In this document: one piece after another, positions 1 to 64,000 of the stretch
How the letters are laid out: each line of letters begins with the position of its first letter
How positions within the stretch are numbered: position 1 is the first letter of the stretch
DNA from: Candidatus Tectimicrobiota bacterium
GTDB taxonomy: Bacteria; Tectomicrobia; Entotheonellia; Entotheonellales; Entotheonellaceae
Direction: 5' to 3'
Length of the DNA: 64,000 nt
NCBI GenBank assembly: GCA_026005175.1
Contig: BPKO01000003.1
Coordinates: 62,001-126,000, forward strand
Notes under the pieces: model-generated
Databases searched by the model: none
Seen by the model: the letters and a program-made list of their open reading frames with translations, nothing else
What the model was told of the DNA's origin: nothing
Position numbers and translations under genes: made by a program

Positions 1-403
1 CGACGAAGCGGATCACCGACTCATAAATCGGAAATCCGGGGTTGGGATAAATCACCTCGTCGCCTGCCTGCGCCAGGGCGAGGAGCACGAAAAACAGGAT
101 GGGCTTGGCCCCTGGCGTCACCACCACCTGCTGCGGGTGCACGGCAATCCCCCGCCGCTTGGCCACGTCCTCGGCAATGGCGGCCCGCAGCTCCGGTAGC
201 CCGGCCGAAGGCCCGTAGTGCGTGTAGCCCTGCTCCAACGCCGCTTTGGCGGCCTCGATGATGTGCCGTGGGGTGGCAAAATCGGGCTCGCCGATTTGCA
301 AGTGCACCACGTCTTTTCCCTGGGCTTCCAGGGCCTGCGCTTTCACCAGCACCTCAAACGCCGTTTCCGTCCCCAGCTGGGACATGCGCTGCGCCAACCG
401 CAC
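1..403 (-). CDS. PLP-dependent class I/II aminotransferase, 3' end beyond window
   Basis: Fold-type I pyridoxal-phosphate aminotransferase. Only about the first 134 codons lie in the window. Visible family features are the N-terminal MSQLGTETAFEVL block, IGEPDF near residue 40, the YGPSAGLPELR substrate/PLP-region block and the VTPGAKP turn. The PLP-binding lysine lies beyond the edge. A GTG start at 403 is chosen because AGGGAGG sits 7 bases upstream and because the resulting MRLAQRMSQLGTE beginning matches the usual start of this family; an internal ATG at 385 is the alternative. The gene is divergent from the usp cluster. Substrate cannot be told from this fragment. Confidence 0.85.
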   Translation of the reverse strand, partial: MRLAQRMSQLGTETAFEVLVKAQALEAQGKDVVHLQIGEPDFATPRHIIEAAKAALEQGYTHYGPSAGLPELRAAIAEDVAKRRGIAVHPQQVVVTPGAKPILFFVLLALAQAGDEVIYPNPGFPIYESVIRFV

Positions 404-485
404 GACTTATCCTCCCTGTAGCGAAAACACCCGGTGCTGCACTTCTAACAGAGTTTGCACCCAAAAGGAAGAGGACAGCGCGGCT

Positions 486-532
486 CCTGAAGGCGACATG
501 TTGTCACCTTCAGGGCGTGACAACATGTCGCC
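486..532. promoter_or_regulatory. Interlocked palindromes in the aminotransferase/usp intergenic region
   Basis: GGCGACATGTTGTCAC (492-507) and GTGACAACATGTCGCC (517-532) are perfect 16-base inverted repeats separated by 9 bases. A second inverted repeat, CCTGAAGG (486-493) with CCTTCAGG (507-514), overlaps the first, so the two stems cannot form together. Each 16-mer also contains GACANNNTGTC-like symmetry. The site lies between divergent genes and about 85 bases upstream of a sigma-54-like element. This suits a paired operator or an enhancer-protein site, or alternatively an RNA switch. The symmetry is directly seen; the function is inferred. Confidence 0.6.
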
Positions 533-614
533 CCCCTCCTGTGTGCTGTGGGGGACAGGAGATGGCAAGCCCGCAGGCCGGCTTGGTTGAACGCCCAGCG
601 GGGGCTAGCTGGAA

Positions 615-630
615 TGGCACGACTCTTGGA
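615..630 (+). promoter_or_regulatory. Sigma-54-like -24/-12 promoter element upstream of first usp gene
   Basis: TGGCACG-ACTC-TTGGA matches the consensus TGGCACG-N4-TTGCA except for G in place of C at -12. The GG and G(C) dinucleotides have the required 10-base gap. It sits about 55 bases before the first universal stress gene, and the perfect palindrome upstream is where an enhancer-binding activator could sit. One key mismatch and no experimental support keep confidence moderate. Confidence 0.35.
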
Positions 631-683
631 AAGCAGAGGGCTTAAGAGGCCACAGCTCTGTCCGCTTGAGAAGGACGGCAACC

Positions 684-1145
684 ATGATCCCACAACACTT
701 TCTTGTTCCACTGGACTTTAGTGCATACTCTGACCGCGCCCTTGATTACGCGGTCGAGCTGGCCCGCAAGCTCGGCGCCCGCCTCACCCTGCTGCACGTC
801 ATTCATGCCATGCCGCTGGGCGTGCCAGAGGCCGGGGTGGCGCTGCCCGTCTCCTACTGGCAGCAGCTCGAAGCCGAAGTAGGGCAAATCATGAACCAGT
901 ACCTGAGTAAAGTCGGCCAGGGAGGCATACGTGGCGAGGTGGTTATTGCCCACGGGGTTCCTTTTCAAGAAATCGTTGAGGCCGCCAAAGCCCGGCAAGC
1001 CGACCTCATCGTCATGGGCACGCACGGCCGCACCGGCTTGCAACACGTGCTGTTGGGCAGTGTGACGGAAAAAGTCATTCGCCTGGCACCGTGCCCAGTG
1101 CTCGTCGTGCGCGGGGCGGGTACAGCGGCGAAGGCCACGTCGTAG
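684..1145 (+). CDS. Universal stress protein, UspA family (first of three)
   Basis: Single-domain Usp of 153 residues. It begins with HFLVPLDFSAYSDRAL, whose Asp is the usual nucleotide-contact residue. It ends with the ATP-binding signature G-x2-G-x9-G-S in VMGTHGRTGLQHVLLGSV, followed by the PCPVLVV strand. Such proteins bind ATP or AMP in the cytoplasm and accumulate under starvation or redox stress. The ATG at 684 is chosen (AAGGA about 8 bases upstream); an in-frame TTG at 666 would add six residues. It is first of a three-gene same-strand cluster with 12-13-base spacers, clearly an operon. Confidence 0.9.
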   Translation: MIPQHFLVPLDFSAYSDRALDYAVELARKLGARLTLLHVIHAMPLGVPEAGVALPVSYWQQLEAEVGQIMNQYLSKVGQGGIRGEVVIAHGVPFQEIVEAAKARQADLIVMGTHGRTGLQHVLLGSVTEKVIRLAPCPVLVVRGAGTAAKATS

Positions 1146-1157
1146 AGGAGGCGGGCC

Positions 1158-1661
1158 ATGGCGTTTCAACACATTCTGGCCCCTACCGATTTCTCTGCGC
1201 CAGCGCAGCAGGCACTGGGTTATGCCTTTGAGGAAGCCAAGCAGCACGAAGCAAAAGTCACCCTGCTGCACGTCTTGCCCCGGCAGGCAGGGGACGAAGT
1301 CTACTACCTCAAGGGCACACCCGCACCACCAATGAGTTTTGATCCCGACTTTGGCGGCCCGCTGCCACTGCCCTCGAGCACGCCGCCAGCGCTGCACCGC
1401 GACCGCTACGAAGAGGCAATGGCGCAGCTGCGCGACCTGATCCCCGCTGAGCTGGCCTCACGCTGCGAGGTGCGCGTTACGGCCGGCGACCCTGCCGAAG
1501 CGATCGTACGCATGGCGAGAGAGCTTGCCGCCGATCTCATCGTCATGGGCACGCACGGCCGCACCGGCTTGCAGCACGTGCTGTTGGGCAGCGTGGCCGA
1601 AAAAGTGGTGCGCCACGCGCCCTGTCCCGTCTTGACCATCCGGTATCGCGAAGCACAGTAA
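1158..1661 (+). CDS. Universal stress protein, UspA family (second of three)
   Basis: UspA-domain protein of 167 residues. It has FQHILAPTDFSAPAQQAL at the N terminus and the full ATP-binding motif GTHGRTGLQHVLLGSV near the C terminus. A Pro/Gly-rich insert around residues 50-75 (TPAPPMSFDPDFGGPLPLP) makes it longer than its neighbours and probably forms a loop near the nucleotide site. The stretch covering the ATP motif is nearly identical in DNA to that of the preceding gene, suggesting recent duplication or gene conversion. GAGGAGGCGGGCC precedes the ATG. Confidence 0.9.
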   Translation: MAFQHILAPTDFSAPAQQALGYAFEEAKQHEAKVTLLHVLPRQAGDEVYYLKGTPAPPMSFDPDFGGPLPLPSSTPPALHRDRYEEAMAQLRDLIPAELASRCEVRVTAGDPAEAIVRMARELAADLIVMGTHGRTGLQHVLLGSVAEKVVRHAPCPVLTIRYREAQ

Positions 1662-1674
1662 AGAAGGAGGAGGT

Positions 1675-2151
1675 ATGGACATTCTCGTGCCGACGGACTT
1701 CAAACCTGGCTCCCGAGCGGCCCTGGAGCGCGCCTTGGCCAGTCTTGCCCCTGAAGGAGGGAAGATTTACGTCCTCCACGTCATTGACCAGCAGTTCGTC
1801 GAGCAGGCGGCGGCCCTGTTTCCCCCCGCCACCGCTGCCGAGGTGCGCACCCGCCTGGAGGCACAGGCACACCAGCACTATGCCAGGCTGGTTGAGGGGC
1901 TCGACAGCGGCCGTGCCGAGCTCGATTTCCTGGTTGTCGAAGGGGTGCCCTTCCTGAAAATCGTGCAGCTGGCGCGCGATTTTGACGTGGACCTGATCGT
2001 CATGGCCGCCCACCGCGGACCGGCTTACTTTGAAGAATTTCTCTTTGGCAGCACCACCGAGCGGGTAACCCGCATTGCTCCCTGTCCCGTGCTGATCGTG
2101 CCGGCAGCGGTGACACTCCAGGCAAGAACGTCCGGGCCAGCACGTTCCTGA
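1675..2151 (+). CDS. Universal stress protein, UspA family, divergent nucleotide motif (third of three)
   Basis: Usp-fold protein of 158 residues: MDILVPTDFKPGSRAAL at the start, a helical centre, and PCPVLIVPAA at the end. The G-x2-G-x9-GS motif is altered to MAAHRGPAYFEEFLFGS. Both leading glycines are replaced and the segment is one residue longer, so ATP binding may be lost or changed. It follows the second usp gene by 13 bases behind AAGGAGGAGGT, the strongest ribosome-binding site of the three. It probably forms homodimers, or heterodimers with the upstream Usps. Confidence 0.85.
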   Translation: MDILVPTDFKPGSRAALERALASLAPEGGKIYVLHVIDQQFVEQAAALFPPATAAEVRTRLEAQAHQHYARLVEGLDSGRAELDFLVVEGVPFLKIVQLARDFDVDLIVMAAHRGPAYFEEFLFGSTTERVTRIAPCPVLIVPAAVTLQARTSGPARS

Positions 2152-2202
2152 CCGGTTTTTGACCAGAAAAATGCGCAGGAGACAGAAGCGGCACGCTCGG
2201 CC

Positions 2203-2231
2203 TTGCGCCTTGTCCTCACCCGTGCTACAAC
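2203..2231 (+). promoter_or_regulatory. Sigma-70-type promoter for luciferase-like monooxygenase
   Basis: TTGCGC (2203-2208), 17-base spacer, TACAAC (2226-2231), with TGC directly before the -10 as an extended -10 element. Transcription would begin about 40 bases before the ATG at 2278. Confidence 0.45.
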
Positions 2232-2277
2232 GCCCAGGGCAGTACGACGGTCACGCCTTGCAGAAAGGGCACAGGTG

Positions 2278-3327
2278 ATGGAATGCGGTCTCTTCCTCGA
2301 ATTTCCTCGCCGACCCGGCATGAGTGAAGCCGCGGCCTTTGCCGAGGGTTTTGCGCAGGTCGAGGCGGTCGAACGCTACGGCCTCGACGCCATCTGGCTG
2401 GCGGAGCTGCACTTCAGTCCCGAGCGCTCGGTGCTCGCCGCGCCGCTGGTTTTGGCCAGCGCCATTGCCGCACGCACCCGGCGCATCAAGGTCGGCCTGG
2501 CCGTGCTCGTCTTGCCCCTGAGCAACCCACTGCGCACCGCTGAGGAAGCGGCCACCGTCGACCACATCAGCCAGGGACGCCTGGAGTTTGGCGTAGGACG
2601 CAGTGGCTTTCCCATCACCTACGAGCGCTTTGGCATCCCGTATGGCGAGAGCCGCGATCGCCTCTTCGAGCAAATCGAGATCATCCGCCGCGCCTGGACT
2701 GAGGAGCGCTTTTCCTTCCGAGGCACCTATTACAGCTACGAGGATGTCACCGTCGTCCCCAAGCCCTACCAGCAGCCCCACCCGCCGATTCGCCTTGCCG
2801 TCAACAGCCCCGATACGTTTGCCCTGGCCGGACGCCTAGGACTTCCGATTTTCGTTGCCGTGCGCCTCGGCTCCCTCTCGGATCTCGTGGCCCCACTGCA
2901 CGAGTACCGCGCCGCATGGCGCGAAGCCGGGCATCCCGGCGAAGGCGACGTGGCCCTGCGCCTGCCGGTTTTTGTCGGTGAAACGCGCGAGCAGGCCCTG
3001 GCCGTGCCCCGCGAAAGCACCATGGCCTTTTACCGCTACTTGGGGGAGCGCCTGCTGGCCTCTGCCGCCCAGGCCGGCACGCGGGCCATCGAGGGACGCC
3101 AGGAACGCGGGCAGCGGCTGCAGACGCTGACGTACGAAGAAGCGCTGCGGGACAAGCTCGCTTACGGCACACCGGAGATGGTCAGTGAGCGCCTCCTGCA
3201 GCTCAAAGAAGCGCTCGGCCTCTCGGCCATTCTGGCGGAGATGAACTGCGGGCAGCAGATCGCGCACGAGCACGTGCTGGCTTCGCTGCGGCTTTTTGCC
3301 GATAAGGTGCTGCCTGCCCTGCGCTAG
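2278..3327 (+). CDS. LLM-class flavin-dependent oxidoreductase
   Basis: Bacterial luciferase-like monooxygenase of 349 residues, TIM-barrel fold using FMNH2 or F420. Recognised from MECGLFLEFPRRPG, the AELHFSPE segment, the VLVLPLSNPLRTAEEAATVDHIS block and GRLEFGVGRSGF, all typical of the family, plus a C-terminal helical region with GTPEMVSERLLQL. The ATG at 2278 is preferred over upstream in-frame codons because the barrel's first strand starts there. The stop codon shares the tetranucleotide CTAG with the convergent monooxygenase. Substrate unknown; family members act on alkanesulfonates, nitriloacetate, long-chain alkanes or F420-linked alcohols. Confidence 0.88.
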   Translation: MECGLFLEFPRRPGMSEAAAFAEGFAQVEAVERYGLDAIWLAELHFSPERSVLAAPLVLASAIAARTRRIKVGLAVLVLPLSNPLRTAEEAATVDHISQGRLEFGVGRSGFPITYERFGIPYGESRDRLFEQIEIIRRAWTEERFSFRGTYYSYEDVTVVPKPYQQPHPPIRLAVNSPDTFALAGRLGLPIFVAVRLGSLSDLVAPLHEYRAAWREAGHPGEGDVALRLPVFVGETREQALAVPRESTMAFYRYLGERLLASAAQAGTRAIEGRQERGQRLQTLTYEEALRDKLAYGTPEMVSERLLQLKEALGLSAILAEMNCGQQIAHEHVLASLRLFADKVLPALR

Positions 3328-4326
3328 AGGCCGCGCAGGCGCTCGTACGCTTTCCGCACTTCCCGCGGGTCATCGCCTTCAACCCGCACCGTGTGCAGGT
3401 CGACCCCGGCCTCTGCTTGCGCGGCCAGCCGCTCGCAGCAGGCTTCCAGCGGACCGGCAAAGTGTAGATTGTCGACCAGGGCATCGGGCACGGCCGCGGC
3501 GCCGGCCAGATGCCCGCCGCGTTCCCACGCCTCCTGGATGGCCTGCACTTCCCGCTCGTAGCCCAGGCGCCTGAGCTGCTCGCGGTAAAAGTCCCCCATG
3601 CGCACGACGTAGAATGCCAGGGTAGCTTTGGCCTCCTGGCGGGCCCGCTCGACGTCTCGCGTCACCGTGACGCTGCCCGGAGAGCGTACCACGACGTGCT
3701 GCGGGTCGCGACCGGCCTCGCGCACCAGCTGGCGGAAGGCGGCAATTTCCTGACCCAGCTGCGGCAGAGGAATCATCACCGGCATCCAGCCGTCGGCGAT
3801 GCGGGCAGTCTGGGCCACGCTTTTGGGGGTGAGGGAGGCGATAAAAATGGGGATGCTGCGCCGCAGCGGCGTAAAGCGTAGCCGGAAGCCCCGCTCCAGG
3901 CGAAAGAGCCGGCCGTGGTAGATTAGAGGCTCACCGGCCAGGATGAGGCGAAGGATCTCGACGTATTCGCGCAGGCGGGTTAACGAGGGCTGGAAGGGCA
4001 CGCCGTGCCAATGCTCGATGACGCGAGGGCCGCTGGTGCCCAGGCCGATGACCACGCGGCCTCCCGAGACCTCGTCAAGAGTAGCAAAGTGCTGGGCCAG
4101 CGCTGCCGGCGTGCGCGAGTAGACGTTGACGATACCAGTGCCGAGCTTGATGTGCCGGGTCTCGCGTGCCAGCAACGTGAGAATCGTAAAGCAGTCGCGG
4201 CCCCCAGGCTTCGGGCACCCACACCGTCTCCACGCCCGCCTCATCGGCCAGGCGCACGCGGGCACACGCCTGGGCATAGTCCATGGGACCTTGCCAGTTG
4301 AAGCTGATGCACAGGGCTCGCGTCAC
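3324..4326 (-). CDS. LLM-class flavin-dependent oxidoreductase, interrupted by a +1 frameshift
   Basis: Luciferase-like monooxygenase of about 333 residues, split between two frames. The N-terminal part (ALCISFNWQGPMDYAQACARV to WVPEAWG) runs from 4326. The rest (RDCFTILTLLARETRHIKLGTG, then GGRVVIGLGTSGP, ending RKAYERLRGL) is in the next frame. The shift falls in the C5 run at 4201-4205; four Cs would restore EAWGRDCFTI. The GTG start overlaps the stop of the ArsM-like gene (GTGA), implying translational coupling. The layout resembles F420-dependent family members, but the cofactor is not certain. Sequence error is likelier than gene loss, since both halves are intact. Confidence 0.82.
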
Positions 4327-5120
4327 GCCGCTTTCCCTCCTTTGCCCTCAGCGCCGGGTTTGATGGCCCGAATTTTGACGCTCAGTACCCCGGGGCGCCA
4401 GCCGGTAGCTTCTACCACCTCCACCGGATCAAAACCTGCCCGCCGCAGGGCCGCCACGTAAGCCTCCAGCGGAATGGCGCCCCCAAGGCAGCACGTCCAA
4501 GCGTCCAGGGTGCGCAGCGCCGCCGGAAGCTCGCCTTCGGTTACCAAATCGGCGACCATCAGCCGGCCGCCAGGCCGAAGGACGCGGAAGGCTTCGCAAA
4601 AGACGCGGTCTTTGTCAGGGGCCAGGTTGATGACGCAGTTGCTGAGGATAACGTCGACAGAGGCCTCCGCCATCGGCATGGCCTCCATCTCGCCCTTGCA
4701 GAACAAGACATTGGCAATGCCGAGGCGGCGCTGGTTTTCCCGGGCTTTCCCCAGCATGGCATCGGTCATGTCGAGGCCGATAACCCGCCCTGCTGGCCCC
4801 ACTTTATGTGCGGCGAGGAAGCAGTCAAGCCCTGCCCCCGAGCCCAGATCCAGCACCACCTCACCGGGGCGCAGCGCCTCGATGGCCAGTGGGTTGCCAC
4901 AGCCGGCAAAGGACTCCACCACGGTGGCCGGCACTTCAGGACCGAGCAGGTCGAGCTCGTAGCCATACTGCGCGACGCGTGCCTCGCCTTCAGGGGCCGG
5001 CGCCTCGCAGCAGGAAGCCGAGCGCTGGGCCACCTGCGTGTAGCGCTCCCGCACCGCCCGCTTGATCTCTTCTGCTGCCAGGGGCAACGCCGCTTCCGGC
5101 ACGCGCGTTTCGTTTTCCAT
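4323..5120 (-). CDS. arsM: Arsenite S-adenosylmethionine methyltransferase (ArsM)
   Basis: Class I SAM methyltransferase of 265 residues that converts As(III) to methylated arsenicals. The SAM motif DLGSGAGLD lies at residues 91-99. The family's arsenic-binding cysteines are present: a Cys pair at 37-38 (SASCCEAP), Cys162 in NCVINL and the pair 210-211 in WTCCLGGAI. The C terminus is the usual GWRPGVLSVKIRAIKP domain. GGAGG lies just before the ATG. It is the upstream gene of a two-gene unit with the frameshifted monooxygenase, overlapping it by GTGA. No arsR or arsenite pump is visible nearby. Confidence 0.9.
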   Translation of the reverse strand: MENETRVPEAALPLAAEEIKRAVRERYTQVAQRSASCCEAPAPEGEARVAQYGYELDLLGPEVPATVVESFAGCGNPLAIEALRPGEVVLDLGSGAGLDCFLAAHKVGPAGRVIGLDMTDAMLGKARENQRRLGIANVLFCKGEMEAMPMAEASVDVILSNCVINLAPDKDRVFCEAFRVLRPGGRLMVADLVTEGELPAALRTLDAWTCCLGGAIPLEAYVAALRRAGFDPVEVVEATGWRPGVLSVKIRAIKPGAEGKGGKAA

Positions 5121-5239
5121 AACTATCTCCTCCCTTGCACGGTCCTTTGGGTGCCGCTAGGCCCGTGGTGTCCGGCACGCACGGCCTTTCTTGCCAGGCA
5201 AAGAGAGCCGGCCTACACCTGGGCATACAGGCCAGCGCG

Positions 5240-5248
5240 TGGTATGCT
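5240..5248 (+). promoter_or_regulatory. Extended -10 element upstream of RNase D gene
   Basis: TGGTATGCT fits the extended -10 pattern TGnTATnnT about 40 bases before the ATG. No convincing -35 hexamer is seen. Confidence 0.3.
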
Positions 5249-5286
5249 TGTGAAAGAGCATAGCCTGGAGCGCTGCGTTTGTCATC

Positions 5287-6495
5287 ATGCGAGAGACCGA
5301 AGCCGCCGCCTTACACACCACCCCTGTTCTCTATCTCTCCACCCTGTCGGCTTTAGAGCGTTTCTGTGCCCAAGCGCGCGCCGAGGGCCGGGTGGCCCTC
5401 GACGTGGAATTTGTCCGCGAAGTGTCGTATGCCCCCAAGTTGGCCCTGGTGCAGCTGGCCACCACCACGGCCTGCGCCATCGTGGATCCGCTGGCCGTCG
5501 CCGACCTCTCCCCCCTGGGGGCGCTGCTGGCCGCCCCTGAGGTGGAAAAAGTGCTGCACGCTGCCCATCAGGACCTCGAGGTGCTCTACTGGCACACCCA
5601 AGCCTTGCCGGTGCACCTCTTCGATACCCAGATTGCCGCGGCCTTTGCCGGCCTGGGCGAGCAGCAGTCCTACCCGCGCCTTGTCGAACGCCTGCTGGGC
5701 GTCGCATTGCCCAAAAACGAACGCAACTCCGACTGGCTGCAGCGGCCGCTGACCCCGCAACAGGTAGCTTACGCCTTAGACGATGTACGCTACTTGCTGC
5801 CGCTTCATGACCATCTTTGCCTGCGGCTACACGAGCTGGGGCGGCTGGCATGGGTGCGCGAGGAATGTGCCCGCTTTGAAGAGCCAGAACGCTACCGGCG
5901 CGATGCGCAGCGGCTGCTTCACCGCATTCGCCGCCGGCACTCCCTCTCCGCTCAAGGGATGGCCGTCCTCCTCGAGCTGGTTCTGTGGCGTGACGAGGAA
6001 GCACGGCGGCGCGACCGGCCTCCTGGCAGCGTCTTGCGCGACGAGGCGCTGGTCGAGATCGCCCGCAAAGCGCCGCGCAGCGCGGCTGAGCTGCGCAGTC
6101 TGCGCCGGCTGCCACAACGTGAGGTGGAGCGTTCCGAAGCCGCCTTGCTGGCTGCCGTGGCACGCGGGCTGGCCAGAGGCAGCGTGGAAGTCCCTGCCGC
6201 AGCGCCGCGGCTGCGACTCTCCGAAACAGAAGAACTGGCGGTGAAATTCCTCGAAGTGTGCCTGCGTCTTTTGTGCAAGCGCGAAAAACTCCCCCCTTCC
6301 CTGGTCGCCACCCGCGCTGAGCTCGAGAGCCTGGTGCGCCAGTACCGCCGCGGACAGCGGGCGGCGCATCCGCTGCTCAGCGGCTGGCGCCGGGAACTGG
6401 TAGGAGAAGAGCTCCTGGCCGTGCTGCGCGGGCAGCGCAGCGTCCAGCTTGACCCCGACAGCGCGAGAGTCTGCCTGACGCCGCACCACGCCTAG
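5287..6495 (+). CDS. rnd: Ribonuclease D-like 3'-5' exonuclease with HRDC domain
   Basis: DEDD-family 3'-5' exonuclease of 402 residues for tRNA and structured-RNA 3' trimming. The exonuclease domain (about residues 15-185) shows ALDVEF (Asp39, Glu41), the second acidic site in AAHQDLEVLYWH, and the Y-x3-D motif in VAYALDDVRYLLPL. An HRDC domain follows at roughly 210-290 (WRDEEARRRDRPPGSVLRDEALVEIARKAPRSAAEL). A further C-terminal helical region (residues 300-400) completes the usual bacterial length. The TAG stop overlaps the convergent cyclase-family gene in CTAG. Symbol by family similarity. Confidence 0.85.
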   Translation: MRETEAAALHTTPVLYLSTLSALERFCAQARAEGRVALDVEFVREVSYAPKLALVQLATTTACAIVDPLAVADLSPLGALLAAPEVEKVLHAAHQDLEVLYWHTQALPVHLFDTQIAAAFAGLGEQQSYPRLVERLLGVALPKNERNSDWLQRPLTPQQVAYALDDVRYLLPLHDHLCLRLHELGRLAWVREECARFEEPERYRRDAQRLLHRIRRRHSLSAQGMAVLLELVLWRDEEARRRDRPPGSVLRDEALVEIARKAPRSAAELRSLRRLPQREVERSEAALLAAVARGLARGSVEVPAAAPRLRLSETEELAVKFLEVCLRLLCKREKLPPSLVATRAELESLVRQYRRGQRAAHPLLSGWRRELVGEELLAVLRGQRSVQLDPDSARVCLTPHHA

Positions 6496-7421
6496 AAAAT
6501 GGCCACCGGATGACAGGGAGAGCCGGTGCTGCCCGCAAGGCGCAGCGGCATGACGGTAAAGAGAAACGTGTAGCGACCCTCTTCCTGGCACGCGGCCACC
6601 AGCCGTTCGGGATACGTATTGTCGATGAGGCAAAGCCCGAGGAGGGGAATCGCCAGGTGCACACCGAACTGGAACCCCTCGTAGCCCACCGGGCGTTCGT
6701 CCATGAGATCCCAGGCCAGCGCTGCGACGTCGTGCTCGCGCAACCACTCGAGGCAGGCAATGTGCAGCCCCGGACGCTGCGCTGCTGCCGGAATCCCCTG
6801 GGGGGAGACGGCTGCGGTGGCATCAGCAGCGGTGGCCGCTTCGTAGGCTTCCCTGCCGCTGCGCACCACCACTGCGTCGCCGGGCTCGATGGTGACGCCA
6901 GCGCGGGTAGCCGCCGCATCGAGGTCTAGCGGCGTGACCGGCTTGCCGACCGTCACATAGCCTTCCTCGCGCAGCGAAGCCACATCGAGCAGCACCCCCC
7001 GCGTCACCACGCCATCGAACCAGGCATCCAGCGCACCCCAAGTGGCCCCGCCGTGCCGGATACTGGTGTCAAAGGGGCGGCCGTTGTAAAGCTGGCCGCG
7101 GTAATCGACGTGGCAGAGGGCGTCGATGTGGGTCACGGCGTAGCCGTGGTAAATCATGCCCACGTAGTCGATGGCGGCGCGGGAGCTACCGCGCTGCAAC
7201 GGGTAAAGCATGTGGTAGTCCAGGGCCGGCTGCGGGGTGATGTCCCGGGCCAGCGAGACGACACGGCCGCTGCGGGCCAGCTGCACCGCTGCTGCCCGTT
7301 TGGCGGAGGTGATGAGGTTGAGGGTGCCACGCTCGTCGTCTTTTCCCCAGCGCCCCCAGTTGTTGAGGCGCTCGAAGTAACGCTCCACTTCGGCCTGTGT
7401 GGGTGGGATCCAGGTGCTCAT
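6492..7421 (-). CDS. Cyclase family protein (kynurenine formamidase-like metal hydrolase)
   Basis: Cyclase superfamily (KynB-like) protein of 309 residues. The metal-binding H-x-D-x3-H motif is seen in THIDALCHVDYRG, preceded by the RDITPQPALDYHMLYP segment and followed by RGVLLDVA and the EPGDAVVVRSGRE strand, all characteristic. It begins with WIPPTQAEVERYFERLNNWGRWGKDDERGTLN, a start common to the longer isomerase-like or isatin-hydrolase-like subgroup. It lies 119 bases downstream of livF on the same strand, so it could be expressed with that transporter. The substrate, probably an N-acyl or lactone compound, is undetermined. Confidence 0.82.
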   Translation of the reverse strand: MSTWIPPTQAEVERYFERLNNWGRWGKDDERGTLNLITSAKRAAAVQLARSGRVVSLARDITPQPALDYHMLYPLQRGSSRAAIDYVGMIYHGYAVTHIDALCHVDYRGQLYNGRPFDTSIRHGGATWGALDAWFDGVVTRGVLLDVASLREEGYVTVGKPVTPLDLDAAATRAGVTIEPGDAVVVRSGREAYEAATAADATAAVSPQGIPAAAQRPGLHIACLEWLREHDVAALAWDLMDERPVGYEGFQFGVHLAIPLLGLCLIDNTYPERLVAACQEEGRYTFLFTVMPLRLAGSTGSPCHPVAIF

Positions 7422-7540
7422 CGGTGGTTTCCGGCCTCCTCATGCGGGCTGGGTAAGACACGCGCTGCTGCCCGCCCTGCCCCTCTCCAAGCACATCCCG
7501 CGGCTGGGCAGCCATCCCTCAAGGTTTCTACATGCTGCGG

Positions 7541-8350
7541 CTAGGCGAGCCAGCGCTTGCGCCGCTTGTAGTGTTTGACGTCGCGGTAGCTGCGGCGCCC
7601 CGCAGCACTCAAGCCCAGGTAGAACTCTTTCACATCTTCGTTCTCGCGCAGTGTCGCCGCATCGCCGTCGAGCACCACGCGGCCGTTTTCCAGAACGTAG
7701 CCGTAGTCGGCGATGCGCAGGGCCATGGTGGCATTTTGTTCTGCCAGCAGGAAGCTGACACCCTCTTCTTTGTTGAGGCGCCAGACGATTTCGAAGATCT
7801 CTTTGACCAGCTGGGGAGCAAGCCCCATAGAGGGCTCGTCAAGGAGAATGAGGCGCGGCCGCGCCATGAGGGCACGGCCGATAACCAGCATCTGCTGTTC
7901 ACCGCCTGAGACATAGCCGGCTTTGACGTGGCGCCGCTCGGCCAGACGCGGAAAGTAGCTGTAAACCATCTCCAGGTCGCGCTGCACGGCCGCTCTCCCG
8001 TCACGGCGCGTGTAGGCCCCAACGAGCAGGTTCTCCTCACAGGTGAGGTGGCCAAAGGGCCGGCGCCCTTCCATTACCTGGACGATGCCGCGCCGCACCA
8101 GCGTCGAGGAATCCAAGTGCTCGATGCGCTCGCCGCGGTACTCGATAGTCCCCTTGGTCACTTCGCCGCGTTCGGCCCGCAGGAGGTTCGAGATGGCCTT
8201 CAGCGTGGTGGTTTTTCCCGCACCGTTGGCCCCGAGGAGGGTGACGATTCCCCCCTCGGGGACGTGCAGCGACACGCCCTTCAGGACCAAGATGACGTGG
8301 TCGTAGACCACCTCGATGTTGTTGACCTGAAGCAGCGGCTGCGGGCTCAT
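7541..8350 (-). CDS. livF: Branched-chain amino-acid-type ABC transporter ATP-binding protein LivF (locus 1)
   Basis: ABC ATPase of 269 residues. Walker A is GANGAGKTT, the signature SGGEQQMLVIGRAL, Walker B LILLDEPSMGLAP, and the H-loop region is replaced by LLAEQNA as is normal for LivF. A C-terminal tail (AAGRRSYRDVKHYKRRKRW) extends beyond the typical 235-residue LivF. It pairs with LivG at the inner face of the membrane. It is the last transporter gene of a minus-strand unit, starting 5 bases after the binding-protein gene ends. Confidence 0.92.
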   Translation of the reverse strand: MSPQPLLQVNNIEVVYDHVILVLKGVSLHVPEGGIVTLLGANGAGKTTTLKAISNLLRAERGEVTKGTIEYRGERIEHLDSSTLVRRGIVQVMEGRRPFGHLTCEENLLVGAYTRRDGRAAVQRDLEMVYSYFPRLAERRHVKAGYVSGGEQQMLVIGRALMARPRLILLDEPSMGLAPQLVKEIFEIVWRLNKEEGVSFLLAEQNATMALRIADYGYVLENGRVVLDGDAATLRENEDVKEFYLGLSAAGRRSYRDVKHYKRRKRWLA

Positions 8351-8355
8351 GGCAG

Positions 8356-9675
8356 TTACTGCTCGGCGGCGCAGTTGCGCGGCGTGATGTTGTTTTCCTT
8401 GGCGTACTCCAGGGCCGCCTTCTCGATCATTGGACGCACCACTTCACGCATGGGGGTGATCCAGTCGCTGACTTGCTTCCACGTCTCCCCGGTCCACTGC
8501 TGGATGAACACCGGACCGTTGCCTTCGTGGTCTTCGCAGGTGATTTTGATGGGCCGCACGAAGCCGCCAAAGCCGATCTGCTTCAGGTAGTCTTCGGTGA
8601 GGTGCAGGTTCTCAAAGCCCCAGCGCACCTCCTCGCCGCCGACAGCCCGGTTGCCATACTTGCGCATCGCGGTGCGGATGGCTTCGGTGTCGTACATGGC
8701 GTTGACCAGGCCGCGGTTGTACAGCACTTCGCCGAAGTTGTTGGCTTTGGCCTCGGCCAGGTTGCCGTTGTAGACGTATTTCAGGATGTCCCGGTGGACG
8801 TCAAAGTCCGTTCCCACGCCGTGGAAGTTGCCCGCCTTGTAGCCAATGGCGTCTTTGCCGGCCGGCACCACGTCCGACTCGCTCCCTGACCACCACACGC
8901 CAATGAAGCGGTCCATGGGATAGCGAATGGCGGCCGCCTCTTTGATTGCCACCTGGTTCATCACCCCCCAGCCCCACATGAACACCCAGTGTGGGCGATA
9001 GCGGCGGATCTGCAGCCAGGTGGCCTTTTGCTCCTGGCCGGGATGGTCGACGGCCAGCAGCTGCAGGTCATAGCCGTACTGCTCGGCCAGCACGGTGAGC
9101 GTCGGAATGGGCTCCTTGCCATAGGGACTGTTGTGGTACACCAGGGCGATGCGCTTGCCCTTCAGCTTGTCCATCCCTCCTTCTTGCTCGCCAACATACT
9201 TGATAAACGCCGAGGCCTGGCTCCAGTAAGTGGTGGGGAAGTTAAACGCCCAGGCAAACACGCGCCCATCGGCGGCAGCCGTCTGCCCGTAGCCCATGGA
9301 GTGAATGGGGACCTTGTCGATCGGCGCGCGCGGGATGAGCTGGTAAGTAATGCCGGTGCTGTAAGGATTCACCAGCGCTGCCCCCTTGGGTCCCTTGTTC
9401 TTCAGCTTCTCGTAGCACTCCACCCCCAGCTTGGTGTTGTACTGCGTCTCGCACTCCTCCCAAGTGATCTTCACGCCGTTGATGCCACCGTCGCGGGCGT
9501 TGAGCAGCCGCAAGTAGTCACGGAAGCCGTTGGCCGCGGGAATGCCGTTTGGCGCATAGGGCCCGGTGCGGTAGACGAGCATGGGGATGAAAATTTCCTC
9601 CTGCGCCAGGGCCGGGGCCACCAGCACGCTCAGGGCCAGGATGGCCACTGCAAGGCGTTTTAGATTGCGCCACAT
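8356..9675 (-). CDS. ABC transporter substrate-binding protein (HAAT/Liv type, locus 1)
   Basis: Periplasmic binding protein of 439 residues. The signal peptide is hydrophobic (LAVAILALSVLVAPALA) with a signal peptidase I site ALA-QEE and no lipobox. The Peripla_BP_6 fold is shown by MLVYRTGPYAPNGIPAANGFRDYLRLLN and VNPYSTGITYQLIP. The ATG at 9675 is preferred because AAAAAGGAGGACGATTT sits just before it. It lies between livM and livF. The full operon with a CoA ligase suggests the ligand is a carboxylate rather than leucine, but that is inference. Confidence 0.9.
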   Translation of the reverse strand: MWRNLKRLAVAILALSVLVAPALAQEEIFIPMLVYRTGPYAPNGIPAANGFRDYLRLLNARDGGINGVKITWEECETQYNTKLGVECYEKLKNKGPKGAALVNPYSTGITYQLIPRAPIDKVPIHSMGYGQTAAADGRVFAWAFNFPTTYWSQASAFIKYVGEQEGGMDKLKGKRIALVYHNSPYGKEPIPTLTVLAEQYGYDLQLLAVDHPGQEQKATWLQIRRYRPHWVFMWGWGVMNQVAIKEAAAIRYPMDRFIGVWWSGSESDVVPAGKDAIGYKAGNFHGVGTDFDVHRDILKYVYNGNLAEAKANNFGEVLYNRGLVNAMYDTEAIRTAMRKYGNRAVGGEEVRWGFENLHLTEDYLKQIGFGGFVRPIKITCEDHEGNGPVFIQQWTGETWKQVSDWITPMREVVRPMIEKAALEYAKENNITPRNCAAEQ

Positions 9676-9723
9676 AAATCGTCCTCCTTTTTCTCTAGTT
9701 CCGACCCGTCCCTGCAACTGCTG

Positions 9724-10800
9724 TCAGTACGGGAAAGGCCACCGCCGCAGCTTCTCCTTGGCAATCTGCCACAGGCGGGCCAGGCCAAGGGGCTCGACGA
9801 TGAGGAAAAACACAATCAGGCCGCCAAACACCATCGCTTCCACTTCTTTGGCGAGGTCTACCGGCACCTCGATGCCGAACAGCCGCGGCACGTTGGTGAG
9901 AAAAATCGGCACCAGGACGATGAACCCGGCCCCCAGGATGGAGCCCAGAATGCTCCCTAAGCCGCCGATGATGATCATGAACAGCACTTCAAACGACACG
10001 GTGATGTCAAAGGCCAGGGTTTCTACGCTGCCCAGGTAGAGGCTAAACACCAGGGCACCGGCGAGGCCGCAGTAAAACGAGCTCACGGCAAACGCCGAAA
10101 GCTTGGTGGTGAGCGGCCGAATGCCGATGATTTCGGCCGCCACGTCCATGTCGCGAATCGCCATCCAAGTGCGGCCGATGTTGGTCCGCACCAGGTTCTT
10201 GGCCAGCAGGGCAAAGACGACCACGAAACTCAGGGCCACGAGGTAGCGCACCGTGGCGGTGGCCTCCGGCCCGGTGACCATCACCCCCAGGAACGTGCGC
10301 GGCGGCATGGTGATGGTGCCTGAGGGGTTGTAGTTGAAAAACCACGGCACGCGGTTAAAGAGCCAGATGAGAAAGAACTGCGCCGCCAGGGTGGCCACCG
10401 CCAGGTAGAGCCCTTTGATGCGCAGGCTGGGAAGGCCAAAGAGAATGCCAACCCCGGCGGCAAAAAGGCCAGCCAGGAGAAACACGACGATGACGTTGAG
10501 CTCGGGGAACGCCGTGGTGAGCTTGTAGACGGCGTAAGCGCCCACCGCCATAAAGCCGCCGGTGCCCAGCGAGAGCTGCCCGGCATAGCCGGTGAGCAGG
10601 TTAAGGCCGATGGCGGCAATCGAAAAGACCAGCCAGGGAATGAGCACCGCTTGCAACCAGTACTCGTTGGCCACCAAGGGCACGACGACGAAGGCCACGC
10701 CCAACGCGGCCACCACGAACCAGCGGTCCTGGGCAATGGGGAAAATCGCTTGGTCGCGACGGTAGCTGGTCTTGAACTGCCCGGTTTCGCGATAAATCAC
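9724..10800 (-). CDS. livM: Branched-chain amino-acid-type ABC transporter permease LivM (locus 1)
   Basis: Inner-membrane permease of 358 residues with about nine hydrophobic segments. Typical LivM marks are GLNLLTGYAGQLSLGTGGFMAVGAY, GLYLAVATLAAQ, the cytoplasmic coupling region AIRDMDVAAEIIGI and the C-terminal GGLGSILGSILGAGF. A hydrophilic N-terminal extension of about 25 residues precedes the first helix. It starts 2 bases after livH ends, in the same operon. Confidence 0.9.
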   Translation of the reverse strand: MIYRETGQFKTSYRRDQAIFPIAQDRWFVVAALGVAFVVVPLVANEYWLQAVLIPWLVFSIAAIGLNLLTGYAGQLSLGTGGFMAVGAYAVYKLTTAFPELNVIVVFLLAGLFAAGVGILFGLPSLRIKGLYLAVATLAAQFFLIWLFNRVPWFFNYNPSGTITMPPRTFLGVMVTGPEATATVRYLVALSFVVVFALLAKNLVRTNIGRTWMAIRDMDVAAEIIGIRPLTTKLSAFAVSSFYCGLAGALVFSLYLGSVETLAFDITVSFEVLFMIIIGGLGSILGSILGAGFIVLVPIFLTNVPRLFGIEVPVDLAKEVEAMVFGGLIVFFLIVEPLGLARLWQIAKEKLRRWPFPY

Positions 10801-10802
10801 CG

Positions 10803-11739
10803 CTACACCCTCTCGATGATTTCCTCACCAAACAGCCCGTAGGGTCTAAATAGCAGAAAGACCATCGCCAGCACGTAGGCGAACCAGTTCTCGATGGCCC
10901 CCCCTACCAGCGGCCCCCAGTAAACTTCGGCGATTTTTTCCCCCACGCCGATGATGAGACCGCCGACGATGGCGCCCGGAATCGAGGTGAGGCCCGCCCA
11001 GGATGAGCACCGGCAGCGCCTTGAGGGCAATCAGCGACAGGCTAAACTGCACGCCACTTTTGGCGCCCCACATGATGCCCGCCACCAAGGCCACGATGCC
11101 AGCCGCCGACCACACCGTAACCCAGATGGTCTTCAGGGGGACGCCTACCGCCATGGCCGCCTCGTGGTCGTCGGCCACAGCGCGCAAGGCGCGGCCAAGT
11201 GTCGTCTTCTGTGCCAGCACCGCCAGCAGGGCCACCATCACCGCGGCCACTGCGGCTGCCACGAGGTCGAACTGGTTAAGCAGCATGCCACCCACGTCAA
11301 AAGTCCGATCGGGAATGCCCACGTCGAGCTCTTTGACGTTGCTGCCCCACAGGAGCTGGCCAAACCCTTCGAGGAAAAAGGTAAGCCCAATGGTGGCCAT
11401 AAGCAGGGTAAGCGGCGGCTGGTTGACCAGGGGGCGCAGCATGACGCGCTCGATGGCTACTGCCAGCGCCACCATCACCGCTGCCGCAGCCAGGAGCGCC
11501 AGCCCCACCGGCACGCCCCGCTCCATGAAGCCCACCAGGGTGAGGGCGGCAAAGAGCACCATCGCCCCCTGGGCAAAGTTAAAGACTTCGGACGCCTTGA
11601 AAATGAGTACAAAGCCCAGGGCGACCATGGAATACATCACCCCGGCCATGAGGCCGCCCACCACCACCTCGGCAAAAAAGACCGGGGCCGAGACGATGTC
11701 CCGCAGCGGTCCTACCAGCAGCGAGTTCAAAACCTCCAT
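10803..11739 (-). CDS. livH: Branched-chain amino-acid-type ABC transporter permease LivH (locus 1), interrupted by a frameshift
   Basis: LivH permease of about 311 residues. It is recognised from LMAGVMYSMVALGFVLIFKASEVFNFAQGAMVLFAA, then MLRPLVNQPPLTLLMATIG and AVADDHEAAMAVGVPL. Its conserved C-terminal block is split: ALKALPVLILGG is in one frame and LTSIPGAIVGGLIIGVGEKIAE in another. Removing one base near 10991-10995 (GAGGCCCGCCC) rejoins it exactly as in other LivH proteins. The remaining sequence is intact to FRPYGLFGEEIIERV, so a sequencing error or a very recent mutation is likely. Confidence 0.85.
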
Positions 11740-11746
11740 TCTCGCT

Positions 11747-12535
11747 TCACCCCTCCTCGTGCACCACCCCGAGGTAAGCGTCGATCACGTCCTGGTTGGT
11801 GCGCACTTCCTCGGGCGAGCCTTCGGCGATCTTGCGGCCGTAATCGAGGACCACCACACGGTCCGAGATGTCCATCACCACCCCCATGTCGTGCTCGATG
11901 AGCACGCAGGTGATGCCGAACTCCTCACGGGTGTCGAGGATGAAGCGGCACATGTCTTCTTTTTCTTCCACGTTCATCCCCGCCATGGGTTCATCAAGCA
12001 ACAGCAGCTTGGGCTCGGCGGCCAGCGCCCGCCCCAGCTCCACCCGCTTCTGCAAGCCGTAAGGCAGCCGCCCCACCGGCGTTTTGCGAATGGCTTCGAT
12101 TTCTAGAAAGTCGATGATTTTTTCCACGTAGGCGCGGTGTTCTTCTTCCTCGCGCAGGGCCCACCCCCAGTACAGCGCCTGGCTGAAGAGGCCGCGGCGC
12201 ATGTGCAGGGCACGGCCAGTCATGAGGTTTTCTAGCACGGTCATGCCCTTGAACAGCGCCACGTTCTGGAAAGTGCGGGCGATGCCCTGCCGTGCCACCT
12301 CGTAAGGCCGCGTGTGGCGCGGCCGTTCTTTGCCCATAAACACGATGCGGCCGCGCTGGGGCCGGTACACACCGCTGATGACGTTCAAGAGAGAGGTCTT
12401 GCCGGCGCCGTTGGGGCCAATGATGGCCAGGAGCTCGCCGGCATAGACATCGACGCTGACGTCGATGAGCGCTTGCACGGCGCCAAACGAGAGGCTGACT
12501 TCCTGGACCTGCAAGATGGCCTCGCCCTGGGACAT
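11747..12535 (-). CDS. livG: Branched-chain amino-acid-type ABC transporter ATP-binding protein LivG (locus 1)
   Basis: ABC ATPase of 262 residues. Walker A is IGPNGAGKTS, the degenerate LivG signature LPYGLQKRVELGRALA, Walker B LLLLDEPMAGMN, and the H-loop VLIEHDMGVVMDI. The family-typical insert after Walker A (ARQGIARTFQNVALFKGMTVLENLM) is present. It lies between the acyl-CoA ligase gene (21 bases upstream) and livH (7 bases downstream) on the minus strand, consistent with one transcript. Confidence 0.92.
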   Translation of the reverse strand: MSQGEAILQVQEVSLSFGAVQALIDVSVDVYAGELLAIIGPNGAGKTSLLNVISGVYRPQRGRIVFMGKERPRHTRPYEVARQGIARTFQNVALFKGMTVLENLMTGRALHMRRGLFSQALYWGWALREEEEHRAYVEKIIDFLEIEAIRKTPVGRLPYGLQKRVELGRALAAEPKLLLLDEPMAGMNVEEKEDMCRFILDTREEFGITCVLIEHDMGVVMDISDRVVVLDYGRKIAEGSPEEVRTNQDVIDAYLGVVHEEG

Positions 12536-12556
12536 CTCGGCCGTCCTCCTCCCTGC

Positions 12557-14541
12557 TCAGCTCGCTTTGGCCAGCGGGGCTGCCGGCACGGGGGCCAGCT
12601 CGCGGATGCGCAGATCGGCTTTGATGGTGCCGCGGCGCCCGTCTTCGAAGACCACTTGCGCTTCCACGCTGACGTGGTCGGCGTCGCCGTAGAGCGCCTC
12701 GACGAGCTCGGCGTACTTCTGGGCGATGAAGCGACGCCGCACCTTGCGGGTGCGGGTGAGCTCGCCGTCGTCGGGGTCGAGTTCTTTGTGCAGAATCAGG
12801 AAGCGCCGGATCTGCGCCCCGGCCAGCTGCGGCTCCTGGGCCAGGGAGGCGTTGACGCGGGCAATCTCCCCGGCAATGAGGTCGTAGACCTCCGGACGCG
12901 CCGCCAGGTCGGTATAACTGGTATAGGCGAGGCCACGGCGTTCGGCCCAGTTGCCTACCGCCTCAAGATCGATGTTGATAAAGGCGGTCACAAAAGGCCG
13001 GTCTTTGCCGTGCACCACCGCTTCCTTGATGTAGGGGCTGAACTTGAGCTTGTTTTCCAGGAAGCGCGGCGCAAACAGCGTTTGCTGCGCGTCGGCCAGC
13101 CGGCTCACGTCTTTGGCGCGGTCAATGATTCGGAGATGGCCGTCGGCCCCGAGGTAGCCGGCATCGCCGGTGTGCAGCCAGCCGTCGATGAGGGTTTCTG
13201 CCGTAGCCTGCGGGTTCTTGTAGTATCCCATGAACACCCCGGGGCTGCGCACCAGCACCTCGCCTTCCTCGCTGATTTTGAGCTCCACTTCGGGCATGGG
13301 CGTGCCTACCGTGTCAGGCTTTGCTTCGTCGTCGGGCTGGATGCACACAAAGACGCTGGTTTCCGTCATGCCGTAGAGCTGCTTGATGTTTACTCCAAGG
13401 GCGCGATAGAAAGAGAAAATCTCCGGTCCAATGGCTTCCCCGGCGGTGTAGGCACGCCGAATGCGGCGAAAGCCCAGATTGTCCTTCAAGGGACCGTAGA
13501 CCAGCCACTCGCCGATCGCATAGAGCAGCGCGTCGCGAAGCGGTACTCGCTGCTTGGCCTGGCGGCGGGCTTCCACGCGCTGCGCCACGCCAAGGAAGTA
13601 GTGGACCAGCTTCTGCTTGAGCTTGGCAGCATCCTCGAGGCGAATCATCACTGTGGTGAGGATGTTTTCCCAAATGCGCGGTGGGGCAAAGAAGTATGTG
13701 GGGCCGATTTCGTGGATGTTTTGCAGCACCGTGTCGCTGCTTTCCGGGCAGTTCACCGTAAAGCCAGCGCAGAGGAACTGGGCGTACGAAAAGATAAAGT
13801 CGCCGATCCAGGCCATCGGCAAGTAAGAGACGATTTCTTCGTCGTCACGCAAGCCCTCACGCTGGATGGCGCTGCGCGCCATGGTGAGGAGGTTGTCGTA
13901 AGAGAGCATGACCCCTTTGGGCTGCCCCGTGGTGCCGGAAGTATAGGGAATAACGGCCAAGTCGCTGCCTTTGCCCTCGGCAATTTGCTGCTCGAAGTAA
14001 GTCGGGTGCTGGGTGGCGAACTGGCGCCCCAGGGGCCCTGCACCGCGGTGTAGGCTTCGAGGAAGGGGTAGCGGTAGTGCCGCAGGCCGCGCGGGTCCTC
14101 GTAAAGGATCAGCTCGAGCCGCGGGCAGCGCGCTTTGACGGCAAGCAGCTTGTCTACCTGCTCTTGGTCTTCGGCCACGGCAAAGCGCACCTCGGCATGG
14201 TCGAGGACAAACTGCATCTCTTCGGCCACCGCATCCTGGTAAATGGGCACCGGGACCCCACCCAGGCACTGCGTGGCCATCATCGCCCAGTAAAGCTGCG
14301 GGCGGTTATCGCCAACAATGGCCACTTTGTCGCCGCGCGCCAAGCCTTTGGCCGCCAGCCCGCAGGCCAGAGCCCGCACTTCTTCCAGCATCTGGCCCCA
14401 GGTCCACTCCTGCCAGATGCCGTAGTCCTTTTCGCGCATGGCCACTTTGCGGGGATGGGCCCGGGCACGAAAAAGCAGCCACTTGGGGAAGGTGTCCAAC
14501 CGCGCTTCGAGGTCCTGACGCAAGTCCACCATCGCTTCCAT
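12557..14541 (-). CDS. AMP-dependent acyl-CoA synthetase/ligase (FadD-like), interrupted by a -1 frameshift
   Basis: ATP-dependent acyl-CoA ligase of about 661 residues. The N-terminal part reads PKWLLFRARAHPRKVAMREKDYGIW through WGQMLEEVRALACGLAAKG. The adenylation core motif is PYTSGTTGQPKGVMLSYDN, and the later motifs include YGMTE, GWLHTGDAGYLGADG and RAKDVSRLADAQ. The frame breaks after AYTAVQG. Adding one C to the run at 14036-14038 restores PLGRQFATQHPTYFEQQI. It is first in the Liv-1 operon, so it probably activates the imported carboxylate to its CoA thioester. The substrate could be a long-chain, aromatic or branched acid. Confidence 0.88.
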
Positions 14542-14560
14542 CCGCCAAGCTTACTCCAGT

Positions 14561-14578
14561 TTGTCAAAAACGTGACAA
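14561..14578. promoter_or_regulatory. TTGTCA-N6-TGACAA operator of the acyl-CoA ligase/liv operon
   Basis: TTGTCA (14561-14566) and TGACAA (14573-14578) form a perfect inverted repeat. It lies 10-30 bases downstream of the predicted transcription start and just before the ribosome-binding region, a classic repressor road-block position. TetR- or GntR-type fatty-acid regulators often use such sites, but the cognate protein is not in the window. The same half-sites, with 11-base spacing, occur in the palindrome at 492-532. Confidence 0.5.
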
Positions 14579-14594
14579 GCGTGCAAGCGTCCCC

Positions 14595-14623
14595 TCTATA
14601 CCCGAGGGGATACGAAAATGCAA
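14595..14623 (-). promoter_or_regulatory. Sigma-70 promoter of the acyl-CoA ligase/liv operon
   Basis: On the minus strand TTGCAT (14623-14618), a 17-base spacer, then TATAGA (14600-14595). It lies 54 bases before the ligase ATG, with the inverted-repeat operator between. Confidence 0.55.
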
Positions 14624-14650
14624 GCGGGAAATTTCCCGGGTGGGGACGCG

Positions 14651-16027
14651 TTACCGCGGCTGGGCGCTGAGGGTGACTTCGCGGCCGCGCTCGTCGCCGG
14701 TGATGAGGTGAACGGGGCGGCGCCACAGCTCGGCGATGTAGGCCAGAGTTTGCTCCGCGTAGTGCCGGTCCAGAAAGGTGGTGGTGCGGTCGAGGTGCTC
14801 GAGGTACAGCACTCCGTCGCGCACTTCGCTGATGACGATGCGGGGCACGCCGTAGTTGTAGCGCGGCGCCAGCAATGCTTCGAGCACCGCGTCACGCTCG
14901 CGACTGGTAATGACGACATCCTGACAGCGAGGGCAGCGCTGGTTTGGAGGATGGGCACAGCCGCTGCCGTAGGCAAAGAGCTCGAGCTTTTCCACCAGCT
15001 GCGGGGTGAGGTAGTTGCGCAGGAAGGAGACGTCGTCCTCGGTGCGGCGCACTTCGAAGAGCTTCTCGCGTCCGGTCAGGGACGACTCCCCGGCTTCGTG
15101 CAGGCGGTCCCAGCGTTTCTCGATGTCGACCAGAATCGAATAGCCCAGGTAGTAAGGATTCACCGACAGGCGGCTGCCGGGGTTGACGACGCCGGCGTGC
15201 AGGCGGGCAAACTCGATCATCTCCTCGGGGGAAACGCCGCGCCAGTGGTGGAAGATCTCGGCGTGCCAGTAGCTGGCCCAGCCCTCGTTGAGGATCTTGG
15301 TCATGAACTGCGGGTAAAAGTAGTACGACTCCTCGCGGATGATCTGCAGCACGTCGCGCTGCCACTCTTCAAGCGGCGCATAGGTGATGAGGAACCACAG
15401 CAAGTCACGCTCGGGGTGCGGCGGCAGGCGCTCGCCTACCACCTCGTAGACGACGCTCGGCTGCGGCGTCGCAAAGAGGTCGTCGTAGGGCAAGGCGGGC
15501 CGCTCTTTTTCGACCACCTGGCGCTGAGGATAAGGCTGCCGCTCGAGCCCCTTGTGGGGATCGATGTGGCGGTCGAGGGCAAAGCCAATGTCCATCAGGT
15601 GCTCGACGGTCTCCAGGCCGTAGCGCTCGATGTAGGCATCGATGCGCTGGGCATGGGCCACCGCCTTGTTGACCATGTTGCGGTTGGTGGTGGCAAACAG
15701 CTCGTTGTTTTTAAAGAAGTCGCCGTGGCCAAACACGTGCGCCGCCACCAGCAAGTTGGCAATCTCGCTGTTGGTGTCGAGCAGGAAGGCCAGGCAGGGG
15801 TTGCTGTTGAGCACGATTTCGTAAATCTTGGACAGCCCCATGGTGCCGTAGAGGCGCTGGCTCTGGTAGACCTTGCCGTACGACCAGTGGCGGGCGCGCG
15901 TGGGCAGCCCGTAAGCGGCAATTTCGGTCATGATGTCCTGGGGCACCACCTCAAAGGTAGTGGGGAAAAAGTCAAGGCCAAGGTCGCGCGCCACCTGTTC
16001 TAGCTCGGCCACCCGCTTCTCAAACAT
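14651..16027 (-). CDS. spoVR: SpoVR family protein (YcgB-like)
   Basis: SpoVR/YcgB-family protein of 458 residues, recognised from LGLDFFPTTFEVVPQDIMTEIAAYGLP, RHWSYGKVYQSQRLYGTMGLSKIYEIVLNSNPC and ILNEGWASYWHAEI. The family's role is unclear; in Bacillus it affects the spore cortex, and in enterobacteria it belongs to the yeaGH-ycgB stationary-phase set. Its start overlaps the end of the yeaH-like gene by 8 bases. The order prkA-yeaH-spoVR is conserved in many bacteria. A Cys-rich patch (CAHPPNQRCPRC) near residue 365 could bind metal. Confidence 0.93.
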   Translation of the reverse strand: MFEKRVAELEQVARDLGLDFFPTTFEVVPQDIMTEIAAYGLPTRARHWSYGKVYQSQRLYGTMGLSKIYEIVLNSNPCLAFLLDTNSEIANLLVAAHVFGHGDFFKNNELFATTNRNMVNKAVAHAQRIDAYIERYGLETVEHLMDIGFALDRHIDPHKGLERQPYPQRQVVEKERPALPYDDLFATPQPSVVYEVVGERLPPHPERDLLWFLITYAPLEEWQRDVLQIIREESYYFYPQFMTKILNEGWASYWHAEIFHHWRGVSPEEMIEFARLHAGVVNPGSRLSVNPYYLGYSILVDIEKRWDRLHEAGESSLTGREKLFEVRRTEDDVSFLRNYLTPQLVEKLELFAYGSGCAHPPNQRCPRCQDVVITSRERDAVLEALLAPRYNYGVPRIVISEVRDGVLYLEHLDRTTTFLDRHYAEQTLAYIAELWRRPVHLITGDERGREVTLSAQPR

Positions 16028-17183
16028 GGACGTCCTCCCGCGGCTGCAAGAAGGCCTGCAGCACCTGGTAGACTTCTTCCTTGTGGGTAATGGTGACGCT
16101 CAGAAAGCGCGGGTGGGTGATCGCCTGCAGGGTCTGCTGCAGGGAGCTGGGGGAAACGGGCGACTGGCTGATCCAGCCATAGAAGCTGGCGTCGTCGCGG
16201 TAGCGAATCTCCCCGTAGCCCACCATGTTGCACTGCCCCAGCAGGGGGCCTCTACCAGCTCCTTGCACACCGGGTTGTCGCTGGGCAGGTTGTCACCGTC
16301 GGAGAAGTGAAAGAGGTAAACGTTCCATTTGTCTGCCGGATGGTGCTGCCGCATGTAATCAAGGGCCAGCCGGTATGCCGAAGAGCAGCGGGTGCCGCCG
16401 CTGCTCGAGAGGGCAAAGAAGTCCTGCTCGGACAGCACTTGCGCTTCCACATCGTGGGCGATGAACACTGTTTCGACTTGCCGGTACTTGAGGCGCAAAA
16501 AGCGCACCATCCAGAAGAAAAAGCTTTTGGCCACATACTTCTTGCTGGTGGTCATTGAGCCGCTGCAGTCCATGAGCATGTAGACGGCGGCGTTGGCGTG
16601 CACTTCTTCGAAGGTGTCCCATACTTTGAAGCGCAAGTCGGCGTCGTGCAGGTCTCCCACCTGGGCCAAGCCACGGGCGGCGTTGCGCTTGAGGTTGGCC
16701 AGCAGGGTGCGGCGCTTGTCGAGGTTGGCCAGGGAGCCGCGGCGGCGGATGTCGGTGTAGCGGTGGGCAATGGAAGTCACCTGGCGCTGGGGCTTCTCCT
16801 CGAGCCAGGGCAGGGCCAGGTCCTCGAGCATCATCTGCGTCAGCTCTTCCAGCGGCACCTCCACTTCGTAAGTGTGTTCCCCGGGCTGGTCGCCCGCCTG
16901 GCCGTCGCCGGCCACGGTGCCGTCGCCGCTGCGGCGGGCCCACCACGTCACCGGGCTGCCCCTGCCCCTGGCCCACCCCTGGCTGGGGCTGTCCGTACTT
17001 GAAGCGGTACTGCTCGAGATAGCGCAGCGGGATCTTCACCCGCCGGCTGCCGTCGGAGGTGATAATCGCCTCTTCGACGATCAGCCGGCGCAGGTTCTTG
17101 CGGATCGCTTCTTTGACGCGCTGGTCGTGGCGCAGGCTGTCTTTCAAGCCACGGCCGCGCAGTTCCCACGGAATGCCGCCCAT
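16020..17183 (-). CDS. yeaH: DUF444 / YeaH-like von Willebrand A-type protein, two frameshifts
   Basis: UPF0229 (YeaH) protein of about 387 residues, read in three pieces. The first has LKDSLRHDQRVKEAIRKNLRRLIVEEAIITSDG. The second has EVEVPLEELTQMMLEDLALPWLEEK and the VWA metal site MDCSGSM. The third is GQCNMVGYGEIRYRDDASFYGWIS to QPREDVHV. One extra G at 16936-16938 and one missing C at 16249-16250, both in GGGCC contexts, account for the breaks. YeaH co-operates with the PrkA kinase. Its stop overlaps the spoVR start and its start lies 3 bases after prkA, so the three are one transcript. Confidence 0.88.
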
Positions 17184-17186
17184 GCG

Positions 17187-19088
17187 CTACTTCTCCCGTG
17201 CCAGCAGGCTGCTGACGTACTTGAGAAGCTCATTGGCACACTCGGTGCAATACCCCTCTCTTGTCACTAGGGTGTTGACCACCTCGTTGAGCTTGCGCAG
17301 CTGCTCGGTGTCGGGGCTGCGCGAGGAGATGGTGAGGCGGATGGTGTCGCGGCGCTCTTCGAAGAGCTGCTTCTCGATCGCCTCTTTGAGCTTTTCGTGC
17401 CGCGTGTAGTCAAAGCGCTCGCCGCGGCGGTGGGCCATGGCCACCTTGCGGAAGATCTCGTTGCGGAAGCTGTCCTTGGCGTGCTCGGGGACGTTGACTT
17501 TTTCCTCGATGGAGCGCATGAGCTTTTCGTCAGGCGGCACTTCTTCCCCGGTGATGGGGTCGGTGAGCTTGGTCTGGTCGAGATAGGCCTCGACGTTGTC
17601 GAGGTAGTTGTCGAGCAGCGTCTTGGCCTCTTCCTCGAAGGAGACAAAGAAGGCTTTCTGCACGTCGGTACGTGCGATTTCGTCGTACTCGCGGCGCGCC
17701 TCGGCAATGAGCTGGTGCAGGCGCTCGCGTTCGGCTTTCTTGAACTGGCTTTGCGAATCGATGCCCTCTTTGATGGCGCGCAGCACGTCGATGGGGTTGA
17801 TGCAGCGCGTGTCGGGCTTGATCAGCGAAGCGGAGATGCGGTTGATGATGAAGCGCGGCGAGATGCCGTCCATGCCCTCGCGCTCGGTCTGCTCCTTGAT
17901 GAGCTTCACGTCTTTCTGGCGGAAGCCCTCCACCTCTTCGCCGTCGTAGAGCTTCATTTTCTTGATCAGGGTGAGGCCGGCCATCTTGGGCTCTTCGAGA
18001 CGCGAGAGAACGGCAAAAATGGCAGCCACGCGCAAGGTGTGAGGAGCGATGTGCAGGTCGCCGAGGTTGGCCTGCCGCAGCAGCTTCTGGTAAATGCGCT
18101 CCTCCTGCGAAACCTTCAGGTTGTAGGGGATGCGCACCATGATCATGCGGTCCTGGAGCGCCTCGGACTTCTTGTCGGCGAGGAACTCGTTGAACTCCGC
18201 CTCGTTGGTGTGGGCAATCACGCACTCGTCGGCGTAAATGAGCGGGAAGCGTCCGGTCTTGATGTTCTTCTCCTGCGCCAGGGTGAGCAGCACGTAAAGG
18301 AAGCGCTCGTCGGCTTTGAGCATTTCGATGAATTCCATGAGGCCGCGATTGGCAATATTGAGCTCCCCATCGAAGCGATAGGCGCGGGGATCGGATTCCG
18401 AGCCGTAGTCGCCGATGGTGGAAAGATCAACGCTGCCCACCAGTTCGGAGATGTCCTGAGACTTGGGGTCAGAAGGCACGAAGGTGCCAATGCCGATGCG
18501 CTCTTTTTCCGAGAAGAAAATGCGCTTTACCGGCACGCGGTAAATGTCGCCCTGGTACTTCTCGCGCAGGTTGAGGGCACACAGCGGGCAGAGCTCCCCT
18601 TCGATGTGGATGCCCGTCTCTTGGGCAAACTCCTGCCGCAGGGCGTGGGGAATGAGATTGAGCGGATCCTCGTGCTGCGGGCAGTCGGCAATGGCGTACA
18701 CCGCCCCTTCCGGGGTGCGGGTGAACTCTTCGAGGCCGCGCTTGAGGAGAATGACGAGCTGGCTTTTTCCCGAAGAAGGCGGCCCGTACAGCAGCAGGAT
18801 GCGGCGGCCAACGTCAGACCCCATGGCCGCGGCCTTGAAGTACTCCACTACCTGCGCCAGGGGCTCCTCGATGCCAAAGAGCTCGCGCTCGAAAAACGGG
18901 TAGTGCTCCCGCCCCTCCTCGTCCACGTAGACACCCGCCGCTTTGATCATGCTGTAAATCCGGGCATGCGCCCGCTGCGCCAGGGAGGGCTGCTTGAGCA
19001 CCATGGGCAGGTAGTCGCGAAAGGTGCCTTCCCAGGTTTCCATCCGGTGTTGTTGGAGGTGTGCATCGATTTTTTGGAAGATGTCCAT
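17187..19088 (-). CDS. prkA: PrkA family serine protein kinase
   Basis: PrkA/YeaG of 633 residues, an AAA+-like domain fused to a C-terminal kinase-related domain. Walker A GPPSSGKS is at residues 102-109. Hallmarks are DCPQHEDPLNLIP, ELCPLCALNLREKYQGDI, ELVGSVDLSTIGDYGSESDPRAY and FPLIYADECVIAHTNEAE. It phosphorylates a roughly 60-kDa substrate in Bacillus and supports stress survival in enterobacteria. The ATG at 19088 is chosen since GAGG lies 6-7 bases before it; an in-frame TTG at 19100 is less likely. It is first in prkA-yeaH-spoVR, with a long leader. Confidence 0.95.
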   Translation of the reverse strand: MDIFQKIDAHLQQHRMETWEGTFRDYLPMVLKQPSLAQRAHARIYSMIKAAGVYVDEEGREHYPFFERELFGIEEPLAQVVEYFKAAAMGSDVGRRILLLYGPPSSGKSQLVILLKRGLEEFTRTPEGAVYAIADCPQHEDPLNLIPHALRQEFAQETGIHIEGELCPLCALNLREKYQGDIYRVPVKRIFFSEKERIGIGTFVPSDPKSQDISELVGSVDLSTIGDYGSESDPRAYRFDGELNIANRGLMEFIEMLKADERFLYVLLTLAQEKNIKTGRFPLIYADECVIAHTNEAEFNEFLADKKSEALQDRMIMVRIPYNLKVSQEERIYQKLLRQANLGDLHIAPHTLRVAAIFAVLSRLEEPKMAGLTLIKKMKLYDGEEVEGFRQKDVKLIKEQTEREGMDGISPRFIINRISASLIKPDTRCINPIDVLRAIKEGIDSQSQFKKAERERLHQLIAEARREYDEIARTDVQKAFFVSFEEEAKTLLDNYLDNVEAYLDQTKLTDPITGEEVPPDEKLMRSIEEKVNVPEHAKDSFRNEIFRKVAMAHRRGERFDYTRHEKLKEAIEKQLFEERRDTIRLTISSRSPDTEQLRKLNEVVNTLVTREGYCTECANELLKYVSSLLAREK

Positions 19089-19096
19089 AGGAGACC

Positions 19097-19324
19097 TCAA
19101 AAGCTGAAGCCCAACCCTCGAATACTACGTCCAATAACCCATGCCTCGAGGGAGAGATCACCGGCGGGGAAAACGCGCCGCAAGGGCAGGAGGCACCGCT
19201 CGCAGCGCCAGGCCTTCGGCGTGCGCTGGAGGGTCAGCGTGAGGCACCAACAGTCGGCAACGACACCACGCATCTGGCGGAGAGGATCAGCTCGGACAAC
19301 ACCACGCGATCTCTCACCACTCAC
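19097..19324 (-). CDS. Possible leader ORF upstream of prkA, hypothetical
   Basis: Open frame of 75 codons with GTG start and no recognised family. The product is Cys- and Arg-rich (DCWCLTLTL, WRCERCLLPLRRVF). Its TGA overlaps the GAGG that serves prkA, the geometry of a coupled leader cistron. No good ribosome-binding site is seen for its own start. It could equally be chance in GC-rich sequence; recorded because of its position. Confidence 0.22.
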   Translation of the reverse strand: MSGERSRGVVRADPLRQMRGVVADCWCLTLTLQRTPKAWRCERCLLPLRRVFPAGDLSLEAWVIGRSIRGLGFSF

Positions 19325-19350
19325 TTAAGAGTTTAGCACTTCCCTGCAAA

Positions 19351-19367
19351 TTGCAACAAAGGTGTCA
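19351..19367 (-). promoter_or_regulatory. Sigma-54-like element upstream of prkA
   Basis: The minus strand reads TGACACC-TTTG-TTGCAA, matching TGGCACG-N4-TTGCA at -12 with correct spacing but with A for the second G at -24. The homologous enterobacterial yeaGH operon is reported to be sigma-54/NtrC controlled, which makes this worth recording. The rest of the 19089-19530 gap shows only the possible leader ORF and no other strong signal. Confidence 0.28.
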
Positions 19368-19530
19368 CCCCCTTTCTTCCGGAGGCCCTCTGCATTCGCG
19401 TCTTCCAGCAATTCTTATGCCAGGATGCGGGCATTCCCTTCAGGGGACCGCGGCGCGCTGCGGCCGTTGACATCCGCGCGGGTTGCCGCTACAAGACAAG
19501 AAGCACCATCCCCCTGCAGGAGGGCAGAAG

Positions 19531-19701
19531 ATGCGGTCTGTTGAGGCCATCCAGGATCTGCTGCGTGACATCGCCCGTCACGCCCTTGGCACCGCGGCGC
19601 CACAAGGCGGCGAGGCGCTCCTGGCGCAGACAGCGACCGAAGTGTGGCAGGTGACGCAGGCAACGGTGGAAGCGGAGGATGAGCCGGCGTTTGCCTGGTA
19701 A
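19531..19701 (+). CDS. Small protein upstream of amidase, possibly GatC/AtzG-like
   Basis: 56-codon frame with AGGAGG 8 bases before ATG. The product is acidic and helical (RSVEAIQDLLRDIARHALG) and ends VEAEDEPAFAW. Small helical partners encoded just before an amidase (AtzG before AtzE, GatC in GatCAB) often end with a similar acidic E/D-P-A-F-type tail. The gap to the amidase is 36 bases. I do not recognise a definite family; the GatC/AtzG link is inference from position, size and tail. Confidence 0.45.
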   Translation: MRSVEAIQDLLRDIARHALGTAAPQGGEALLAQTATEVWQVTQATVEAEDEPAFAW

Positions 19702-19737
19702 GACGGAGGTCTAAAGGTTGAGACGGGAGGACTCCCT

Positions 19738-21100
19738 ATGCTCCCTTACACCCTGAGCCTGAGCGAAGCCGCGCGGCGCATCCGTGCCGGTGAGTTGTCA
19801 CCGCTGGACCTGATGGCGGCAACGCTGCGCTGGATCGATGCCGTGGAACCCCGCCTGCAAGCCTGGGTGACGCTCGACCGCCAGGGGGCCCCTGGAAGAG
19901 GCCAAGCGTTGCAGTGAGGAACTGCAGCGGGGAGAGGTACGCGGGCCGCTGCACGGCGTGCCCCTTGGCGTCAAAGATATCTTCTTCACCGCAGGAATGC
20001 GCACCACGTGCGGCTCGCCAATTTTTGCCGACTTCGTGCCGCGCCAGGACGCCACGGCCGTGGCCCGCCTCAAAGCCGCAGGGGCCATTCTCCTGGGAAA
20101 AACCCAGACGACGGAGTTTGCCACCCTCGACCCGGCGCCGACGCGCAACCCCTGGAACCTGGCGCACACCCCGGGCGGGTCGAGCAGCGGCTCGGCCGCC
20201 GCAGTCAGCGCCGCCATGGTGGCCGGCGCCCTGGGGTCGCAAACGGCGGGCTCGACCTTGCGCCCAGCAGCGTACTGCGGCGTCGTGGGGCTCAAGCCCA
20301 CCTTTGGCCGCATCGGCCGCTACGGCGTCTTCCCGGTGAGCTGGCGCCTCGACCACGTGGGCATTTTTGCCCGTACCGTGGCCGACGCCGCCCTGCTGCT
20401 GCAAGTCCTGGCCGGATACGACCCGCGGGACGCCAGCGCGGCAGACGTGCCGGTTCCCGACTACCAGGCCGGGCTGGAGGCTTCCCTCCCGCCTCGCCTG
20501 GGCGTGGTGCGCGACTTTTTCTACGAGCGGGCCGAGCCAGAAGTGCGGGAGCACACCGACGCGGTGCTGGAGCGCCTGCGCGCCGCAGGGGCGCAGGTGC
20601 AGGACGTGGCCCTGCCCCCAGACTTTGCCACCGGCCTGGCTGCCCACCGCATCATCATGCGCGTGGAAGTGGCCGCGGTGCACGCCACGCTCTTTGAGGC
20701 CCACCGCGACGCCTACCGGCCGCAGATCCGCCGCCTCATCGAGAGCGGCCGGCTCATCCCGGCCGTGACGTACGTGCGGGCACAGCAAGTGCGGCGGCGG
20801 CTGCAGCGCCAGCTGCTGCCCCTGCTGGCCGGCGTCGACGCCCTGCTCACCCCCACCACGCCGGCGCCGGCGCCGCGCGGCCTCGACACGACCGGCGACC
20901 CGACGCTACAAACCCCCTGGACCTTCGTCGGCCTGCCAGCGCTCTCTTTGCCCTCGGGGCTGAGCGGCAGCGGCTTGCCCCTGGGCATCCAGCTGGCCGC
21001 TGCCCCCTTTGCCGAAGCCCGCTTGCTGGCGGTGGCCCGCTGGTGCGAGGGCGTCCTCCAGTTTAGCGCCCGCCCGCCGCTGCTGGACGAGGCGGCCTGA
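19738..21100 (+). CDS. Amidase signature family protein, interrupted by a +1 frameshift
   Basis: Amidase-signature hydrolase of about 454 residues. The N terminus LPYTLSLSEAARRIRAGELSPLDLMAATLRWID reads in one frame to QGA. The rest (LEEAKRCSEELQRGEV, HGVPLGVKDIFFTAGM) reads in another. One surplus C in the run at 19889-19892 explains the shift. The catalytic Ser-cisSer-Lys triad is visible: Lys in GVKD, and both serines in GGSSSGSAAAVSAAMV with TAGSTLRPAAYCGVVGLKPT. GGGAGG precedes the ATG. It hydrolyses a carboxamide; whether it acts on small amides or as an AtzE/GatA-like enzyme is open. Confidence 0.88.
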
Positions 21101-21109
21101 CAAGTCCCT

Positions 21110-22000
21110 TCAAGGCCCGCGCTGGCCCAGAGCGGCAGCGGCCAGCACGCGCTGGGCCGCCTCCACCAGCGGGTAGTCGATGAAGTGGCCGTCGAGCTGG
21201 ATGGAAGCCAGGCCCTGCGCTTCTGCCGCCCGGAAGGCTTCCACCACGCGGGTGGCAAAGGCGACTTCTTCCGGGGTGGGCGAAAAGACGGCGTTGACCG
21301 GCGCCACCTGGCTGGGATGGATGACCATTTTGCCCTGAAAGCCCAGCTGCTTGGCCAGCTTGGCGCTGCGCACCAGCCCGCGCCGGTCCTGCAAGCGCAC
21401 CCATACCGAGTCCAAGGGAGGCTCGAGCCCCGCCGCCCGCGACGCCACCACCAGCGCCGAGCGCGCATACAGGCTCTCGACTTCCCGCCGCGACCAGCTC
21501 ACCCCGAGGTCGCGGGTAAAGTCGCCGGCGCCAAAGGCCAGCCGCCGCACCCGCGTGCCGGCGGTGGCAATGGCGTAAGCGTGCTGGATGCCGCGGGCGG
21601 TCTCAAGGAGCGGGATCAGGTCGATGTGGCCCGGCGCCAGGCCAAGCTGCCGCTCCCGCATGCAGAGCAGGTGCTCGGCGTGGCGCACGTCGTCGGGCGA
21701 CTCGATTTTGGGCACGAGCACGCCGGTGAGCTCGGCACAGACGACGGCTTCTAGGTCGGCCTCGCCAATGGCCAGGGAAAAGGCGGTGGCCGCGGTCAAG
21801 GGATTGACCCGCACGTACACCGGGCAGGTGGTGATGGCGCGCACGGCAGCGCGCACCGCCTGCCGCGCCGCTTCTTTTTCGGCAACGGGAACGGCGTCTT
21901 CGAGGTCCAACACCACCGCATCGGCACCGCAGTGGCCGACTTTTTCGAGCAGCGGCGGGCGATTGCCGGGGGCAAACAACAGCGTGCGCAACAAGGGCAT
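21110..22000 (-). CDS. CoA ester lyase, CitE/Mcl-like (HpcH/HpaI aldolase/citrate lyase family)
   Basis: TIM-barrel lyase of 296 residues acting on beta-hydroxyacyl-CoA esters such as malyl- or citramalyl-CoA. Typical blocks are RTLLFAPGNRPPLLEKV, ADAVVLDLEDAVPVAEKEAAR (acidic metal ligands), VYVRVNPLTAA, GVLVPKIESPDDV, LIPLLETARGI and FGAGDFTRDLGV, ending with KMVIHPSQVAPVNAVFSP. No CitD or CitF partner is present, so a stand-alone lyase or thioesterase-like role is likely. Convergent with the amidase, with 9 bases between the genes. Confidence 0.88.
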   Translation of the reverse strand: MPLLRTLLFAPGNRPPLLEKVGHCGADAVVLDLEDAVPVAEKEAARQAVRAAVRAITTCPVYVRVNPLTAATAFSLAIGEADLEAVVCAELTGVLVPKIESPDDVRHAEHLLCMRERQLGLAPGHIDLIPLLETARGIQHAYAIATAGTRVRRLAFGAGDFTRDLGVSWSRREVESLYARSALVVASRAAGLEPPLDSVWVRLQDRRGLVRSAKLAKQLGFQGKMVIHPSQVAPVNAVFSPTPEEVAFATRVVEAFRAAEAQGLASIQLDGHFIDYPLVEAAQRVLAAAALGQRGP

Positions 22001-22087
22001 CGCGAGAAGACCCTCCTCGGTGTCGTCTCGGGTAAGGATTGTGCCACAGCCCCGGCAGTGTGTCCAGCGCGAGCCGCGGCTCGGGGC

Positions 22088-22116
22088 TTGATCCCTGCCG
22101 CGGCTTGCGCTACGGT
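22088..22116 (+). promoter_or_regulatory. Sigma-70 promoter of the MalK-type ATPase gene
   Basis: TTGATC (22088-22093), 17-base spacer, TACGGT (22111-22116). It lies 25 bases before the ATG, giving a very short leader. Confidence 0.4.
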
Positions 22117-22140
22117 GAGGCAGTAGCCCGGGAGTGGCCT

Positions 22141-23265
22141 ATGGCAAGCGCGGCGTTTACCAGCAGCGAGATCCACCTCATCAAGGTGTGCAAGACGTTC
22201 TATACCGGCAGGCGCCAGCAGGTGGTGGCCCTGGATCATGCCAGCCTGTGGATCCGCCGCGGCGAAACGATGAGCGTGGTAGGGCCTACCGGCTGTGGCA
22301 AGTCCACCCTGCTGCGCGTCGTGGCCGGACTGGAGCGGGCGGACAGCGGCACGGTGACCTTTGACGGCGAGGAAGTCGACCAGCTCTCCCCGGCGCAGCG
22401 CGGCGTCGGCCTGGTGTTCCAGAACTACGCCCTCTACCCGCACTTCAAAGTACGGGGCAACATCGCCTTTTACTTCCGGCTGCGCCGCTGGCCGGAAGCG
22501 GCCATCGAGGCCAAGGTGCAGGAGACCTCGCGCCTGATGGGCATCGGGTTTGACAAGCTGCTGGGCCGCATGCCGCGCAGCCTCTCGGGCGGCGAAAAGC
22601 AGCGCGTGGCCCTGGCCCGCTGCCTGAGCCACCCCTTGCGCGTCTTGCTCCTCGACGAGCCGTTTTCCAACCTCGACGCGGCGCTGCGCCTGCAAACCCG
22701 CGGGGAAGTCAAGAAGCTGGTGGACCGCTTTGGCCTCACCACGCTTTTTGTCACCCACGACCAGAGTGAGGCGGTGGCCATGGGCCACCGCCTGGCGGTG
22801 ATGCGGCAGGGGCGCATCGAGCAGGTGGGTACGTACCCCGAGCTGTACCACGAACCGGTCAACACCTTCGTCGCCGGCTTTCTCGGCAGCCCGCCGATGA
22901 ACTTTTTCCCCGGCTGGCGCCAGGGGGACGATCTCTTCTTGCAGCTGGGCGGCTCGCGGCTGCGCCTGCTCTTGCCGGCACCGCTGGTCCCCCGTGTGCC
23001 GGCTGGGCAGCCGCTCACCCTGGGGCTGCGCCCGGAACACCTGCGCCTCGTCGAACCCCACACGCCGCTGGCAGCGCCGTGTACGGTGGAGCTGGCCGAG
23101 CTGGTGGCGAGCGACCTGAAGCAGGTGCTCTACCTGCGCCACGGCGAGCGGGTTTTCTGTGCCCGCGTCGAGGCCAAGCCCCTGCAGCGCGCCGGAGAGG
23201 CGGTGTGGGTGCAGTTTCCACCCCAGTTTCTCTACGTCTTCGACCACGAAGGCAAGCGACTCTAG
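22141..23265 (+). CDS. Sugar-type (MalK/UgpC-like) ABC transporter ATP-binding protein, no permeases nearby
   Basis: ABC ATPase of 374 residues with a C-terminal TOBE/MalK regulatory domain. Walker A is GPTGCGKST, the Q-loop region LVFQNYALYPHFKV, the signature LSGGEKQRVALARCL, Walker B VLLLDEPFSNLDAAL, and the H-loop FVTHDQSEAVAMG. Then comes the family's FVAGFLGSPPMNFF linker and the TOBE stretch (LTLGLRPEHLRLVE). Family members import sugars, glycerol-phosphate or polyamines, but no permease or binding protein adjoins it here. It may serve transporters encoded elsewhere, as MsiK-type ATPases do. An epimerase follows 18 bases later. Confidence 0.9.
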   Translation: MASAAFTSSEIHLIKVCKTFYTGRRQQVVALDHASLWIRRGETMSVVGPTGCGKSTLLRVVAGLERADSGTVTFDGEEVDQLSPAQRGVGLVFQNYALYPHFKVRGNIAFYFRLRRWPEAAIEAKVQETSRLMGIGFDKLLGRMPRSLSGGEKQRVALARCLSHPLRVLLLDEPFSNLDAALRLQTRGEVKKLVDRFGLTTLFVTHDQSEAVAMGHRLAVMRQGRIEQVGTYPELYHEPVNTFVAGFLGSPPMNFFPGWRQGDDLFLQLGGSRLRLLLPAPLVPRVPAGQPLTLGLRPEHLRLVEPHTPLAAPCTVELAELVASDLKQVLYLRHGERVFCARVEAKPLQRAGEAVWVQFPPQFLYVFDHEGKRL

Positions 23266-23283
23266 CCACAGAGGAGGCATGCC

Positions 23284-24246
23284 ATGCACTACCTGGTCAC
23301 CGGTGGCACGGGCTTCGTAGGGGCGTACGTGGTGCGGGACCTGGCCCGCGACGGGCACCAGGTGACCGTTTACGACCTGATGCCCAACCGGGAGTACCTC
23401 GCCGAGGTGGTCCCTGAAGCCGAGCGGGCGCGGGTGCGCATCGTCCCCGGCGACGTCACCGACTTGCCGCTGCTGCTGCGCACCCTGCGCGAGAACCCGC
23501 CGGAGCGGGTGGTGCATCTGGCGGCCACCCTCAGCGCCAGCAGCGAGGAAAACCCGCTGCGAGCCCTGAAAATCAACTGCGAGGGCACGATCAACGTTTT
23601 TGAGGCGGCGCTGACCTTTAACGTGCAGAAAGTGGTGTGGGCCAGCTCCATTGCCGTGTTTGGGCCACCCAACCGGCGCCCACCCGGCGAAATTGCCAAC
23701 GACGCCTTCCACCAGCCGAGCGACCTCTACGGCGCCTGCAAGGCGATGAACGAGCAGCTGGGGCGCCACTACCGCCGCCGCCGCGGCCTGGACTGCGTGG
23801 GCCTGCGCTTTTCCGTGGTTTACGGCTACGGCAAAGCGCACACCGTGCCGCGGGGCACCGGCGCCGACTTTCTCATCGAGCTCATCGACAAGCCGGCCCT
23901 GGGCCAGCCCGGGGTGGTGCCGCACGGCGACAAGCTGCTCGACTGGCTCTACGTCGAAGACGCCGCCCGCGCCGTGGTGCTGGCCAGCCAGACGCTGCGT
24001 AATCCTTCGGTGGGCCTCAACGTCTGCGGCGAGCGCCACACGGTGCGCGAAGCCGCCGCCTACGTCAAGCGCCTTCTGCCCGCGGCGCAGCTCGACGTCC
24101 AGCCGGGGGGCCGGGGCGGCCCGATGCGCTACGAGATGGCCACCACCGAAGCGGAAATCCACTACAGCCCGCAGGTTTCGCTCGAAGAAGGATTGCGGCG
24201 CACCATCAATGCCCTGCGCGCCAAGCATGGCCTGCCGCCAGTATGA
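23284..24246 (+). CDS. NAD-dependent epimerase/dehydratase (extended SDR)
   Basis: Extended short-chain dehydrogenase of 320 residues. The Rossmann motif VTGGTGFVG is at the N terminus. The active-site serine lies in WASSIAVFGP and the catalytic Y-x3-K in DLYGACKAMNEQL. VLRFSVVYGYG-like substrate-domain features (CVGLRFSVVYGYGKAH) and the C-terminal DWLYVEDAARAVVLA are typical of nucleotide-sugar epimerases or reductases. AGAGGAGG precedes the ATG. It is 18 bases from the ATPase gene and probably co-transcribed. The substrate is unknown. Confidence 0.87.
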   Translation: MHYLVTGGTGFVGAYVVRDLARDGHQVTVYDLMPNREYLAEVVPEAERARVRIVPGDVTDLPLLLRTLRENPPERVVHLAATLSASSEENPLRALKINCEGTINVFEAALTFNVQKVVWASSIAVFGPPNRRPPGEIANDAFHQPSDLYGACKAMNEQLGRHYRRRRGLDCVGLRFSVVYGYGKAHTVPRGTGADFLIELIDKPALGQPGVVPHGDKLLDWLYVEDAARAVVLASQTLRNPSVGLNVCGERHTVREAAAYVKRLLPAAQLDVQPGGRGGPMRYEMATTEAEIHYSPQVSLEEGLRRTINALRAKHGLPPV

Positions 24247-24267
24247 GCCGCGGCGCAACGGCCGGGG

Positions 24268-24984
24268 TCAGGGCGCCAGGGCGAGGTGGAGGCGCTTGTT
24301 GAGGCGCCCTTTGCTCTGGTAGTTGACGATGCACACCGGGCCCACCTCGCGGGTGTTGGCCACGTGCGTGCCGCCGTCGGCCTGCACGTCGAGGCCCACG
24401 ATTTCCACGACGCGCACCGTGGTGATGTCGGGGGGCAGCAGGTTGACTTTGGTGCGGATGAGGTCTGGAATCTGCAGCGCCTCCTCTCGCGGCAGCAGGC
24501 GCACGCGCACCTCGCGTCCCTGCTCGATTTCGGCATTGACTTTGGCTTCGATCTCCCGCACCAGCTCCTGCCGCAGGGTTTCGAACTCGAAGTCCATGCG
24601 CCCTTTGAGCGGCTCCATGTTGCCGCCGGTCACCAGGGCGCCGTAGTCGCGCCACACCACCCCGCACAGAATATGCAGCGCCGTGTGGGTGCGCATGAGC
24701 TGGTAGCGCCGCGCCCAGTCGAGCTCGCCGCGCACCGGCGTCCCCACCGCCGGCAGCGGCCCCTGCAGCACGTGCCAGACCTGCTCGCCCTGGCGCCGCA
24801 CGGTGCGCACAGGCAGCGCCTGCTCGCCCACCCGCAGCCACCCCTGGTCGGGCGGCTGGCCGCCCCCGCCAGGGTAAAAGGCGGTGCGGTCAAGAGCCAC
24901 CGCCTGGGCGCCGGGGTCCACGGCCACCACCGTGGCCTCAAAGGTCTTGAGATAACTGTCGCTCTGGTAGAGAAGCACGCTCAT
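24268..24984 (-). CDS. Alanyl-tRNA editing protein (AlaX-like)
   Basis: Stand-alone editing domain of 238 residues that hydrolyses mischarged Ser- or Gly-tRNA(Ala) in trans. It shows ALDRTAFYPGGGGQPPDQG, the zinc-binding pair in RTHTALHILCGV (His100, His104) and the second metal half-site QADGGTHVANTREVG. The last carries Asp in place of the Cys seen in AlaRS, as in one AlaX subgroup. Its ATG overlaps the TGA of the upstream molybdenum-hydroxylase gene (ATGA), an unexpected coupling for a translation-quality factor. Confidence 0.9.
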   Translation of the reverse strand: MSVLLYQSDSYLKTFEATVVAVDPGAQAVALDRTAFYPGGGGQPPDQGWLRVGEQALPVRTVRRQGEQVWHVLQGPLPAVGTPVRGELDWARRYQLMRTHTALHILCGVVWRDYGALVTGGNMEPLKGRMDFEFETLRQELVREIEAKVNAEIEQGREVRVRLLPREEALQIPDLIRTKVNLLPPDITTVRVVEIVGLDVQADGGTHVANTREVGPVCIVNYQSKGRLNKRLHLALAP

Positions 24985-27323
24985 GTCGGCTTTGTCTCCG
25001 CAGGAGATTTGGCCTCTTGCAACAGGCGGAAAAGGGCGTCAGGATGGAGGGGCAAAGACCGCACCTGGACGCCAAAGGGCGCCAGGGCATCGGCAATGGC
25101 GTTGGCCACTGCCCCGCCCATGCCGGCAATGCCGCCTTCCCCCACCCCTTTGACGCCGAGCGGGTTGAGAGGAGTGGGCGTTTCCAGGATGACGGTCTCG
25201 ACGTGCGGTACTTCCATCGCCGAAGGCAGCAAGTAATCCATAAAGCTGGCCGTCAGCAGCTGTCCCTGGGCGTCGTAGACCAGCTCTTCGTAGAGGGCGC
25301 CGCCGATGCCCTGCGCGGCGCCGCCTGCCACCTGCCCTTCCACCGTCAGCGGGTTGACGGCGCGGCCAAGGTCGCAGGCCACCACGCAGCGCAGCAGCCG
25401 CGCGGTGCAGGTCTCCGGATCGACTTCCACGGTGACCACGGCCACGCCGTTGGCGTACGTCATGTGGTCGGCGTGAAAGTAAGCCGTGGCCTCCAGCCCT
25501 GGCTCTAGCCCTCGCGGCAGGGTGTGCTGGGGCATGGCCAGCTGCGCCACCTGCCGCAGGGTGAGGCTGCGTGCGGGAGCGCCGCGCACCTGCACGCGGC
25601 CGGCCACAAGCTCCAGGTCGTCGACGGCGGCCTCGAGGTGGTGCGCCACCAGGGTCAGGATCTTCTCCCGCACTTTCTGCGCCGCCAGGTAAGTGGCGCT
25701 GCCGGCCATCACCGTGGAGCGGCTGGCAAAGGAGCCCACGCCATAAGGCACATGGGAAGTATCGCCGTGGTAGACGGTGACCTCGTCGAGGTCAACGGGC
25801 AGCACTTCGGCGCAGACCTGCGCCAGCATCGTCTCCAGGCCCTGCCCCAGGTGCGTGGCGCCGGTCCACACCACCACTTTGCCCGAGGCGTCCACCTGCA
25901 CGCGCGCCCCTTCAAAGGGCCCGAGTCCGGTTTTTTCGACGTAGCAGCCAATGCCAATACCGCGGTAAATCCCCTGGCGGCGCCACGACGCCTGCTGCGC
26001 CCGGAAGCCGGCGTAATCGATGCGCGCCAGGGCCTGGCGCAGGGCTTCCGGATAGTCGCCGCTGTCGTACACGGTGGGCGTCTCCAGGGTGGTGGTGCCC
26101 ACGTCATAAGGCAGCTCTTTGGGGGTCAGCAGGTTTTTGAAGCGCAGCGCTGCCGGGTCCATGCCCAGGCGGGCCGCGGCGAGGTCCAGAAGGCGTTCGC
26201 GCACGAAGTTGGCCTCGTAGCGCCCCGGCGAGCGGTAAGTGCCGATAGGGGTCTTGTTGGTAAGCACGGCGTAAGCGTCGCAGCGGTAGTTGGGAATGCG
26301 GTAGGGCCCCGGCAGCATGGCGGCAGTAAGGGCCGGCACGATAAAGCCGTGGGTGCGCACGTAAGCACCGATGTCGACGTAGACGCGGTCCTGCAAGGCG
26401 AGAATGGTGCCGTCGCGCCGGAGCGCCAGGAGTGCCTCGTGCGTCTGCTGGCGCGAGTGGTTGGTGGCCTGCAGGTGCTCGCGGCGGTCCTCGATCCACT
26501 GCACCGGTGCCTGCAGCAGGCGGGCCAGGCAGGGCACCAGGAAGTCTTCGGGGTAAAACTCCCCGCGCACGCCAAAGCCGCCGCCCACGTCGGGCTCGAC
26601 AAACCGGATGCGGTGCTCAGGCATCTCCAGCAAGTCGGCGAGCACACGGCGGTTGAAGTGGGGCACCTTGGTCACTCCCCAGACGGTGAGCAGCTCCGTT
26701 CCGGGGTCGTAGTGGGCCACCAGGCCGCGGGTTTCCAAAGGCACGCCGGCGTGGCGGTTGGTGGTGAAGCGCTCCCGCACCACCAAGTCGGCCTGCGCCA
26801 CCGCGGCCTCCACGTCGCCCACTTGCTCCACGATGTGGGTCGCGAGGTTGCGCGGTGCTGCTGGGTGCAGCGGCACGGCGCCGGGCTGCATGGCCTGCGC
26901 CACGTCGGTGATCGCCGGCAGCGGCTCGTACGCCACCGCGATGCGCTCCAGGGCGTCCTCAGCCAGGGCGCGGTTGCGGGCCACCACCACGGCCACGGGT
27001 TCGCCCATGTAGCGCACCACCTCGCGGGCCAAGGGATACTGCAAAAAGGCCTCGATGCCCGGGCGGATGCCCAGCCGGGGGGGGATGGGGCGCAGCGGCA
27101 CCGGCAGCGTCTCGGCAGTAAACACGGCACGCACCCCTTCCAGGGCCTGCGCGGCCGTGGTGTCGAGGCGGCGCAGGCGGGCGTGGGCGTGGGGGCTGCG
27201 CAGGATCGCCAGGTGCAGCATGCCAGGCAGGGTGATGTCGGCCACGTAGCGGCTGCGGCCAGTAAGCAAGCGGCGGTCTTCTTTGCGGCACACGCGGGCG
27301 CCCAGGCCCTGAGAGGCAGGCAT
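24981..27323 (-). CDS. Xanthine dehydrogenase-family molybdopterin-binding large subunit
   Basis: Molybdenum hydroxylase large subunit of 780 residues (CoxL/XdhB-like). It has the a/b-hammerhead start (GRSRYVADITLPGMLHLAILRSPHAHARL), then PDVGGGFGVRGEFYPED, HLGQGLETMLAQVCAEVL, and the C-terminal GVGEGGIAGMGGAVANAIADAL carrying the catalytic glutamate. The loop that is usually AYRGAGR in these enzymes reads TYRSPGRYEANF. No 2Fe-2S or FAD subunit gene adjoins it. Its substrate is probably a small N-heterocycle, aldehyde or CO-like molecule, but cannot be assigned. It overlaps alaX by 4 bases. Confidence 0.88.
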   Translation of the reverse strand: MPASQGLGARVCRKEDRRLLTGRSRYVADITLPGMLHLAILRSPHAHARLRRLDTTAAQALEGVRAVFTAETLPVPLRPIPPRLGIRPGIEAFLQYPLAREVVRYMGEPVAVVVARNRALAEDALERIAVAYEPLPAITDVAQAMQPGAVPLHPAAPRNLATHIVEQVGDVEAAVAQADLVVRERFTTNRHAGVPLETRGLVAHYDPGTELLTVWGVTKVPHFNRRVLADLLEMPEHRIRFVEPDVGGGFGVRGEFYPEDFLVPCLARLLQAPVQWIEDRREHLQATNHSRQQTHEALLALRRDGTILALQDRVYVDIGAYVRTHGFIVPALTAAMLPGPYRIPNYRCDAYAVLTNKTPIGTYRSPGRYEANFVRERLLDLAAARLGMDPAALRFKNLLTPKELPYDVGTTTLETPTVYDSGDYPEALRQALARIDYAGFRAQQASWRRQGIYRGIGIGCYVEKTGLGPFEGARVQVDASGKVVVWTGATHLGQGLETMLAQVCAEVLPVDLDEVTVYHGDTSHVPYGVGSFASRSTVMAGSATYLAAQKVREKILTLVAHHLEAAVDDLELVAGRVQVRGAPARSLTLRQVAQLAMPQHTLPRGLEPGLEATAYFHADHMTYANGVAVVTVEVDPETCTARLLRCVVACDLGRAVNPLTVEGQVAGGAAQGIGGALYEELVYDAQGQLLTASFMDYLLPSAMEVPHVETVILETPTPLNPLGVKGVGEGGIAGMGGAVANAIADALAPFGVQVRSLPLHPDALFRLLQEAKSPAETKPT

Positions 27324-27429
27324 GCGCTTTCTCCCTGGGAGGGCGCTGCCCGCATGCCGGCGCGGCCGTCAAGCCCGCCGTGCCTGGCAGCGCCCCCGTA
27401 GGCAATCCCAGCAGAGGCTGCCGGGTCGG

Positions 27430-28557
27430 TCAGTTGCTCAGGCCGTAGTAGGCCGCGCAGTTGTCCCACAGGATCCGGCGCTTGTCGGCGTCGGTCAGGG
27501 GCAGCGTGAGGAAATGTTCGACCGCCTCGGGGAACTTCGAGTCGCCGTGTGGAAAGTCTGTTGAAAAAACAAGGCGGCCACCCAGCCCTTCCTCGATCAC
27601 GTGTCGCGCCGGCGCCTCGTCGGCCTCTACGGAGACGAAACACTGCCGCTTGAAGTACTCGCTTGGCCGCAGCGTCAGTTCCTGGGCATAGACGTCGCCC
27701 AGCCACTCGACGTGCTCGTCGAGGCGCCACAGGAGGAAAGGCACCCAGCTACAGTTCCCTTCGAGGAAGGCCACCCGCAAGGTAGGATGGCGCTCAAGAA
27801 TGCCGCCGCCGCAGAAGCTCGTCACCGCCATCATCTGCTCCACCGGATGGCAGATGACGTGGTGCAGCATCCGGTTTGCGCCCAGCCGCGCCCCTGCCTG
27901 GGGCAAGCGCGCCCCTGCCCCCTCGTGGAAGCCCAGGGGGACGCCCAGCTCGGCGAGGGTGGCCCAGAGCGGATCGTAGTAGGGATCGTGCCAGTTGCGG
28001 TGGCAGACGATGTTGGGGCGCAGAAAAACGGCTTTGAAGCCAAGTGCCGTCACCGCGCGCCGCGCCTCGGCTATGGCGTCCTCCACCGCAAAGGGCGAGA
28101 TCATCGCTGCCCCCAGCAGGCGCGTGGGGTCGGCTTGCACGAAGTCGGCCAGCCAGTCGTTGTAAGCACGGGCGATGGCGGCAGCCAGCGGCGGCTCCAG
28201 GTCGGGAACCGTGAGGGCAAAGAGGCCGCGCGAGGGATAGAGCACGGCCACGTCGATGCCCTCGACGTCCATGGCCTGAAGCTGGGCCTGACCCGACCAC
28301 CCCTGCTCTTCGTAAGGCTTCCAGCGGACCTGGTTTTTCTCGAAGTTGCGGCCGGTGCGCCGGGGCGCGGTGGCCAACGCTTCGGTGCGCCCCCAGGGGG
28401 TGCCGTCGGGTCCCACCATGCGCAGGTCGCCCCGGAACTCGGTCAGGCCGCGCGGCATTCGGTGGCGGAAAGCAGGGTCGCCGTAGCGCACCCACAGATC
28501 CGGTGGCTCGATGACGTGCATATCGCTGTCGAGCACCTTGAAGCCTTGCTTGGCCAT
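27430..28557 (-). CDS. Amidohydrolase family protein (ACMSD-like, amidohydrolase 2)
   Basis: Metal-dependent TIM-barrel hydrolase or decarboxylase of 375 residues. The DSDMHVIEPPDLW motif supplies the HxE/D metal site. IARAYNDWLADFVQADPTRLLGAAMI, the His in LGFHEGAG and FSTDFPHGDSKFPE are further family signatures. The ATG at 28557 is chosen (GAGGGAG upstream) over an upstream frame extension. A strong sigma-70 promoter lies 84 bases upstream on its strand. It is a paralogue of the protein at 33707-34777. Members decarboxylate or hydrolyse aromatic acids. Confidence 0.87.
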   Translation of the reverse strand: MAKQGFKVLDSDMHVIEPPDLWVRYGDPAFRHRMPRGLTEFRGDLRMVGPDGTPWGRTEALATAPRRTGRNFEKNQVRWKPYEEQGWSGQAQLQAMDVEGIDVAVLYPSRGLFALTVPDLEPPLAAAIARAYNDWLADFVQADPTRLLGAAMISPFAVEDAIAEARRAVTALGFKAVFLRPNIVCHRNWHDPYYDPLWATLAELGVPLGFHEGAGARLPQAGARLGANRMLHHVICHPVEQMMAVTSFCGGGILERHPTLRVAFLEGNCSWVPFLLWRLDEHVEWLGDVYAQELTLRPSEYFKRQCFVSVEADEAPARHVIEEGLGGRLVFSTDFPHGDSKFPEAVEHFLTLPLTDADKRRILWDNCAAYYGLSN

Positions 28558-28640
28558 GGCTCGTTCTCCCTCACCGTGCACTCCCTTGGGGAGCGGTGCA
28601 TGCCCCTTCCTCTGTGACACCAGGCACCACAGATAGCCTC

Positions 28641-28669
28641 TACGTACACTTTCCGCCCTTCCCTGTCAA
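28641..28669 (-). promoter_or_regulatory. Strong sigma-70 promoter of amidohydrolase gene
   Basis: On the minus strand TTGACA (28669-28664, perfect consensus), 17-base spacer, TACGTA (28646-28641). The remaining part of the 28558-28925 gap holds a second promoter on the plus strand and no convincing gene. Confidence 0.6.
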
Positions 28670-28830
28670 GCCATGACCTGCCTCTTTGGGGCAAGAAGGG
28701 GAGCGAGCCTCGACTTCGTCTTTGCAAGCCCCGGAGGCGCAACCCGGGACCACGGTGGCCCCATGGACACCCGAGTTGGCTAGCAAAGGGAAACTCTCTT
28801 CCCTCCCTGCTTCTACTTCCGAGTTTCCTG

Positions 28831-28859
28831 TTGACTTTTGTCAGCCTTTGGGGTTTACT
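28831..28859 (+). promoter_or_regulatory. Sigma-70 promoter of FAH-family gene
   Basis: TTGACT (28831-28836), 17-base spacer, TTTACT (28854-28859). It lies about 67 bases before the ATG of the FAH gene, and divergent from the amidohydrolase promoter. Confidence 0.5.
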
Positions 28860-28925
28860 GCGCCTGCTTTCTGGCTCGGTGCCAAGAGCAGCAGGGGCTC
28901 AAAACCGTGCGGAAAGGGAATGCCT

Positions 28926-29939
28926 ATGCGAAAAAGCCACCTCTTTGCTGTCGTGCTGATTGGCTTTTTCATCGGCTGGACCTCCCAGGCCGCCGCCCTT
29001 CGGCTCGTCACTTACGTCTTTGACGGGGAATCGCGCATCGGCGCGGTGGTCGGGGAAACGATCATCGACCTCAACCGGGCCTAACGGGCCCTGTTGCGCG
29101 CTCAGGGTGACCCGCGACCCGAGGCGATGGCCCAGGCCATCGTGCCGCCCGATATGGTCGAGTTCCTCCAGGGCGAAGAACGCTCCATGCAGGCCGCCCG
29201 CGAAGCGGTGGCCTACGTGCAGCAGCAGCCGGCCGCCAAGATGCGCCAGGAAGGCATCCTGAAGGACTTGCAGGCGGTGCGGCTGCGGGCGCCGCTGCCC
29301 AGGCCCACCAAGATCACCCTCATGGGGTTCAACTACCGCGCCCACGCTGCCGAGATGCTGGAGAAAGTCCCCGAGTATCCGCTGCTGTTTTCGGCTTACC
29401 CCACGGCAGTTATTGGGCCGGGCGAACCCATTGTTATCGCCCGAGGATCGGAAAAGCCCGACTACGAGGCGGAGTTTGGCGTGGTGATCGGCAAGCGGGG
29501 GCGCTACGTGCCGCCAGAGCGGGCCATGGAGCACGTGGCCGGCTACCTCATCGTCAACGACGCCACCGACCGTGCCTGGCAGCGCCGCACCAGCCAGTAC
29601 TTGATCGGCAAGTCGGTTGACACCATGAAGCCCATGGGACCTTACCTGGTTACCAAAGACGAAATCCCCGATCCCCACAAGCTCGCCATCAAGCTCTGGG
29701 TGAATGGCGAGCTGCGCCAGGACTCCAACACCGAACTCCAGATCTTCAAGATCTGGGACGTCATCGCTTACATGTCGACGTTTTGGACCCTTGAGCCAGG
29801 CGACGTGCTCTCCACCGGCACCCCGCCTGGGGTGGGCCACGCCCGCAAGCCGCCTGTCTACCTCAAGCCAGGGGACCGCATCCGCATCGAGATCACTGGC
29901 CTGGGGGTGCTGGAAAACCCGGTGGTCAAGGCAGAGTAG
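28926..29939 (+). CDS. Fumarylacetoacetate hydrolase family protein with signal peptide and an in-frame TAA
   Basis: FAH-fold hydrolase or hydratase, 337 codons. A secretory signal (RKSHLFAVVLIGFFIGWTSQAAA) precedes the usual LRLVTYVFDGESRIGAVV N-terminal subdomain. Codon 53 is TAA (29082-29084), in LNRA-stop-RALLRAQG; TAC would give the expected tyrosine. The catalytic domain after it is whole: MGFNYRAHAAEM, EKPDYEAEFGVVIGKRGRY with the metal acids, YLIVNDATDRAWQ and STGTPPGVGHARKPP. Either a nonsense mutation, a base-call error, or a shortened product from TTG at 29094 behind GGGCC. A signal peptide on an FAH enzyme is unusual. The amidohydrolase follows after a palindromic repeat. Confidence 0.8.
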
Positions 29940-29942
29940 GCC

Positions 29943-29967
29943 AAAAATGTACTCTGACCCCATTTTT
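29943..29967. repeat. RAYT-associated palindromic repeat, copy 1
   Basis: Arms AAAAATG (29943-29949) and CATTTTT (29961-29967) enclose an 11-base loop TACTCTGACCC. It is almost identical to the three copies around the RAYT gene 17 kb away. It sits 3 bases after the FAH stop codon and directly before the GAGGAGGGGAG of the next gene, so its hairpin could affect ribosome access. Confidence 0.85.
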
Positions 29968-29978
29968 GAGGAGGGGAG

Positions 29979-31431
29979 ATGAAGACGCTGATTGCTGGCG
30001 GCTGGGTGGTGGCGTACAACGGCACCACCCACGAGGTGTACGAAAACGGCGCCGTGGTTTTTGAGGACGACCGCATCGTGCACGCCGGCGGCCCTTACGC
30101 CGGCCCCCGTGGACCAACGCCTGGAAGCGCGCGGCATGCTGGTCACCCCAGGCTTTATCAACACCCACGTGCACACCTCGGGCAACGGCGGCGATTACTT
30201 GCTGCACGACACGGTCAAGACCGACTACCGCACCGCCAACTACTTGAGTTTCGCCGCCCCGCTGCAGGGCAAGATGGTGCCCCCCACGCCGGAAGAAACG
30301 GCGGCGCTGCGTGCCTTCGTCATGCTGCACGCCCTCAAGCAAGGCTCGACCACTATTATCGACGTGGGCGGCTGGCGCGGCGACTGGGACGGCTACGCCC
30401 GCCTGGTGGAGACGCTGGGGGTGCGCGTGTACACGAGCCCGCCCTTTCGCGACCGCAACACCTACACCGACGCCCAGGGCCGCATTTACTATGCCACCGA
30501 CACCGCGGCCGGCGAGCGCGGCTTGCAAGAAGCGATTGCTTTTATCCGCACGTACGACGGCGCTGCCGGCGGACGGCTGCGCGGCTTGCTCAACGCCGCA
30601 CAAGTCGAGACGTGCAGCGTGCCGCTGCTGCGCGCCTGCAAAGACGCCGCCCGCGAGCTGGACGTGCCGGTGCACACCCACGCCGGGGGCAACCTGCTCG
30701 AGTTCCAGCGCATCCTGGAAGAGTACCGCAAGACGCCGATCCAGTTCCTGGCCGACCTCGACTTCCTCGACGAGCGCACCCTCATCGGCCACGGCGTCTT
30801 TACCACCGCCCACCCCTGGACCCACTACCCCTTTGGCGACGACTTGCGCCTGCTGGCCGAGCGCGGCGCCACCGTCAGCCACTGCCCCTACAAGTACGCC
30901 AAGATGGCCATTACCCTCCACTCCTTCCAGCGCTACCGCGATGCGGGAGTAAACGTGGCCTTGGGCACCGACACGTACCCCATGGACATGGTGGCCGAGC
31001 TGCGCTGGGCTTCGATGCTGGCCAAAATCACCGACCAGAACTACCTGGCCGGGCAGCCGCGTGACGTCTTCCACGCCGCCACGCTGGCCCCCTGCCGCTT
31101 CTTGCGCCGCGACGACCTGGGCCGCCTGGCCCCAGGCGCCAAAGCCGACCTCCTGCTGATTCGGCTCGACCACCTGGGCGCCGCCTTCTATGTCGACCCC
31201 ATCAAGGCGCTGGTTGACTTTGGCTGCGGCCGCGACGTCGACACGGTGATCGTCGACGGCAAAGTGCTGGTTGCCGGAGGCCGGGCGCAGCACGTGGACG
31301 AGGAGGCCATCTACGCGCGGGCCCGCGAGGCCACGCAGCGCTACTGGGAGCGGCTGCCCGCCTGGCACTGGGCCGGCTGCCGCGTGGAGCAGATCGTGCC
31401 GCCGGCGTTTCCGCTACACCGCGCGCCGTAA
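29979..31431 (+). CDS. Amidohydrolase family protein (TRZ/ATZ or chlorohydrolase-like), interrupted by a +1 frameshift
   Basis: Metal-dependent deaminase or chlorohydrolase-like enzyme of about 483 residues. KTLIAGGWVVAYNGTTHEVYENGAVVFEDDRI starts in one frame. After GGPYAGP the frame changes to VDQRLEARGMLVTPGFINTHVHTSGNGG; removing one C from the run at 30104-30108 joins them. The metal ligands are seen in NTHVH, VHTHAGGN, LIGHGVF and ALGTDTYPMD. The C-terminal composite strand (LGRLAPGAKADLLLIRLD) is typical. GAGGAGGGGAG directly precedes the ATG. It follows the FAH gene and may share its promoter. Confidence 0.87.
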
Positions 31432-31465
31432 GCCGGCTTTTTGGCTGCAGCGCGCCGCGCCGGCG

Positions 31466-31474
31466 TGCTACACT
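31466..31474 (+). promoter_or_regulatory. Extended -10 element upstream of phosphoesterase
   Basis: TGCTACACT, the same extended -10 sequence as before the binding-protein gene at 52802. It lies about 120 bases before the ATG; no good -35 hexamer at the proper spacing. Confidence 0.3.
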
Positions 31475-31595
31475 TGCTCTTGTTCCCGCACCCGGCGTCC
31501 TCAAGCACTGGCCGCCGGGTGCCGATGAGGAAGGCAACGGCCCGGGGCGGCGCGTCCGCCCCTCGTGCCCCCTGCACTGCGGGCGATCCCACGCC

Positions 31596-32510
31596 ATGGA
31601 CCCGTGCCTGAAGCGCAAGTACATCGAACTGGGCTACTTGAAGACCTGGCAGCGGCGCCGCCGCTCTCCGCACGCCGAGAACGTGCGCCTGGTCAAGACG
31701 CTGCTGCGCCTCGGGCTGCGCTTGAGCGGCCTCTACCGGCGCGGCGAGCGCAACGCCCTGAGTCCGGTGGTGCGCCACTTGCGCTTTGCCTTTGCGGCAT
31801 TGCCCGAGGCATTTTGCGGCTTTACCATTCTTCACCTCTCGGATCTGCACGTCGACGGCCATCCCGAGCTGCCTGCCCGCCTGCACGCCCGGCTGCGCGA
31901 CTTGCCGGTTGACCTCTGCGTGCTCACCGGCGACTACCGCTTTGCCGTCTCCGGCCCCTGCCATGCCGTCTACCCCGGCATGGCCCGCCTCCTGGCCGGG
32001 GTGCGCGCCCGCCACGGGATCCTGGGCGTCCTGGGCAACCACGACCTCTCGGAGATGGTGCCGGAATTTGAGCGCTTGGGGGTGCGCATGCTGGTCAACG
32101 AGGCCGTGGCCGTGCAGCGCGGCAGCGAACGCCTCTGGGTGGTCGGCCTCGACGACCCGCACTACTACGGGTGCGACGACCTACCGGGCGCCTTGCTCGA
32201 GGTGCCGCCGGAAGCCTTCAAGATCCTCCTCGTGCACACCCCAGAGATGGTGGAAGAAGCCGCCGCCAGCGGCATCCACCTCTACCTCTGCGGCCACACC
32301 CACGGGGGCCAGATCTGCCTCCCCTTCCTGGGCCCCCTGGTCACCCACGCCAGCTGCCCGCGGCGCTTTGCCCGCGGCGTCTGGCAGCACCGGGGCATGC
32401 AGGGGTACACCAGCCCCGGCGTGGGCTGCTCCGGGGTGGTGGCCCGCTTTCTCTGCCCTCCGGAAATCGGCCTTCTGGAGCTGCGCTGCCTGCGCCACCA
32501 CACCCCCTAG
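31596..32510 (+). CDS. Metallophosphoesterase (YkuE/UDP-pyrophosphatase-like)
   Basis: Calcineurin-type dimetal phosphoesterase of 304 residues. All motifs are present in order: LSDLHVDGHP (D-x-H), CVLTGDYR (GD), GVLGNHD (GNHD), ILLVHTPEM (H) and CGHTHGGQI (GHTHGG). The N-terminal 60 residues are basic and helical (LKRKYIELGYLKTWQRRRR) without a clear membrane segment. Related proteins hydrolyse UDP-sugars, lipid-linked diphosphates or phospholipids. It is monocistronic, between short intergenic regions with an extended -10 upstream. Confidence 0.87.
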   Translation: MDPCLKRKYIELGYLKTWQRRRRSPHAENVRLVKTLLRLGLRLSGLYRRGERNALSPVVRHLRFAFAALPEAFCGFTILHLSDLHVDGHPELPARLHARLRDLPVDLCVLTGDYRFAVSGPCHAVYPGMARLLAGVRARHGILGVLGNHDLSEMVPEFERLGVRMLVNEAVAVQRGSERLWVVGLDDPHYYGCDDLPGALLEVPPEAFKILLVHTPEMVEEAAASGIHLYLCGHTHGGQICLPFLGPLVTHASCPRRFARGVWQHRGMQGYTSPGVGCSGVVARFLCPPEIGLLELRCLRHHTP

Positions 32511-32674
32511 GGCGCCCCTCCTGCCTCTGGCGTACACGAGATTGATTTTTCGTCCCTTATGCTTCTGCCTCTCCGCTGAGCAGGGCGCCAAAACGCTTTT
32601 CTGCCTCGCGCTTAGGGGCGCTTTCCCACAGCTTTTCCCCAGCGGCGGTGTATAAACAGCCTAAGGGCCGTTTT

Positions 32675-32692
32675 GGCGCCCTTTAGGGCGCC
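32675..32692. repeat. GGCGCCCT-TT-AGGGCGCC stem-loop at the end of the BtuF-like gene
   Basis: Eight-base perfect inverted repeat (32675-32682, 32685-32692) spanning the stop codon of the BtuF-like gene. It has the shape of a terminator hairpin, but no T-run follows in the minus direction, so a role in termination or mRNA 3'-end protection is only possible. Confidence 0.4.
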
Positions 32693-33570
32693 AGCAGGGC
32701 GCGCAGCGTCCGCAGGCTGTGGCCAATACGCGGTCCGTACCAGCTCAGCAGCTTGCCGTCCACGAGGTAAATGCGGCCGTGGCGCACCGCCGGCACCTCG
32801 CTAAAGGGCAAGAAGTCGGCCATGTCCGCCTCGGTAAAGACGTAGGGCTCGTCGGGCAGCAGGATCACGTCGGGCCGCAGCGCCGCCATCTCGGCAAGGG
32901 TGACCCGCGGATAGCGGCGGTCGCGCCCCGCGTAGCGGGCGCCCGTGGCTTCCGGAGCCTGGCCCAGGTCGGCGGCCAGGGGAAAGCGGCGCTGCCGCCG
33001 GGCAAAGACGTTGTCGCCGCCGCAGACGCGCAGCACGTCGTGGACGTAGGTCTCTTCGTTGATCGTCATGTAGGGGTTCTTCCAGATGGGACAAAAGACG
33101 CGCACCCGCGGCCGCTGCGCCACCAGCGCCAGGGTTTCGGCATAGACGGCCTCGATTTCCTCGATCTGCGAGGCAACCCGCGCGCGGCACCCCAGCAGCT
33201 CGGCAAGGCGCCACAGCACGTCGATGCCGTCGCGCACCGTGCGCGGCTCAAAGACGTAAACGGGAATGCCGGCTGCTGCCAGCTGCTCGACGTCCTGGCG
33301 CCGGTTCTCCTCGGCCACCGCCAGCACCAGGTCGGGCTGCAGGGCGAGAATGCGCGCCACGTCGGGGTTTTTGGTGCCGCCAATTCTGGGTTTTGCGGCC
33401 ACTTGTGCCGCCGGTTCCGTGCAGTAGTCGGTGACCGCCACCACCTGCGGGCCATAGCCAAAGGCAAACAGCGCCTCGGTGAGGCTCGGCACCAGGGAGA
33501 GAAGCCGCTGCGGGAGCTGGGGCACGCGCAGGCAACGCCCCAGGGCATCGGTGACCGTACGCTGCGCCAT
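32683..33570 (-). CDS. BtuF-like helical-backbone metal receptor / cobalamin-binding protein, no signal peptide
   Basis: Periplasmic-binding-protein fold of class III, 295 residues: TVTDALGRCLRVPQLPQRLLSLVPSLTEALFAFG, the VAVTDYCTEPAA loop, PDLVLAVAEENRRQDV, and the long backbone helix before ETYVHDVLRVCGGDNVFA. Homologues bind B12, haem or ferric siderophores and deliver them to BtuCD-type importers. No signal peptide or lipobox is seen from the chosen ATG, and no permease or ATPase adjoins it. It may act in the cytoplasm, or its true start may be misjudged. A convincing promoter lies 36 bases upstream. Confidence 0.83.
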   Translation of the reverse strand: MAQRTVTDALGRCLRVPQLPQRLLSLVPSLTEALFAFGYGPQVVAVTDYCTEPAAQVAAKPRIGGTKNPDVARILALQPDLVLAVAEENRRQDVEQLAAAGIPVYVFEPRTVRDGIDVLWRLAELLGCRARVASQIEEIEAVYAETLALVAQRPRVRVFCPIWKNPYMTINEETYVHDVLRVCGGDNVFARRQRRFPLAADLGQAPEATGARYAGRDRRYPRVTLAEMAALRPDVILLPDEPYVFTEADMADFLPFSEVPAVRHGRIYLVDGKLLSWYGPRIGHSLRTLRALLAP

Positions 33571-33605
33571 CGCCGCCTCCTCTTCGCCGCAGAATCCTTT
33601 GCCCT

Positions 33606-33633
33606 ATTGTACCGCCCTGCCCGGCCCTGGCAA
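33606..33633 (-). promoter_or_regulatory. Sigma-70 promoter of BtuF-like gene
   Basis: On the minus strand TTGCCA (33633-33628), 16-base spacer, TACAAT (33611-33606). It leaves a leader of about 30 bases, supporting the chosen start and hence the lack of a signal peptide. Confidence 0.5.
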
Positions 33634-33706
33634 TCCGGCTTGCAAACCGGCACGGCTTGGCGTAAGTAGGGAAGAACACCCCTTGTCACACAGAAGGAGG
33701 AAGCGC

Positions 33707-34777
33707 ATGCGTCTCCCCTACCCCGTTATCGACGGCGACAGCCACGTGCTCGAGCCCCGCGACCTCTGGCTGCAGCGCCTGGAAGAGCCGTTTCGCCCGC
33801 AAGCTCCGCAGTTTCGCCTCACCCCGGAAGGCAAAGAGCTCTTTTACATCGACGGCAAATGGCAAAAGCGCGTGCCGTTTGAAGGCAACGTGTGGGAAGA
33901 CCGCCCCCGCGGCGGCTTCGACCCCCACGAGCGCTTGCGGGTCATGGACGCCCTGGGCATCGACCAGACCTTTCTCTACCCCACCCTCGGCCTCAACCTG
34001 GCGGCGGTGGAGAACGTCCCCCTGGCAGCCGCGCTGTGCCGTGCTTACAACGACTGGCTCGCCGACTACTGCCGCGTGGCGCCGCAGCGCCTCTTCGGCG
34101 TCGCTGCCCTCAACCTCGAGGAGCCCCGCGAAGCCATCCGCGAGGCGCAGCGGGTGGTGGCCACCCACGGCGTCAAGGCAGTGATGATTCGCCCCAACCC
34201 CAGCCGCGGCCGCTGCCTGCACCACCCCGACTACGAGCCCTTCTACGCCGCCCTCGCCGATCTAGGGGTTGCCCTGGCGGTACACGAGGGCACCACCGGC
34301 ACCATGCCCACCGCCGGCATCGACCGCTTCGACAACAACTTTTTCTTTGAGCACCTCTTTTCCCACCCCTTCGAGCAGCAGCTGGCCTTTGCCAGCTTTC
34401 TTGCCGGCGGCATCCTCGAGCGCCACCCCACCCTGCGCGTCGCCTTCCTGGAAGCCGGCACCGCCTGGGTGCCCTACTGGCTACACCGGCTCGACGAGCA
34501 CTACGAGGGCATCGGCTGGATGGTGCCCGAGCTGCGCCAGCCGCCAAGCGAATACTTCCGGCGGCAAGGCTGGGTGTCCTGCGAGCCCGACGACGCGCTG
34601 CTGCCGCACCTGCTGCCGCTCATCGGGGAAGACAAAGTGATGTTTTCCACCGATTATCCCCACTACGACGCCAAGCCCGAGCCGGTGAAGTTGTTTTTGG
34701 AGCTGGCGCTGCCTGAGACGGCGCGGCGGCGCATCTTGGGAGAGAACGCGGCGCGCTTTTACGGCCTGACAACGTAG
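33707..34777 (+). CDS. Amidohydrolase family protein (ACMSD-like, amidohydrolase 2)
   Basis: TIM-barrel metal hydrolase or decarboxylase of 356 residues. DGDSHVLEPRDLW carries the metal motif, followed by CRAYNDWLADYCRVAPQRLFGVAALNLEEP, AVHEGTTGT and FSTDYPHYDAKPEPV. It resembles the protein at 27430-28557 throughout, so the two are paralogues with different active-site loops (an extra GIDRFDNNFFFEHLF helix here). AAGGAGG lies 6 bases before the ATG. Family members act on aromatic or aliphatic carboxylates; the substrate is not known. Confidence 0.88.
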   Translation: MRLPYPVIDGDSHVLEPRDLWLQRLEEPFRPQAPQFRLTPEGKELFYIDGKWQKRVPFEGNVWEDRPRGGFDPHERLRVMDALGIDQTFLYPTLGLNLAAVENVPLAAALCRAYNDWLADYCRVAPQRLFGVAALNLEEPREAIREAQRVVATHGVKAVMIRPNPSRGRCLHHPDYEPFYAALADLGVALAVHEGTTGTMPTAGIDRFDNNFFFEHLFSHPFEQQLAFASFLAGGILERHPTLRVAFLEAGTAWVPYWLHRLDEHYEGIGWMVPELRQPPSEYFRRQGWVSCEPDDALLPHLLPLIGEDKVMFSTDYPHYDAKPEPVKLFLELALPETARRRILGENAARFYGLTT

Positions 34778-34781
34778 CCCA

Positions 34782-35396
34782 TCACGCAGAGCGGCGCCGC
34801 GGGCCAGGACTGACAAAGGGACTGGCGCGCAGGCAAAAGCGCAGCGGCAGCTCGCGCGCTGCGGTGACCCCCACCCGCGGGGTGGCAACGACGTCGGTGG
34901 GAGGCGGCGTGGCATCGGCGGCCAGCCACAGGCCCTCGCCGCGCGTCAGGTCCCAGTGGTCGAGGCGGCGGTCGATGGCAAAGGCCTGGCAGAGCCGCCC
35001 CGGGCCGCGGGCGAGGTCACGCTGGCGCGCGGTGCCGCGCCGCTGCTGCATCAGTTCCAGGCCGGCCAGCGGCTCTACCGCGCGGATGAGCACGGCGCTT
35101 GGCACGCCTTCTGCTTCGGTAACCACATTGAGGCAGTGGCAGCGGTGCAGGGCGTAGACGTAAGCACGCCCCGCGGGGCCGAACATGGCCGCATTGCGCC
35201 GCGTGCGGCCGCCAAAGGCGTGGCTGGCCGGGTCGCCGGTGGCCAGATAGGCCTCGGTTTCCACAATGCGTCCCACCAGCAGCTGCCCTTCCACCTGGCG
35301 CAGCAAGAGCTTGCCCAAGAGCTCGCGCGCCACGTGCTCCGGGCGGCGCTGGTAAAACGCCAGCGGCAACACCGCGGCGCCAGACCACTGCGTCAT
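34782..35396 (-). CDS. mpg: 3-methyladenine DNA glycosylase (AAG/MPG family)
   Basis: Alkyladenine DNA glycosylase of 204 residues that excises alkylated purines in base-excision repair. It has VARELLGKLLLRQV, GRIVETEAYLATGDPASHAFGGRT (catalytic Glu in ETEAY), RNAAMFGPAGRAYVYALHRCHCLNVVT (DNA-intercalating Tyr region) and PSAVLIRAVEPL. Length and motif order match bacterial members. GGAGGGG before the ATG fixes the start. Convergent with the amidohydrolase 4 bases away. Confidence 0.93.
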   Translation of the reverse strand: MTQWSGAAVLPLAFYQRRPEHVARELLGKLLLRQVEGQLLVGRIVETEAYLATGDPASHAFGGRTRRNAAMFGPAGRAYVYALHRCHCLNVVTEAEGVPSAVLIRAVEPLAGLELMQQRRGTARQRDLARGPGRLCQAFAIDRRLDHWDLTRGEGLWLAADATPPPTDVVATPRVGVTAARELPLRFCLRASPFVSPGPRRRSA

Positions 35397-35422
35397 CCTT
35401 CCCCTCCGCACTTTGCTGAGTA

Positions 35423-35451
35423 TTTTTACAACCCGGAGCCGGCAGCGACAA
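35423..35451 (-). promoter_or_regulatory. Sigma-70 promoter of the DNA glycosylase gene
   Basis: On the minus strand TTGTCG (35451-35446), 17-base spacer, TAAAAA (35428-35423), about 26 bases before the ATG. The -10 is imperfect. Confidence 0.35.
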
Positions 35452-35462
35452 CGCCTTCGCTC

Positions 35463-35489
35463 TTTACAGGCGCCAAGCCGTGTGCTATG
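35463..35489 (+). promoter_or_regulatory. Promoter of liv locus 2
   Basis: TTTACA (35463-35468), 15-base spacer, extended -10 TGC-TATGTA (35484-35489). About 55 bases before the first binding-protein gene. The short spacer is compensated by the TGn motif. Confidence 0.4.
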
Positions 35490-35543
35490 TAGGGGGACGA
35501 CTCCGCAAACACGACGCAAGCCCGAGGGTGGAAGGAGAGAGCC

Positions 35544-36851
35544 ATGCGGTGCCTGAAGAAGCGCGCTGTGTCCCTTGTGATTCTGCTTACCGGTCTCGTG
35601 CTCTGCGTAGAGTTCTCGTCGGCCGTGGCACGCCCCCAGGGCGCCCCGGAGACGCTCAAAGTCGGCGTGGTGGCGTTCCTTTCGGGGCCGGCTTCGGGAC
35701 CTTTTGGCGTGCCTTCGAAAAACGCCGCCCAGCTGTGGATCGACAAAATCAACCGCGAGGGCGGCATCGAGGGGGTAAAAATCGAGCCGGTGTTCATCGA
35801 CGAAGCCGGCGGCACCGACCGGCAGGTGTCGGAATTCCGGCGCCTGGTCTATGACGAGCGCGTTGACGTGGTGCTTGGCTACATCTCCAGCGCCAGCTGC
35901 CTGGGGGTAGCGCCGGTGGCCGAAGAGCTGCAGCAACTGACGATCCTGGCCGACTGCGGCACGGTGCGCGTTTTTGAAGAGCGGTCCTACAGGTACGTTT
36001 TCCGCACCCACGCCCACACGGTCATCGACGGCGTGGGCGCGGCGCGCTACGTGCTGGCCCTTAAACCCCAGCTAAAGACGGTGGCCGGCATCAACCAGGA
36101 CTACGCCTGGGGCCGCGACTCCTGGGACATCTTTATCCGCGCGCTGCAGCGGCTCAAGCCCGATGTCAAGGTAGTCACCACGCTGTGGCCGAAGCTCTTT
36201 GCCGGCGAGTACACGGCAGAGATCTCCAAGCTCTTGCAAGCCGAGCCAGAAGTGATTTTTACCAGCTTCTGGGGCGGGGATCTCATCACCTTCATGCAGC
36301 AGGCCGAAGCGCGCGGCCTCTTCCGCCGCAGCCTGTTCGTTTCCAACAACACCGGCCTCGACGACCTCAACGACGCCGCCGCAGGGGTGGCCTTTGGCTC
36401 GCGCGGGCCGCACGCCATCGTGCCGCCCGAGCTGGAAAACCACCCGCTGCGCAAGGCGTTTCTCACCCTGTACAAGGAGCGCTTCGGGCTGGCGCCCAAC
36501 CTCTACTTGCCCCACGGCGCCTACCACTACGTGCAGGCGGTGCAGGGGCTGAAGGCCGCGTACGAAAAGGCCATCAAGGCAGTGGGCCGCTGGCCCAAGC
36601 CCGAAGAGGTCATTCGGGCCTTTGAATACGCCGAGTTCGACACCCCCAGCGGCCCCATCAAGCTGGCCATCGGCAAAGGGCACCAGGCCATCGAGCCGGC
36701 GGCTTACGGGCTGGTGACGTTTGACGCCCAGTTGGGCGCCAAGACCTTTACCCAAGTGCAGACGTTCTCTGCCCCCTGCGTCAATCCGCCCGATGGGATG
36801 GCAAGCCTCGACTGGATTGACCAGGGCTTTCCCGGCGCCAAGTGCCCGTAA
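35544..36851 (+). CDS. ABC transporter substrate-binding protein (HAAT/Liv type, locus 2, first copy)
   Basis: Periplasmic ligand-binding protein of 435 residues. A Sec signal (CLKKRAVSLVILLTGLVLCV) is followed by the mature start ETLKVGVVAFLSGPASGPFGVPSKNAAQL. Other Peripla_BP_6 features are GIEGVKIEPVFIDEAGGTDRQV, the domain-crossing AGINQDYAWGRDSWDIF and SFWGGDLITFMQQ. It is clearly homologous to the binding protein that follows (shared IAPVAEELQ-like and DYAWGRDSW blocks). GGAAGGAGAGAGCC precedes the ATG. The ligand is unknown. Confidence 0.9.
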   Translation: MRCLKKRAVSLVILLTGLVLCVEFSSAVARPQGAPETLKVGVVAFLSGPASGPFGVPSKNAAQLWIDKINREGGIEGVKIEPVFIDEAGGTDRQVSEFRRLVYDERVDVVLGYISSASCLGVAPVAEELQQLTILADCGTVRVFEERSYRYVFRTHAHTVIDGVGAARYVLALKPQLKTVAGINQDYAWGRDSWDIFIRALQRLKPDVKVVTTLWPKLFAGEYTAEISKLLQAEPEVIFTSFWGGDLITFMQQAEARGLFRRSLFVSNNTGLDDLNDAAAGVAFGSRGPHAIVPPELENHPLRKAFLTLYKERFGLAPNLYLPHGAYHYVQAVQGLKAAYEKAIKAVGRWPKPEEVIRAFEYAEFDTPSGPIKLAIGKGHQAIEPAAYGLVTFDAQLGAKTFTQVQTFSAPCVNPPDGMASLDWIDQGFPGAKCP

Positions 36852-36879
36852 GGGAAGCAGGGCGGCTCCCTTTTTCCTA

Positions 36880-36908
36880 TTTACGGGCCTCGGTGCATAT
36901 GCTATAAG
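36880..36908 (+). promoter_or_regulatory. Internal promoter before second binding-protein gene of liv locus 2
   Basis: TTTACG (36880-36885), 17-base spacer, TATAAG (36903-36908) with TGC before it. Suggests that the second binding protein and the transporter genes can be transcribed apart from the first. Confidence 0.5.
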
Positions 36909-36935
36909 GGCTTGTTCCGGCGGCCAGAATAGGCA

Positions 36936-36959
36936 TCCGGGGGCGCTGCTGCCCCCGGA
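36936..36959 (+). repeat. GC-rich stem-loop in leader of second binding-protein gene
   Basis: TCCGGGGGC (36936-36944) and GCCCCCGGA (36951-36959) form a 9-bp perfect stem with loop GCTGCT. It lies about 25 bases downstream of the internal promoter and 15-20 bases before the ribosome-binding site. No T-run follows, so it is either an mRNA-stabilising or translation-modulating hairpin, or the 3' end of the upstream transcript. Confidence 0.45.
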
Positions 36960-36988
36960 ACCCCTCATGGCAACAGAGGAGGCCAACC

Positions 36989-38279
36989 ATGAAGGCGATC
37001 CGCACGTTTTGCCCACGCTGGTTCTTTGCCCTGTGGGTGATGGGACTGGTGGTGTGCGTGGCCAGTGCCGGTGCCGCCCAGCTCCCCAAAGGAGCGCCCA
37101 AAGAGATGACCAGTTGGGTTTGTCGACTTCTTTTCAGGCCCTGCCGCGACCTTCGGTATTTCCGGAAGAAACGCCGCCGAGTGGCTGGTGGACAAGTGGA
37201 ACAAGGAGGGCGGGATTCGCGGCGTGAAAGTTAAACTCATCGAAGTCGATGAGGCCGGCGGCCCTGACAAGCAAGTGACCGAATATCGCCGCCTGGTGCT
37301 CGACGAGCAAGTCGACGCGGTGGTCGGCTACACCTCGAGCGCCAACTGCCTGGCCATTGCGCCGGTGGCCGAAGAGTTGCAGATGCTGACCCTCGTTCAC
37401 GTCTGCGGCACGCATCGCCTCAACGAGGACATCAAGCTGCGCTACACGTTCCGCACCTCCAATCACCAGGCAGCCGACAGCGTGCTGGGCGTGCGCTACT
37501 TGCTGGCGGTGAAGCCAGACATCAAGACCATTGCCGGGGCTAACGATGACTACGCCTGGGGCCGCGACTCCTGGATGGCCTTTAAAACGGCCCTGCTGCG
37601 CCTGAAGCCCGACGTCAAGGTGGTGGCCGAGCTGTGGACCCGTCTCCAGGCGGGCGAGTACTCGGCGGAGATTTCTAAGTTGCTAGCCGTCAAGCCCGAC
37701 TTCATCCACAGCAGCTTCTGGGGCGGCGGACTCGTCACGTTTGTGAAGCAGGCCTCGGCACGCGGGCTGTTCGACCAAAGCCTGGTTTACTTCAGCACCG
37801 GCACGCAAGTGCTGCAGGACGTCAAGGGCGACATGCCCGATGGGGTGCTCGTCGCCCCACGCGCCACGGCGGGCTATTTCCTCTATCCTGACCCTGCCAC
37901 CCACCCGGCCCAGAAGGAGTTTGTAGAGTCGTACCATGCCCGCTTTGGCCGCTACCCTGACTACGTCTCTTACCGGACGTACCAGGCTTTTGCCGGCCTG
38001 CGCGCCGCCTACGAGAAGGCCATCGACCGCACCGGGCGCTGGCCCAAAACCGAAGACGTCATCGCGGCTTTTGAGGGGCTGACCTGGGAGACGCCGCTGG
38101 GGCCGGTGACCATGCGCCGCGACCACCAAGCCGTGCACGCCGGCATCGTCGGCATGACCAAGTTCTCGCCCCAGTATGGCTTCCCCATCATGGAGCGCAT
38201 CATCGCGCAGCCCGGGGAAAAGATCATGCCGCCGGTGGGCGTGAAAACCCTGGACTGGGTCGCGCGCCTGGAGGAGTAA
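36989..38279 (+). CDS. ABC transporter substrate-binding protein (locus 2, second copy), interrupted by a +1 frameshift
   Basis: Binding protein of about 429 residues, homologous to the preceding gene. A signal peptide (KAIRTFCPRWFFALWVMGLVVCVASAGAAQ) is in frame up to APKEMT. The next part (VGFVDFFSGPAATFGISGRNAAEWLVDKWN, IAGANDDYAWGRDSWMAF) is in another frame. Dropping A at 37112 restores the order. The C-terminal half is intact through VGVKTLDWVARLEE. AGAGGAGG precedes the ATG. Tandem binding proteins in one cassette usually widen the ligand range of a shared permease. Confidence 0.87.
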
Positions 38280-38379
38280 CCGCGACACTCGGCTCGGCCG
38301 GGGGCAGCCCGCACCGGTCGGGCATCCCGCGGCCCTCTAGACGTCGACGCCTGACGCGAGCGAGCAGCGATGCGAATCC

Positions 38380-39269
38380 TTGACGATTATCCTTCTCGAC
38401 GGCGCGGTCTTTGCCGCCGTGCTCTTTCTCATCTCGGTAGGGCTGACGCTGATTTTCGGCGTGCTGCGCATCCTCAACATTTCCCACGGCGGCATCTACG
38501 CCCTGGGCGCCTACACCGGCACCTACCTGGCGCTGCGCGCTCTGGGCGTCGGGCTGACGCCGTACCTGACTTACTCTCATGCTGTTTCTGGGCGCGGTGG
38601 TGGTGGGGCTGGTCACCGGGCCGCTGATCGAGCGGCTGCTCCTGCGCCGCGTTTACGGGCAGGCCGAAGCCATCCAGCTGCTGCTCACGTTTTCCATCCT
38701 GCTCATTCTCGACGACCTCATCAAGCTCATCTGGGGAACCACCCCCCTGTTTGTGAGCGAGCCTTACAAGCTGCTCGGGCAGTTCAGCATTTCGGGAATT
38801 CCTTACTCCTGGTACCATCTTCTCGCTCATCGCGGTGTCTGTGGTCTTTGGCGGCGCGCTGGTCTGGATGGTGCGCGGCACGCGCTTTGGCAAGCTGGTG
38901 GTGGCGGTGATCAACGACCGCGAGATGAGCCTGGCCATGGGCATCAATGTAGACCGCATTTACACCCTCTCCTTTACCCTGGGGGCGTTCTGTGCGGCGC
39001 TGGGCGGCGCTGCCATTGCCCCCACCATCGCCGTGGTACCGGGCTTTGCCGTGGAAGTGGTGGTGCTCTCTTTTGCCGTGATCGCCATTGGCGGCATGGG
39101 TAGCCTGGAAGGGGCGGCCCTGGGGGCTCTGCTGGTGGGGCTGGGGCGTGCCCTGGCCATCCACCTGTTTCCCGAACTGGAGCTGGTGACCATTTACCTC
39201 ATCATGGTGCTCGTGCTGCTCTTCAAGCCTGAAGGCCTGTTTGGCGAAGTGGAAGTGAGGAGGATCTAG
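38380..39269 (+). CDS. livH: Branched-chain amino-acid-type ABC permease LivH (locus 2), two frameshifts
   Basis: LivH permease of about 295 residues in three frames: TIILLDGAVFAAVLFLISVGLTLIFGVLRILNISHGG; then LMLFLGAVVVGLVTGPLIERLLLRR; then IFSLIAVSVVFGGALVWMVRGTRFG to the family end KPEGLFGEVEVRRI. Single extra bases at 38575 (T) and 38815-38816 (C) explain both breaks. The start is uncertain: TTG at 38380, or ATG at 38370 if a further surplus C at 38378-38379 is assumed. All transmembrane blocks are otherwise conserved, including GGMGSLEGAALGALLVGLG. Confidence 0.83.
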
Positions 39270-39273
39270 CAGC

Positions 39274-40253
39274 GTGTCGCGACGTGTTCCCGTGCTTGCC
39301 TGGATGTTGGGCCTGCTGGTGGCCGCGGTGCTGGTGGGGGTGCCGTTTTTTGCGCCTAGCTGGATTCAGTTCATCCTGAACCTGGCCTCTGGCCAAGTTC
39401 ATTGCCGTTTTGGGAGTGGCCCTGTTTCTGCGCGCCAACCTGGTGACGTTTGGCCACGCGCTGTTTTACGCGGTGGGTGCTTACACGGTGGGCTTTGCCT
39501 CGAAGTGGCTCGGCCTGCGCGAAGCCGCACTGCTCATCCCCATGGGGACCGCTCTAGGCGCGGCGGTGGCAGCCCTGGTGGGCCTGTTCATGGCCCGCTA
39601 CCGCGGCGTCTTTCTTCGCCATGCTCAATCTCGCCGTTTCTATGATCCTGTACGCCATCCTGCTTAAGTTCTACTGGGTGACGGGCGGCACCGACGGCAT
39701 CAGCATCCGGCTGCCTACCCTGCTCGGGATCCTGCCCCACCGCGCTTACCTGCGCATGACGTACTACTACCTGACGCTCGGCATGGCCGCGGTGGTCATT
39801 TACGTGGCCTACCGCTTCCTGGCCTCACCCATGGGCTTTTTCCTCAAGGCCCTGGCCGACAACGAGATTCGCATCGAGTACTCGGGCGAGTCGGTGCAGC
39901 GCGTCATTTATTACACCTACGTCTTTTCCGGCGCCCTGGGCGGCCTGGCAGGCGTGCTGGTGGCCTTTACCGTGGGCCACATCGTGCCGGAGTACGCCTT
40001 CTGGGTGCAGTCGGGCGAGTTTGTCTTTATTTCCCTGCTGGGCGGATACGGCAGCGTGCCCGGGCCCCTCATGGGGGCGATTGCCTTCGAGTTCATCCGC
40101 ACGTACGCCTCCAAGTACGCCCCCTACGCCTGGCAAATGACGCTGGGGATCATCATGCTGCTCATCATTCTCTTTCGTCCCGGCGGGTTGTGGGCAATCT
40201 ATGAAGCCATCACCGCGCGCTTCGGCCGCCAGAGGGGAATCGAGCGTGCTTGA
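39274..40253 (+). CDS. livM: Branched-chain amino-acid-type ABC permease LivM (locus 2), two frameshifts
   Basis: LivM permease of about 325 residues. The pieces are RRVPVLAWMLGLLVAAVLVG to FILNLAS; then AKFIAVLGVALFLRANLVTFGHALFYAVGAYTVG; then FFAMLNLAVSMILYAILLKFYWVTGGTDGI to the end. Extra bases at 39391-39392 (G, in TGGCCA) and 39611-39613 (T) account for the shifts. The later loop LKALADNEIRIEYSGESVQRVIYYTYVFSGALGGLAG is the normal cytoplasmic coupling segment. It begins 4 bases after livH, and its end overlaps the livG start by 8 bases. Confidence 0.83.
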
Positions 40254-41001
40254 GACCCAGCCCATCTTGCAAACCATCGACCTGCGCAAATCCTTTGGCA
40301 TGGTGGTGGCGGCCGACCGCATCAACGTGACGATTATGCCCCGCGAGCTGGTGGGCATCGTGGGCGCCAACGGCTCGGGCAAAACCACCTTTCTCAACCT
40401 CATCACCGGCTATCTCAAGCCGGACCGCGGGCGCATCCTGCTCATGGGCCGCGACAGCACCGGGCTGCCGCCGCGGCTGGTGACCAAGCTGGGGCTGGCG
40501 CGCTCGTTTCAGATCCCGCAGCTCTACACGGGGCTGAGCGTGCTGGAAAACGTCCTGCTGTCGCTGGCCGCCCGCGAGAACAAAAGCACCGACGTGTGGC
40601 GCCCTCTCTACCGCAGCCCGTGGATGCAGCAAGGGCTGGAGGTGCTCCGGCGCTTTGGCCTCGAGGCCTATGCCTACCGCCCGGTGGCCGAGCTGCCCGA
40701 AGGCGGCCGCAAGCTCCTCGACATCGCCCTGTCGTTTGCCCTGCAGCCCAAGCTGCTGCTCATGGACGAGCCCACCAGCGGCGTCAGCATCGAGGACAAA
40801 TTCGAGGTGATGGACACGCTCATGGCGGTGATCAAGGAGAGCGACATCACCACGATTTTTGTCGAACACGACATGGACGTGGTGCAGCGCTACAGCCAGC
40901 GGGTGCTGGTCTTTGACAACGGGGCGGTGATTGCCGACGGCGATCCCGAAAGCGTGCTGGCCAACCCCGAAGTGCGCAAAGCGGTGCTGGGGCGGGAGTG
41001 A
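40246..41001 (+). CDS. livG: Branched-chain amino-acid-type ABC ATPase LivG (locus 2)
   Basis: ABC ATPase of 251 residues. Walker A is GANGSGKTT, the LivG insert reads LGLARSFQIPQLYTGLSVLENVLL, the degenerate signature LPEGGRKLLDIALSFA, Walker B LLLMDEPTSGV, and the H-loop FVEHDMDVVQRYS. The GTG at 40246 (AGAGGGG upstream) gives a start close to the family norm and overlaps livM, indicating coupling. It is not frameshifted, in contrast to the two permease genes just before it. Confidence 0.9.
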   Translation: MLETQPILQTIDLRKSFGMVVAADRINVTIMPRELVGIVGANGSGKTTFLNLITGYLKPDRGRILLMGRDSTGLPPRLVTKLGLARSFQIPQLYTGLSVLENVLLSLAARENKSTDVWRPLYRSPWMQQGLEVLRRFGLEAYAYRPVAELPEGGRKLLDIALSFALQPKLLLMDEPTSGVSIEDKFEVMDTLMAVIKESDITTIFVEHDMDVVQRYSQRVLVFDNGAVIADGDPESVLANPEVRKAVLGRE

Positions 41002-41004
41002 GCC

Positions 41005-41655
41005 ATGCTCAAAGTCGACGGCCTGCGGGTGACCATCAGAGGCTTTGTGATTCTGCGCGGCATCACCCTGGAAGTGCCCCCGGGGGAACTCATCGCCCTG
41101 GTGGGGCGCAACGGGGCCGGCAAGACCACTACCCTCAAGAGCATCATGGGTATTCTGCCCATCTCCGGCGGCGCCATTCGCCTCGACGGCCTGGACCTGG
41201 CGGCGGTGCCTGGCTACCGCCGCGCCCCTCTGGGCATTGGCTACATGCCCGAAGACCGCCGCCTCATTGGCTCCCTGACGGTAGAAGACAACCTCCTGCT
41301 GCCGGCGTGGGCCAGCGGCCTGGCCCACGCCGAGGAACGCCTGGCCTACATTTACCAGAAGATGCCGGAGGTGGCGGCGCTGGCCAAGCGCCGCGCCGCC
41401 TCCTTAAGCGGCGGCCAGCAGAAAATGGCCGCCCTGGCGCGCTCGCTGATGAGCGGCACCAAGCTGCTGCTGCTGGACGAGCCCTTTGAAGGGCTGTCGC
41501 CGGCCATGGGCCACAAGCTGGCCGGGGTTATCCAGGAGCTGCAGCAAGACGGCCTCGCCATTCTGATTGCCGAGTCCGACGTCAAGCGCCTCGATTTTGT
41601 CGAGAAGATCTACACCATCGAGCGCGGCGAAATCGTCCAGGAAACGGCAGGGTAA
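41005..41655 (+). CDS. livF: Branched-chain amino-acid-type ABC ATPase LivF (locus 2)
   Basis: ABC ATPase of 216 residues, slightly shorter than most LivF. Walker A is GRNGAGKTT, the Q-loop region IGYMPEDRRLIGSLTVEDNLLL, the signature LSGGQQKMAALARSL, Walker B LLLLDEPFEGLSP, and the H-loop position IAESDVKRL, with no histidine as often in LivF. It ends the Liv-2 cassette 3 bases after livG. The short C terminus lacks the usual YLG tail. Confidence 0.9.
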   Translation: MLKVDGLRVTIRGFVILRGITLEVPPGELIALVGRNGAGKTTTLKSIMGILPISGGAIRLDGLDLAAVPGYRRAPLGIGYMPEDRRLIGSLTVEDNLLLPAWASGLAHAEERLAYIYQKMPEVAALAKRRAASLSGGQQKMAALARSLMSGTKLLLLDEPFEGLSPAMGHKLAGVIQELQQDGLAILIAESDVKRLDFVEKIYTIERGEIVQETAG

Positions 41656-41662
41656 GCGCCGC

Positions 41663-42676
41663 TCAGTCCTGCGCAAAATACGGCAAGACCTGCTCTCCCA
41701 GCAGCGCGATGGCCTCTAGCACCTGGCGGTGCGGCAAGCCCGGCCAGTGCAGGCGCAGGTTGAGCTGCTGGATGCCCAGCCGCTCGCGGTGGCGGGCGAT
41801 CTGCTCGCGGCAGTACGCCGCATCTCCCACGATGAAGCGGTCCTCCTGAAGCTGCTCGATGGGCTGCCGGAAGCTCTCTCCCGCCGGCAAGACGGTGTCC
41901 TGTCCCCACTGGGCATAGGCCTGATACTTGGCGGCCAGATAGGGCCAGGCCTGCCGCCGCGCCGTTTCCATGTCGCGGGCAATGAAGAGCTCCTTGCTCA
42001 GGCTGAAGTAAGGCGGCGGAAAGGGCTTGCCGGCCGCGGCCAGCGCCTCGCGGTAAAGGGCCACTTGCCGCTCCAGGGTGGCAAAGGTGGCGTGGCCGGC
42101 GATGGTCCAGGCGTCGCCAAGGCGGGCCACCCGCTGCACCATGCGGTCGTTGCTCGCCGCTACCACAATCGGCGGCCGCGGCCGCTGCAGCGGCCGCATG
42201 CTGAGGCTGACTTCCCGCAGGCGAAAGTGCCGGCCCTCAAAGGTCACCGCCTCTTCCGTCCACAGCCGCTTGAGCACCTCCAGGGCTTCCAGAAAGCGCG
42301 ACAGCCGCTGTCCCCGCGGCACGCCAAAGGCCTCGAACTCCACCTCGCGGTAGCCTAGCCCTACCCCGCACACCAGGCGGCCGCCACAAATCACGTCCAG
42401 GGTGGCCAGCGATTCGGCCACGTGCACGGGGTGCTGCAACGCCAAAAGCAGGATCCCCGTGCCCAAGGTCATGCCTTCCGCTTCTGCCGCCACGCGCGCC
42501 AGCACCGGCAGCGGTTGCAAGTACTGAAACGGCGCCGCCAGGTAGTGCTGGCTGGCGCTGAGGTGGTGGAAGCCGGCCTGGCGCGCCAGGCGCACCACCT
42601 CCAGCAGCTCGGCAAAGCGCTGCGCCATGGGTTCTCCCATCGGGTGCTGCATCGGCAAAGACAGACCAAAGCGCAT
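41663..42676 (-). CDS. LLM-class flavin-dependent oxidoreductase
   Basis: Luciferase-like monooxygenase of 337 residues: RFGLSLPMQHPMGE, HHLSASQHYLAAPFQYLQPLPVLARVAAEAEGMTLGTGILLL, then DVICGGRLVCGVGLGYREVEFEAFGV, all hallmark barrel segments. RPPIVVAASNDRMVQRVARLGDAW forms the substrate/flavin loop. GAGGAAC precedes the ATG at 42676, preferred over an upstream in-frame start. Convergent with liv locus 2, with 7 bases between stops. It is the third family member in the window and differs clearly from the two at 2.3-4.3 kb. Confidence 0.88.
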   Translation of the reverse strand: MRFGLSLPMQHPMGEPMAQRFAELLEVVRLARQAGFHHLSASQHYLAAPFQYLQPLPVLARVAAEAEGMTLGTGILLLALQHPVHVAESLATLDVICGGRLVCGVGLGYREVEFEAFGVPRGQRLSRFLEALEVLKRLWTEEAVTFEGRHFRLREVSLSMRPLQRPRPPIVVAASNDRMVQRVARLGDAWTIAGHATFATLERQVALYREALAAAGKPFPPPYFSLSKELFIARDMETARRQAWPYLAAKYQAYAQWGQDTVLPAGESFRQPIEQLQEDRFIVGDAAYCREQIARHRERLGIQQLNLRLHWPGLPHRQVLEAIALLGEQVLPYFAQD

Positions 42677-42765
42677 AGCTACGTTCCTCAGCTTCGGTGT
42701 GATGCACGGGCCACGGTGGCCACACCCTGTCTGTGCTTTCTGGGGCGTCCGTGGCCATCTTGCCA

Positions 42766-42794
42766 TTGACAACCATGGCGGGCTGACGTACTCC
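42766..42794 (+). promoter_or_regulatory. Sigma-70 promoter of alpha/beta hydrolase gene
   Basis: TTGACA (42766-42771, perfect), 17-base spacer, TACTCC (42789-42794). It lies 32 bases before the ATG. Confidence 0.45.
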
Positions 42795-42825
42795 TGCTTA
42801 TAGGCACAGGTGGAGGACTAGGGCC

Positions 42826-43848
42826 ATGGAAGGTTCATCGGCAACGTCTCTGCCCGCGCATGAAACCAGGGCACCCCGGGCGCTGTCGCTGATGCACCGC
42901 ACGGCCGACCGCGTGCTGCCACGGCTGCGGCTGACGCGCTACCACCAGGGGCCGGATCCGCGCTTTCGTGCTGCCGTGGAGCGGCTGCTGGAGGGGGCAC
43001 GCGGCGATCCCCGGCAGCTGTTCCGCACCGCTGGCCTGCTGGCCTTGCCCCTGGCGCCTTCGGCGGCAGCCACCGCCTTTCACCTGCCAAGCCCGGTGAC
43101 CATGCCCGGCGATGAGGCCAACAACGTGCTCTACGGCCACTGGTTTCCCGCCGCCACCCGGCCGCCGCTGGCGGCGACGGTGTTTTTACACGGCTGGCGC
43201 CGCGACGCCCTGCGCTACGAGTTTCTCTTTTGCCAGGGACTGGCGGCGCAAGGCATCGACTGCCTGCTGCTGGTGCTGCCCTACCACGGGCCGCGGCGCC
43301 CTGCCGGCACCTGGAGCGGCGAGCTGGCCCTCTCTCCGGACATCTACCGCACCGTGTGGGGCTTTCGCCAGGCGGTGATCGAGGCACGCCTGGCCGCCCA
43401 CTGGCTGCGCGCCTACCGCACGCAGCGGGTAGGCATTGTGGGCTTCAGCCTCGGCGGCATGATCGCCCACGTGGTGATGGCCACCGAAGCCTTCGACTTT
43501 GGCGTCTCCATTGGCGCCGCCGGCGCCCTGGCCGAGCTCGTCTTCACCAGCCCGGCCACGCGCGGGGTGCGGGCGGCCATGGTGCGGCACGGCATCGACC
43601 GCGCCACGCTGCGCCAGACGTGGCAGTGCATCGATCCCCTGACGTTTGGGCCGCTCAACCGTACCCGCCGCCTGCTGATGATGAGCGGCAAGTACGACGC
43701 CATCGTTCCTGAGCCCTTCACGCGCCTGCTGTGGGAGAGCTACGGCCGCCCGCCCTGGCGCCGCTTTCCCTGCGGCCACTGGACGGCCTCGTTTTACAGC
43801 CAGCAGGCGGTGGCCGAAACCTGCGCTTTTGTGCGCACCGGGCGATAA
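42826..43848 (+). CDS. Alpha/beta hydrolase fold protein
   Basis: Alpha/beta hydrolase of 340 residues. The nucleophile elbow GFSLGGM, the oxyanion strand VFLHGWRRDALRYE and the late acid/His region (MMSGKYDAIVPEPFTRLLWES, FPCGHWTASF) are in the correct order. The N-terminal 90 residues are Arg-rich and helical with no recognised domain. The SLGG nucleophile motif and PYHGPRRPAGTWSGE lid suggest an esterase or lipase-like enzyme; related proteins are annotated only as prolyl-oligopeptidase-like hydrolases. Its stop lies 5 bases from the convergent ThDP enzyme gene. Confidence 0.8.
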   Translation: MEGSSATSLPAHETRAPRALSLMHRTADRVLPRLRLTRYHQGPDPRFRAAVERLLEGARGDPRQLFRTAGLLALPLAPSAAATAFHLPSPVTMPGDEANNVLYGHWFPAATRPPLAATVFLHGWRRDALRYEFLFCQGLAAQGIDCLLLVLPYHGPRRPAGTWSGELALSPDIYRTVWGFRQAVIEARLAAHWLRAYRTQRVGIVGFSLGGMIAHVVMATEAFDFGVSIGAAGALAELVFTSPATRGVRAAMVRHGIDRATLRQTWQCIDPLTFGPLNRTRRLLMMSGKYDAIVPEPFTRLLWESYGRPPWRRFPCGHWTASFYSQQAVAETCAFVRTGR

Positions 43849-43853
43849 GCGGC

Positions 43854-45491
43854 TCAGGCGGTGCGCGGCGCAATCTGAAACGGCGGCGCCCAGGTGGCAA
43901 TGGGCACCTCGAGCAAGGCCGGCTTGCCGGCAGCAAGGGCCTCGGGCAGGGCTTCGTCGAGGCGCTCGGGCGCCACGCGCCGGCCGTAGGCGCCAAAAAG
44001 GCGCGCCACCTCGGCAAAGCTGGGATTGTGCAGCTCGGTGCCCACCACGCGCCCGCCGTAGCGGGTGAGCTGGTCGTGCTTGGAAGCCCCCAGGGCGTTG
44101 TCGACAAAGACCACGACCACCACGTCGATGCCGTACTGTACGGCAGTGGCCAGCTCGGGCAGGGCATACATGAAGCCGCCGTCGCCGGCGAGGGCCACCA
44201 CCGGGCGCTGCGGCGCCGCCACTTTGGCTCCTAGGGCCAGGGGGAAGCTGTAGCCCAGGGTGGCAAAGTACGAGGAGGTAAAATACGTGCGCGGCCGGCG
44301 CACGCAGTAAGCGAAGTAGCTCCAGTAGGCCACGTTGGTGATGCCGCTCACCAGCACGGCGTCGTCAGGCAGCACGCGCTGCAAGCGCCGCAGGATCTCG
44401 CAGGGGTGCGGGGCTTTTTCTTCGAGCCACTGCGCCTGGTGCTGGCGGATCTCCTGCAGCTCGGCAGCAGGCCAGCGCTCGCGGGGCACCTCCTGGCGGC
44501 GCACTTCTTCCAGCAGCGCCTGTAAGCCCAGGCGGGCGTCGGCAAGCAGGGGCACTTCCGGGGCGTACGTCTTGCCAAGGACCTGGGGATCGACGTCGAG
44601 GTGGATGAGCCGCTGCGGCGGGTGTAGGGCGTTGAGGCCCCGCATCGGCGTCATGAGCCGCGTGCCCACCGCCAGGACGACGTCGGCCTGGGGCATGGCC
44701 CAGCTCGGCGCGCCGTGGCCGTAGGCCCCCACCCCGAGCGCCAAGGGGTGGTCTTCGGGGATACTCCCTTTACCTTCCGGCGTGGTGGCCACCGGGGCGC
44801 CCAGGGCCTCGGCCAGCGCCACCAGCTCCCGGGAAGCTTCGGCCCAGATCACGCCGCCGCCGGCCCAGATAAGTGGCTTGCGCGCTGCGCGCAGCAGCGC
44901 CGCCGCCCGCCGCACTTGCTCCCAGTCTGGCGGCGTCGGCGGCACGGCATCCCCAGGCGTAAAGGCAAACTCGGCGCGTGCGGCAAGCACGTCGGGCGGG
45001 ATCTCCACGTGCGTCGGGCGCGGCCGGCCCTGGCGCATCTGGCGCATGGCTTCCTGAATGGCGGCGGGAATGGCCGTCGCCTCCAGCACCCGCTGCCGCC
45101 ACTTGGTAAGGGGGCGGACGACTTCGAGCTGGTCGTTCACCTCGTGCAGGGCGCCGCGGTCACGCCCCAGGTTGACGCTTTCCACTTGCCCGGCCAGCAG
45201 CAGCACCGGAGAAGACGACGCGTAGGCGGTGCCCAGGGCGGCGCTGGCGTTGAGTACCCCAGGGCCAGGCACCACCAGGGCGACACCCGGCTTGCCGCTG
45301 ACCCGCGCGTAGCCATCGGCCATGTAGACGGCCGTCTGCTCGTGCCGGACGGTGAGCAGCCGCACGTCGCGGCGGCCGTAAAAGGCGTCGTAGAGGTCCA
45401 TGATCTGCACCCCGGGCAGGCCGAAGACCACCTCCACGCCCTCGCGCCGCAGGGTTTCTACGGCCGCTTCTGCTCCGGTCATCTGCGTCAT
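43854..45491 (-). CDS. Thiamine-diphosphate-dependent enzyme, acetolactate-synthase-like
   Basis: ThDP enzyme of 545 residues in three domains. The PYR domain (EAAVETLRREGVEVVFGLPGVQIM, with catalytic Glu in VRHEQTAVYMADGYARVSG) is followed by a central domain (APVATTPEGKGSIPEDHPLALG) and a PP domain with LAGDGGFMYALPELATAVQYGIDVVVVVFVDNALGA (GDG-x27-N). Family includes acetolactate synthase, glyoxylate carboligase and oxalyl-CoA decarboxylase. The CaiB-type transferase 44 bases upstream on the same strand makes a CoA-linked role possible. AAGGAGG precedes the ATG. No regulatory IlvN partner is near, so biosynthetic acetolactate synthase is unlikely. Confidence 0.85.
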   Translation of the reverse strand: MTQMTGAEAAVETLRREGVEVVFGLPGVQIMDLYDAFYGRRDVRLLTVRHEQTAVYMADGYARVSGKPGVALVVPGPGVLNASAALGTAYASSSPVLLLAGQVESVNLGRDRGALHEVNDQLEVVRPLTKWRQRVLEATAIPAAIQEAMRQMRQGRPRPTHVEIPPDVLAARAEFAFTPGDAVPPTPPDWEQVRRAAALLRAARKPLIWAGGGVIWAEASRELVALAEALGAPVATTPEGKGSIPEDHPLALGVGAYGHGAPSWAMPQADVVLAVGTRLMTPMRGLNALHPPQRLIHLDVDPQVLGKTYAPEVPLLADARLGLQALLEEVRRQEVPRERWPAAELQEIRQHQAQWLEEKAPHPCEILRRLQRVLPDDAVLVSGITNVAYWSYFAYCVRRPRTYFTSSYFATLGYSFPLALGAKVAAPQRPVVALAGDGGFMYALPELATAVQYGIDVVVVVFVDNALGASKHDQLTRYGGRVVGTELHNPSFAEVARLFGAYGRRVAPERLDEALPEALAAGKPALLEVPIATWAPPFQIAPRTA

Positions 45492-45535
45492 CTTTGCCTC
45501 CTTCACACGCGACGGCTGGCTCGCTGTCGGACGGG

Positions 45536-46753
45536 TTAAATTACCCCTTCCTGGCGCAACCTCTCCAGCTCGGCAGCCGACAAGCCAAGCAGGCCACCCA
45601 GGATCTCCTCGTTGTGCGCGCCCACCTCCGGCCCCGGCCACTCGGTGCGGCCTGGGGTTTCGACGAGCCAGGGCAGGATGGCCGGCAGGCGCAGGGGCTT
45701 GCCGTTGACTTCCACTTGCTGGAAGAGGCCGCGGGCGTGGAAGTGGGGATCGCGCAGCATGTCCTCGACGCTGTAAATGGGGCCGGCGGGCACCGCGGCG
45801 GCTTCCAGGCGCTGCAAGACCTCTGCGGCATCCAGAGAGGCGGTCCAGGCGGCGATGGCGGCATCGATTTCCGCTTCGTGGGCCACGCGCCCGGCATTGG
45901 TGGCAAAGCGGGGATCGGCGGCCATCTCCGGGCGGCCAATGGCGTGCATGAGGCGCCGGAAAATGGCATCGGCGTTGCCGCCAATGATCACGTACTTGCC
46001 GTCGCGGCAGCGGTAGGTATTGGTCGGCGCAATGCCGGTCAGCGTCGACCCCGAGGGGCCGCGCACCACGCCGGCGCCGTCGTACTCGGGAACCACCGCC
46101 TCCAGGACGTTGTATACGGCTTCGTAAATGGCCACGTCCACCACCTGACCGCGGCCGCCAGCCGGCTTCTGGCGTTGCACGTAAGCGAGCAAGATGCCGA
46201 TGACGGCGTGCAGGCCGGCCAGGGTGTCGCCCAGGCTGAGGTTAGGGCGCACCGGCGGCTGGCCGGGGAAGCCGTTGAGGTAGCGAAAGCCGCCGATGCC
46301 TTCGCACACCGCAGCAAAGCCGGGCCGCGCCGCGTACGGCCCCGTCTGCCCGTAGCCCGAAATGCGGGCGTAGATGAGGCCGGGGTTTTCTTGCTTTAGG
46401 TCTTCGGGCCCCAGGCCCCACTTTTCCAGGGTGCCGGGGCGGAAGTTTTCAATCAGCACATCGACCCGCGCCGCCAGCTGCCGAGCCAGCTGGCGACCCT
46501 TTTCGGTATGCAGGTTGAGGGTGATGCACTTTTTGTTGCGCCCCAGGCTACGCCACCAAAACGAGGTGCCGTGCTCGTCCAGCACGCGCCAGCCGCGCAG
46601 GGGGTCGCCGCTGCCTGGCGGTTCGACTTTGATCACCTCGGCGCCAAAGTAGCCCAGCACGCAGCCGGCAAAGGGTCCGGCGATCAGCTGTCCCAGCTCC
46701 AAGACACGCATCCCCTCCAGGGGGCGCGGCGAGAAAATGGGGTCAGAGTACAT
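45536..46753 (-). CDS. CaiB/BaiF family CoA-transferase, start codon within a RAYT repeat
   Basis: Class III CoA-transferase of 405 residues: PLEGMRVLELGQLIAGPFAGCVLGYFGAEVIKVEPPGSGDPLRGW, then SLGRNKKCITLNLHTEKG, VDVLIENFRPGTLEKWGLG and the Asp-containing LSLGDTLAGLHAVIGILLAY. These enzymes move CoA between carboxylates. The best start is the ATG at 46753, inside the palindromic repeat: it adds MYSDPIFSPR before the family start and has GGAAGAA upstream. The alternative ATG at 46711 would cut off PLEG. It overlaps the RAYT end by 11 bases and lies upstream of the ThDP enzyme. Confidence 0.88.
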   Translation of the reverse strand: MYSDPIFSPRPLEGMRVLELGQLIAGPFAGCVLGYFGAEVIKVEPPGSGDPLRGWRVLDEHGTSFWWRSLGRNKKCITLNLHTEKGRQLARQLAARVDVLIENFRPGTLEKWGLGPEDLKQENPGLIYARISGYGQTGPYAARPGFAAVCEGIGGFRYLNGFPGQPPVRPNLSLGDTLAGLHAVIGILLAYVQRQKPAGGRGQVVDVAIYEAVYNVLEAVVPEYDGAGVVRGPSGSTLTGIAPTNTYRCRDGKYVIIGGNADAIFRRLMHAIGRPEMAADPRFATNAGRVAHEAEIDAAIAAWTASLDAAEVLQRLEAAAVPAGPIYSVEDMLRDPHFHARGLFQQVEVNGKPLRLPAILPWLVETPGRTEWPGPEVGAHNEEILGGLLGLSAAELERLRQEGVI

Positions 46754-46757
46754 TTTC
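46733..46757. repeat. RAYT-associated palindromic repeat, copy 2 (contains RAYT stop and CaiB start)
   Basis: Arms GAAAATG (46733-46739) and CATTTTC (46751-46757) with an 11-base loop GGGTCAGAGTA, the inverse orientation of copy 1. Read on the minus strand it encodes the last residues ENVL and stop of the RAYT, and in another frame the first codons MYSDPIF of the CoA-transferase. Confidence 0.85.
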
Positions 46758-47447
46758 TTCCAGGGGCTTGGGCGGGCGGCCGCGGCGGGGGCGCACCAGA
46801 CGCCGTCCCCGCAGCTGCGCCAGCGCTTCCTGAAACTGCTCCGAGCCAATGGCCCGGCCTTGGCGGGTCGCTTGCCGAATCTGCTCCCACTCCTCGGCTT
46901 GCCAGCTTTCCTCCATCCACGCCCGGTACGCCCGGCATCTGGCCTCAGCGTCCGCCCCCAACCCGGCGTACCACGGGTCCTCATCCACCACCGCATCGGG
47001 AACGCCAAGGGCGCGGCAGCGATAACTGCTCCAGCGATACTCGGCGGGATGCGTCACCAGGCCAGCACGCACGGGGTTGAGCTCGATGTAGCGGCCGCAC
47101 CTGAGCAAATAGGCATCCCGGCTGATCACCGCGCTTTTGAAGCGCCCTTCCCACAGCGTCCCAGATCGCTGGTAGGTCGCATTGATGTACCGCACATACC
47201 GCCGGCCCACGCTCTGCATGAAGCGCCCTAAGGCCTCAGCCTGCGGCGGTTCGACAATGAGGTGGACATGGTTGGTCATGAGGACATAGGCATAGATCCG
47301 ACACTGACACGCAAGCTTCGCTTGCTGCAAGCACGCCAAATAGAAACTGTAATCGGCCTCGGTAAAGAAAATCCGCTGGCGGTTGTTCCCGCGCTGAATG
47401 ACGTGATGGGGATAGCCAGGCAGCACAAGCCGTGGTTGTCGAGCCAT
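46743..47447 (-). mobile_element. REP-associated tyrosine transposase (RAYT, Y1_Tnp domain)
   Basis: Single-copy HUH-type transposase of the TnpA_REP class, 234 residues. Beginning PRLVLPGYPHHVIQRGNNRQRIFF, the HUH motif is TNHVHLIVEP (His60, His62), and the tyrosine region is SVGRRYVRYINATYQRSGTLWEGRFKS. RAYTs process short palindromic REP elements rather than moving themselves. Three copies of a 25-bp palindrome flank the gene and a fourth lies at 29943. The C-terminal ENVL and stop lie in the flanking copy. It is an intact coding gene; GGAGGGG lies just before the ATG. Confidence 0.9.
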
Positions 47448-47461
47448 TCGCCCCTCCACCC

Positions 47462-47486
47462 AAAAATGTTCTCTGACCCCATTTCT
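47462..47486. repeat. RAYT-associated palindromic repeat, copy 3
   Basis: Arms AAAAATG (47462-47468) and CATTTCT (47480-47486; one mismatch) around TTCTCTGACCC. It lies 15 bases upstream of the RAYT ATG, hence in its leader, and in direct orientation with copy 4. Confidence 0.85.
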
Positions 47487-47513
47487 GGAGAGGAACGTCC
47501 CTCCTGGCCCGCC

Positions 47514-47538
47514 AAAAATGTTCTCTGACCCCATTTTT
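47514..47538. repeat. RAYT-associated palindromic repeat, copy 4
   Basis: Arms AAAAATG (47514-47520) and CATTTTT (47532-47538) around TTCTCTGACCC. It is separated from copy 3 by 27 bases that hold a weak palindrome (GGAGAGGAACGTCCCTCC). Two directly repeated units next to a RAYT are a typical REP doublet. Confidence 0.85.
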
Positions 47539-47539
47539 T

Positions 47540-47567
47540 GCCGCCGGTGCGGCGGCGCACCGGCGGC
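47540..47567. repeat. 12-bp perfect GC hairpin beyond the FKBP stop codon
   Basis: GCCGCCGGTGCG (47540-47551) and CGCACCGGCGGC (47556-47567) with loop GCGG. It lies 8 bases past the FKBP stop codon and directly borders repeat copy 4. In the FKBP direction it is followed by AAAAAATGG, not T residues. It could be a terminator-like 3' barrier or part of the REP-like unit. Confidence 0.55.
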
Positions 47568-47574
47568 GCGAGGG

Positions 47575-48006
47575 CTACGAAACGATCTCGACAAGGGTGA
47601 TCTCGAACACCAGGTCTTTGCCGGCCAGCGGGTGGTTGGCGTCCAGGGTGATGGAGGCCTCGTTGACTTCGGTCACCAGCACCGGGATGGCGGCGCCATC
47701 GGGTTGGGTCATCTGCAGCCGCTGGCCCACGTAGGGCTCAAGCCCCGGCGGCAGCTGCTGCCGCGCCACCTCGAACACCATCTCTGGCCGGTGCGCGCCG
47801 TAGGCCTGGTCCGCGGAGACGGTTTCGGTTTTCGTCTCCCCAACGTGCATCCCCAGTACTGCCTGCTCAAAGCCCGGGATGAGCTCGCCCTGCCCCAGGG
47901 TGAACTCCAGCGGCTCGCGCTGCAGCGAAGAGTCAAAAGTCGTGCCGTCGATGAGCTTGCCGGTATAATGGACCTTGACGGTGTCCCCGATTTTTGCTTG
48001 TACCAT
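47575..48006 (-). CDS. FKBP-type peptidyl-prolyl isomerase (SlyD-like)
   Basis: FKBP-type prolyl isomerase of 143 residues with an inserted chaperone (IF) flap: AKIGDTVKVHYTGKLIDGTTFDSS, then LEFTLGQGELIPGFEQAVLGMHVGE, the insert SADQAYGAHRPEMVFEVARQQLPP, and the closing TLDANHPLAGKDLVFEITLVEI. The motif NHPLAGKDL is characteristic of SlyD. There is no His-rich tail, so nickel delivery is unlikely; a folding-catalyst role is expected. The second ATG (48006) is preferred since AGGAG lies 6-7 bases before it. Confidence 0.93.
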   Translation of the reverse strand: MVQAKIGDTVKVHYTGKLIDGTTFDSSLQREPLEFTLGQGELIPGFEQAVLGMHVGETKTETVSADQAYGAHRPEMVFEVARQQLPPGLEPYVGQRLQMTQPDGAAIPVLVTEVNEASITLDANHPLAGKDLVFEITLVEIVS

Positions 48007-48182
48007 GATCATCTCCTACGGAAAGGGAAACCCTGCGTGCGCCCAGGTGGGAGAAGGAAGGCATCCCGACGGGGACCACCACCGTCCCAACAAGGTGTGC
48101 AGATTGTCTTAATGGTCGCCGATTCGGCGTCGGGTGTCAAGCCACAACGGCACGGCGCTGCGCTTCCTGGCGCAAGAGCCCT

Positions 48183-49082
48183 ATGGCCGTAGAACAGCTG
48201 CTGCTCAACAGCCTCATTCGCGCCGCCGAGCTGGGCCTGCTGAGCCTCGGGCTCACCCTGCTCTACGGCCTGCTGCGCTTTGCCAACTTCGCGCACGTGG
48301 AGTTTGCCGTGGTGGGCGCCTACCTGGCCCTTTTCTTCAACCGGAGTTGGCACTGGCCGCTGCCGGCCGCAGCCTTGCTGGCCATGGGGCTTACCGGCAG
48401 CCTGGGCCTGGCCGTGGACCGCCTGGTTTTTTGCCGCTTGCGCCATGCTGCACCGGTGATGCTGATGATCACTTCGTTTGGTCTGGGGATCGCCTTGCGC
48501 GAAGGGGTGCGCACGCTGTGGGGGCCGGCGCCGCAGCTCTACCCGCTACCGCTGCAGCGCCCCTGGCTGCTGGGACCGGTGCGGCTGACGCCGCTGCAGC
48601 TGGGCATCCTGGGCGCTGCCCTCGCCTGCGCCCTGCTGCTCCACCTTCTGCTTACCACCACGCGGGCGGGCATGGCCATGCGCGCCACCGCCGATCACCC
48701 GGAACTGGCTCAGGCCTGCGGCATTGCCACCGAGCGCGTCATCGGCAGCGTGTGGTTTCTCGGCGCCGCTTTTGCCGCCCTGGCCGGTGTCCTCATGGGG
48801 GCCGAAACGCAGCTGCACCCCAACATGGGCTTTGCGGTCATCATTCCCGTCTTCTGCGCTGCCCTCCTGGGCGGCATCGGCCGCCCCTACGGCGCCTTGC
48901 TGGGCGCCCTGCTTCTGGCCCTGGCAGAAAACGCCGGCCTGCGGGTGAACTTTGGCGCCTTGCTGCCCGGGGGCTCCTGGTACTTGCCCACCGGGTACAA
49001 GGACGCCATTGCCTTTGCCGTGCTCATCCTGGTCCTCTTGCTGCGCCCGCAGGGCCTGCTGGGAGGAAAAAGACCGCGATGA
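48183..49082 (+). CDS. livH: Branched-chain amino-acid-type ABC permease LivH (locus 3)
   Basis: LivH permease of 299 residues with eight or so membrane segments: LLLNSLIRAAELGLLSLGLTLLYGLLRFANFAHVEFAVVGAYL, then VDRLVFCRLRHAAPVMLMITSFGLGIALREGVRTLWG, the coupling loop RATADHPELAQACGIATERVIG and GGIGRPYGALLGALLLALAEN. It is first gene of the third cassette. No clear promoter is seen in the 176 bases to the divergent FKBP gene. Its TGA overlaps the livM ATG (ATGA). Confidence 0.9.
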   Translation: MAVEQLLLNSLIRAAELGLLSLGLTLLYGLLRFANFAHVEFAVVGAYLALFFNRSWHWPLPAAALLAMGLTGSLGLAVDRLVFCRLRHAAPVMLMITSFGLGIALREGVRTLWGPAPQLYPLPLQRPWLLGPVRLTPLQLGILGAALACALLLHLLLTTTRAGMAMRATADHPELAQACGIATERVIGSVWFLGAAFAALAGVLMGAETQLHPNMGFAVIIPVFCAALLGGIGRPYGALLGALLLALAENAGLRVNFGALLPGGSWYLPTGYKDAIAFAVLILVLLLRPQGLLGGKRPR

Positions 49083-50002
49083 GCGAGTTCCTTGTCTACC
49101 TGGCCACGATGAGCGGCATTTACGGCATCCTCAGCCTGAGCCTGAACCTGCAGTACGGCCTTACCGGCCTGGCCAACTTCGGCCACGTGGCTTTTTTCAT
49201 GCTCGGGGCCTACACCTCGACCATCCTGGTGCTGCTCGCCCAGCTCCCCTTCCCCCTGGGGCTTCTGGGCGGCGCCCTGGCGGCCGCGCTGTTTGGCGGC
49301 CTCATCGCCTTGCCCACCGCCAACTTGCAGCAGGACTACTGGGCCATCACTACCCTGGCGGCGGCGGAAATCGTGCGCCTCGTCTTTCTCAACCAGCCCC
49401 TCAAGGGGCCTTACGTCGGGGCCTCTTTTGGCGTGGGGGGCATTCCCCAGCCCTGGCGCCAGGCCTTTAGCGCGGCTACCTACCCTTACTTCTACTTGGC
49501 GCTGGTGCTTGCTTGCCTGCTTGCCACCTACGCCGTGGTGAGCTGGCTGGCGCGCATGCCGTTTGGCCGCACCCTGCGCGCCATCCGCGAGGGCGATGCG
49601 GTGCCCCTGGCCCTGGGGAAAAACGTGGGGCGATTTCGCGTCAAGGTGATGATGCTGGGCGGCGCCCTGGGTGGGGTGGCCGGCAGCCTGTTTGCGCACT
49701 ACAATGCCTTCATCGATCCTTACTACTTTCTTCCCCTGGAAACCTTCCTGGTGTGGGCGATGGTGCTGCTGGGCGGCTGCGGCAACCACCTGGGCGCCTT
49801 GCTGGGCACGGTGACGGTGCTGGCTTTTTACCACTCGACCCGCTTTCTCAAAGACTACTTGCCGCTTCCCTCGCAAACCCTGGCCTCGCTGCGCATGGTG
49901 GTCATCGGGGTGCTCATCATCCTCGTGGTCCTTTTCCTGCCCCAGGGCCTGCTGCCGGAGAGGAAACGCCGCTATGGACCAAGACGTCCTGCTCGCAGTT
50001 GA
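49079..50002 (+). CDS. livM: Branched-chain amino-acid-type ABC permease LivM (locus 3)
   Basis: LivM permease of 307 residues: LSLNLQYGLTGLANFGHVAFFMLGAYTSTILV, LIALPTANLQQDYWAITTLAAAEIVRLVF, the cytoplasmic loop LRAIREGDAVPLALGKNVGRFRVKVMMLGGALGGVAGSL, and the final LVWAMVLLGGCGNHLGALLGT. Its C terminus (ERKRRYGPRRPARS) overlaps the livG start by 29 bases. Reading frame intact. Confidence 0.9.
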   Translation: MSEFLVYLATMSGIYGILSLSLNLQYGLTGLANFGHVAFFMLGAYTSTILVLLAQLPFPLGLLGGALAAALFGGLIALPTANLQQDYWAITTLAAAEIVRLVFLNQPLKGPYVGASFGVGGIPQPWRQAFSAATYPYFYLALVLACLLATYAVVSWLARMPFGRTLRAIREGDAVPLALGKNVGRFRVKVMMLGGALGGVAGSLFAHYNAFIDPYYFLPLETFLVWAMVLLGGCGNHLGALLGTVTVLAFYHSTRFLKDYLPLPSQTLASLRMVVIGVLIILVVLFLPQGLLPERKRRYGPRRPARS

Positions 50003-50768
50003 GAGCGTGCACAAGCGTTTTGGAGGGCTCGTGGCCCTCGACGGGGTATCGCTGGTGGTGCGCCGCGGCCGCATCACCGGCCTCATCGGCCCCAACGGCT
50101 CGGGAAAAACCACCCTCTTTAACGTCATTACCGGCTTCCTGCGCCCCGAGCGCGGCCGCGTGCGCTTTGCCGGCACCGACCTCACCGGCCTCTCCCCCGA
50201 CCGCATTGCCCGCCTGGGCCTGTGCCGCACCTTCCAGCTCAGCCTGCACCCCCGGCGCCTGACGGTGATGGAGAACTTGCTGCTGGCCCCCCAACAGCAA
50301 GCCGGCGAAGGCCTGCTGGCGTGCTTCCTGCGCCCGGGCAAGGTGTGGCGCCAGGAACGCCAGTTCCTGGCGCGTGCCTGGGAGCTCCTGGCGCAAGTTG
50401 GCCTGGCAGACCACGCCGACGCCGAAGCCGGCAGCCTCTCTGGCGGCCAGCAAAAGCTGCTGGCCTTGGCGCAGGTGCTCATGGCCGACCCGCAGCTGGT
50501 GCTCCTCGACGAGCCCACCGCCGGCGTCAATCCCACCCTGGCGCAGCACTTAGTGGCCCTCCTCCGCACCCTGCAGCGCCAAGGCCGGGACTTCTGCATC
50601 ATCGAGCACAACCTGCGGGTGGTGCGCCGCCTCTGCGATGAGGTCTATGTGCTGGACCACGGGCAGATTCTTGCCCACGGCGACCCGGCCACCGTGCTGC
50701 AGCGCGAGGAGGTGCTGCGCGCTTACCTGTCGCGGCGGGCGCTGCGCGCCGAGGAACCAGACCGATGA
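49974..50768 (+). CDS. livG: Branched-chain amino-acid-type ABC ATPase LivG (locus 3)
   Basis: ABC ATPase of 264 residues. Walker A is GPNGSGKTT, the LivG insert LGLCRTFQLSLHPRRLTVMENLLLAP, a full canonical signature LSGGQQKLLALAQVL, Walker B LVLLDEPTAGVN, and the H-loop IIEHNLRVVRRLC. Having LSGGQ rather than the degenerate LivG signature is less common. GAGAGG precedes the ATG, which lies inside livM. Overlaps livF by 4 bases. Confidence 0.9.
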   Translation: MDQDVLLAVESVHKRFGGLVALDGVSLVVRRGRITGLIGPNGSGKTTLFNVITGFLRPERGRVRFAGTDLTGLSPDRIARLGLCRTFQLSLHPRRLTVMENLLLAPQQQAGEGLLACFLRPGKVWRQERQFLARAWELLAQVGLADHADAEAGSLSGGQQKLLALAQVLMADPQLVLLDEPTAGVNPTLAQHLVALLRTLQRQGRDFCIIEHNLRVVRRLCDEVYVLDHGQILAHGDPATVLQREEVLRAYLSRRALRAEEPDR

Positions 50769-51484
50769 GCGCTCCACAGCCCCTGCTGAGCGCCACCGAC
50801 CTCCATGCCGGCTACCGCGACAGCGCCGTGCTGCACGGCGTCAGCCTCTACCTTGCCCCGGCCGAGGTGGTGACGCTCATTGGCCCCAACGGCGCCGGCA
50901 AGTCGACGCTGCTCAAGACGCTGATGGGCTACCTGATCCCCTCGCAAGGCCGCGTCGTCTTTCGTGGTGCCGACATCACCCGCCTGCGGCCAGAGGAGCG
51001 GGTGCGGCGCGGCATGGCCTACGTGCCGCAGCTCGACAACGTCTTTCCTTCCCTCACCGTGGCCGAAACCCTGCGCATGGGGGCTTACACCTTGCCCAAA
51101 GCGCTGCTGCGGGAGCGCCTGCAAGCCGTTTACGACCTCTTCCCTTTGCTGGCAGCGCGGCGCAAGCAGCGGGTGCGCACTTTAAGCGGCGGCGAGCGCC
51201 AGCTGCTGGCGACGGGGCGCGCCCTGATGACCCAGCCTGCCCTCTTGCTCCTTGACGAACCCACGGCGGCGCTGGCGCCGCAGATGGCCGACCTCGTCTT
51301 CGAGAAAGTCCGCGACATCTGCGCCCAAGGCACGGCAGTGCTCCTCGTCGAGCAAGACGCCTACCGCGCCCTGGAGGTCTCGCAGCGCGGCTACGTGCTC
51401 GTCGACGGCCGTAACGCCTTTGGCGGCCGGGCCGACCGCCTCCTGCACGACGAGCAGCTGCGCCAGGCCTACCTGGGCGGCTAA
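50765..51484 (+). CDS. livF: Branched-chain amino-acid-type ABC ATPase LivF (locus 3)
   Basis: ABC ATPase of 239 residues. Walker A is GPNGAGKSTLLKTLMGYL, then AYVPQLDNVFPSLTVAETLRMGAY, the signature LSGGERQLLATGRALM, Walker B LLLLDEPTAALAP, LLVEQDAYRALEVS, and the standard C-terminal QLRQAYLGG. ATGA overlap with livG indicates coupling. A binding-protein gene follows after 71 bases, with an extended -10 between. Confidence 0.9.
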   Translation: MSAPQPLLSATDLHAGYRDSAVLHGVSLYLAPAEVVTLIGPNGAGKSTLLKTLMGYLIPSQGRVVFRGADITRLRPEERVRRGMAYVPQLDNVFPSLTVAETLRMGAYTLPKALLRERLQAVYDLFPLLAARRKQRVRTLSGGERQLLATGRALMTQPALLLLDEPTAALAPQMADLVFEKVRDICAQGTAVLLVEQDAYRALEVSQRGYVLVDGRNAFGGRADRLLHDEQLRQAYLGG

Positions 51485-51510
51485 GAGGGCTCGCCTTGCC
51501 GGCCAAGCCG

Positions 51511-51519
51511 TGCTATAAC
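51511..51519 (+). promoter_or_regulatory. Extended -10 element before locus 3 binding-protein gene
   Basis: TGCTATAAC, 37 bases before the ATG, without a -35 hexamer at normal spacing. Would allow extra transcription of the binding protein over the membrane and ATPase genes. Confidence 0.4.
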
Positions 51520-51555
51520 ACAGGACACCGTCTACCCGTGGGGAAGGAGAAAGCG

Positions 51556-52737
51556 ATGCAGACGTGGCGCATACGCCTAACCGGCATCTTGCTCCTGCTG
51601 GCCCTGGGTCCTACCGTCCAGGCCGCCCAAGGCGAGGTCGTCATCGGGCTCCTCACGCCCCTTACCGGCACCAACGCCGTGCAGGGTACCGACATCCAGC
51701 GCGGCGTGGCGCTGGCCGTAGAACGCATCAACGCCGGCTATGCGGTTCCCCTCAAGGGCAACCTGCGCCTGCCCTTTGGCCCCGGGGTGCTGGGCAAACC
51801 CCTGCGCGTCCTTGTCGAAGACACCGAGTCGCGCCCCGCCTCGGCCATGGACGCGGTGCGCAAGCTGGTCAACGTCGACAAAGTGCCCCTTGTCCTTGGC
51901 GAGTACGCCAGCGGCATCAGCCTGCCCACCGGCCAGTTCACCAACGCCCAGGGGGTGGTGCAGATCGCCATTGCCTCCACCTCGCCGGCGCTGCGCGACA
52001 TCGGCCCCTTTTTCTTCGACGTCATGGGGCTTGACGACGTGGCCGGCCGCGCCCTGGCCCGCTTTGCCGTCAAAGACTCCGGGGCCCGGCGCTTTACCTC
52101 CATCGTGCCCAACAACCCCTTTGGCGTGGGCATCGAGCTCCACGCCTGCAAGACCTTGGAGGAAGAGTTTGGTGGCCAGTGCGTGGCCAAGGTGCGCTAC
52201 GAGCTCGAAAAGCCCGACTACCGCGCCGAGCTCCAGGCCGCCTTTCAGGGTAACCCCGAAGCCGGCTTTTACACCGCCTACGGCACCGAAGCGCGCCTCC
52301 TCTTCAAGCAGGCCTACGAGCTGGGCCTCAAGCCGCCCAAGGGCTGGTACGCCGACTACCTGACCATGTGGAGCAACGAGGTAGCGCAGACCCCAGAAAT
52401 CGCCGAAGGCGTAAAGGGCTTTGAAGTGGGCGTCTCCGGGGACTTCTACGAAGCCGAGTACGCGCAGGCGTACCGGGCCAAGTACGGCGAGGCGCCGCTG
52501 ACCTCGTTTGGCGCCTACGCCTATGACGCCACCTGGCTGGCGGCGCTGGCCATCCAGCTCGCCGGCAAGCCCGACCCGCAGGCCATCCGCGCCGCCCTGC
52601 ACGTGGTGGACGACGCATACCTGGGGGTCACGGGCGACAAGACCTTCGACGCAGACGGCATGCAGGTGACGGAAACCTACCAGTGGTTCATTTACACCGG
52701 CGGCAAGCTAAAGCCCTATCCTTATCCCGGGGAGTAG
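51556..52737 (+). CDS. ABC transporter substrate-binding protein (HAAT/Liv type, locus 3)
   Basis: Periplasmic binding protein of 393 residues. Signal peptide RIRLTGILLLLALGPTVQA ends at VQA-AQG. Mature features are EVVIGLLTPLTGTNAVQGTDIQRGVALAVERIN, VEDTESRPASAMDAVRKLVNVDKVPLVLGEYASG, and the hinge-region IVPNNPFGVG. The ligand-site serine/threonine motif is EYASGISLPTG. GGGAAGGAGAAAGCG fixes the ATG. It is last in cassette 3, unlike the other loci where the binding protein lies first or inside. Confidence 0.9.
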   Translation: MQTWRIRLTGILLLLALGPTVQAAQGEVVIGLLTPLTGTNAVQGTDIQRGVALAVERINAGYAVPLKGNLRLPFGPGVLGKPLRVLVEDTESRPASAMDAVRKLVNVDKVPLVLGEYASGISLPTGQFTNAQGVVQIAIASTSPALRDIGPFFFDVMGLDDVAGRALARFAVKDSGARRFTSIVPNNPFGVGIELHACKTLEEEFGGQCVAKVRYELEKPDYRAELQAAFQGNPEAGFYTAYGTEARLLFKQAYELGLKPPKGWYADYLTMWSNEVAQTPEIAEGVKGFEVGVSGDFYEAEYAQAYRAKYGEAPLTSFGAYAYDATWLAALAIQLAGKPDPQAIRAALHVVDDAYLGVTGDKTFDADGMQVTETYQWFIYTGGKLKPYPYPGE

Positions 52738-52739
52738 GC

Positions 52740-52768
52740 TTGTTCTGGCCGCCGCCTCCTGCTACACT
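52740..52768 (+). promoter_or_regulatory. Sigma-70 promoter of liv locus 4
   Basis: TTGTTC (52740-52745), 17-base spacer, extended -10 TGC-TACACT (52763-52768). It starts at the last base pairs after the locus 3 binding-protein stop and lies 33 bases before the ATG, so cassettes 3 and 4 are probably separate units. Confidence 0.5.
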
Positions 52769-52801
52769 GGGGCGGCCCCCCTGATGCTGAGGAGGAAAGC
52801 G

Positions 52802-54103
52802 ATGCGCATGCGAGGTGGCAAGCCGATTCTTCTGCTTCTTGTCCTGCTGCTGGCGCTGCCCTGGCAGGCAGCGGCAGCCGAGAAGATCCGCATCGGGTTC
52901 ATTTACGACCTCACCGGACCCTTTGCCGCCGCCGGGGCAGTGCCAGCCAAAATCGGCACCGAGCTTATCGTCGAGATGGTCAACGCCAAAGGCGGCGTGC
53001 TCGGTAAGTACCCCATCGAGGCGATTTTTGCCGACGCCCAGAGCAAGGCCGACGTGGCCATCAACGAGGCCGAGCGCCTGCTCAACGCCGAAAAAGTGGA
53101 CATCCTGGCCGGTGTCTACAGCAGTGCCCACGCCGTACCCCTGGCCGGCCGCGTCGACGCCCAGAAAAAGTTCTTCTGGATCACCGTGGCCATTTCCTCG
53201 GCCGTCTTCAAGAACCGCAACCTGCGCTACGTCTTCCGGCCGCAAGTGCACAGCGACCAGTTTGGCCTGCTGTCGACACAGTTCCTGGCCGAGTTTGTCA
53301 AGCCCAAGCTAGGCATCGACCCCAAGGACCTGCGCGTGGCCATCATCCACGAAGACGGGCCTTACGGCACCGGCGTGGCCACGTCGAACGAAGAGGGGGC
53401 CAAAGAGTACGGCATGCAGGTGGTGCTCAAGGAGGGCTACTCGGCCACCGCGCCGGACCTCTCCTCGCTGGTGATCAAGCTCAAGCGGGCGCGGCCCGAC
53501 GTCATCTTGCACACCGGCTACAATCCCGACATCACCCTCTTCCTGCGGCAGGCCAAAGAGCTGGGGCTGCGCTTCCGGGTGCTCATCGGCCATGGGGCAG
53601 GCTACGGCCAGATCGACCGCCTGATCGAGACCTTTGGCAACGACGTGGACTACATTTTCAACGTCGACCCGGTAGCCGCCCAGCTGCTCGATCCCAAAAC
53701 CCTAGCCCCCGGGCTGGGCGACCTCATTCAGGAGATGGTCCAGCGCTACCGCGAGCGCACCGGGGCCAAGGAAGTGCCGCCGCACACCAGCATGGGCTTT
53801 AACAACACCTGGATTCTACTCGAGCACGTGCTGCCCCTGGCCATCCAGAAGTACGGCGGCTGGGATGCCGAGGCGCTACGGCAGGCGGCCCTTGACCTTG
53901 ACATTCCGGTGGGCGGCACCCTCCAGGGCTACGGGGTGAAGTTCGCGCCTCCCGGGCACCCCATGGCCGGGCAGAACCTGCGCGCCTTTCCGGTGGTCAT
54001 GCAGTACGTGGGCGGCAAGACGTTTATTGCCTATCCGACGGAGATCCGCACCATCGATCCGGTGCTGCCACTGCCGCCTTCGTCGCCTTTTGCCATGCGG
54101 TGA
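52802..54103 (+). CDS. ABC transporter substrate-binding protein (HAAT/Liv type, locus 4)
   Basis: Binding protein of 433 residues. The basic start RMRGGKPILLLLVLLLALPWQAAAAEKIRIG gives a signal peptide cleaved near AAA-EKI. Then GFIYDLTGPFAAAGAVPAKIGTELIVEMVNAKGG, the AVISSAVFK-like ligand loop (TVAISSAVFKNRNLRYVFRP), and IIHEDGPYGTGVA. AGGAGG with 7-base spacing supports the ATG at 52802. First gene of cassette 4, with livG starting 4 bases after the stop. Confidence 0.9.
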   Translation: MRMRGGKPILLLLVLLLALPWQAAAAEKIRIGFIYDLTGPFAAAGAVPAKIGTELIVEMVNAKGGVLGKYPIEAIFADAQSKADVAINEAERLLNAEKVDILAGVYSSAHAVPLAGRVDAQKKFFWITVAISSAVFKNRNLRYVFRPQVHSDQFGLLSTQFLAEFVKPKLGIDPKDLRVAIIHEDGPYGTGVATSNEEGAKEYGMQVVLKEGYSATAPDLSSLVIKLKRARPDVILHTGYNPDITLFLRQAKELGLRFRVLIGHGAGYGQIDRLIETFGNDVDYIFNVDPVAAQLLDPKTLAPGLGDLIQEMVQRYRERTGAKEVPPHTSMGFNNTWILLEHVLPLAIQKYGGWDAEALRQAALDLDIPVGGTLQGYGVKFAPPGHPMAGQNLRAFPVVMQYVGGKTFIAYPTEIRTIDPVLPLPPSSPFAMR

Positions 54104-54107
54104 CCCG

Positions 54108-54839
54108 GTGCTGGTGGTCGACAACGTTTCCAAAACCTTTGGCGCGCTGCGGGCGGTCAACCGGGTTTCTTTCGAGGTGCAGAAGGGGGAAATTCTCGGC
54201 CTTATCGGCCCCAACGGCTCCGGGAAGAGTACCCTCTTCAACATCATCTCGGGCGCCCTGAAGCCCTCGGGGGGCCGCATCTGGTTCGAGGGGCGCGACA
54301 TCACCGGCTGGCCGCCGCAGCGCGTCTGCCACCTAGGGCTGGCGCGGACGTTCCAGATCCCGCGTCCTTTTCGCAAGCTGACGCTGCTGCAAAACGTCAC
54401 CCTGGCCGCCTATTACGGGACGCGAACGGCCCTCAGCCCGGCTGCGGCGCGCCGGCGCGCCCTTGAGGTGCTGGAGCTGGTGGGGCTGCCTACCGAAGCG
54501 CACATTCCGGTGAGCGTGCTGGGCGCCGCCGGGCTGAAAAAGCTCGAGCTGGCCCGGGCGCTGGCCACGCAGCCCAAGCTGCTTTTGGCCGACGAGAGCC
54601 TCGGCGGTCTGGACGCTACGGAGATGGAACAAGCCGCCGATTTGCTCGAGCGCATTCGCCGCGAGATGGGCATCACCATCGTCTGGGTGGAGCACATCAT
54701 GGGCGTGCTCATGCGCGTCGTGGACCGCGTCATCGTCCTTGACTACGGCGAGAAAATCGCCGAGGGACGGCCCGAGGAGGTGGCCAGGGACCCCAAAGTG
54801 ATCGAAGTGTACTTGGGCAAAGCCGGCTCTGGACCATGA
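54108..54839 (+). CDS. livG: Branched-chain amino-acid-type ABC ATPase LivG (locus 4)
   Basis: ABC ATPase of 243 residues. Walker A is GPNGSGKST, the LivG insert LGLARTFQIPRPFRKLTLLQNVTL, a very degenerate signature VLGAAGLKKLELARALA, Walker B LLLADESLGGLD (Ser in place of Pro after Glu), and the H-loop WVEHIMGVLMRVV. The GTG at 54108 is used as start since upstream in-frame codons lie in the binding-protein gene and LVVDNVSKTFG is the normal beginning. Overlaps livF by 4 bases. Confidence 0.88.
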   Translation: MLVVDNVSKTFGALRAVNRVSFEVQKGEILGLIGPNGSGKSTLFNIISGALKPSGGRIWFEGRDITGWPPQRVCHLGLARTFQIPRPFRKLTLLQNVTLAAYYGTRTALSPAAARRRALEVLELVGLPTEAHIPVSVLGAAGLKKLELARALATQPKLLLADESLGGLDATEMEQAADLLERIRREMGITIVWVEHIMGVLMRVVDRVIVLDYGEKIAEGRPEEVARDPKVIEVYLGKAGSGP

Positions 54840-55558
54840 CCGCCACCTCCCCCATGCTGGAACTGCGCCAGGTGTCGGCGGCCTACGGCTCGTTCCGTGC
54901 CCTGTGGGACGTCTCGCTGCAGGTGCGGGCCGGCGAAGCGGTGGCCGTGGTGGGGCCCAACGGTGCCGGCAAAACCACCCTGCTGCGGGTCATCTCTGGC
55001 CTGCTTCCTCTCTCCAGCGGCGACCTCCTGCTCGAGGGCGAATCGCTGCGCGGCATTCCGCCTTACCGCTTTGTGGAAAAGGGCATTGCCCACGTGCCGG
55101 AAAACCGGCGCCTGTTTCCGCGCCTGACGGTGGAAGAAAACCTGAAAATGGGCGCCTACATTCGCGCAGCGCGCAAGGCGTTTGCCGAGCGCCTCGCCTG
55201 GGTGTACGCGCTCTTTCCGCGCCTGCGCGAGCGGCGCCACCAGCTGGCCGGCACCCTCTCGGGCGGCGAGCAGCAGATGTGCGCCATCGGCCGCGCCCTC
55301 ATGTCGCAGCCCAAGCTCTTGCTTCTCGACGAGCCCTCGGCCGGCCTGGCGCCGGTGGTGGTGCAGCAGGTTTTCGACTTGGTGCACCGCATTCGGGAAG
55401 CGGGCTTTACCGTGCTCATCGTGGAGCAAAACGTGCAGCAAGTGCTCGAGCTCGTCGACCGTGCCTACCTCCTGGAGGTGGGCGCCATCAAGCTGAGCGG
55501 CCGCGCCGACGAGCTCAAAGCCAGCGACTACGTGCGCCGTGCCTACATGGGACTGTAA
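54836..55558 (+). CDS. livF: Branched-chain amino-acid-type ABC ATPase LivF (locus 4)
   Basis: ABC ATPase of 240 residues. Walker A is GPNGAGKTT, then AHVPENRRLFPRLTVEENLKMGAYI, the signature LSGGEQQMCAIGRAL, Walker B LLLLDEPSAGLAP, LIVEQNVQQVLELV and the C-terminal YVRRAYMGL. Fully canonical. It is coupled to livG by an ATGA overlap and followed after 13 bases by livH. Confidence 0.92.
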   Translation: MTATSPMLELRQVSAAYGSFRALWDVSLQVRAGEAVAVVGPNGAGKTTLLRVISGLLPLSSGDLLLEGESLRGIPPYRFVEKGIAHVPENRRLFPRLTVEENLKMGAYIRAARKAFAERLAWVYALFPRLRERRHQLAGTLSGGEQQMCAIGRALMSQPKLLLLDEPSAGLAPVVVQQVFDLVHRIREAGFTVLIVEQNVQQVLELVDRAYLLEVGAIKLSGRADELKASDYVRRAYMGL

Positions 55559-55571
55559 CCGGAGGGCGTCC

Positions 55572-56444
55572 ATGCCGGTCTTCGACATTTTCTTGCTGGA
55601 AGCCATCGTCAACGGCATCCTGCTGGGCGGGGTCCTGGCCTTGCTGGCGCTGGGACTCAACCTCATTTTCGGCGTCATCGACGTGGTGTGGATCGCCTAC
55701 GCCGAGCTGGTGATGGGCGGCATGTACCTCATTTACTGGGCCACGCGGCTGCTGGGGACCTCCTGGCCCGTGCTCTTGGGGGCCAGCGTGGTGGCCATTG
55801 CCTTGGTGGCGGTGATGGGCGTTTTGGTGCACGTGCTCATCATCAGCCCCATTCTCGACACCCCGCCTATCAACCAGCTGCTGGCCACCGGCGGCCTGCT
55901 CTTTTTCTTGCAGAGCTTTGCCACTTTGCTTTTTGGCGCCGACTTCCGCAACCTCGGCCTGCACCTGCCCATCCTCAACTTCTTGGGGATGTACATCAGC
56001 TTTGCGCGCCTGCTGGCCTTTGCCGCCGCGGTGCTGGGCATGCTTGGCCTTTACTTCCTGCTGACCCGCACTTACCTGGGCACGGCCATTCGCGCCATTG
56101 CCCAGGACCGCGAGGTGATGGTGCTCATGGGCGTCAACACCAAGAAGCTCTACCTCATCACCTCGGCCATCGGCGGCGGGCTGGCCGGCCTGGCGGCGTT
56201 GCTGCTCAGCCTGCAGTACGACGTGCATCCCTTCATCGGGCTCACCTTTGGCCCCATCACCTTCATGATCTGCGTGCTGGGCGGCCTGGGCAACATGCTG
56301 GGCGGCTTCATTGCCGCTTTTATCATGAGCCAGTTCATCTCCATCGGCGGGCTGTACTACAGCATCGAGGTGGCCTACGTCATGGCCTTTGTGTTCTTCA
56401 TCGTCATGATGTTCCTGCGTCCCGAAGGGTTGCTGCGGCGATGA
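55572..56444 (+). CDS. livH: Branched-chain amino-acid-type ABC permease LivH (locus 4)
   Basis: LivH permease of 290 residues: LEAIVNGILLGGVLALLALGLNLIFGVIDVVWIAYAELVMGGMY, LISPILDTPPINQLLATGGLLFFLQSFATLLFG, the loop RAIAQDREVMVLMGVNTKKLY and LGGLGNMLGGFIAAFIMSQ. GGAGGGCGTCC precedes the ATG. The usual N-F-A-x-G after the first helices reads WIAYAELVMGG here, a divergence seen in some non-amino-acid transporters. Overlaps livM by 4 bases. Confidence 0.9.
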   Translation: MPVFDIFLLEAIVNGILLGGVLALLALGLNLIFGVIDVVWIAYAELVMGGMYLIYWATRLLGTSWPVLLGASVVAIALVAVMGVLVHVLIISPILDTPPINQLLATGGLLFFLQSFATLLFGADFRNLGLHLPILNFLGMYISFARLLAFAAAVLGMLGLYFLLTRTYLGTAIRAIAQDREVMVLMGVNTKKLYLITSAIGGGLAGLAALLLSLQYDVHPFIGLTFGPITFMICVLGGLGNMLGGFIAAFIMSQFISIGGLYYSIEVAYVMAFVFFIVMMFLRPEGLLRR

Positions 56445-57442
56445 GGAAGCGTTCGCTGCTGTCGCTGCTGGGTATCGTCCTGCTGGCCCTGCTGCCTCTA
56501 AGCAACATCGAAACGCACGAGCCGTACGCCTACCACATCCTGATTCTCGTGCTCCTTTGGGGCTCGATTTACACTGCCTGGTCGCTGATGGGCAAGTACG
56601 GCTTTGTCTCTCTTGGGCACGGCGCCTTCCTGGGGGTGGCCGTCTACACGGTGACCCTGCTGTGGAATTACCTGCACCTGACGCCCTGGCTGGGCATGCC
56701 CATTGCCCTGGGGCTGTGCGTGGTGCTTGCCGTGCTCATCGGCTACCCCTGTTTTCGCCTGCGCGTGGTCGGCCACTACTTTGCCCTGGTGACCCTGGCT
56801 CTGGGCGAAGTGGTGCGGCTGACGATCATCGCCGCCCGCGACTACACCGGCGGGTCGCTGGGTATTACCCCGGCGCGCGTGCAGCCTCCCACCCCGGTGT
56901 CGTGGTACGCCTTGCAGTTCGCCGACCGCGACTACTTTTACTTTCTGGCCCTGGCCCTGTGGCTTCTTACCCTGGGGGTGTGGCGGTGGGTGAGCCGCAG
57001 CATGTCCGACAGCGCCCTCAATGCCATTTCCGAGGACGAGGTGGCCGCCGCTTCGCTGGGCATCCACGTCACCGGCGAGAAGCTGCGCATCACCCTGATC
57101 AGCGCGGTGATGACCGGCCTGGGGGGCATCCTTTTTGCCCAGTACAACATGTACCTCAACCCCGAGACCCTCGCCGGGGTGGGCGTGTCGCTGGAAATCG
57201 TCTTTGCCGCCATTGCCGGGGGCATGTACGTGGCTTTGGGTCCCACGGTAGGGGCCCTGCTCACCATTTCCCTGCGCGAGTACCTGCGCGTGCTCTTTGG
57301 CACCCAGTTCATCGGCGCCGCCAACACCATTTACGGCATCCTGCTCATCATCTTCATCATCTTCATGCCCCAGGGCATCCTGGGGACGCTGCTGGCCTGG
57401 TGGCGCCGGCGTTTCGGCACCGCCCCGCAGCCTCAGGCTTAG
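56441..57442 (+). CDS. livM: Branched-chain amino-acid-type ABC permease LivM (locus 4)
   Basis: LivM permease of 333 residues: ILVLLWGSIYTAWSLMGKYGFVSLGHGAFLGVAVYTV, CFRLRVVGHYFALVTLALGEVVRLT, the coupling loop LNAISEDEVAAASLGIHVTGEKLRITLISAVMTGLGG and MYVALGPTVGALLTISLREYLRV. It ends cassette 4, with an ATGA overlap to livH. Gene order in this cassette (binding protein, G, F, H, M) differs from the other three. Confidence 0.9.
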   Translation: MRKRSLLSLLGIVLLALLPLSNIETHEPYAYHILILVLLWGSIYTAWSLMGKYGFVSLGHGAFLGVAVYTVTLLWNYLHLTPWLGMPIALGLCVVLAVLIGYPCFRLRVVGHYFALVTLALGEVVRLTIIAARDYTGGSLGITPARVQPPTPVSWYALQFADRDYFYFLALALWLLTLGVWRWVSRSMSDSALNAISEDEVAAASLGIHVTGEKLRITLISAVMTGLGGILFAQYNMYLNPETLAGVGVSLEIVFAAIAGGMYVALGPTVGALLTISLREYLRVLFGTQFIGAANTIYGILLIIFIIFMPQGILGTLLAWWRRRFGTAPQPQA

Positions 57443-57448
57443 CCCCGC

Positions 57449-57477
57449 TTGACCTGCGGGGGCCTTGCCGTTATGCT
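57449..57477 (+). promoter_or_regulatory. Sigma-70 promoter of thiolase gene
   Basis: TTGACC (57449-57454), 17-base spacer, TATGCT (57472-57477), starting 7 bases after the livM stop. The leader to the thiolase ATG is about 60 bases and contains a GC palindrome (GCGCGCCGGCGGGCGCGC). Confidence 0.55.
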
Positions 57478-57545
57478 GGCCGCAGGCAAGCCTTTGCCGC
57501 GCGCCGGCGGGCGCGCGGCACGAGCCCTCACGAGGAGAAGCCCGC

Positions 57546-58727
<1,182 letters not shown>

Positions 58728-58736
58728 AGTACCGTG

Positions 58737-59294
58737 CTACGGCGCCGGGGGCGGGCTGTCGGTGCAGGCCGCGCCGCGCCGCAGCGCCTCCATATTGGTG
58801 GCAATCGTGTGATGCCGATACGGCGGCAGGATCTGCTCTAGGCAGCCGTGCACGGCTTCCAGCGGCACCACCCCGGTGGCGGCGATCAGCGCTCCCAGGC
58901 CCACCATGCCGGTGTAGCGCATGTCGCCCAGGGCCTCGGCAATGGCGTTGGTGGGCACGCAGACCACGGTGAGGTCGGCACGCGGCGGGGGCTGGGACAC
59001 CAGCGAGCTGTTGAGCACCAGCACGCCGCCGGGGCGCAGGGTGGGCGCGTACACGGTGACGGTGTGCGGGTCCATGGCCAGCACCGCCGTGGGCGTGGTG
59101 GTGGTGGGCCCGCCGAGGATCTCTTCGTCGGCCACGAGGACGGTGCAGAAAATCGGCCCGCCGCGGATAGCCGCAGCGTAAATGTTGTACATCATCGCCT
59201 GCTTGCCGGCCAGATGGGCGGCGTGGGCCAGCACGGTGCTGATGACTTTGATGCCCTGACCGCCAAAGCCGCCGAGAACGATTTCGTGCTTCAT
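58737..59294 (-). CDS. 2-oxoacid:ferredoxin oxidoreductase, gamma subunit
   Basis: Gamma-type (PFOR/OR catalytic gamma) subunit of 185 residues. It begins EIVLGGFGGQGIKVISTVLAHAAHLAG, then IRGGPIFCTVLVADEEI and LAMDPHTVTVYAPTLRPGGVLVLNSS, standard for KorC/VorC-type subunits. It completes the four-subunit complex that oxidatively decarboxylates 2-oxoacids to acyl-CoA with reduction of ferredoxin. It is last in a minus-strand operon delta-alpha-beta-gamma, overlapping the beta gene by ATGA. Confidence 0.9.
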   Translation of the reverse strand: MKHEIVLGGFGGQGIKVISTVLAHAAHLAGKQAMMYNIYAAAIRGGPIFCTVLVADEEILGGPTTTTPTAVLAMDPHTVTVYAPTLRPGGVLVLNSSLVSQPPPRADLTVVCVPTNAIAEALGDMRYTGMVGLGALIAATGVVPLEAVHGCLEQILPPYRHHTIATNMEALRRGAACTDSPPPAP

Positions 59295-60034
59295 ACGCCG
59301 ACCGCCTTCAGCTCCCCCAGGGGGTAAGTCTTGGTCTGCACCTCGTCGATCCACTTCAGGGCTTCCACCGGGCTCAGCCGCCAACCGCTGGGGCAGGCGG
59401 TAAGGATTTCCACCATAGAAAAGCCCTTGCCGGCCAGCTGCACCTGGAAGGCCTTCTTGATGGCCGCCTTGGCGCGGGCGATGGTGCTAGGCTTGCTCAG
59501 CGCCACGCGCGCCACGTACACCACGCCATCAAGCAGGGTAAGCATTTCCGTAATGCGCGTGGGATAGCCGTGCTGCTCGGCGTCGCGCCCTTTGGGGGTG
59601 CTGGGGGTGCGCTGCCCCAAGAGGGTGGTGGGCGCCATGTGGCCACCGGTTTCGCCGAAGTTGGCGTTGTTGAGCAGCAAGGTGGTAAAGCGCTCGCCCC
59701 GCATGGCGGCGTGGAGGATTTCGGCGGTGCCGATGGCGGCCAAGTCGCCGTCGCCCTGCATGGTAAACACCAGGCGGTCGGGGAGCAGCCGCTTCACCGC
59801 CGTGGCCATGGCCGGCGCCCGCCCGTGCAGGGCCAGCTGGCAGTCGAAGCGAAAAGTGACGGGGTTGGTGCTGTAGCAGCCCACGCCCAGCACGCCGATG
59901 GTCTGCTCGCGCAGGCCCAGTTCGTCAATCACCTCGGCCACCAGGCGCAGGGTGATGCCGTGGCCGCAGCCGGCACAGTAGTCGTAGCGGCCTTGCAGGG
60001 CCGCCGCCATGGATTGCGCAAAGACTTGCTGCAT
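59291..60034 (-). CDS. 2-oxoacid:ferredoxin oxidoreductase, beta subunit (ThDP-binding)
   Basis: Beta subunit of 247 residues that binds ThDP. CAGCGHGITLRLVAEVIDEL is at the N terminus. The ThDP/Mg motif GDGDLAAIGTAEILHAAMRG is followed by NNANFGETGGHMAPTT, and C-terminal ILTACPSGWRLSPVEALKWIDE. The YGMTGGQ motif usual in this family reads FGETGGH. The ATG at 60034 is preferred (GGAG upstream). It lies 13 bases after the alpha gene. Confidence 0.9.
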   Translation of the reverse strand: MQQVFAQSMAAALQGRYDYCAGCGHGITLRLVAEVIDELGLREQTIGVLGVGCYSTNPVTFRFDCQLALHGRAPAMATAVKRLLPDRLVFTMQGDGDLAAIGTAEILHAAMRGERFTTLLLNNANFGETGGHMAPTTLLGQRTPSTPKGRDAEQHGYPTRITEMLTLLDGVVYVARVALSKPSTIARAKAAIKKAFQVQLAGKGFSMVEILTACPSGWRLSPVEALKWIDEVQTKTYPLGELKAVGV

Positions 60035-60047
60035 GGCAGGGTCTCCT

Positions 60048-61205
60048 TCACACGCGAGAGGCCGGAGCATACGGCTGCGCAGCGAGCTGGCGCAGCGCCG
60101 GGGCCACGGCTTCTGGGCGGGGCACCACGCCGCCCAGGGTGGAGAAAAGGTGCACCGGGGCCTGGCCGGCCACCGCCAGGCGCACGTCTTCCACCATCTG
60201 GCCCATGTTCATCTCCACCACCAGGAAAGCGCGCACCCGCGGCGCCACCGTGGCAATGAGCTGCGAGGGAAACGGCCACAGGGTGATGGGGCGGATGAGG
60301 CCCACGCGCAGCCCTTCGGCCCGCACCTGGGCAATGGCAGGAAGGATGAGGCGGGCCGCGGTGCCAAAGGCCACCACCACCAGCTCGGCATCGTCGAGGT
60401 CGCGCGTCTCCACCCGTACTTCTTCGGCTTCGATGCGGCGGTACTTCTCGGCCAGGCGCAGCATGTGCGCCTCGAAAGTATCGGGGTCCTGCCCCAGGTG
60501 GCCCAGCCCCAGGAGGTTCAGGGTCAGGTTGCCCGACAGGTACTCGGCATAAGGGCCGTAGTCTTTGCCCGGCCGCCCGAGGTAGATGGGCTCACGGCCG
60601 CGGCAACCGGTAGTGGCCCACCACTTGGGCGGCGGCGCCGGCTCCAGCGGCTCGCCCAGATCGCAGGCCTCGGTGGTTTCGGCCAGCATTTGGTCCGAAA
60701 GGATGATCGCCGGGGTGCGGTACGTGTCGGCCAGGGAGAAAGCCAGCTTGGTGACGTCCACCGCTTCCTGCACCGTGGCCGGGCCGAAAACCAGGCAGCG
60801 GTAGTCGCCGGCGCCGCCGCCGCGCGTGGCCTGGAAGTAGTCGCCCTGCGTCGGCGCCAGGTTGCCAAAGCCCGGGCCACCACGGCTGACGTTGACGATC
60901 ACCGCCGGCAGCTCGGCAATCCCGGCCATGTGCGACACGGCTTCCTGCATGAGGCTGAAGCCCGCTCCTGAGGTGGCGGTCATGCAGCGCACCCCCACGG
61001 CAGCGGCCCCCATGAGCATGTTGATCACCGACACCTCGCTTTCGGCCTGGATGTATACGCCGCCTACTTCGGGGAAGCGGTGGCTGGCCTGCTCCAGGCA
61101 TTCGGTGGCCGGGGTAAAGGGATAGCCGGCAAAGAAGCGGCAGTGCGACAGAATGGCCGCTTCGACGATGGCCCGGTTGCAGTTGATGAAGAGCTTGCGG
61201 CCCAT
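60048..61205 (-). CDS. 2-oxoacid:ferredoxin oxidoreductase, alpha subunit
   Basis: Alpha subunit of 385 residues with the pyrimidine and transketolase C-terminal domains. FINCNRAIVEAAILSHCRFFAGYPFTPATE opens the protein; IQAESEVSVINMLMGAAAVGVRCMTATSGAGFSLMQEAVSHMAG and NVSRGGPGFGNLAPTQGDYFQA follow, and the end has VEMNMGQMVEDVRLAVAG. The GLP(T)PS-like site reads NLAPTQGD as in KorA/VorA. The substrate (2-oxoglutarate or branched 2-oxoacid) cannot be decided. It starts 11 bases after the ferredoxin gene. Confidence 0.9.
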   Translation of the reverse strand: MGRKLFINCNRAIVEAAILSHCRFFAGYPFTPATECLEQASHRFPEVGGVYIQAESEVSVINMLMGAAAVGVRCMTATSGAGFSLMQEAVSHMAGIAELPAVIVNVSRGGPGFGNLAPTQGDYFQATRGGGAGDYRCLVFGPATVQEAVDVTKLAFSLADTYRTPAIILSDQMLAETTEACDLGEPLEPAPPPKWWATTGCRGREPIYLGRPGKDYGPYAEYLSGNLTLNLLGLGHLGQDPDTFEAHMLRLAEKYRRIEAEEVRVETRDLDDAELVVVAFGTAARLILPAIAQVRAEGLRVGLIRPITLWPFPSQLIATVAPRVRAFLVVEMNMGQMVEDVRLAVAGQAPVHLFSTLGGVVPRPEAVAPALRQLAAQPYAPASRV

Positions 61206-61216
61206 GGCGCTCTCCT

Positions 61217-61450
61217 TCAGGCGTGCACGCGCTCGCGGTAGACGGCCACGATAGCCAGGTCTGGACAGACCCTGGCGCAGATCTCGCAGCCGGTACAGCC
61301 TGCGGGATCGAACAGCTCGACGACCCGGTGATTGAGGGAATTACGTCGCCGCGACAGGCGCAGCACCTGCGGGGGACAAAACGCCACGCAGATGTCGCAC
61401 CCCTTGCAGCGCTCTGGCTCGATGACGATGGTGCCCCGCGTCTTGGCCAT
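61217..61450 (-). CDS. 2-oxoacid:ferredoxin oxidoreductase, delta subunit (2[4Fe-4S] ferredoxin)
   Basis: Ferredoxin-like subunit of 77 residues with two cluster motifs, CKGCDICVAFCP and CTGCEICARVCP, each C-x2-C-x2-C-x3-C-P. They would hold two 4Fe-4S clusters for electron exit from the ThDP site. The ATG at 61450 follows GGAGG with 9-base spacing; a longer frame reaching upstream has no family match. First gene of the operon. Confidence 0.9.
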   Translation of the reverse strand: MAKTRGTIVIEPERCKGCDICVAFCPPQVLRLSRRRNSLNHRVVELFDPAGCTGCEICARVCPDLAIVAVYRERVHA

Positions 61451-61556
61451 CCTTCGCGCCTCCCCTGCTGGATTGTCAGCAGCCCTCCGCCAGGCTTGTC
61501 TACCATACGCCACTTCCTTGCCGCTGTCCAGCACCCGCTGCCGTGCCACAGCCACC

Positions 61557-61585
61557 TTGTCGAGGCACCCCCTGTCTGCTATATT
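61557..61585 (+). promoter_or_regulatory. Sigma-70 promoter of Cys-rich protein gene
   Basis: TTGTCG (61557-61562), 17-base spacer, TATATT (61580-61585) preceded by TGC (extended -10). The leader to the ATG is about 75 bases. Confidence 0.55.
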
Positions 61586-61665
61586 CAAGAACAGCTCCTT
61601 AGCGGCACTTGCTTCCTCCGGCAACAGGGGAAGGTGTGCCAGCCGAGAGAAAGGAGTGTGCGTCC

Positions 61666-62139
61666 ATGTGCTCAGAGTGCCCATCTTCCTCTCCCTCCGT
61701 CCCCTCTGAAGCGGCTTCTGTTCCCCCTGTTGGCACCCCGAACCCACAGCCGGCTCCAAGCAGCGTAGGGCATGCGTTGTACCACTGTGTGCACTACAGC
61801 GCCTGCCTCGGGGTGGCGGCGGCCCACGGCTGGTCAGGGCTCAGCTGTAAAGCGTGTACGGCCTATCAGCCGATGCCAGGGGAAGCCATCCCTTACGACG
61901 CCTGTGCCCAGCTGCTGGGCGCGGTGCTGCGCACGGCGCAGCACGACCTCGAGCATTGCCAGGACGAAAACTTCTGGGAAGCGGCGGCCTTTGTGTTTCG
62001 CCAGTCCGACTTTCCGGTGCTCTGCGGGCTGCTGGGCATCGATCCGGTGGCGGCGCGCAAGGCGCAGTGGGATCGCCTGACGCCCCTGCAGCGGCAGGCC
62101 CTCCTTGAGCGCTGGCCAGACCTGCGGCATCAGCTCTAG
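61666..62139 (+). CDS. Cysteine-rich hypothetical protein
   Basis: Protein of 157 residues, family not recognised. Nine cysteines: Cys2 and Cys5 in MCSECPSS, then a Ser/Pro-rich linker (residues 7-33). A compact Cys/His block follows at 36-64: HALYHC, Cys47, and C-x2-C at 61-64 (SCKAC). More lie at 80, 98 and 120. The C-terminal third is helical (RKAQWDRLTPLQRQALLERW). The block looks like a zinc or Fe-S site. AAGGAG stands 10 bases before the ATG, and a good promoter is upstream. It is divergent from the ketoacid oxidoreductase operon. Confidence 0.7.
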   Translation: MCSECPSSSPSVPSEAASVPPVGTPNPQPAPSSVGHALYHCVHYSACLGVAAAHGWSGLSCKACTAYQPMPGEAIPYDACAQLLGAVLRTAQHDLEHCQDENFWEAAAFVFRQSDFPVLCGLLGIDPVAARKAQWDRLTPLQRQALLERWPDLRHQL

Positions 62140-62161
62140 CCAGCCGAAGGCGCCCGCCGCT

Positions 62162-63541
62162 TCAGGAGAGCAGGAAGAGCTTGGCAATGGTCAAGTAAAT
62201 GCTCAAGGCGATAATGTCCATCGAGGTCGCCAGGAAGGGACCGGTGGCAATGGCGGGGTCGATGCGCAGGCGGGCAAAGAGCAAGGGCAAAAGGCCGCCG
62301 ATGAGGGCGGCGATGGTGAGCGAGGCGCACACGGCGCTGCCGACGATAAAGCCAAAGAGGGGCATGCCGTGGCGCAAGTAAGCCACCGCCCCGATGGCCA
62401 CGCCAAACATGAAGCCCAGCGACAGCCCGATGCGCAGGCCCTTAAAGAGTTCTTGGCCAAACTGCTTGGGGCTCAGCAGGCCGGTGGCCAGGCCGCGCAC
62501 CGCCACGGCAAAAGACTGCGATGCGGTGTTGCCGCCCAGGCCGTTGATGAGCGGGAAGTAAGCCGCCAGAATCACCAGGCGCTGCAGCGTCTCGCGGTTG
62601 GCATCGATGACGTAAGAGGCCAGAAAGGCCCCAAAGCAGCTGGCGGCCAGCCAGGGAAGGCGGTTGCGGATGGTGCGCCGCGAGGAGGCGTCGAGCACCT
62701 CGTCGGGGTTGACGCCGGCCATGCGCAGCATGTCCTCGGTGGCCTCTTCGCTGATGACGTCGATGATGTCATCGACGGTGACGATGCCCACCAGCCGCCC
62801 GCTGGCGTCCACCACCGGCAGGGCCAAAAAGTCGTACTGGGTAATGAGGCGGGCAATTTGCTCCTGGTCCTCGTCCACCCCGACGCGAATGACCTCGGTC
62901 TCCATGAGATCCCGCAGGCGGGTTTCGGGCTCGGCCATCACCAGCTGGCGCAGCGACACCACGCCCACCAGACGGTGCTCGGCATCGACCACGTAGAGGT
63001 AAAACACCGTCTCGGCTTGCCCGGCCTGCCGCAGCCGCTGCAGCGCCTCGGCCACGGTGCAGGTTTCCTCCAAGGCGATGTAGTTGGTGGTCATCAAGCC
63101 GCCGGCCGTCTGCGGGTCGTAGGCCAGAAGCTTGCGGATCTCGGCGGCCAGGGGCTCGGGGAGCTTGGCCAGAATCTCGCTCAAGGTCTCTTTGGGCATG
63201 GCCCCCAGGATGTCGACGGCGTCATCGGGGGGCAGGAGGCGGATGAACTCTACCAGGCGCGTGGTCGACAGGTGCGGCAAGAGCTCGGCGCGGGTGCTGT
63301 CTTCAAGATACGCAAAAATCGACGTGGCCAGCTCCAAGTCCGGCAGGCGCTCGAGGAGCCGGCCTTGCTCTTGAGGCGTCAGCTGCGCCACGATCTCGGC
63401 GCACTCGCTGCTGTGGAACTTGCGCAGCAGGCGCGCCAGATGGCTGTAGGCGCCGCGCCGCAAGAGGCGCCGTGTGGCCTCAACGGGCAAGGGGCGAGAG
63501 GGCAACCCCTCGCGCGGCTGTGCCGGAGGTAAACTGCGCAT
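62162..63541 (-). CDS. mgtE: Magnesium transporter MgtE
   Basis: MgtE-type Mg2+ channel of 459 residues: an acidic N domain (residues about 20-150, with LPPDDAVDILGAMPKETLSEIL), a CBS pair (about 155-275, FYLYVVDAEHRLVGVVSLRQLV and FLALPVVDASGRLVGIVTVDDIIDVI), and a five-helix pore domain. The pore domain carries YFPLINGLGGNTASQSFAVAVRGLATG and RIDPAIATGPFLATSMDIIAL. N and CBS domains sense cytosolic Mg2+. AGGAG is 11 bases before the chosen ATG. It is convergent with the Cys-rich gene. Confidence 0.95.
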   Translation of the reverse strand: MRSLPPAQPREGLPSRPLPVEATRRLLRRGAYSHLARLLRKFHSSECAEIVAQLTPQEQGRLLERLPDLELATSIFAYLEDSTRAELLPHLSTTRLVEFIRLLPPDDAVDILGAMPKETLSEILAKLPEPLAAEIRKLLAYDPQTAGGLMTTNYIALEETCTVAEALQRLRQAGQAETVFYLYVVDAEHRLVGVVSLRQLVMAEPETRLRDLMETEVIRVGVDEDQEQIARLITQYDFLALPVVDASGRLVGIVTVDDIIDVISEEATEDMLRMAGVNPDEVLDASSRRTIRNRLPWLAASCFGAFLASYVIDANRETLQRLVILAAYFPLINGLGGNTASQSFAVAVRGLATGLLSPKQFGQELFKGLRIGLSLGFMFGVAIGAVAYLRHGMPLFGFIVGSAVCASLTIAALIGGLLPLLFARLRIDPAIATGPFLATSMDIIALSIYLTIAKLFLLS

Positions 63542-63647
63542 GGCTGGGCGCTCCTGGAGACGACCACCGCAACAGAGAAAGTATACTAGCACATTACCGC
63601 GGTTGGCACACGGGAAATTCCTTCTCTGGCCGCCGCGGGCGGGTACC

Positions 63648-63674
63648 TTGTGGGCCTCGCCGCTGTGCTATAAT
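63648..63674 (+). promoter_or_regulatory. Promoter of CNNM/CorC-type gene
   Basis: TGC-TATAAT, a perfect extended -10 (63666-63674), with TTGTGG (63648-63653) 15 bases upstream. About 30 bases before the ATG. Confidence 0.55.
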
Positions 63675-63703
63675 GAGGGCGGTCCTGGACGTCGCGAGGC
63701 TGC

Positions 63704-64000
63704 ATGGACGTTGCGCTAAAAATCTCGGCTATCCTGGCGTTCGTCGGCCTGAACGCCTTCTTCGTGGCCGCCGAGTTTGCCCTCGTCGGCGCCCGCACCA
63801 CGCGCTTGCACACCCTGGCTGCAGCGGGTGACCGCAAGGCACGCCTGGCGCTCAAAGCCATTGAGCGCCTCGACGACTACATTTCCAGCACCCAGCTGGG
63901 CATCACCCTGGCTTCCCTGGCCCTGGGCTGGATTGGCGAGGCGACGCTGGCCACGCTGTTTGCCCACCTCTTCCACGGCCTGCCGCCGCCGCTGTCGGCC
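63704..64000 (+). CDS. HlyC/CorC (CNNM/DUF21) family transporter, 3' end beyond window
   Basis: First 99 residues only. The DUF21/CNNM transmembrane domain starts DVALKISAILAFVGLNAFFVAAEFALVGARTTRLHTLAAAGDRKA, then LDDYISSTQLGITLASLALGWIGE. These are typical of hemolysin-related CNNM/CorC proteins for Mg2+ or Co2+ export and usually precede CBS and CorC_HlyC domains. Lies divergent from mgtE, which fits a Mg2+ homeostasis pair. The downstream CBS domains cannot be checked. Confidence 0.88.
   Translation, partial: MDVALKISAILAFVGLNAFFVAAEFALVGARTTRLHTLAAAGDRKARLALKAIERLDDYISSTQLGITLASLALGWIGEATLATLFAHLFHGLPPPLSA

Follow-up and report, generated by a model that had tools for sequence, protein, structure and literature searches.

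A TIRtron-type terminal repeat as the stop codon of its transposase gene and the probable start codon of a neighbouring CoA-transferase gene

TIRtrons, elements with TIRYT transposases, carry terminal inverted repeats (TIRs) with the motif GGGGWSAS, and cases in which the repeats overlap the 3' end of the transposase gene have been catalogued as "3'ov" by Di Nocera et al. 2013 (PMC3733652). Most TIRYTs are placed in subclass 2.1 of TnpAREP, whose members have a C-terminal HTH-like domain (Quentin et al. 2018, PMC6006769). The window analysed here, a stretch of 64,000 nucleotides from a Candidatus Tectimicrobiota bacterium, contains a RAYT-type transposase gene with short repeats on both sides, and judging from their sequence these repeats are the TIRs of a TIRtron/TIRYT and not REPs of the GTAG or CGTC type. 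We consider it quite likely that a TIRtron sits between an FKBP-type gene and a CoA-transferase gene, its 3' repeat giving the RAYT its stop and the CoA-transferase its start, with the two probably coupled. An element of this kind is already known; what is new is the recurrent stop-start relay.

The RAYT/TIRYT gene occupies 46743..47447 on the minus strand and encodes a Y1 HUH transposase of 234 aa, from an ATG at 47447 to a TGA (46745-46743) that lies in the downstream repeat. The protein matches Pfam Y1_Tnp (E = 2.4e-13) and NCBIfam NF047646 (REP-associated tyrosine transposase) with 80.3 bits, just above the cut-off of 80, and its only match to the E. coli TnpAREP 4er8 is sub-threshold (E = 0.15). 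As in a TIRYT, the Y1/HUH core holds the HUH motif (NHVHLIV) and the catalytic tyrosine, here in the motif YIELNPVRAGLV; the NHVH and YIELNPVRAG motifs line up across the RAYTs in our alignment. The C-terminus stops after GRPPKPLEENVL, and no HTH-like domain was found there by a Pfam search with E values up to 1. We do not assign the protein to subclass 2.1, which is marked by long proteins with that domain, because it is without it and falls with the short RAYTs, the long ones being on the other side of the tree. The RAYTs sharing the repeat are not resolved as one clade in this phylogeny.

The inverted copies of AAAATGGGGTCAGAG(A/T)ACATTTT that bracket the RAYT score 20, while none of 941 shuffled pairs reaches 16, and GGGGTCAG fits the consensus GGGGWSAS of PMC3733652. 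A survey took in 30 distinct RAYTs from the source genome, its relatives and the contigs that carry the repeat. In 24 of them the gene is bracketed by inverted repeats with a score of at least 16; about half of the RAYTs have an exact GGGGWCA at one end or both, most of the others being one base off. A TGA stop in the repeat core was also seen in six other RAYTs that we examined (L052, L053, L054, L057, L061 and L068), so the stop within the TIR is common in the family and is the ordinary half of the finding. The source genome encodes another RAYT, apparently frameshifted, whose inverted repeats (GGGGTCAGGTCTTGAA) are a different TIR type (L029, C4:305634-308921), and a third with perfect 23-bp TIRs, AAAAAGGGGACAGGCTACTTTTT (L027, C8:26186-29524).

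The repeat is 23-25 bp long, AAAATGGGGTCAGAG(T/A)ACATTTT, and the four copies that a sequence-only reading of the window had pointed out are all present. One lies at the boundary between RAYT and CoA-transferase (46734..46756, plus strand, GGGGTCAGAG). Upstream of the RAYT there is a copy inverted relative to it (47463..47484, minus strand), followed by a second one in direct tandem with a period of 52 bp (47515..47537, minus strand). The fourth is a solitary copy between two co-directional genes (29943..29967, minus strand), and an ATG at 29979 with its Shine-Dalgarno sequence is placed between this copy and the next gene. The same reading proposed a genome-wide search for the core and took a lack of further repeats as a reason to give the idea up; the copies are there. 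The source genome, G000, is an assembly of 14 contigs with 3.99 Mb and a completeness of 77%; it contains 27 occurrences of the 12-mer ATGGGGTCAGAG and 21 of GGGGTCAGAGNACA, with zero hits for the reversed-pattern controls. One of the 27 matches (C1:315472) is without the A+T arms and is probably due to chance. Our motif search of four relatives gave no repeat in G002-G004 and one variant in G001, so the family has expanded in the source lineage only, among the relatives compared. Elsewhere in G000 the repeats include inverted pairs and direct pairs besides singles, and direct pairs of the same 84-bp period with unrelated spacers are found at two unrelated loci (L008, C3:283.9 kb, and L017, C8:19.3 kb). 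A text search of papers for the repeat core gave nothing relevant among the matches listed, which concern animals or animal cells.

The repeats had been described as palindromic, with arms AAAAATG/CATTTTT. The A+T arms are indeed self-complementary, but the rest of the repeat is not, and the arms differ in length by copy (AAAATG/CATTTT at 46734-46756, AAATG/CATTT at 47463). Since only these arms pair, the hairpin is weak and unlike the stem of a classical REP: single copies fold as DNA with -1.5 to -4.7 kcal/mol, and some inverted pairs form long hairpins with -24.9 kcal/mol as DNA. Five of the six frames through the repeat are open, the sixth holds a stop, and either strand has an ATG; copies that abut a gene end would therefore be tolerated and can supply C-termini, stops or starts while the gene stays whole.

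Read on the minus strand, the 3' repeat is GAAGAAAATGTACTCTGACCCCATTTTC. One of its frames ends the RAYT with EENVL and the TGA at 46745-46743, and another opens the CoA-transferase with the ATG at 46753-46751 (MYSDPIFSPRPLEGMRVLELG), the stop and the start being joined in an 11-nt overlap, ATGTACTCTGA (46743..46753, minus strand). The sequence-only reading had recognized the ENVL-stop end and the 11-base overlap, and its likely CoA-transferase start, MYSDPIF, is very probably right, in view of its position 9 codons before RPLEG as in an orthologue; it had assigned the boundary to the second copy, and this must be corrected to the copy at 46733. The downstream gene (45536..46753, minus strand) encodes a CaiB/BaiF family III CoA-transferase of 405 aa with the N-terminus MYSDPIFSPRPLEG from the repeat. 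The protein covers positions 1-366 of the 366 in Pfam CoA_transf_3 (2e-125) and reaches no specific NCBIfam equivalog cut-off. Upstream of the element lies the gene of an FKBP-type PPIase (47575..48012, minus strand).

Comparison of sequences supports this CoA-transferase boundary well. Three genomes of the same family encode orthologues that are 80% identical and are without the element, with the N-termini MPSPDSEPTPATARPLDG, MPSSASEPNPATVRPLDG and MVAPTPNPTRPLEG. Their native ATG lies 9-13 codons before the conserved RPLxG; for the repeat ATG the distance to RPLEG is 9 codons, as in the orthologue with MVAPTPNPT-RPLEG. An FKBP-type gene is directly upstream of the orthologue in G002 and G003 with no element between them, though these neighbours (30-32% identical) may not be orthologues of the one in the window. 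At 80% identity of the relatives, the exact insertion borders and target-site changes at caiB are not readable. The in-frame position of the repeat ATG might be chance, any abutting gene being in frame about one time in three. The Shine-Dalgarno sequence of the ATG at 46753 is weak (-3.3 kcal/mol); this and the 11-nt overlap are suggestive of translation coupled to that of the RAYT.

The CoA-transferase could instead start at the ATG at 46711 (MRVLELG...), the only other one nearby, and the upstream in-frame repeat ATG would then be incidental. We regard this as unlikely. The sequence GGAGGGG directly before that ATG gives -9.8 kcal/mol, but it is part of the LEG codons and, at 1-2 nt, sits too close to the ATG. 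A start there deletes RPLEG, while the PLxG residues are kept in the three orthologues and in the aligned PDB homologues, which start at the RPLxG position or some residues from it with the motif retained. At this site the relatives encode valine, and their ATG is further upstream.

Initiation within the repeat seems to recur at a second junction of the same genome, where an inverted repeat pair lies between the genes of an alpha/beta-hydrolase (Pfam Abhydrolase_3) and dusA (NCBIfam PRK11815) at C5:106.36-106.42 kb. The hydrolase frame runs through the first repeat (KMGSEYIF) and a spacer (TEEARK) into the second repeat, where it ends (NVL-stop); the homologous hydrolases of two relatives have a different and shorter C-terminal tail. 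The ATG of the second repeat is the dusA ATG, and its overlap with the hydrolase stop is the identical 11-nt sequence. Since 16 residues precede LS(V/I)APMM in the DusA of this genome (MYSDPIFGQRRGRRWP) as in three relatives, the repeat ATG stands exactly at the native ATG position. A Shine-Dalgarno sequence, AGGAGG, lies 8 nt upstream of the dusA ATG (-11.9 kcal/mol) and sits in the loop of the hairpin formed by the repeat pair (as RNA -50.4 kcal/mol over 91 nt, z = -8.8), a structure that would have to be opened by translation of the upstream gene.

The dusA junction also bears on another reading, in which the CoA-transferase has been cut off from its leader by the element and is a decaying or silent gene, with the frame through the repeat open by chance. 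The genome has three further CaiB paralogues, which could compensate for such a loss. Against it, the 405 codons are intact without stops and 80% identical to three orthologues, the start is at the orthologous distance, and the identical relay is found at dusA, a conserved tRNA-modification gene; we find this reading quite improbable.

The start in the repeat can be followed beyond this genome. An exact 23-mer scan gave matches in Alteromonas, Burkholderiales, Nitrospirae and other contigs. Two Alteromonas genomes have about 50 copies each of TGGGGTCAGAGTACATT, and the Alteromonas RAYTs are the closest that we found to the window RAYT (48-49%). Directly downstream of the Alteromonas RAYT there is a gene for a recQ-like helicase (DEAD, Helicase_C, RecQ_Zn_bind) with the N-terminus MYSDPNILQQLFGFSAFREGQ. 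Its frame is closed by a stop 18-48 nt upstream, no start lies between the two, and no further Met comes until residue 69, behind the helicase motif GSGKS, so the repeat ATG is the only possible start. In L129 the two genes overlap, the RAYT stop and the recQ start sharing TAATG. In Alteromonas the element is not a clean insertion: between conserved flanks it stands in place of about 187 bp of intergenic DNA.

Thirteen related species, one supported clade (95/99), form a series for this gene. The RAYT is present in eight and absent in five, the two groups being interleaved on the tree, and the recQ start is in frame throughout: MYSDP with the RAYT, and MSSAP, MSSDP, MPSAP, MPSNH or MHSDH without it. 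In L131, which has the RAYT, the native ATG is kept behind the repeat, and in more distant species the protein starts with MTTDYSS or similar. The starts without RAYT match the repeat at 12 to 16 of 20 bases, which would suit a relic of the repeat as well as a native start that only looks like it. The sequence-only reading had called the repeat domesticated as a translation start, which for caiB, seen in one genome, may be so; the best case for lasting use of a repeat-borne start is the Alteromonas recQ and not caiB. In a BioC-like methyltransferase of Alteromonas (L150-L160, L033, L038 and L044) the repeat is in frame in the middle of the protein (K[M/K]YSDPIF) as an exact or near-exact match of at least 18 bases. 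The length is unchanged relative to most homologues, which have Y-P-D/E-x-x-F at the site; the repeat there is a replacement and not an insertion.

Most other copies in G000 make no starts: many are just behind a stop codon or before an intact Shine-Dalgarno sequence, and several have a native Shine-Dalgarno sequence and ATG downstream. The length of an open frame counts for little by itself here, as 5% of random positions stay open for 345 codons or more. The ATG of a chromate-transporter gene (PF02417; L011, C5:96953-99964) adjoins an inverted repeat pair, with no upstream Shine-Dalgarno sequence left. An XPD-like helicase gene (DEAD_2, Helicase_C_2; L020:67-1524) takes its last residues and stop (MGSEYIF-stop) from the repeat. 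In a Rhizobium-labelled MAG contig (L031:454) a UbiE-like methyltransferase gene, recognized by eye, has a repeat ATG in frame about 10 codons before its likely native start, which would give an optional N-terminal extension. At L082 (C3:391500-403500) genes for Uma2-like endonucleases (PF05685, minus strand) alternate with genes for heptad-repeat coiled-coil proteins (plus strand) that have a hydrophobic N-terminus and a TM segment; a variant repeat, GGGGTCAGAGTCCTTTTTT, occurs there in seven direct copies at 2123-9856, and each gene is near one of them.

We propose that the TIRtron consists of a TIRYT-type Y1/HUH transposase, its own inverted recognition repeats and dispersed solo, tandem and inverted-pair copies, and that the RAYT would recognize the GGGGTCAG-type TIRs as ssDNA and spread them by ssDNA transposition. 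The element would have arrived between the FKBP-type gene and the CaiB-type CoA-transferase gene, where it now fills the junction. Initiation of the CoA-transferase would then take place at 46753, probably by termination-reinitiation from the RAYT, and some neighbour genes may later come to depend on the repeat for a start or a stop. A broader idea, which we hold only tentatively, is that the repeat could be a portable translational relay: ATGTACTCTGA would stop the incoming frame and start the gene behind it, so that repeats of this TIR family could come to rest at a start codon or directly between co-directional genes with both genes still expressed, and host genes would retain the start once the transposase has gone, as the Alteromonas recQ series suggests.

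A bacterial gene gaining a new start codon or an overlap with its neighbour is rarely caught in the act. Here one mobile repeat makes the same stop-start overlap at two unrelated junctions and the start of a recQ-like gene in another lineage; short mobile repeats can rewrite the beginnings and ends of genes. The related species with and without the transposase are a natural series for the study of repeat-born boundaries and translational coupling, and with the Alteromonas species repeat-born starts can be put to a direct test. At repeats of this kind, automatic gene calling may set a start or a stop in the wrong place.

Compared with the TIRtrons of PMC3733652, the locus shares the RAYT-like Y1 transposase, the flanking terminal inverted repeats with GGGGWSAS, the possible overlap with the transposase 3' end, and the dispersed singles, dimers and clusters, here 21-27 TIR copies in the genome with inverted and direct pairs. 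Unlike in those descriptions, the 3' TIR also carries the start codon for the unrelated gene behind it, and the passages and papers that we consulted yielded no such stop-start relay. With REPtrons/REPINs and TnpAREP (RAYT) the locus has in common a Y1/HUH protein, inverted copies around its gene and multiple copies near gene ends, and repeat-borne stop codons are shared with REPs (TAG in GTAG REPs); it differs in having no GTAG guide, a weak single-copy hairpin and A+T arms. A canonical REP/REPIN, with its hairpin of the GTAG type, is a very improbable identity for the repeat; we reject this reading although the repeat is short, dispersed and RAYT-linked with inverted pairs, some of them folding into long hairpins, because the tags GTAG, GTGG and CGTC are all absent, there is no GT[AG]G 5' to a stable hairpin, single copies fold weakly, and GGGGTCAG matches the TIRYT consensus. 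Of the earlier label REP/RAYT, the tie of a multi-copy repeat to a RAYT-type transposase stands, and the REP class gives way to the TIRtron TIR to which the motif belongs. With the Rickettsia RPE elements and the REPs within ORFs, as treated in PMC3733652, the locus shares mobile repeats that give codons, N-termini included; unlike those repeats, which extend or interrupt a gene, the repeat described here apparently serves as an initiation site and as the stop of the preceding gene.
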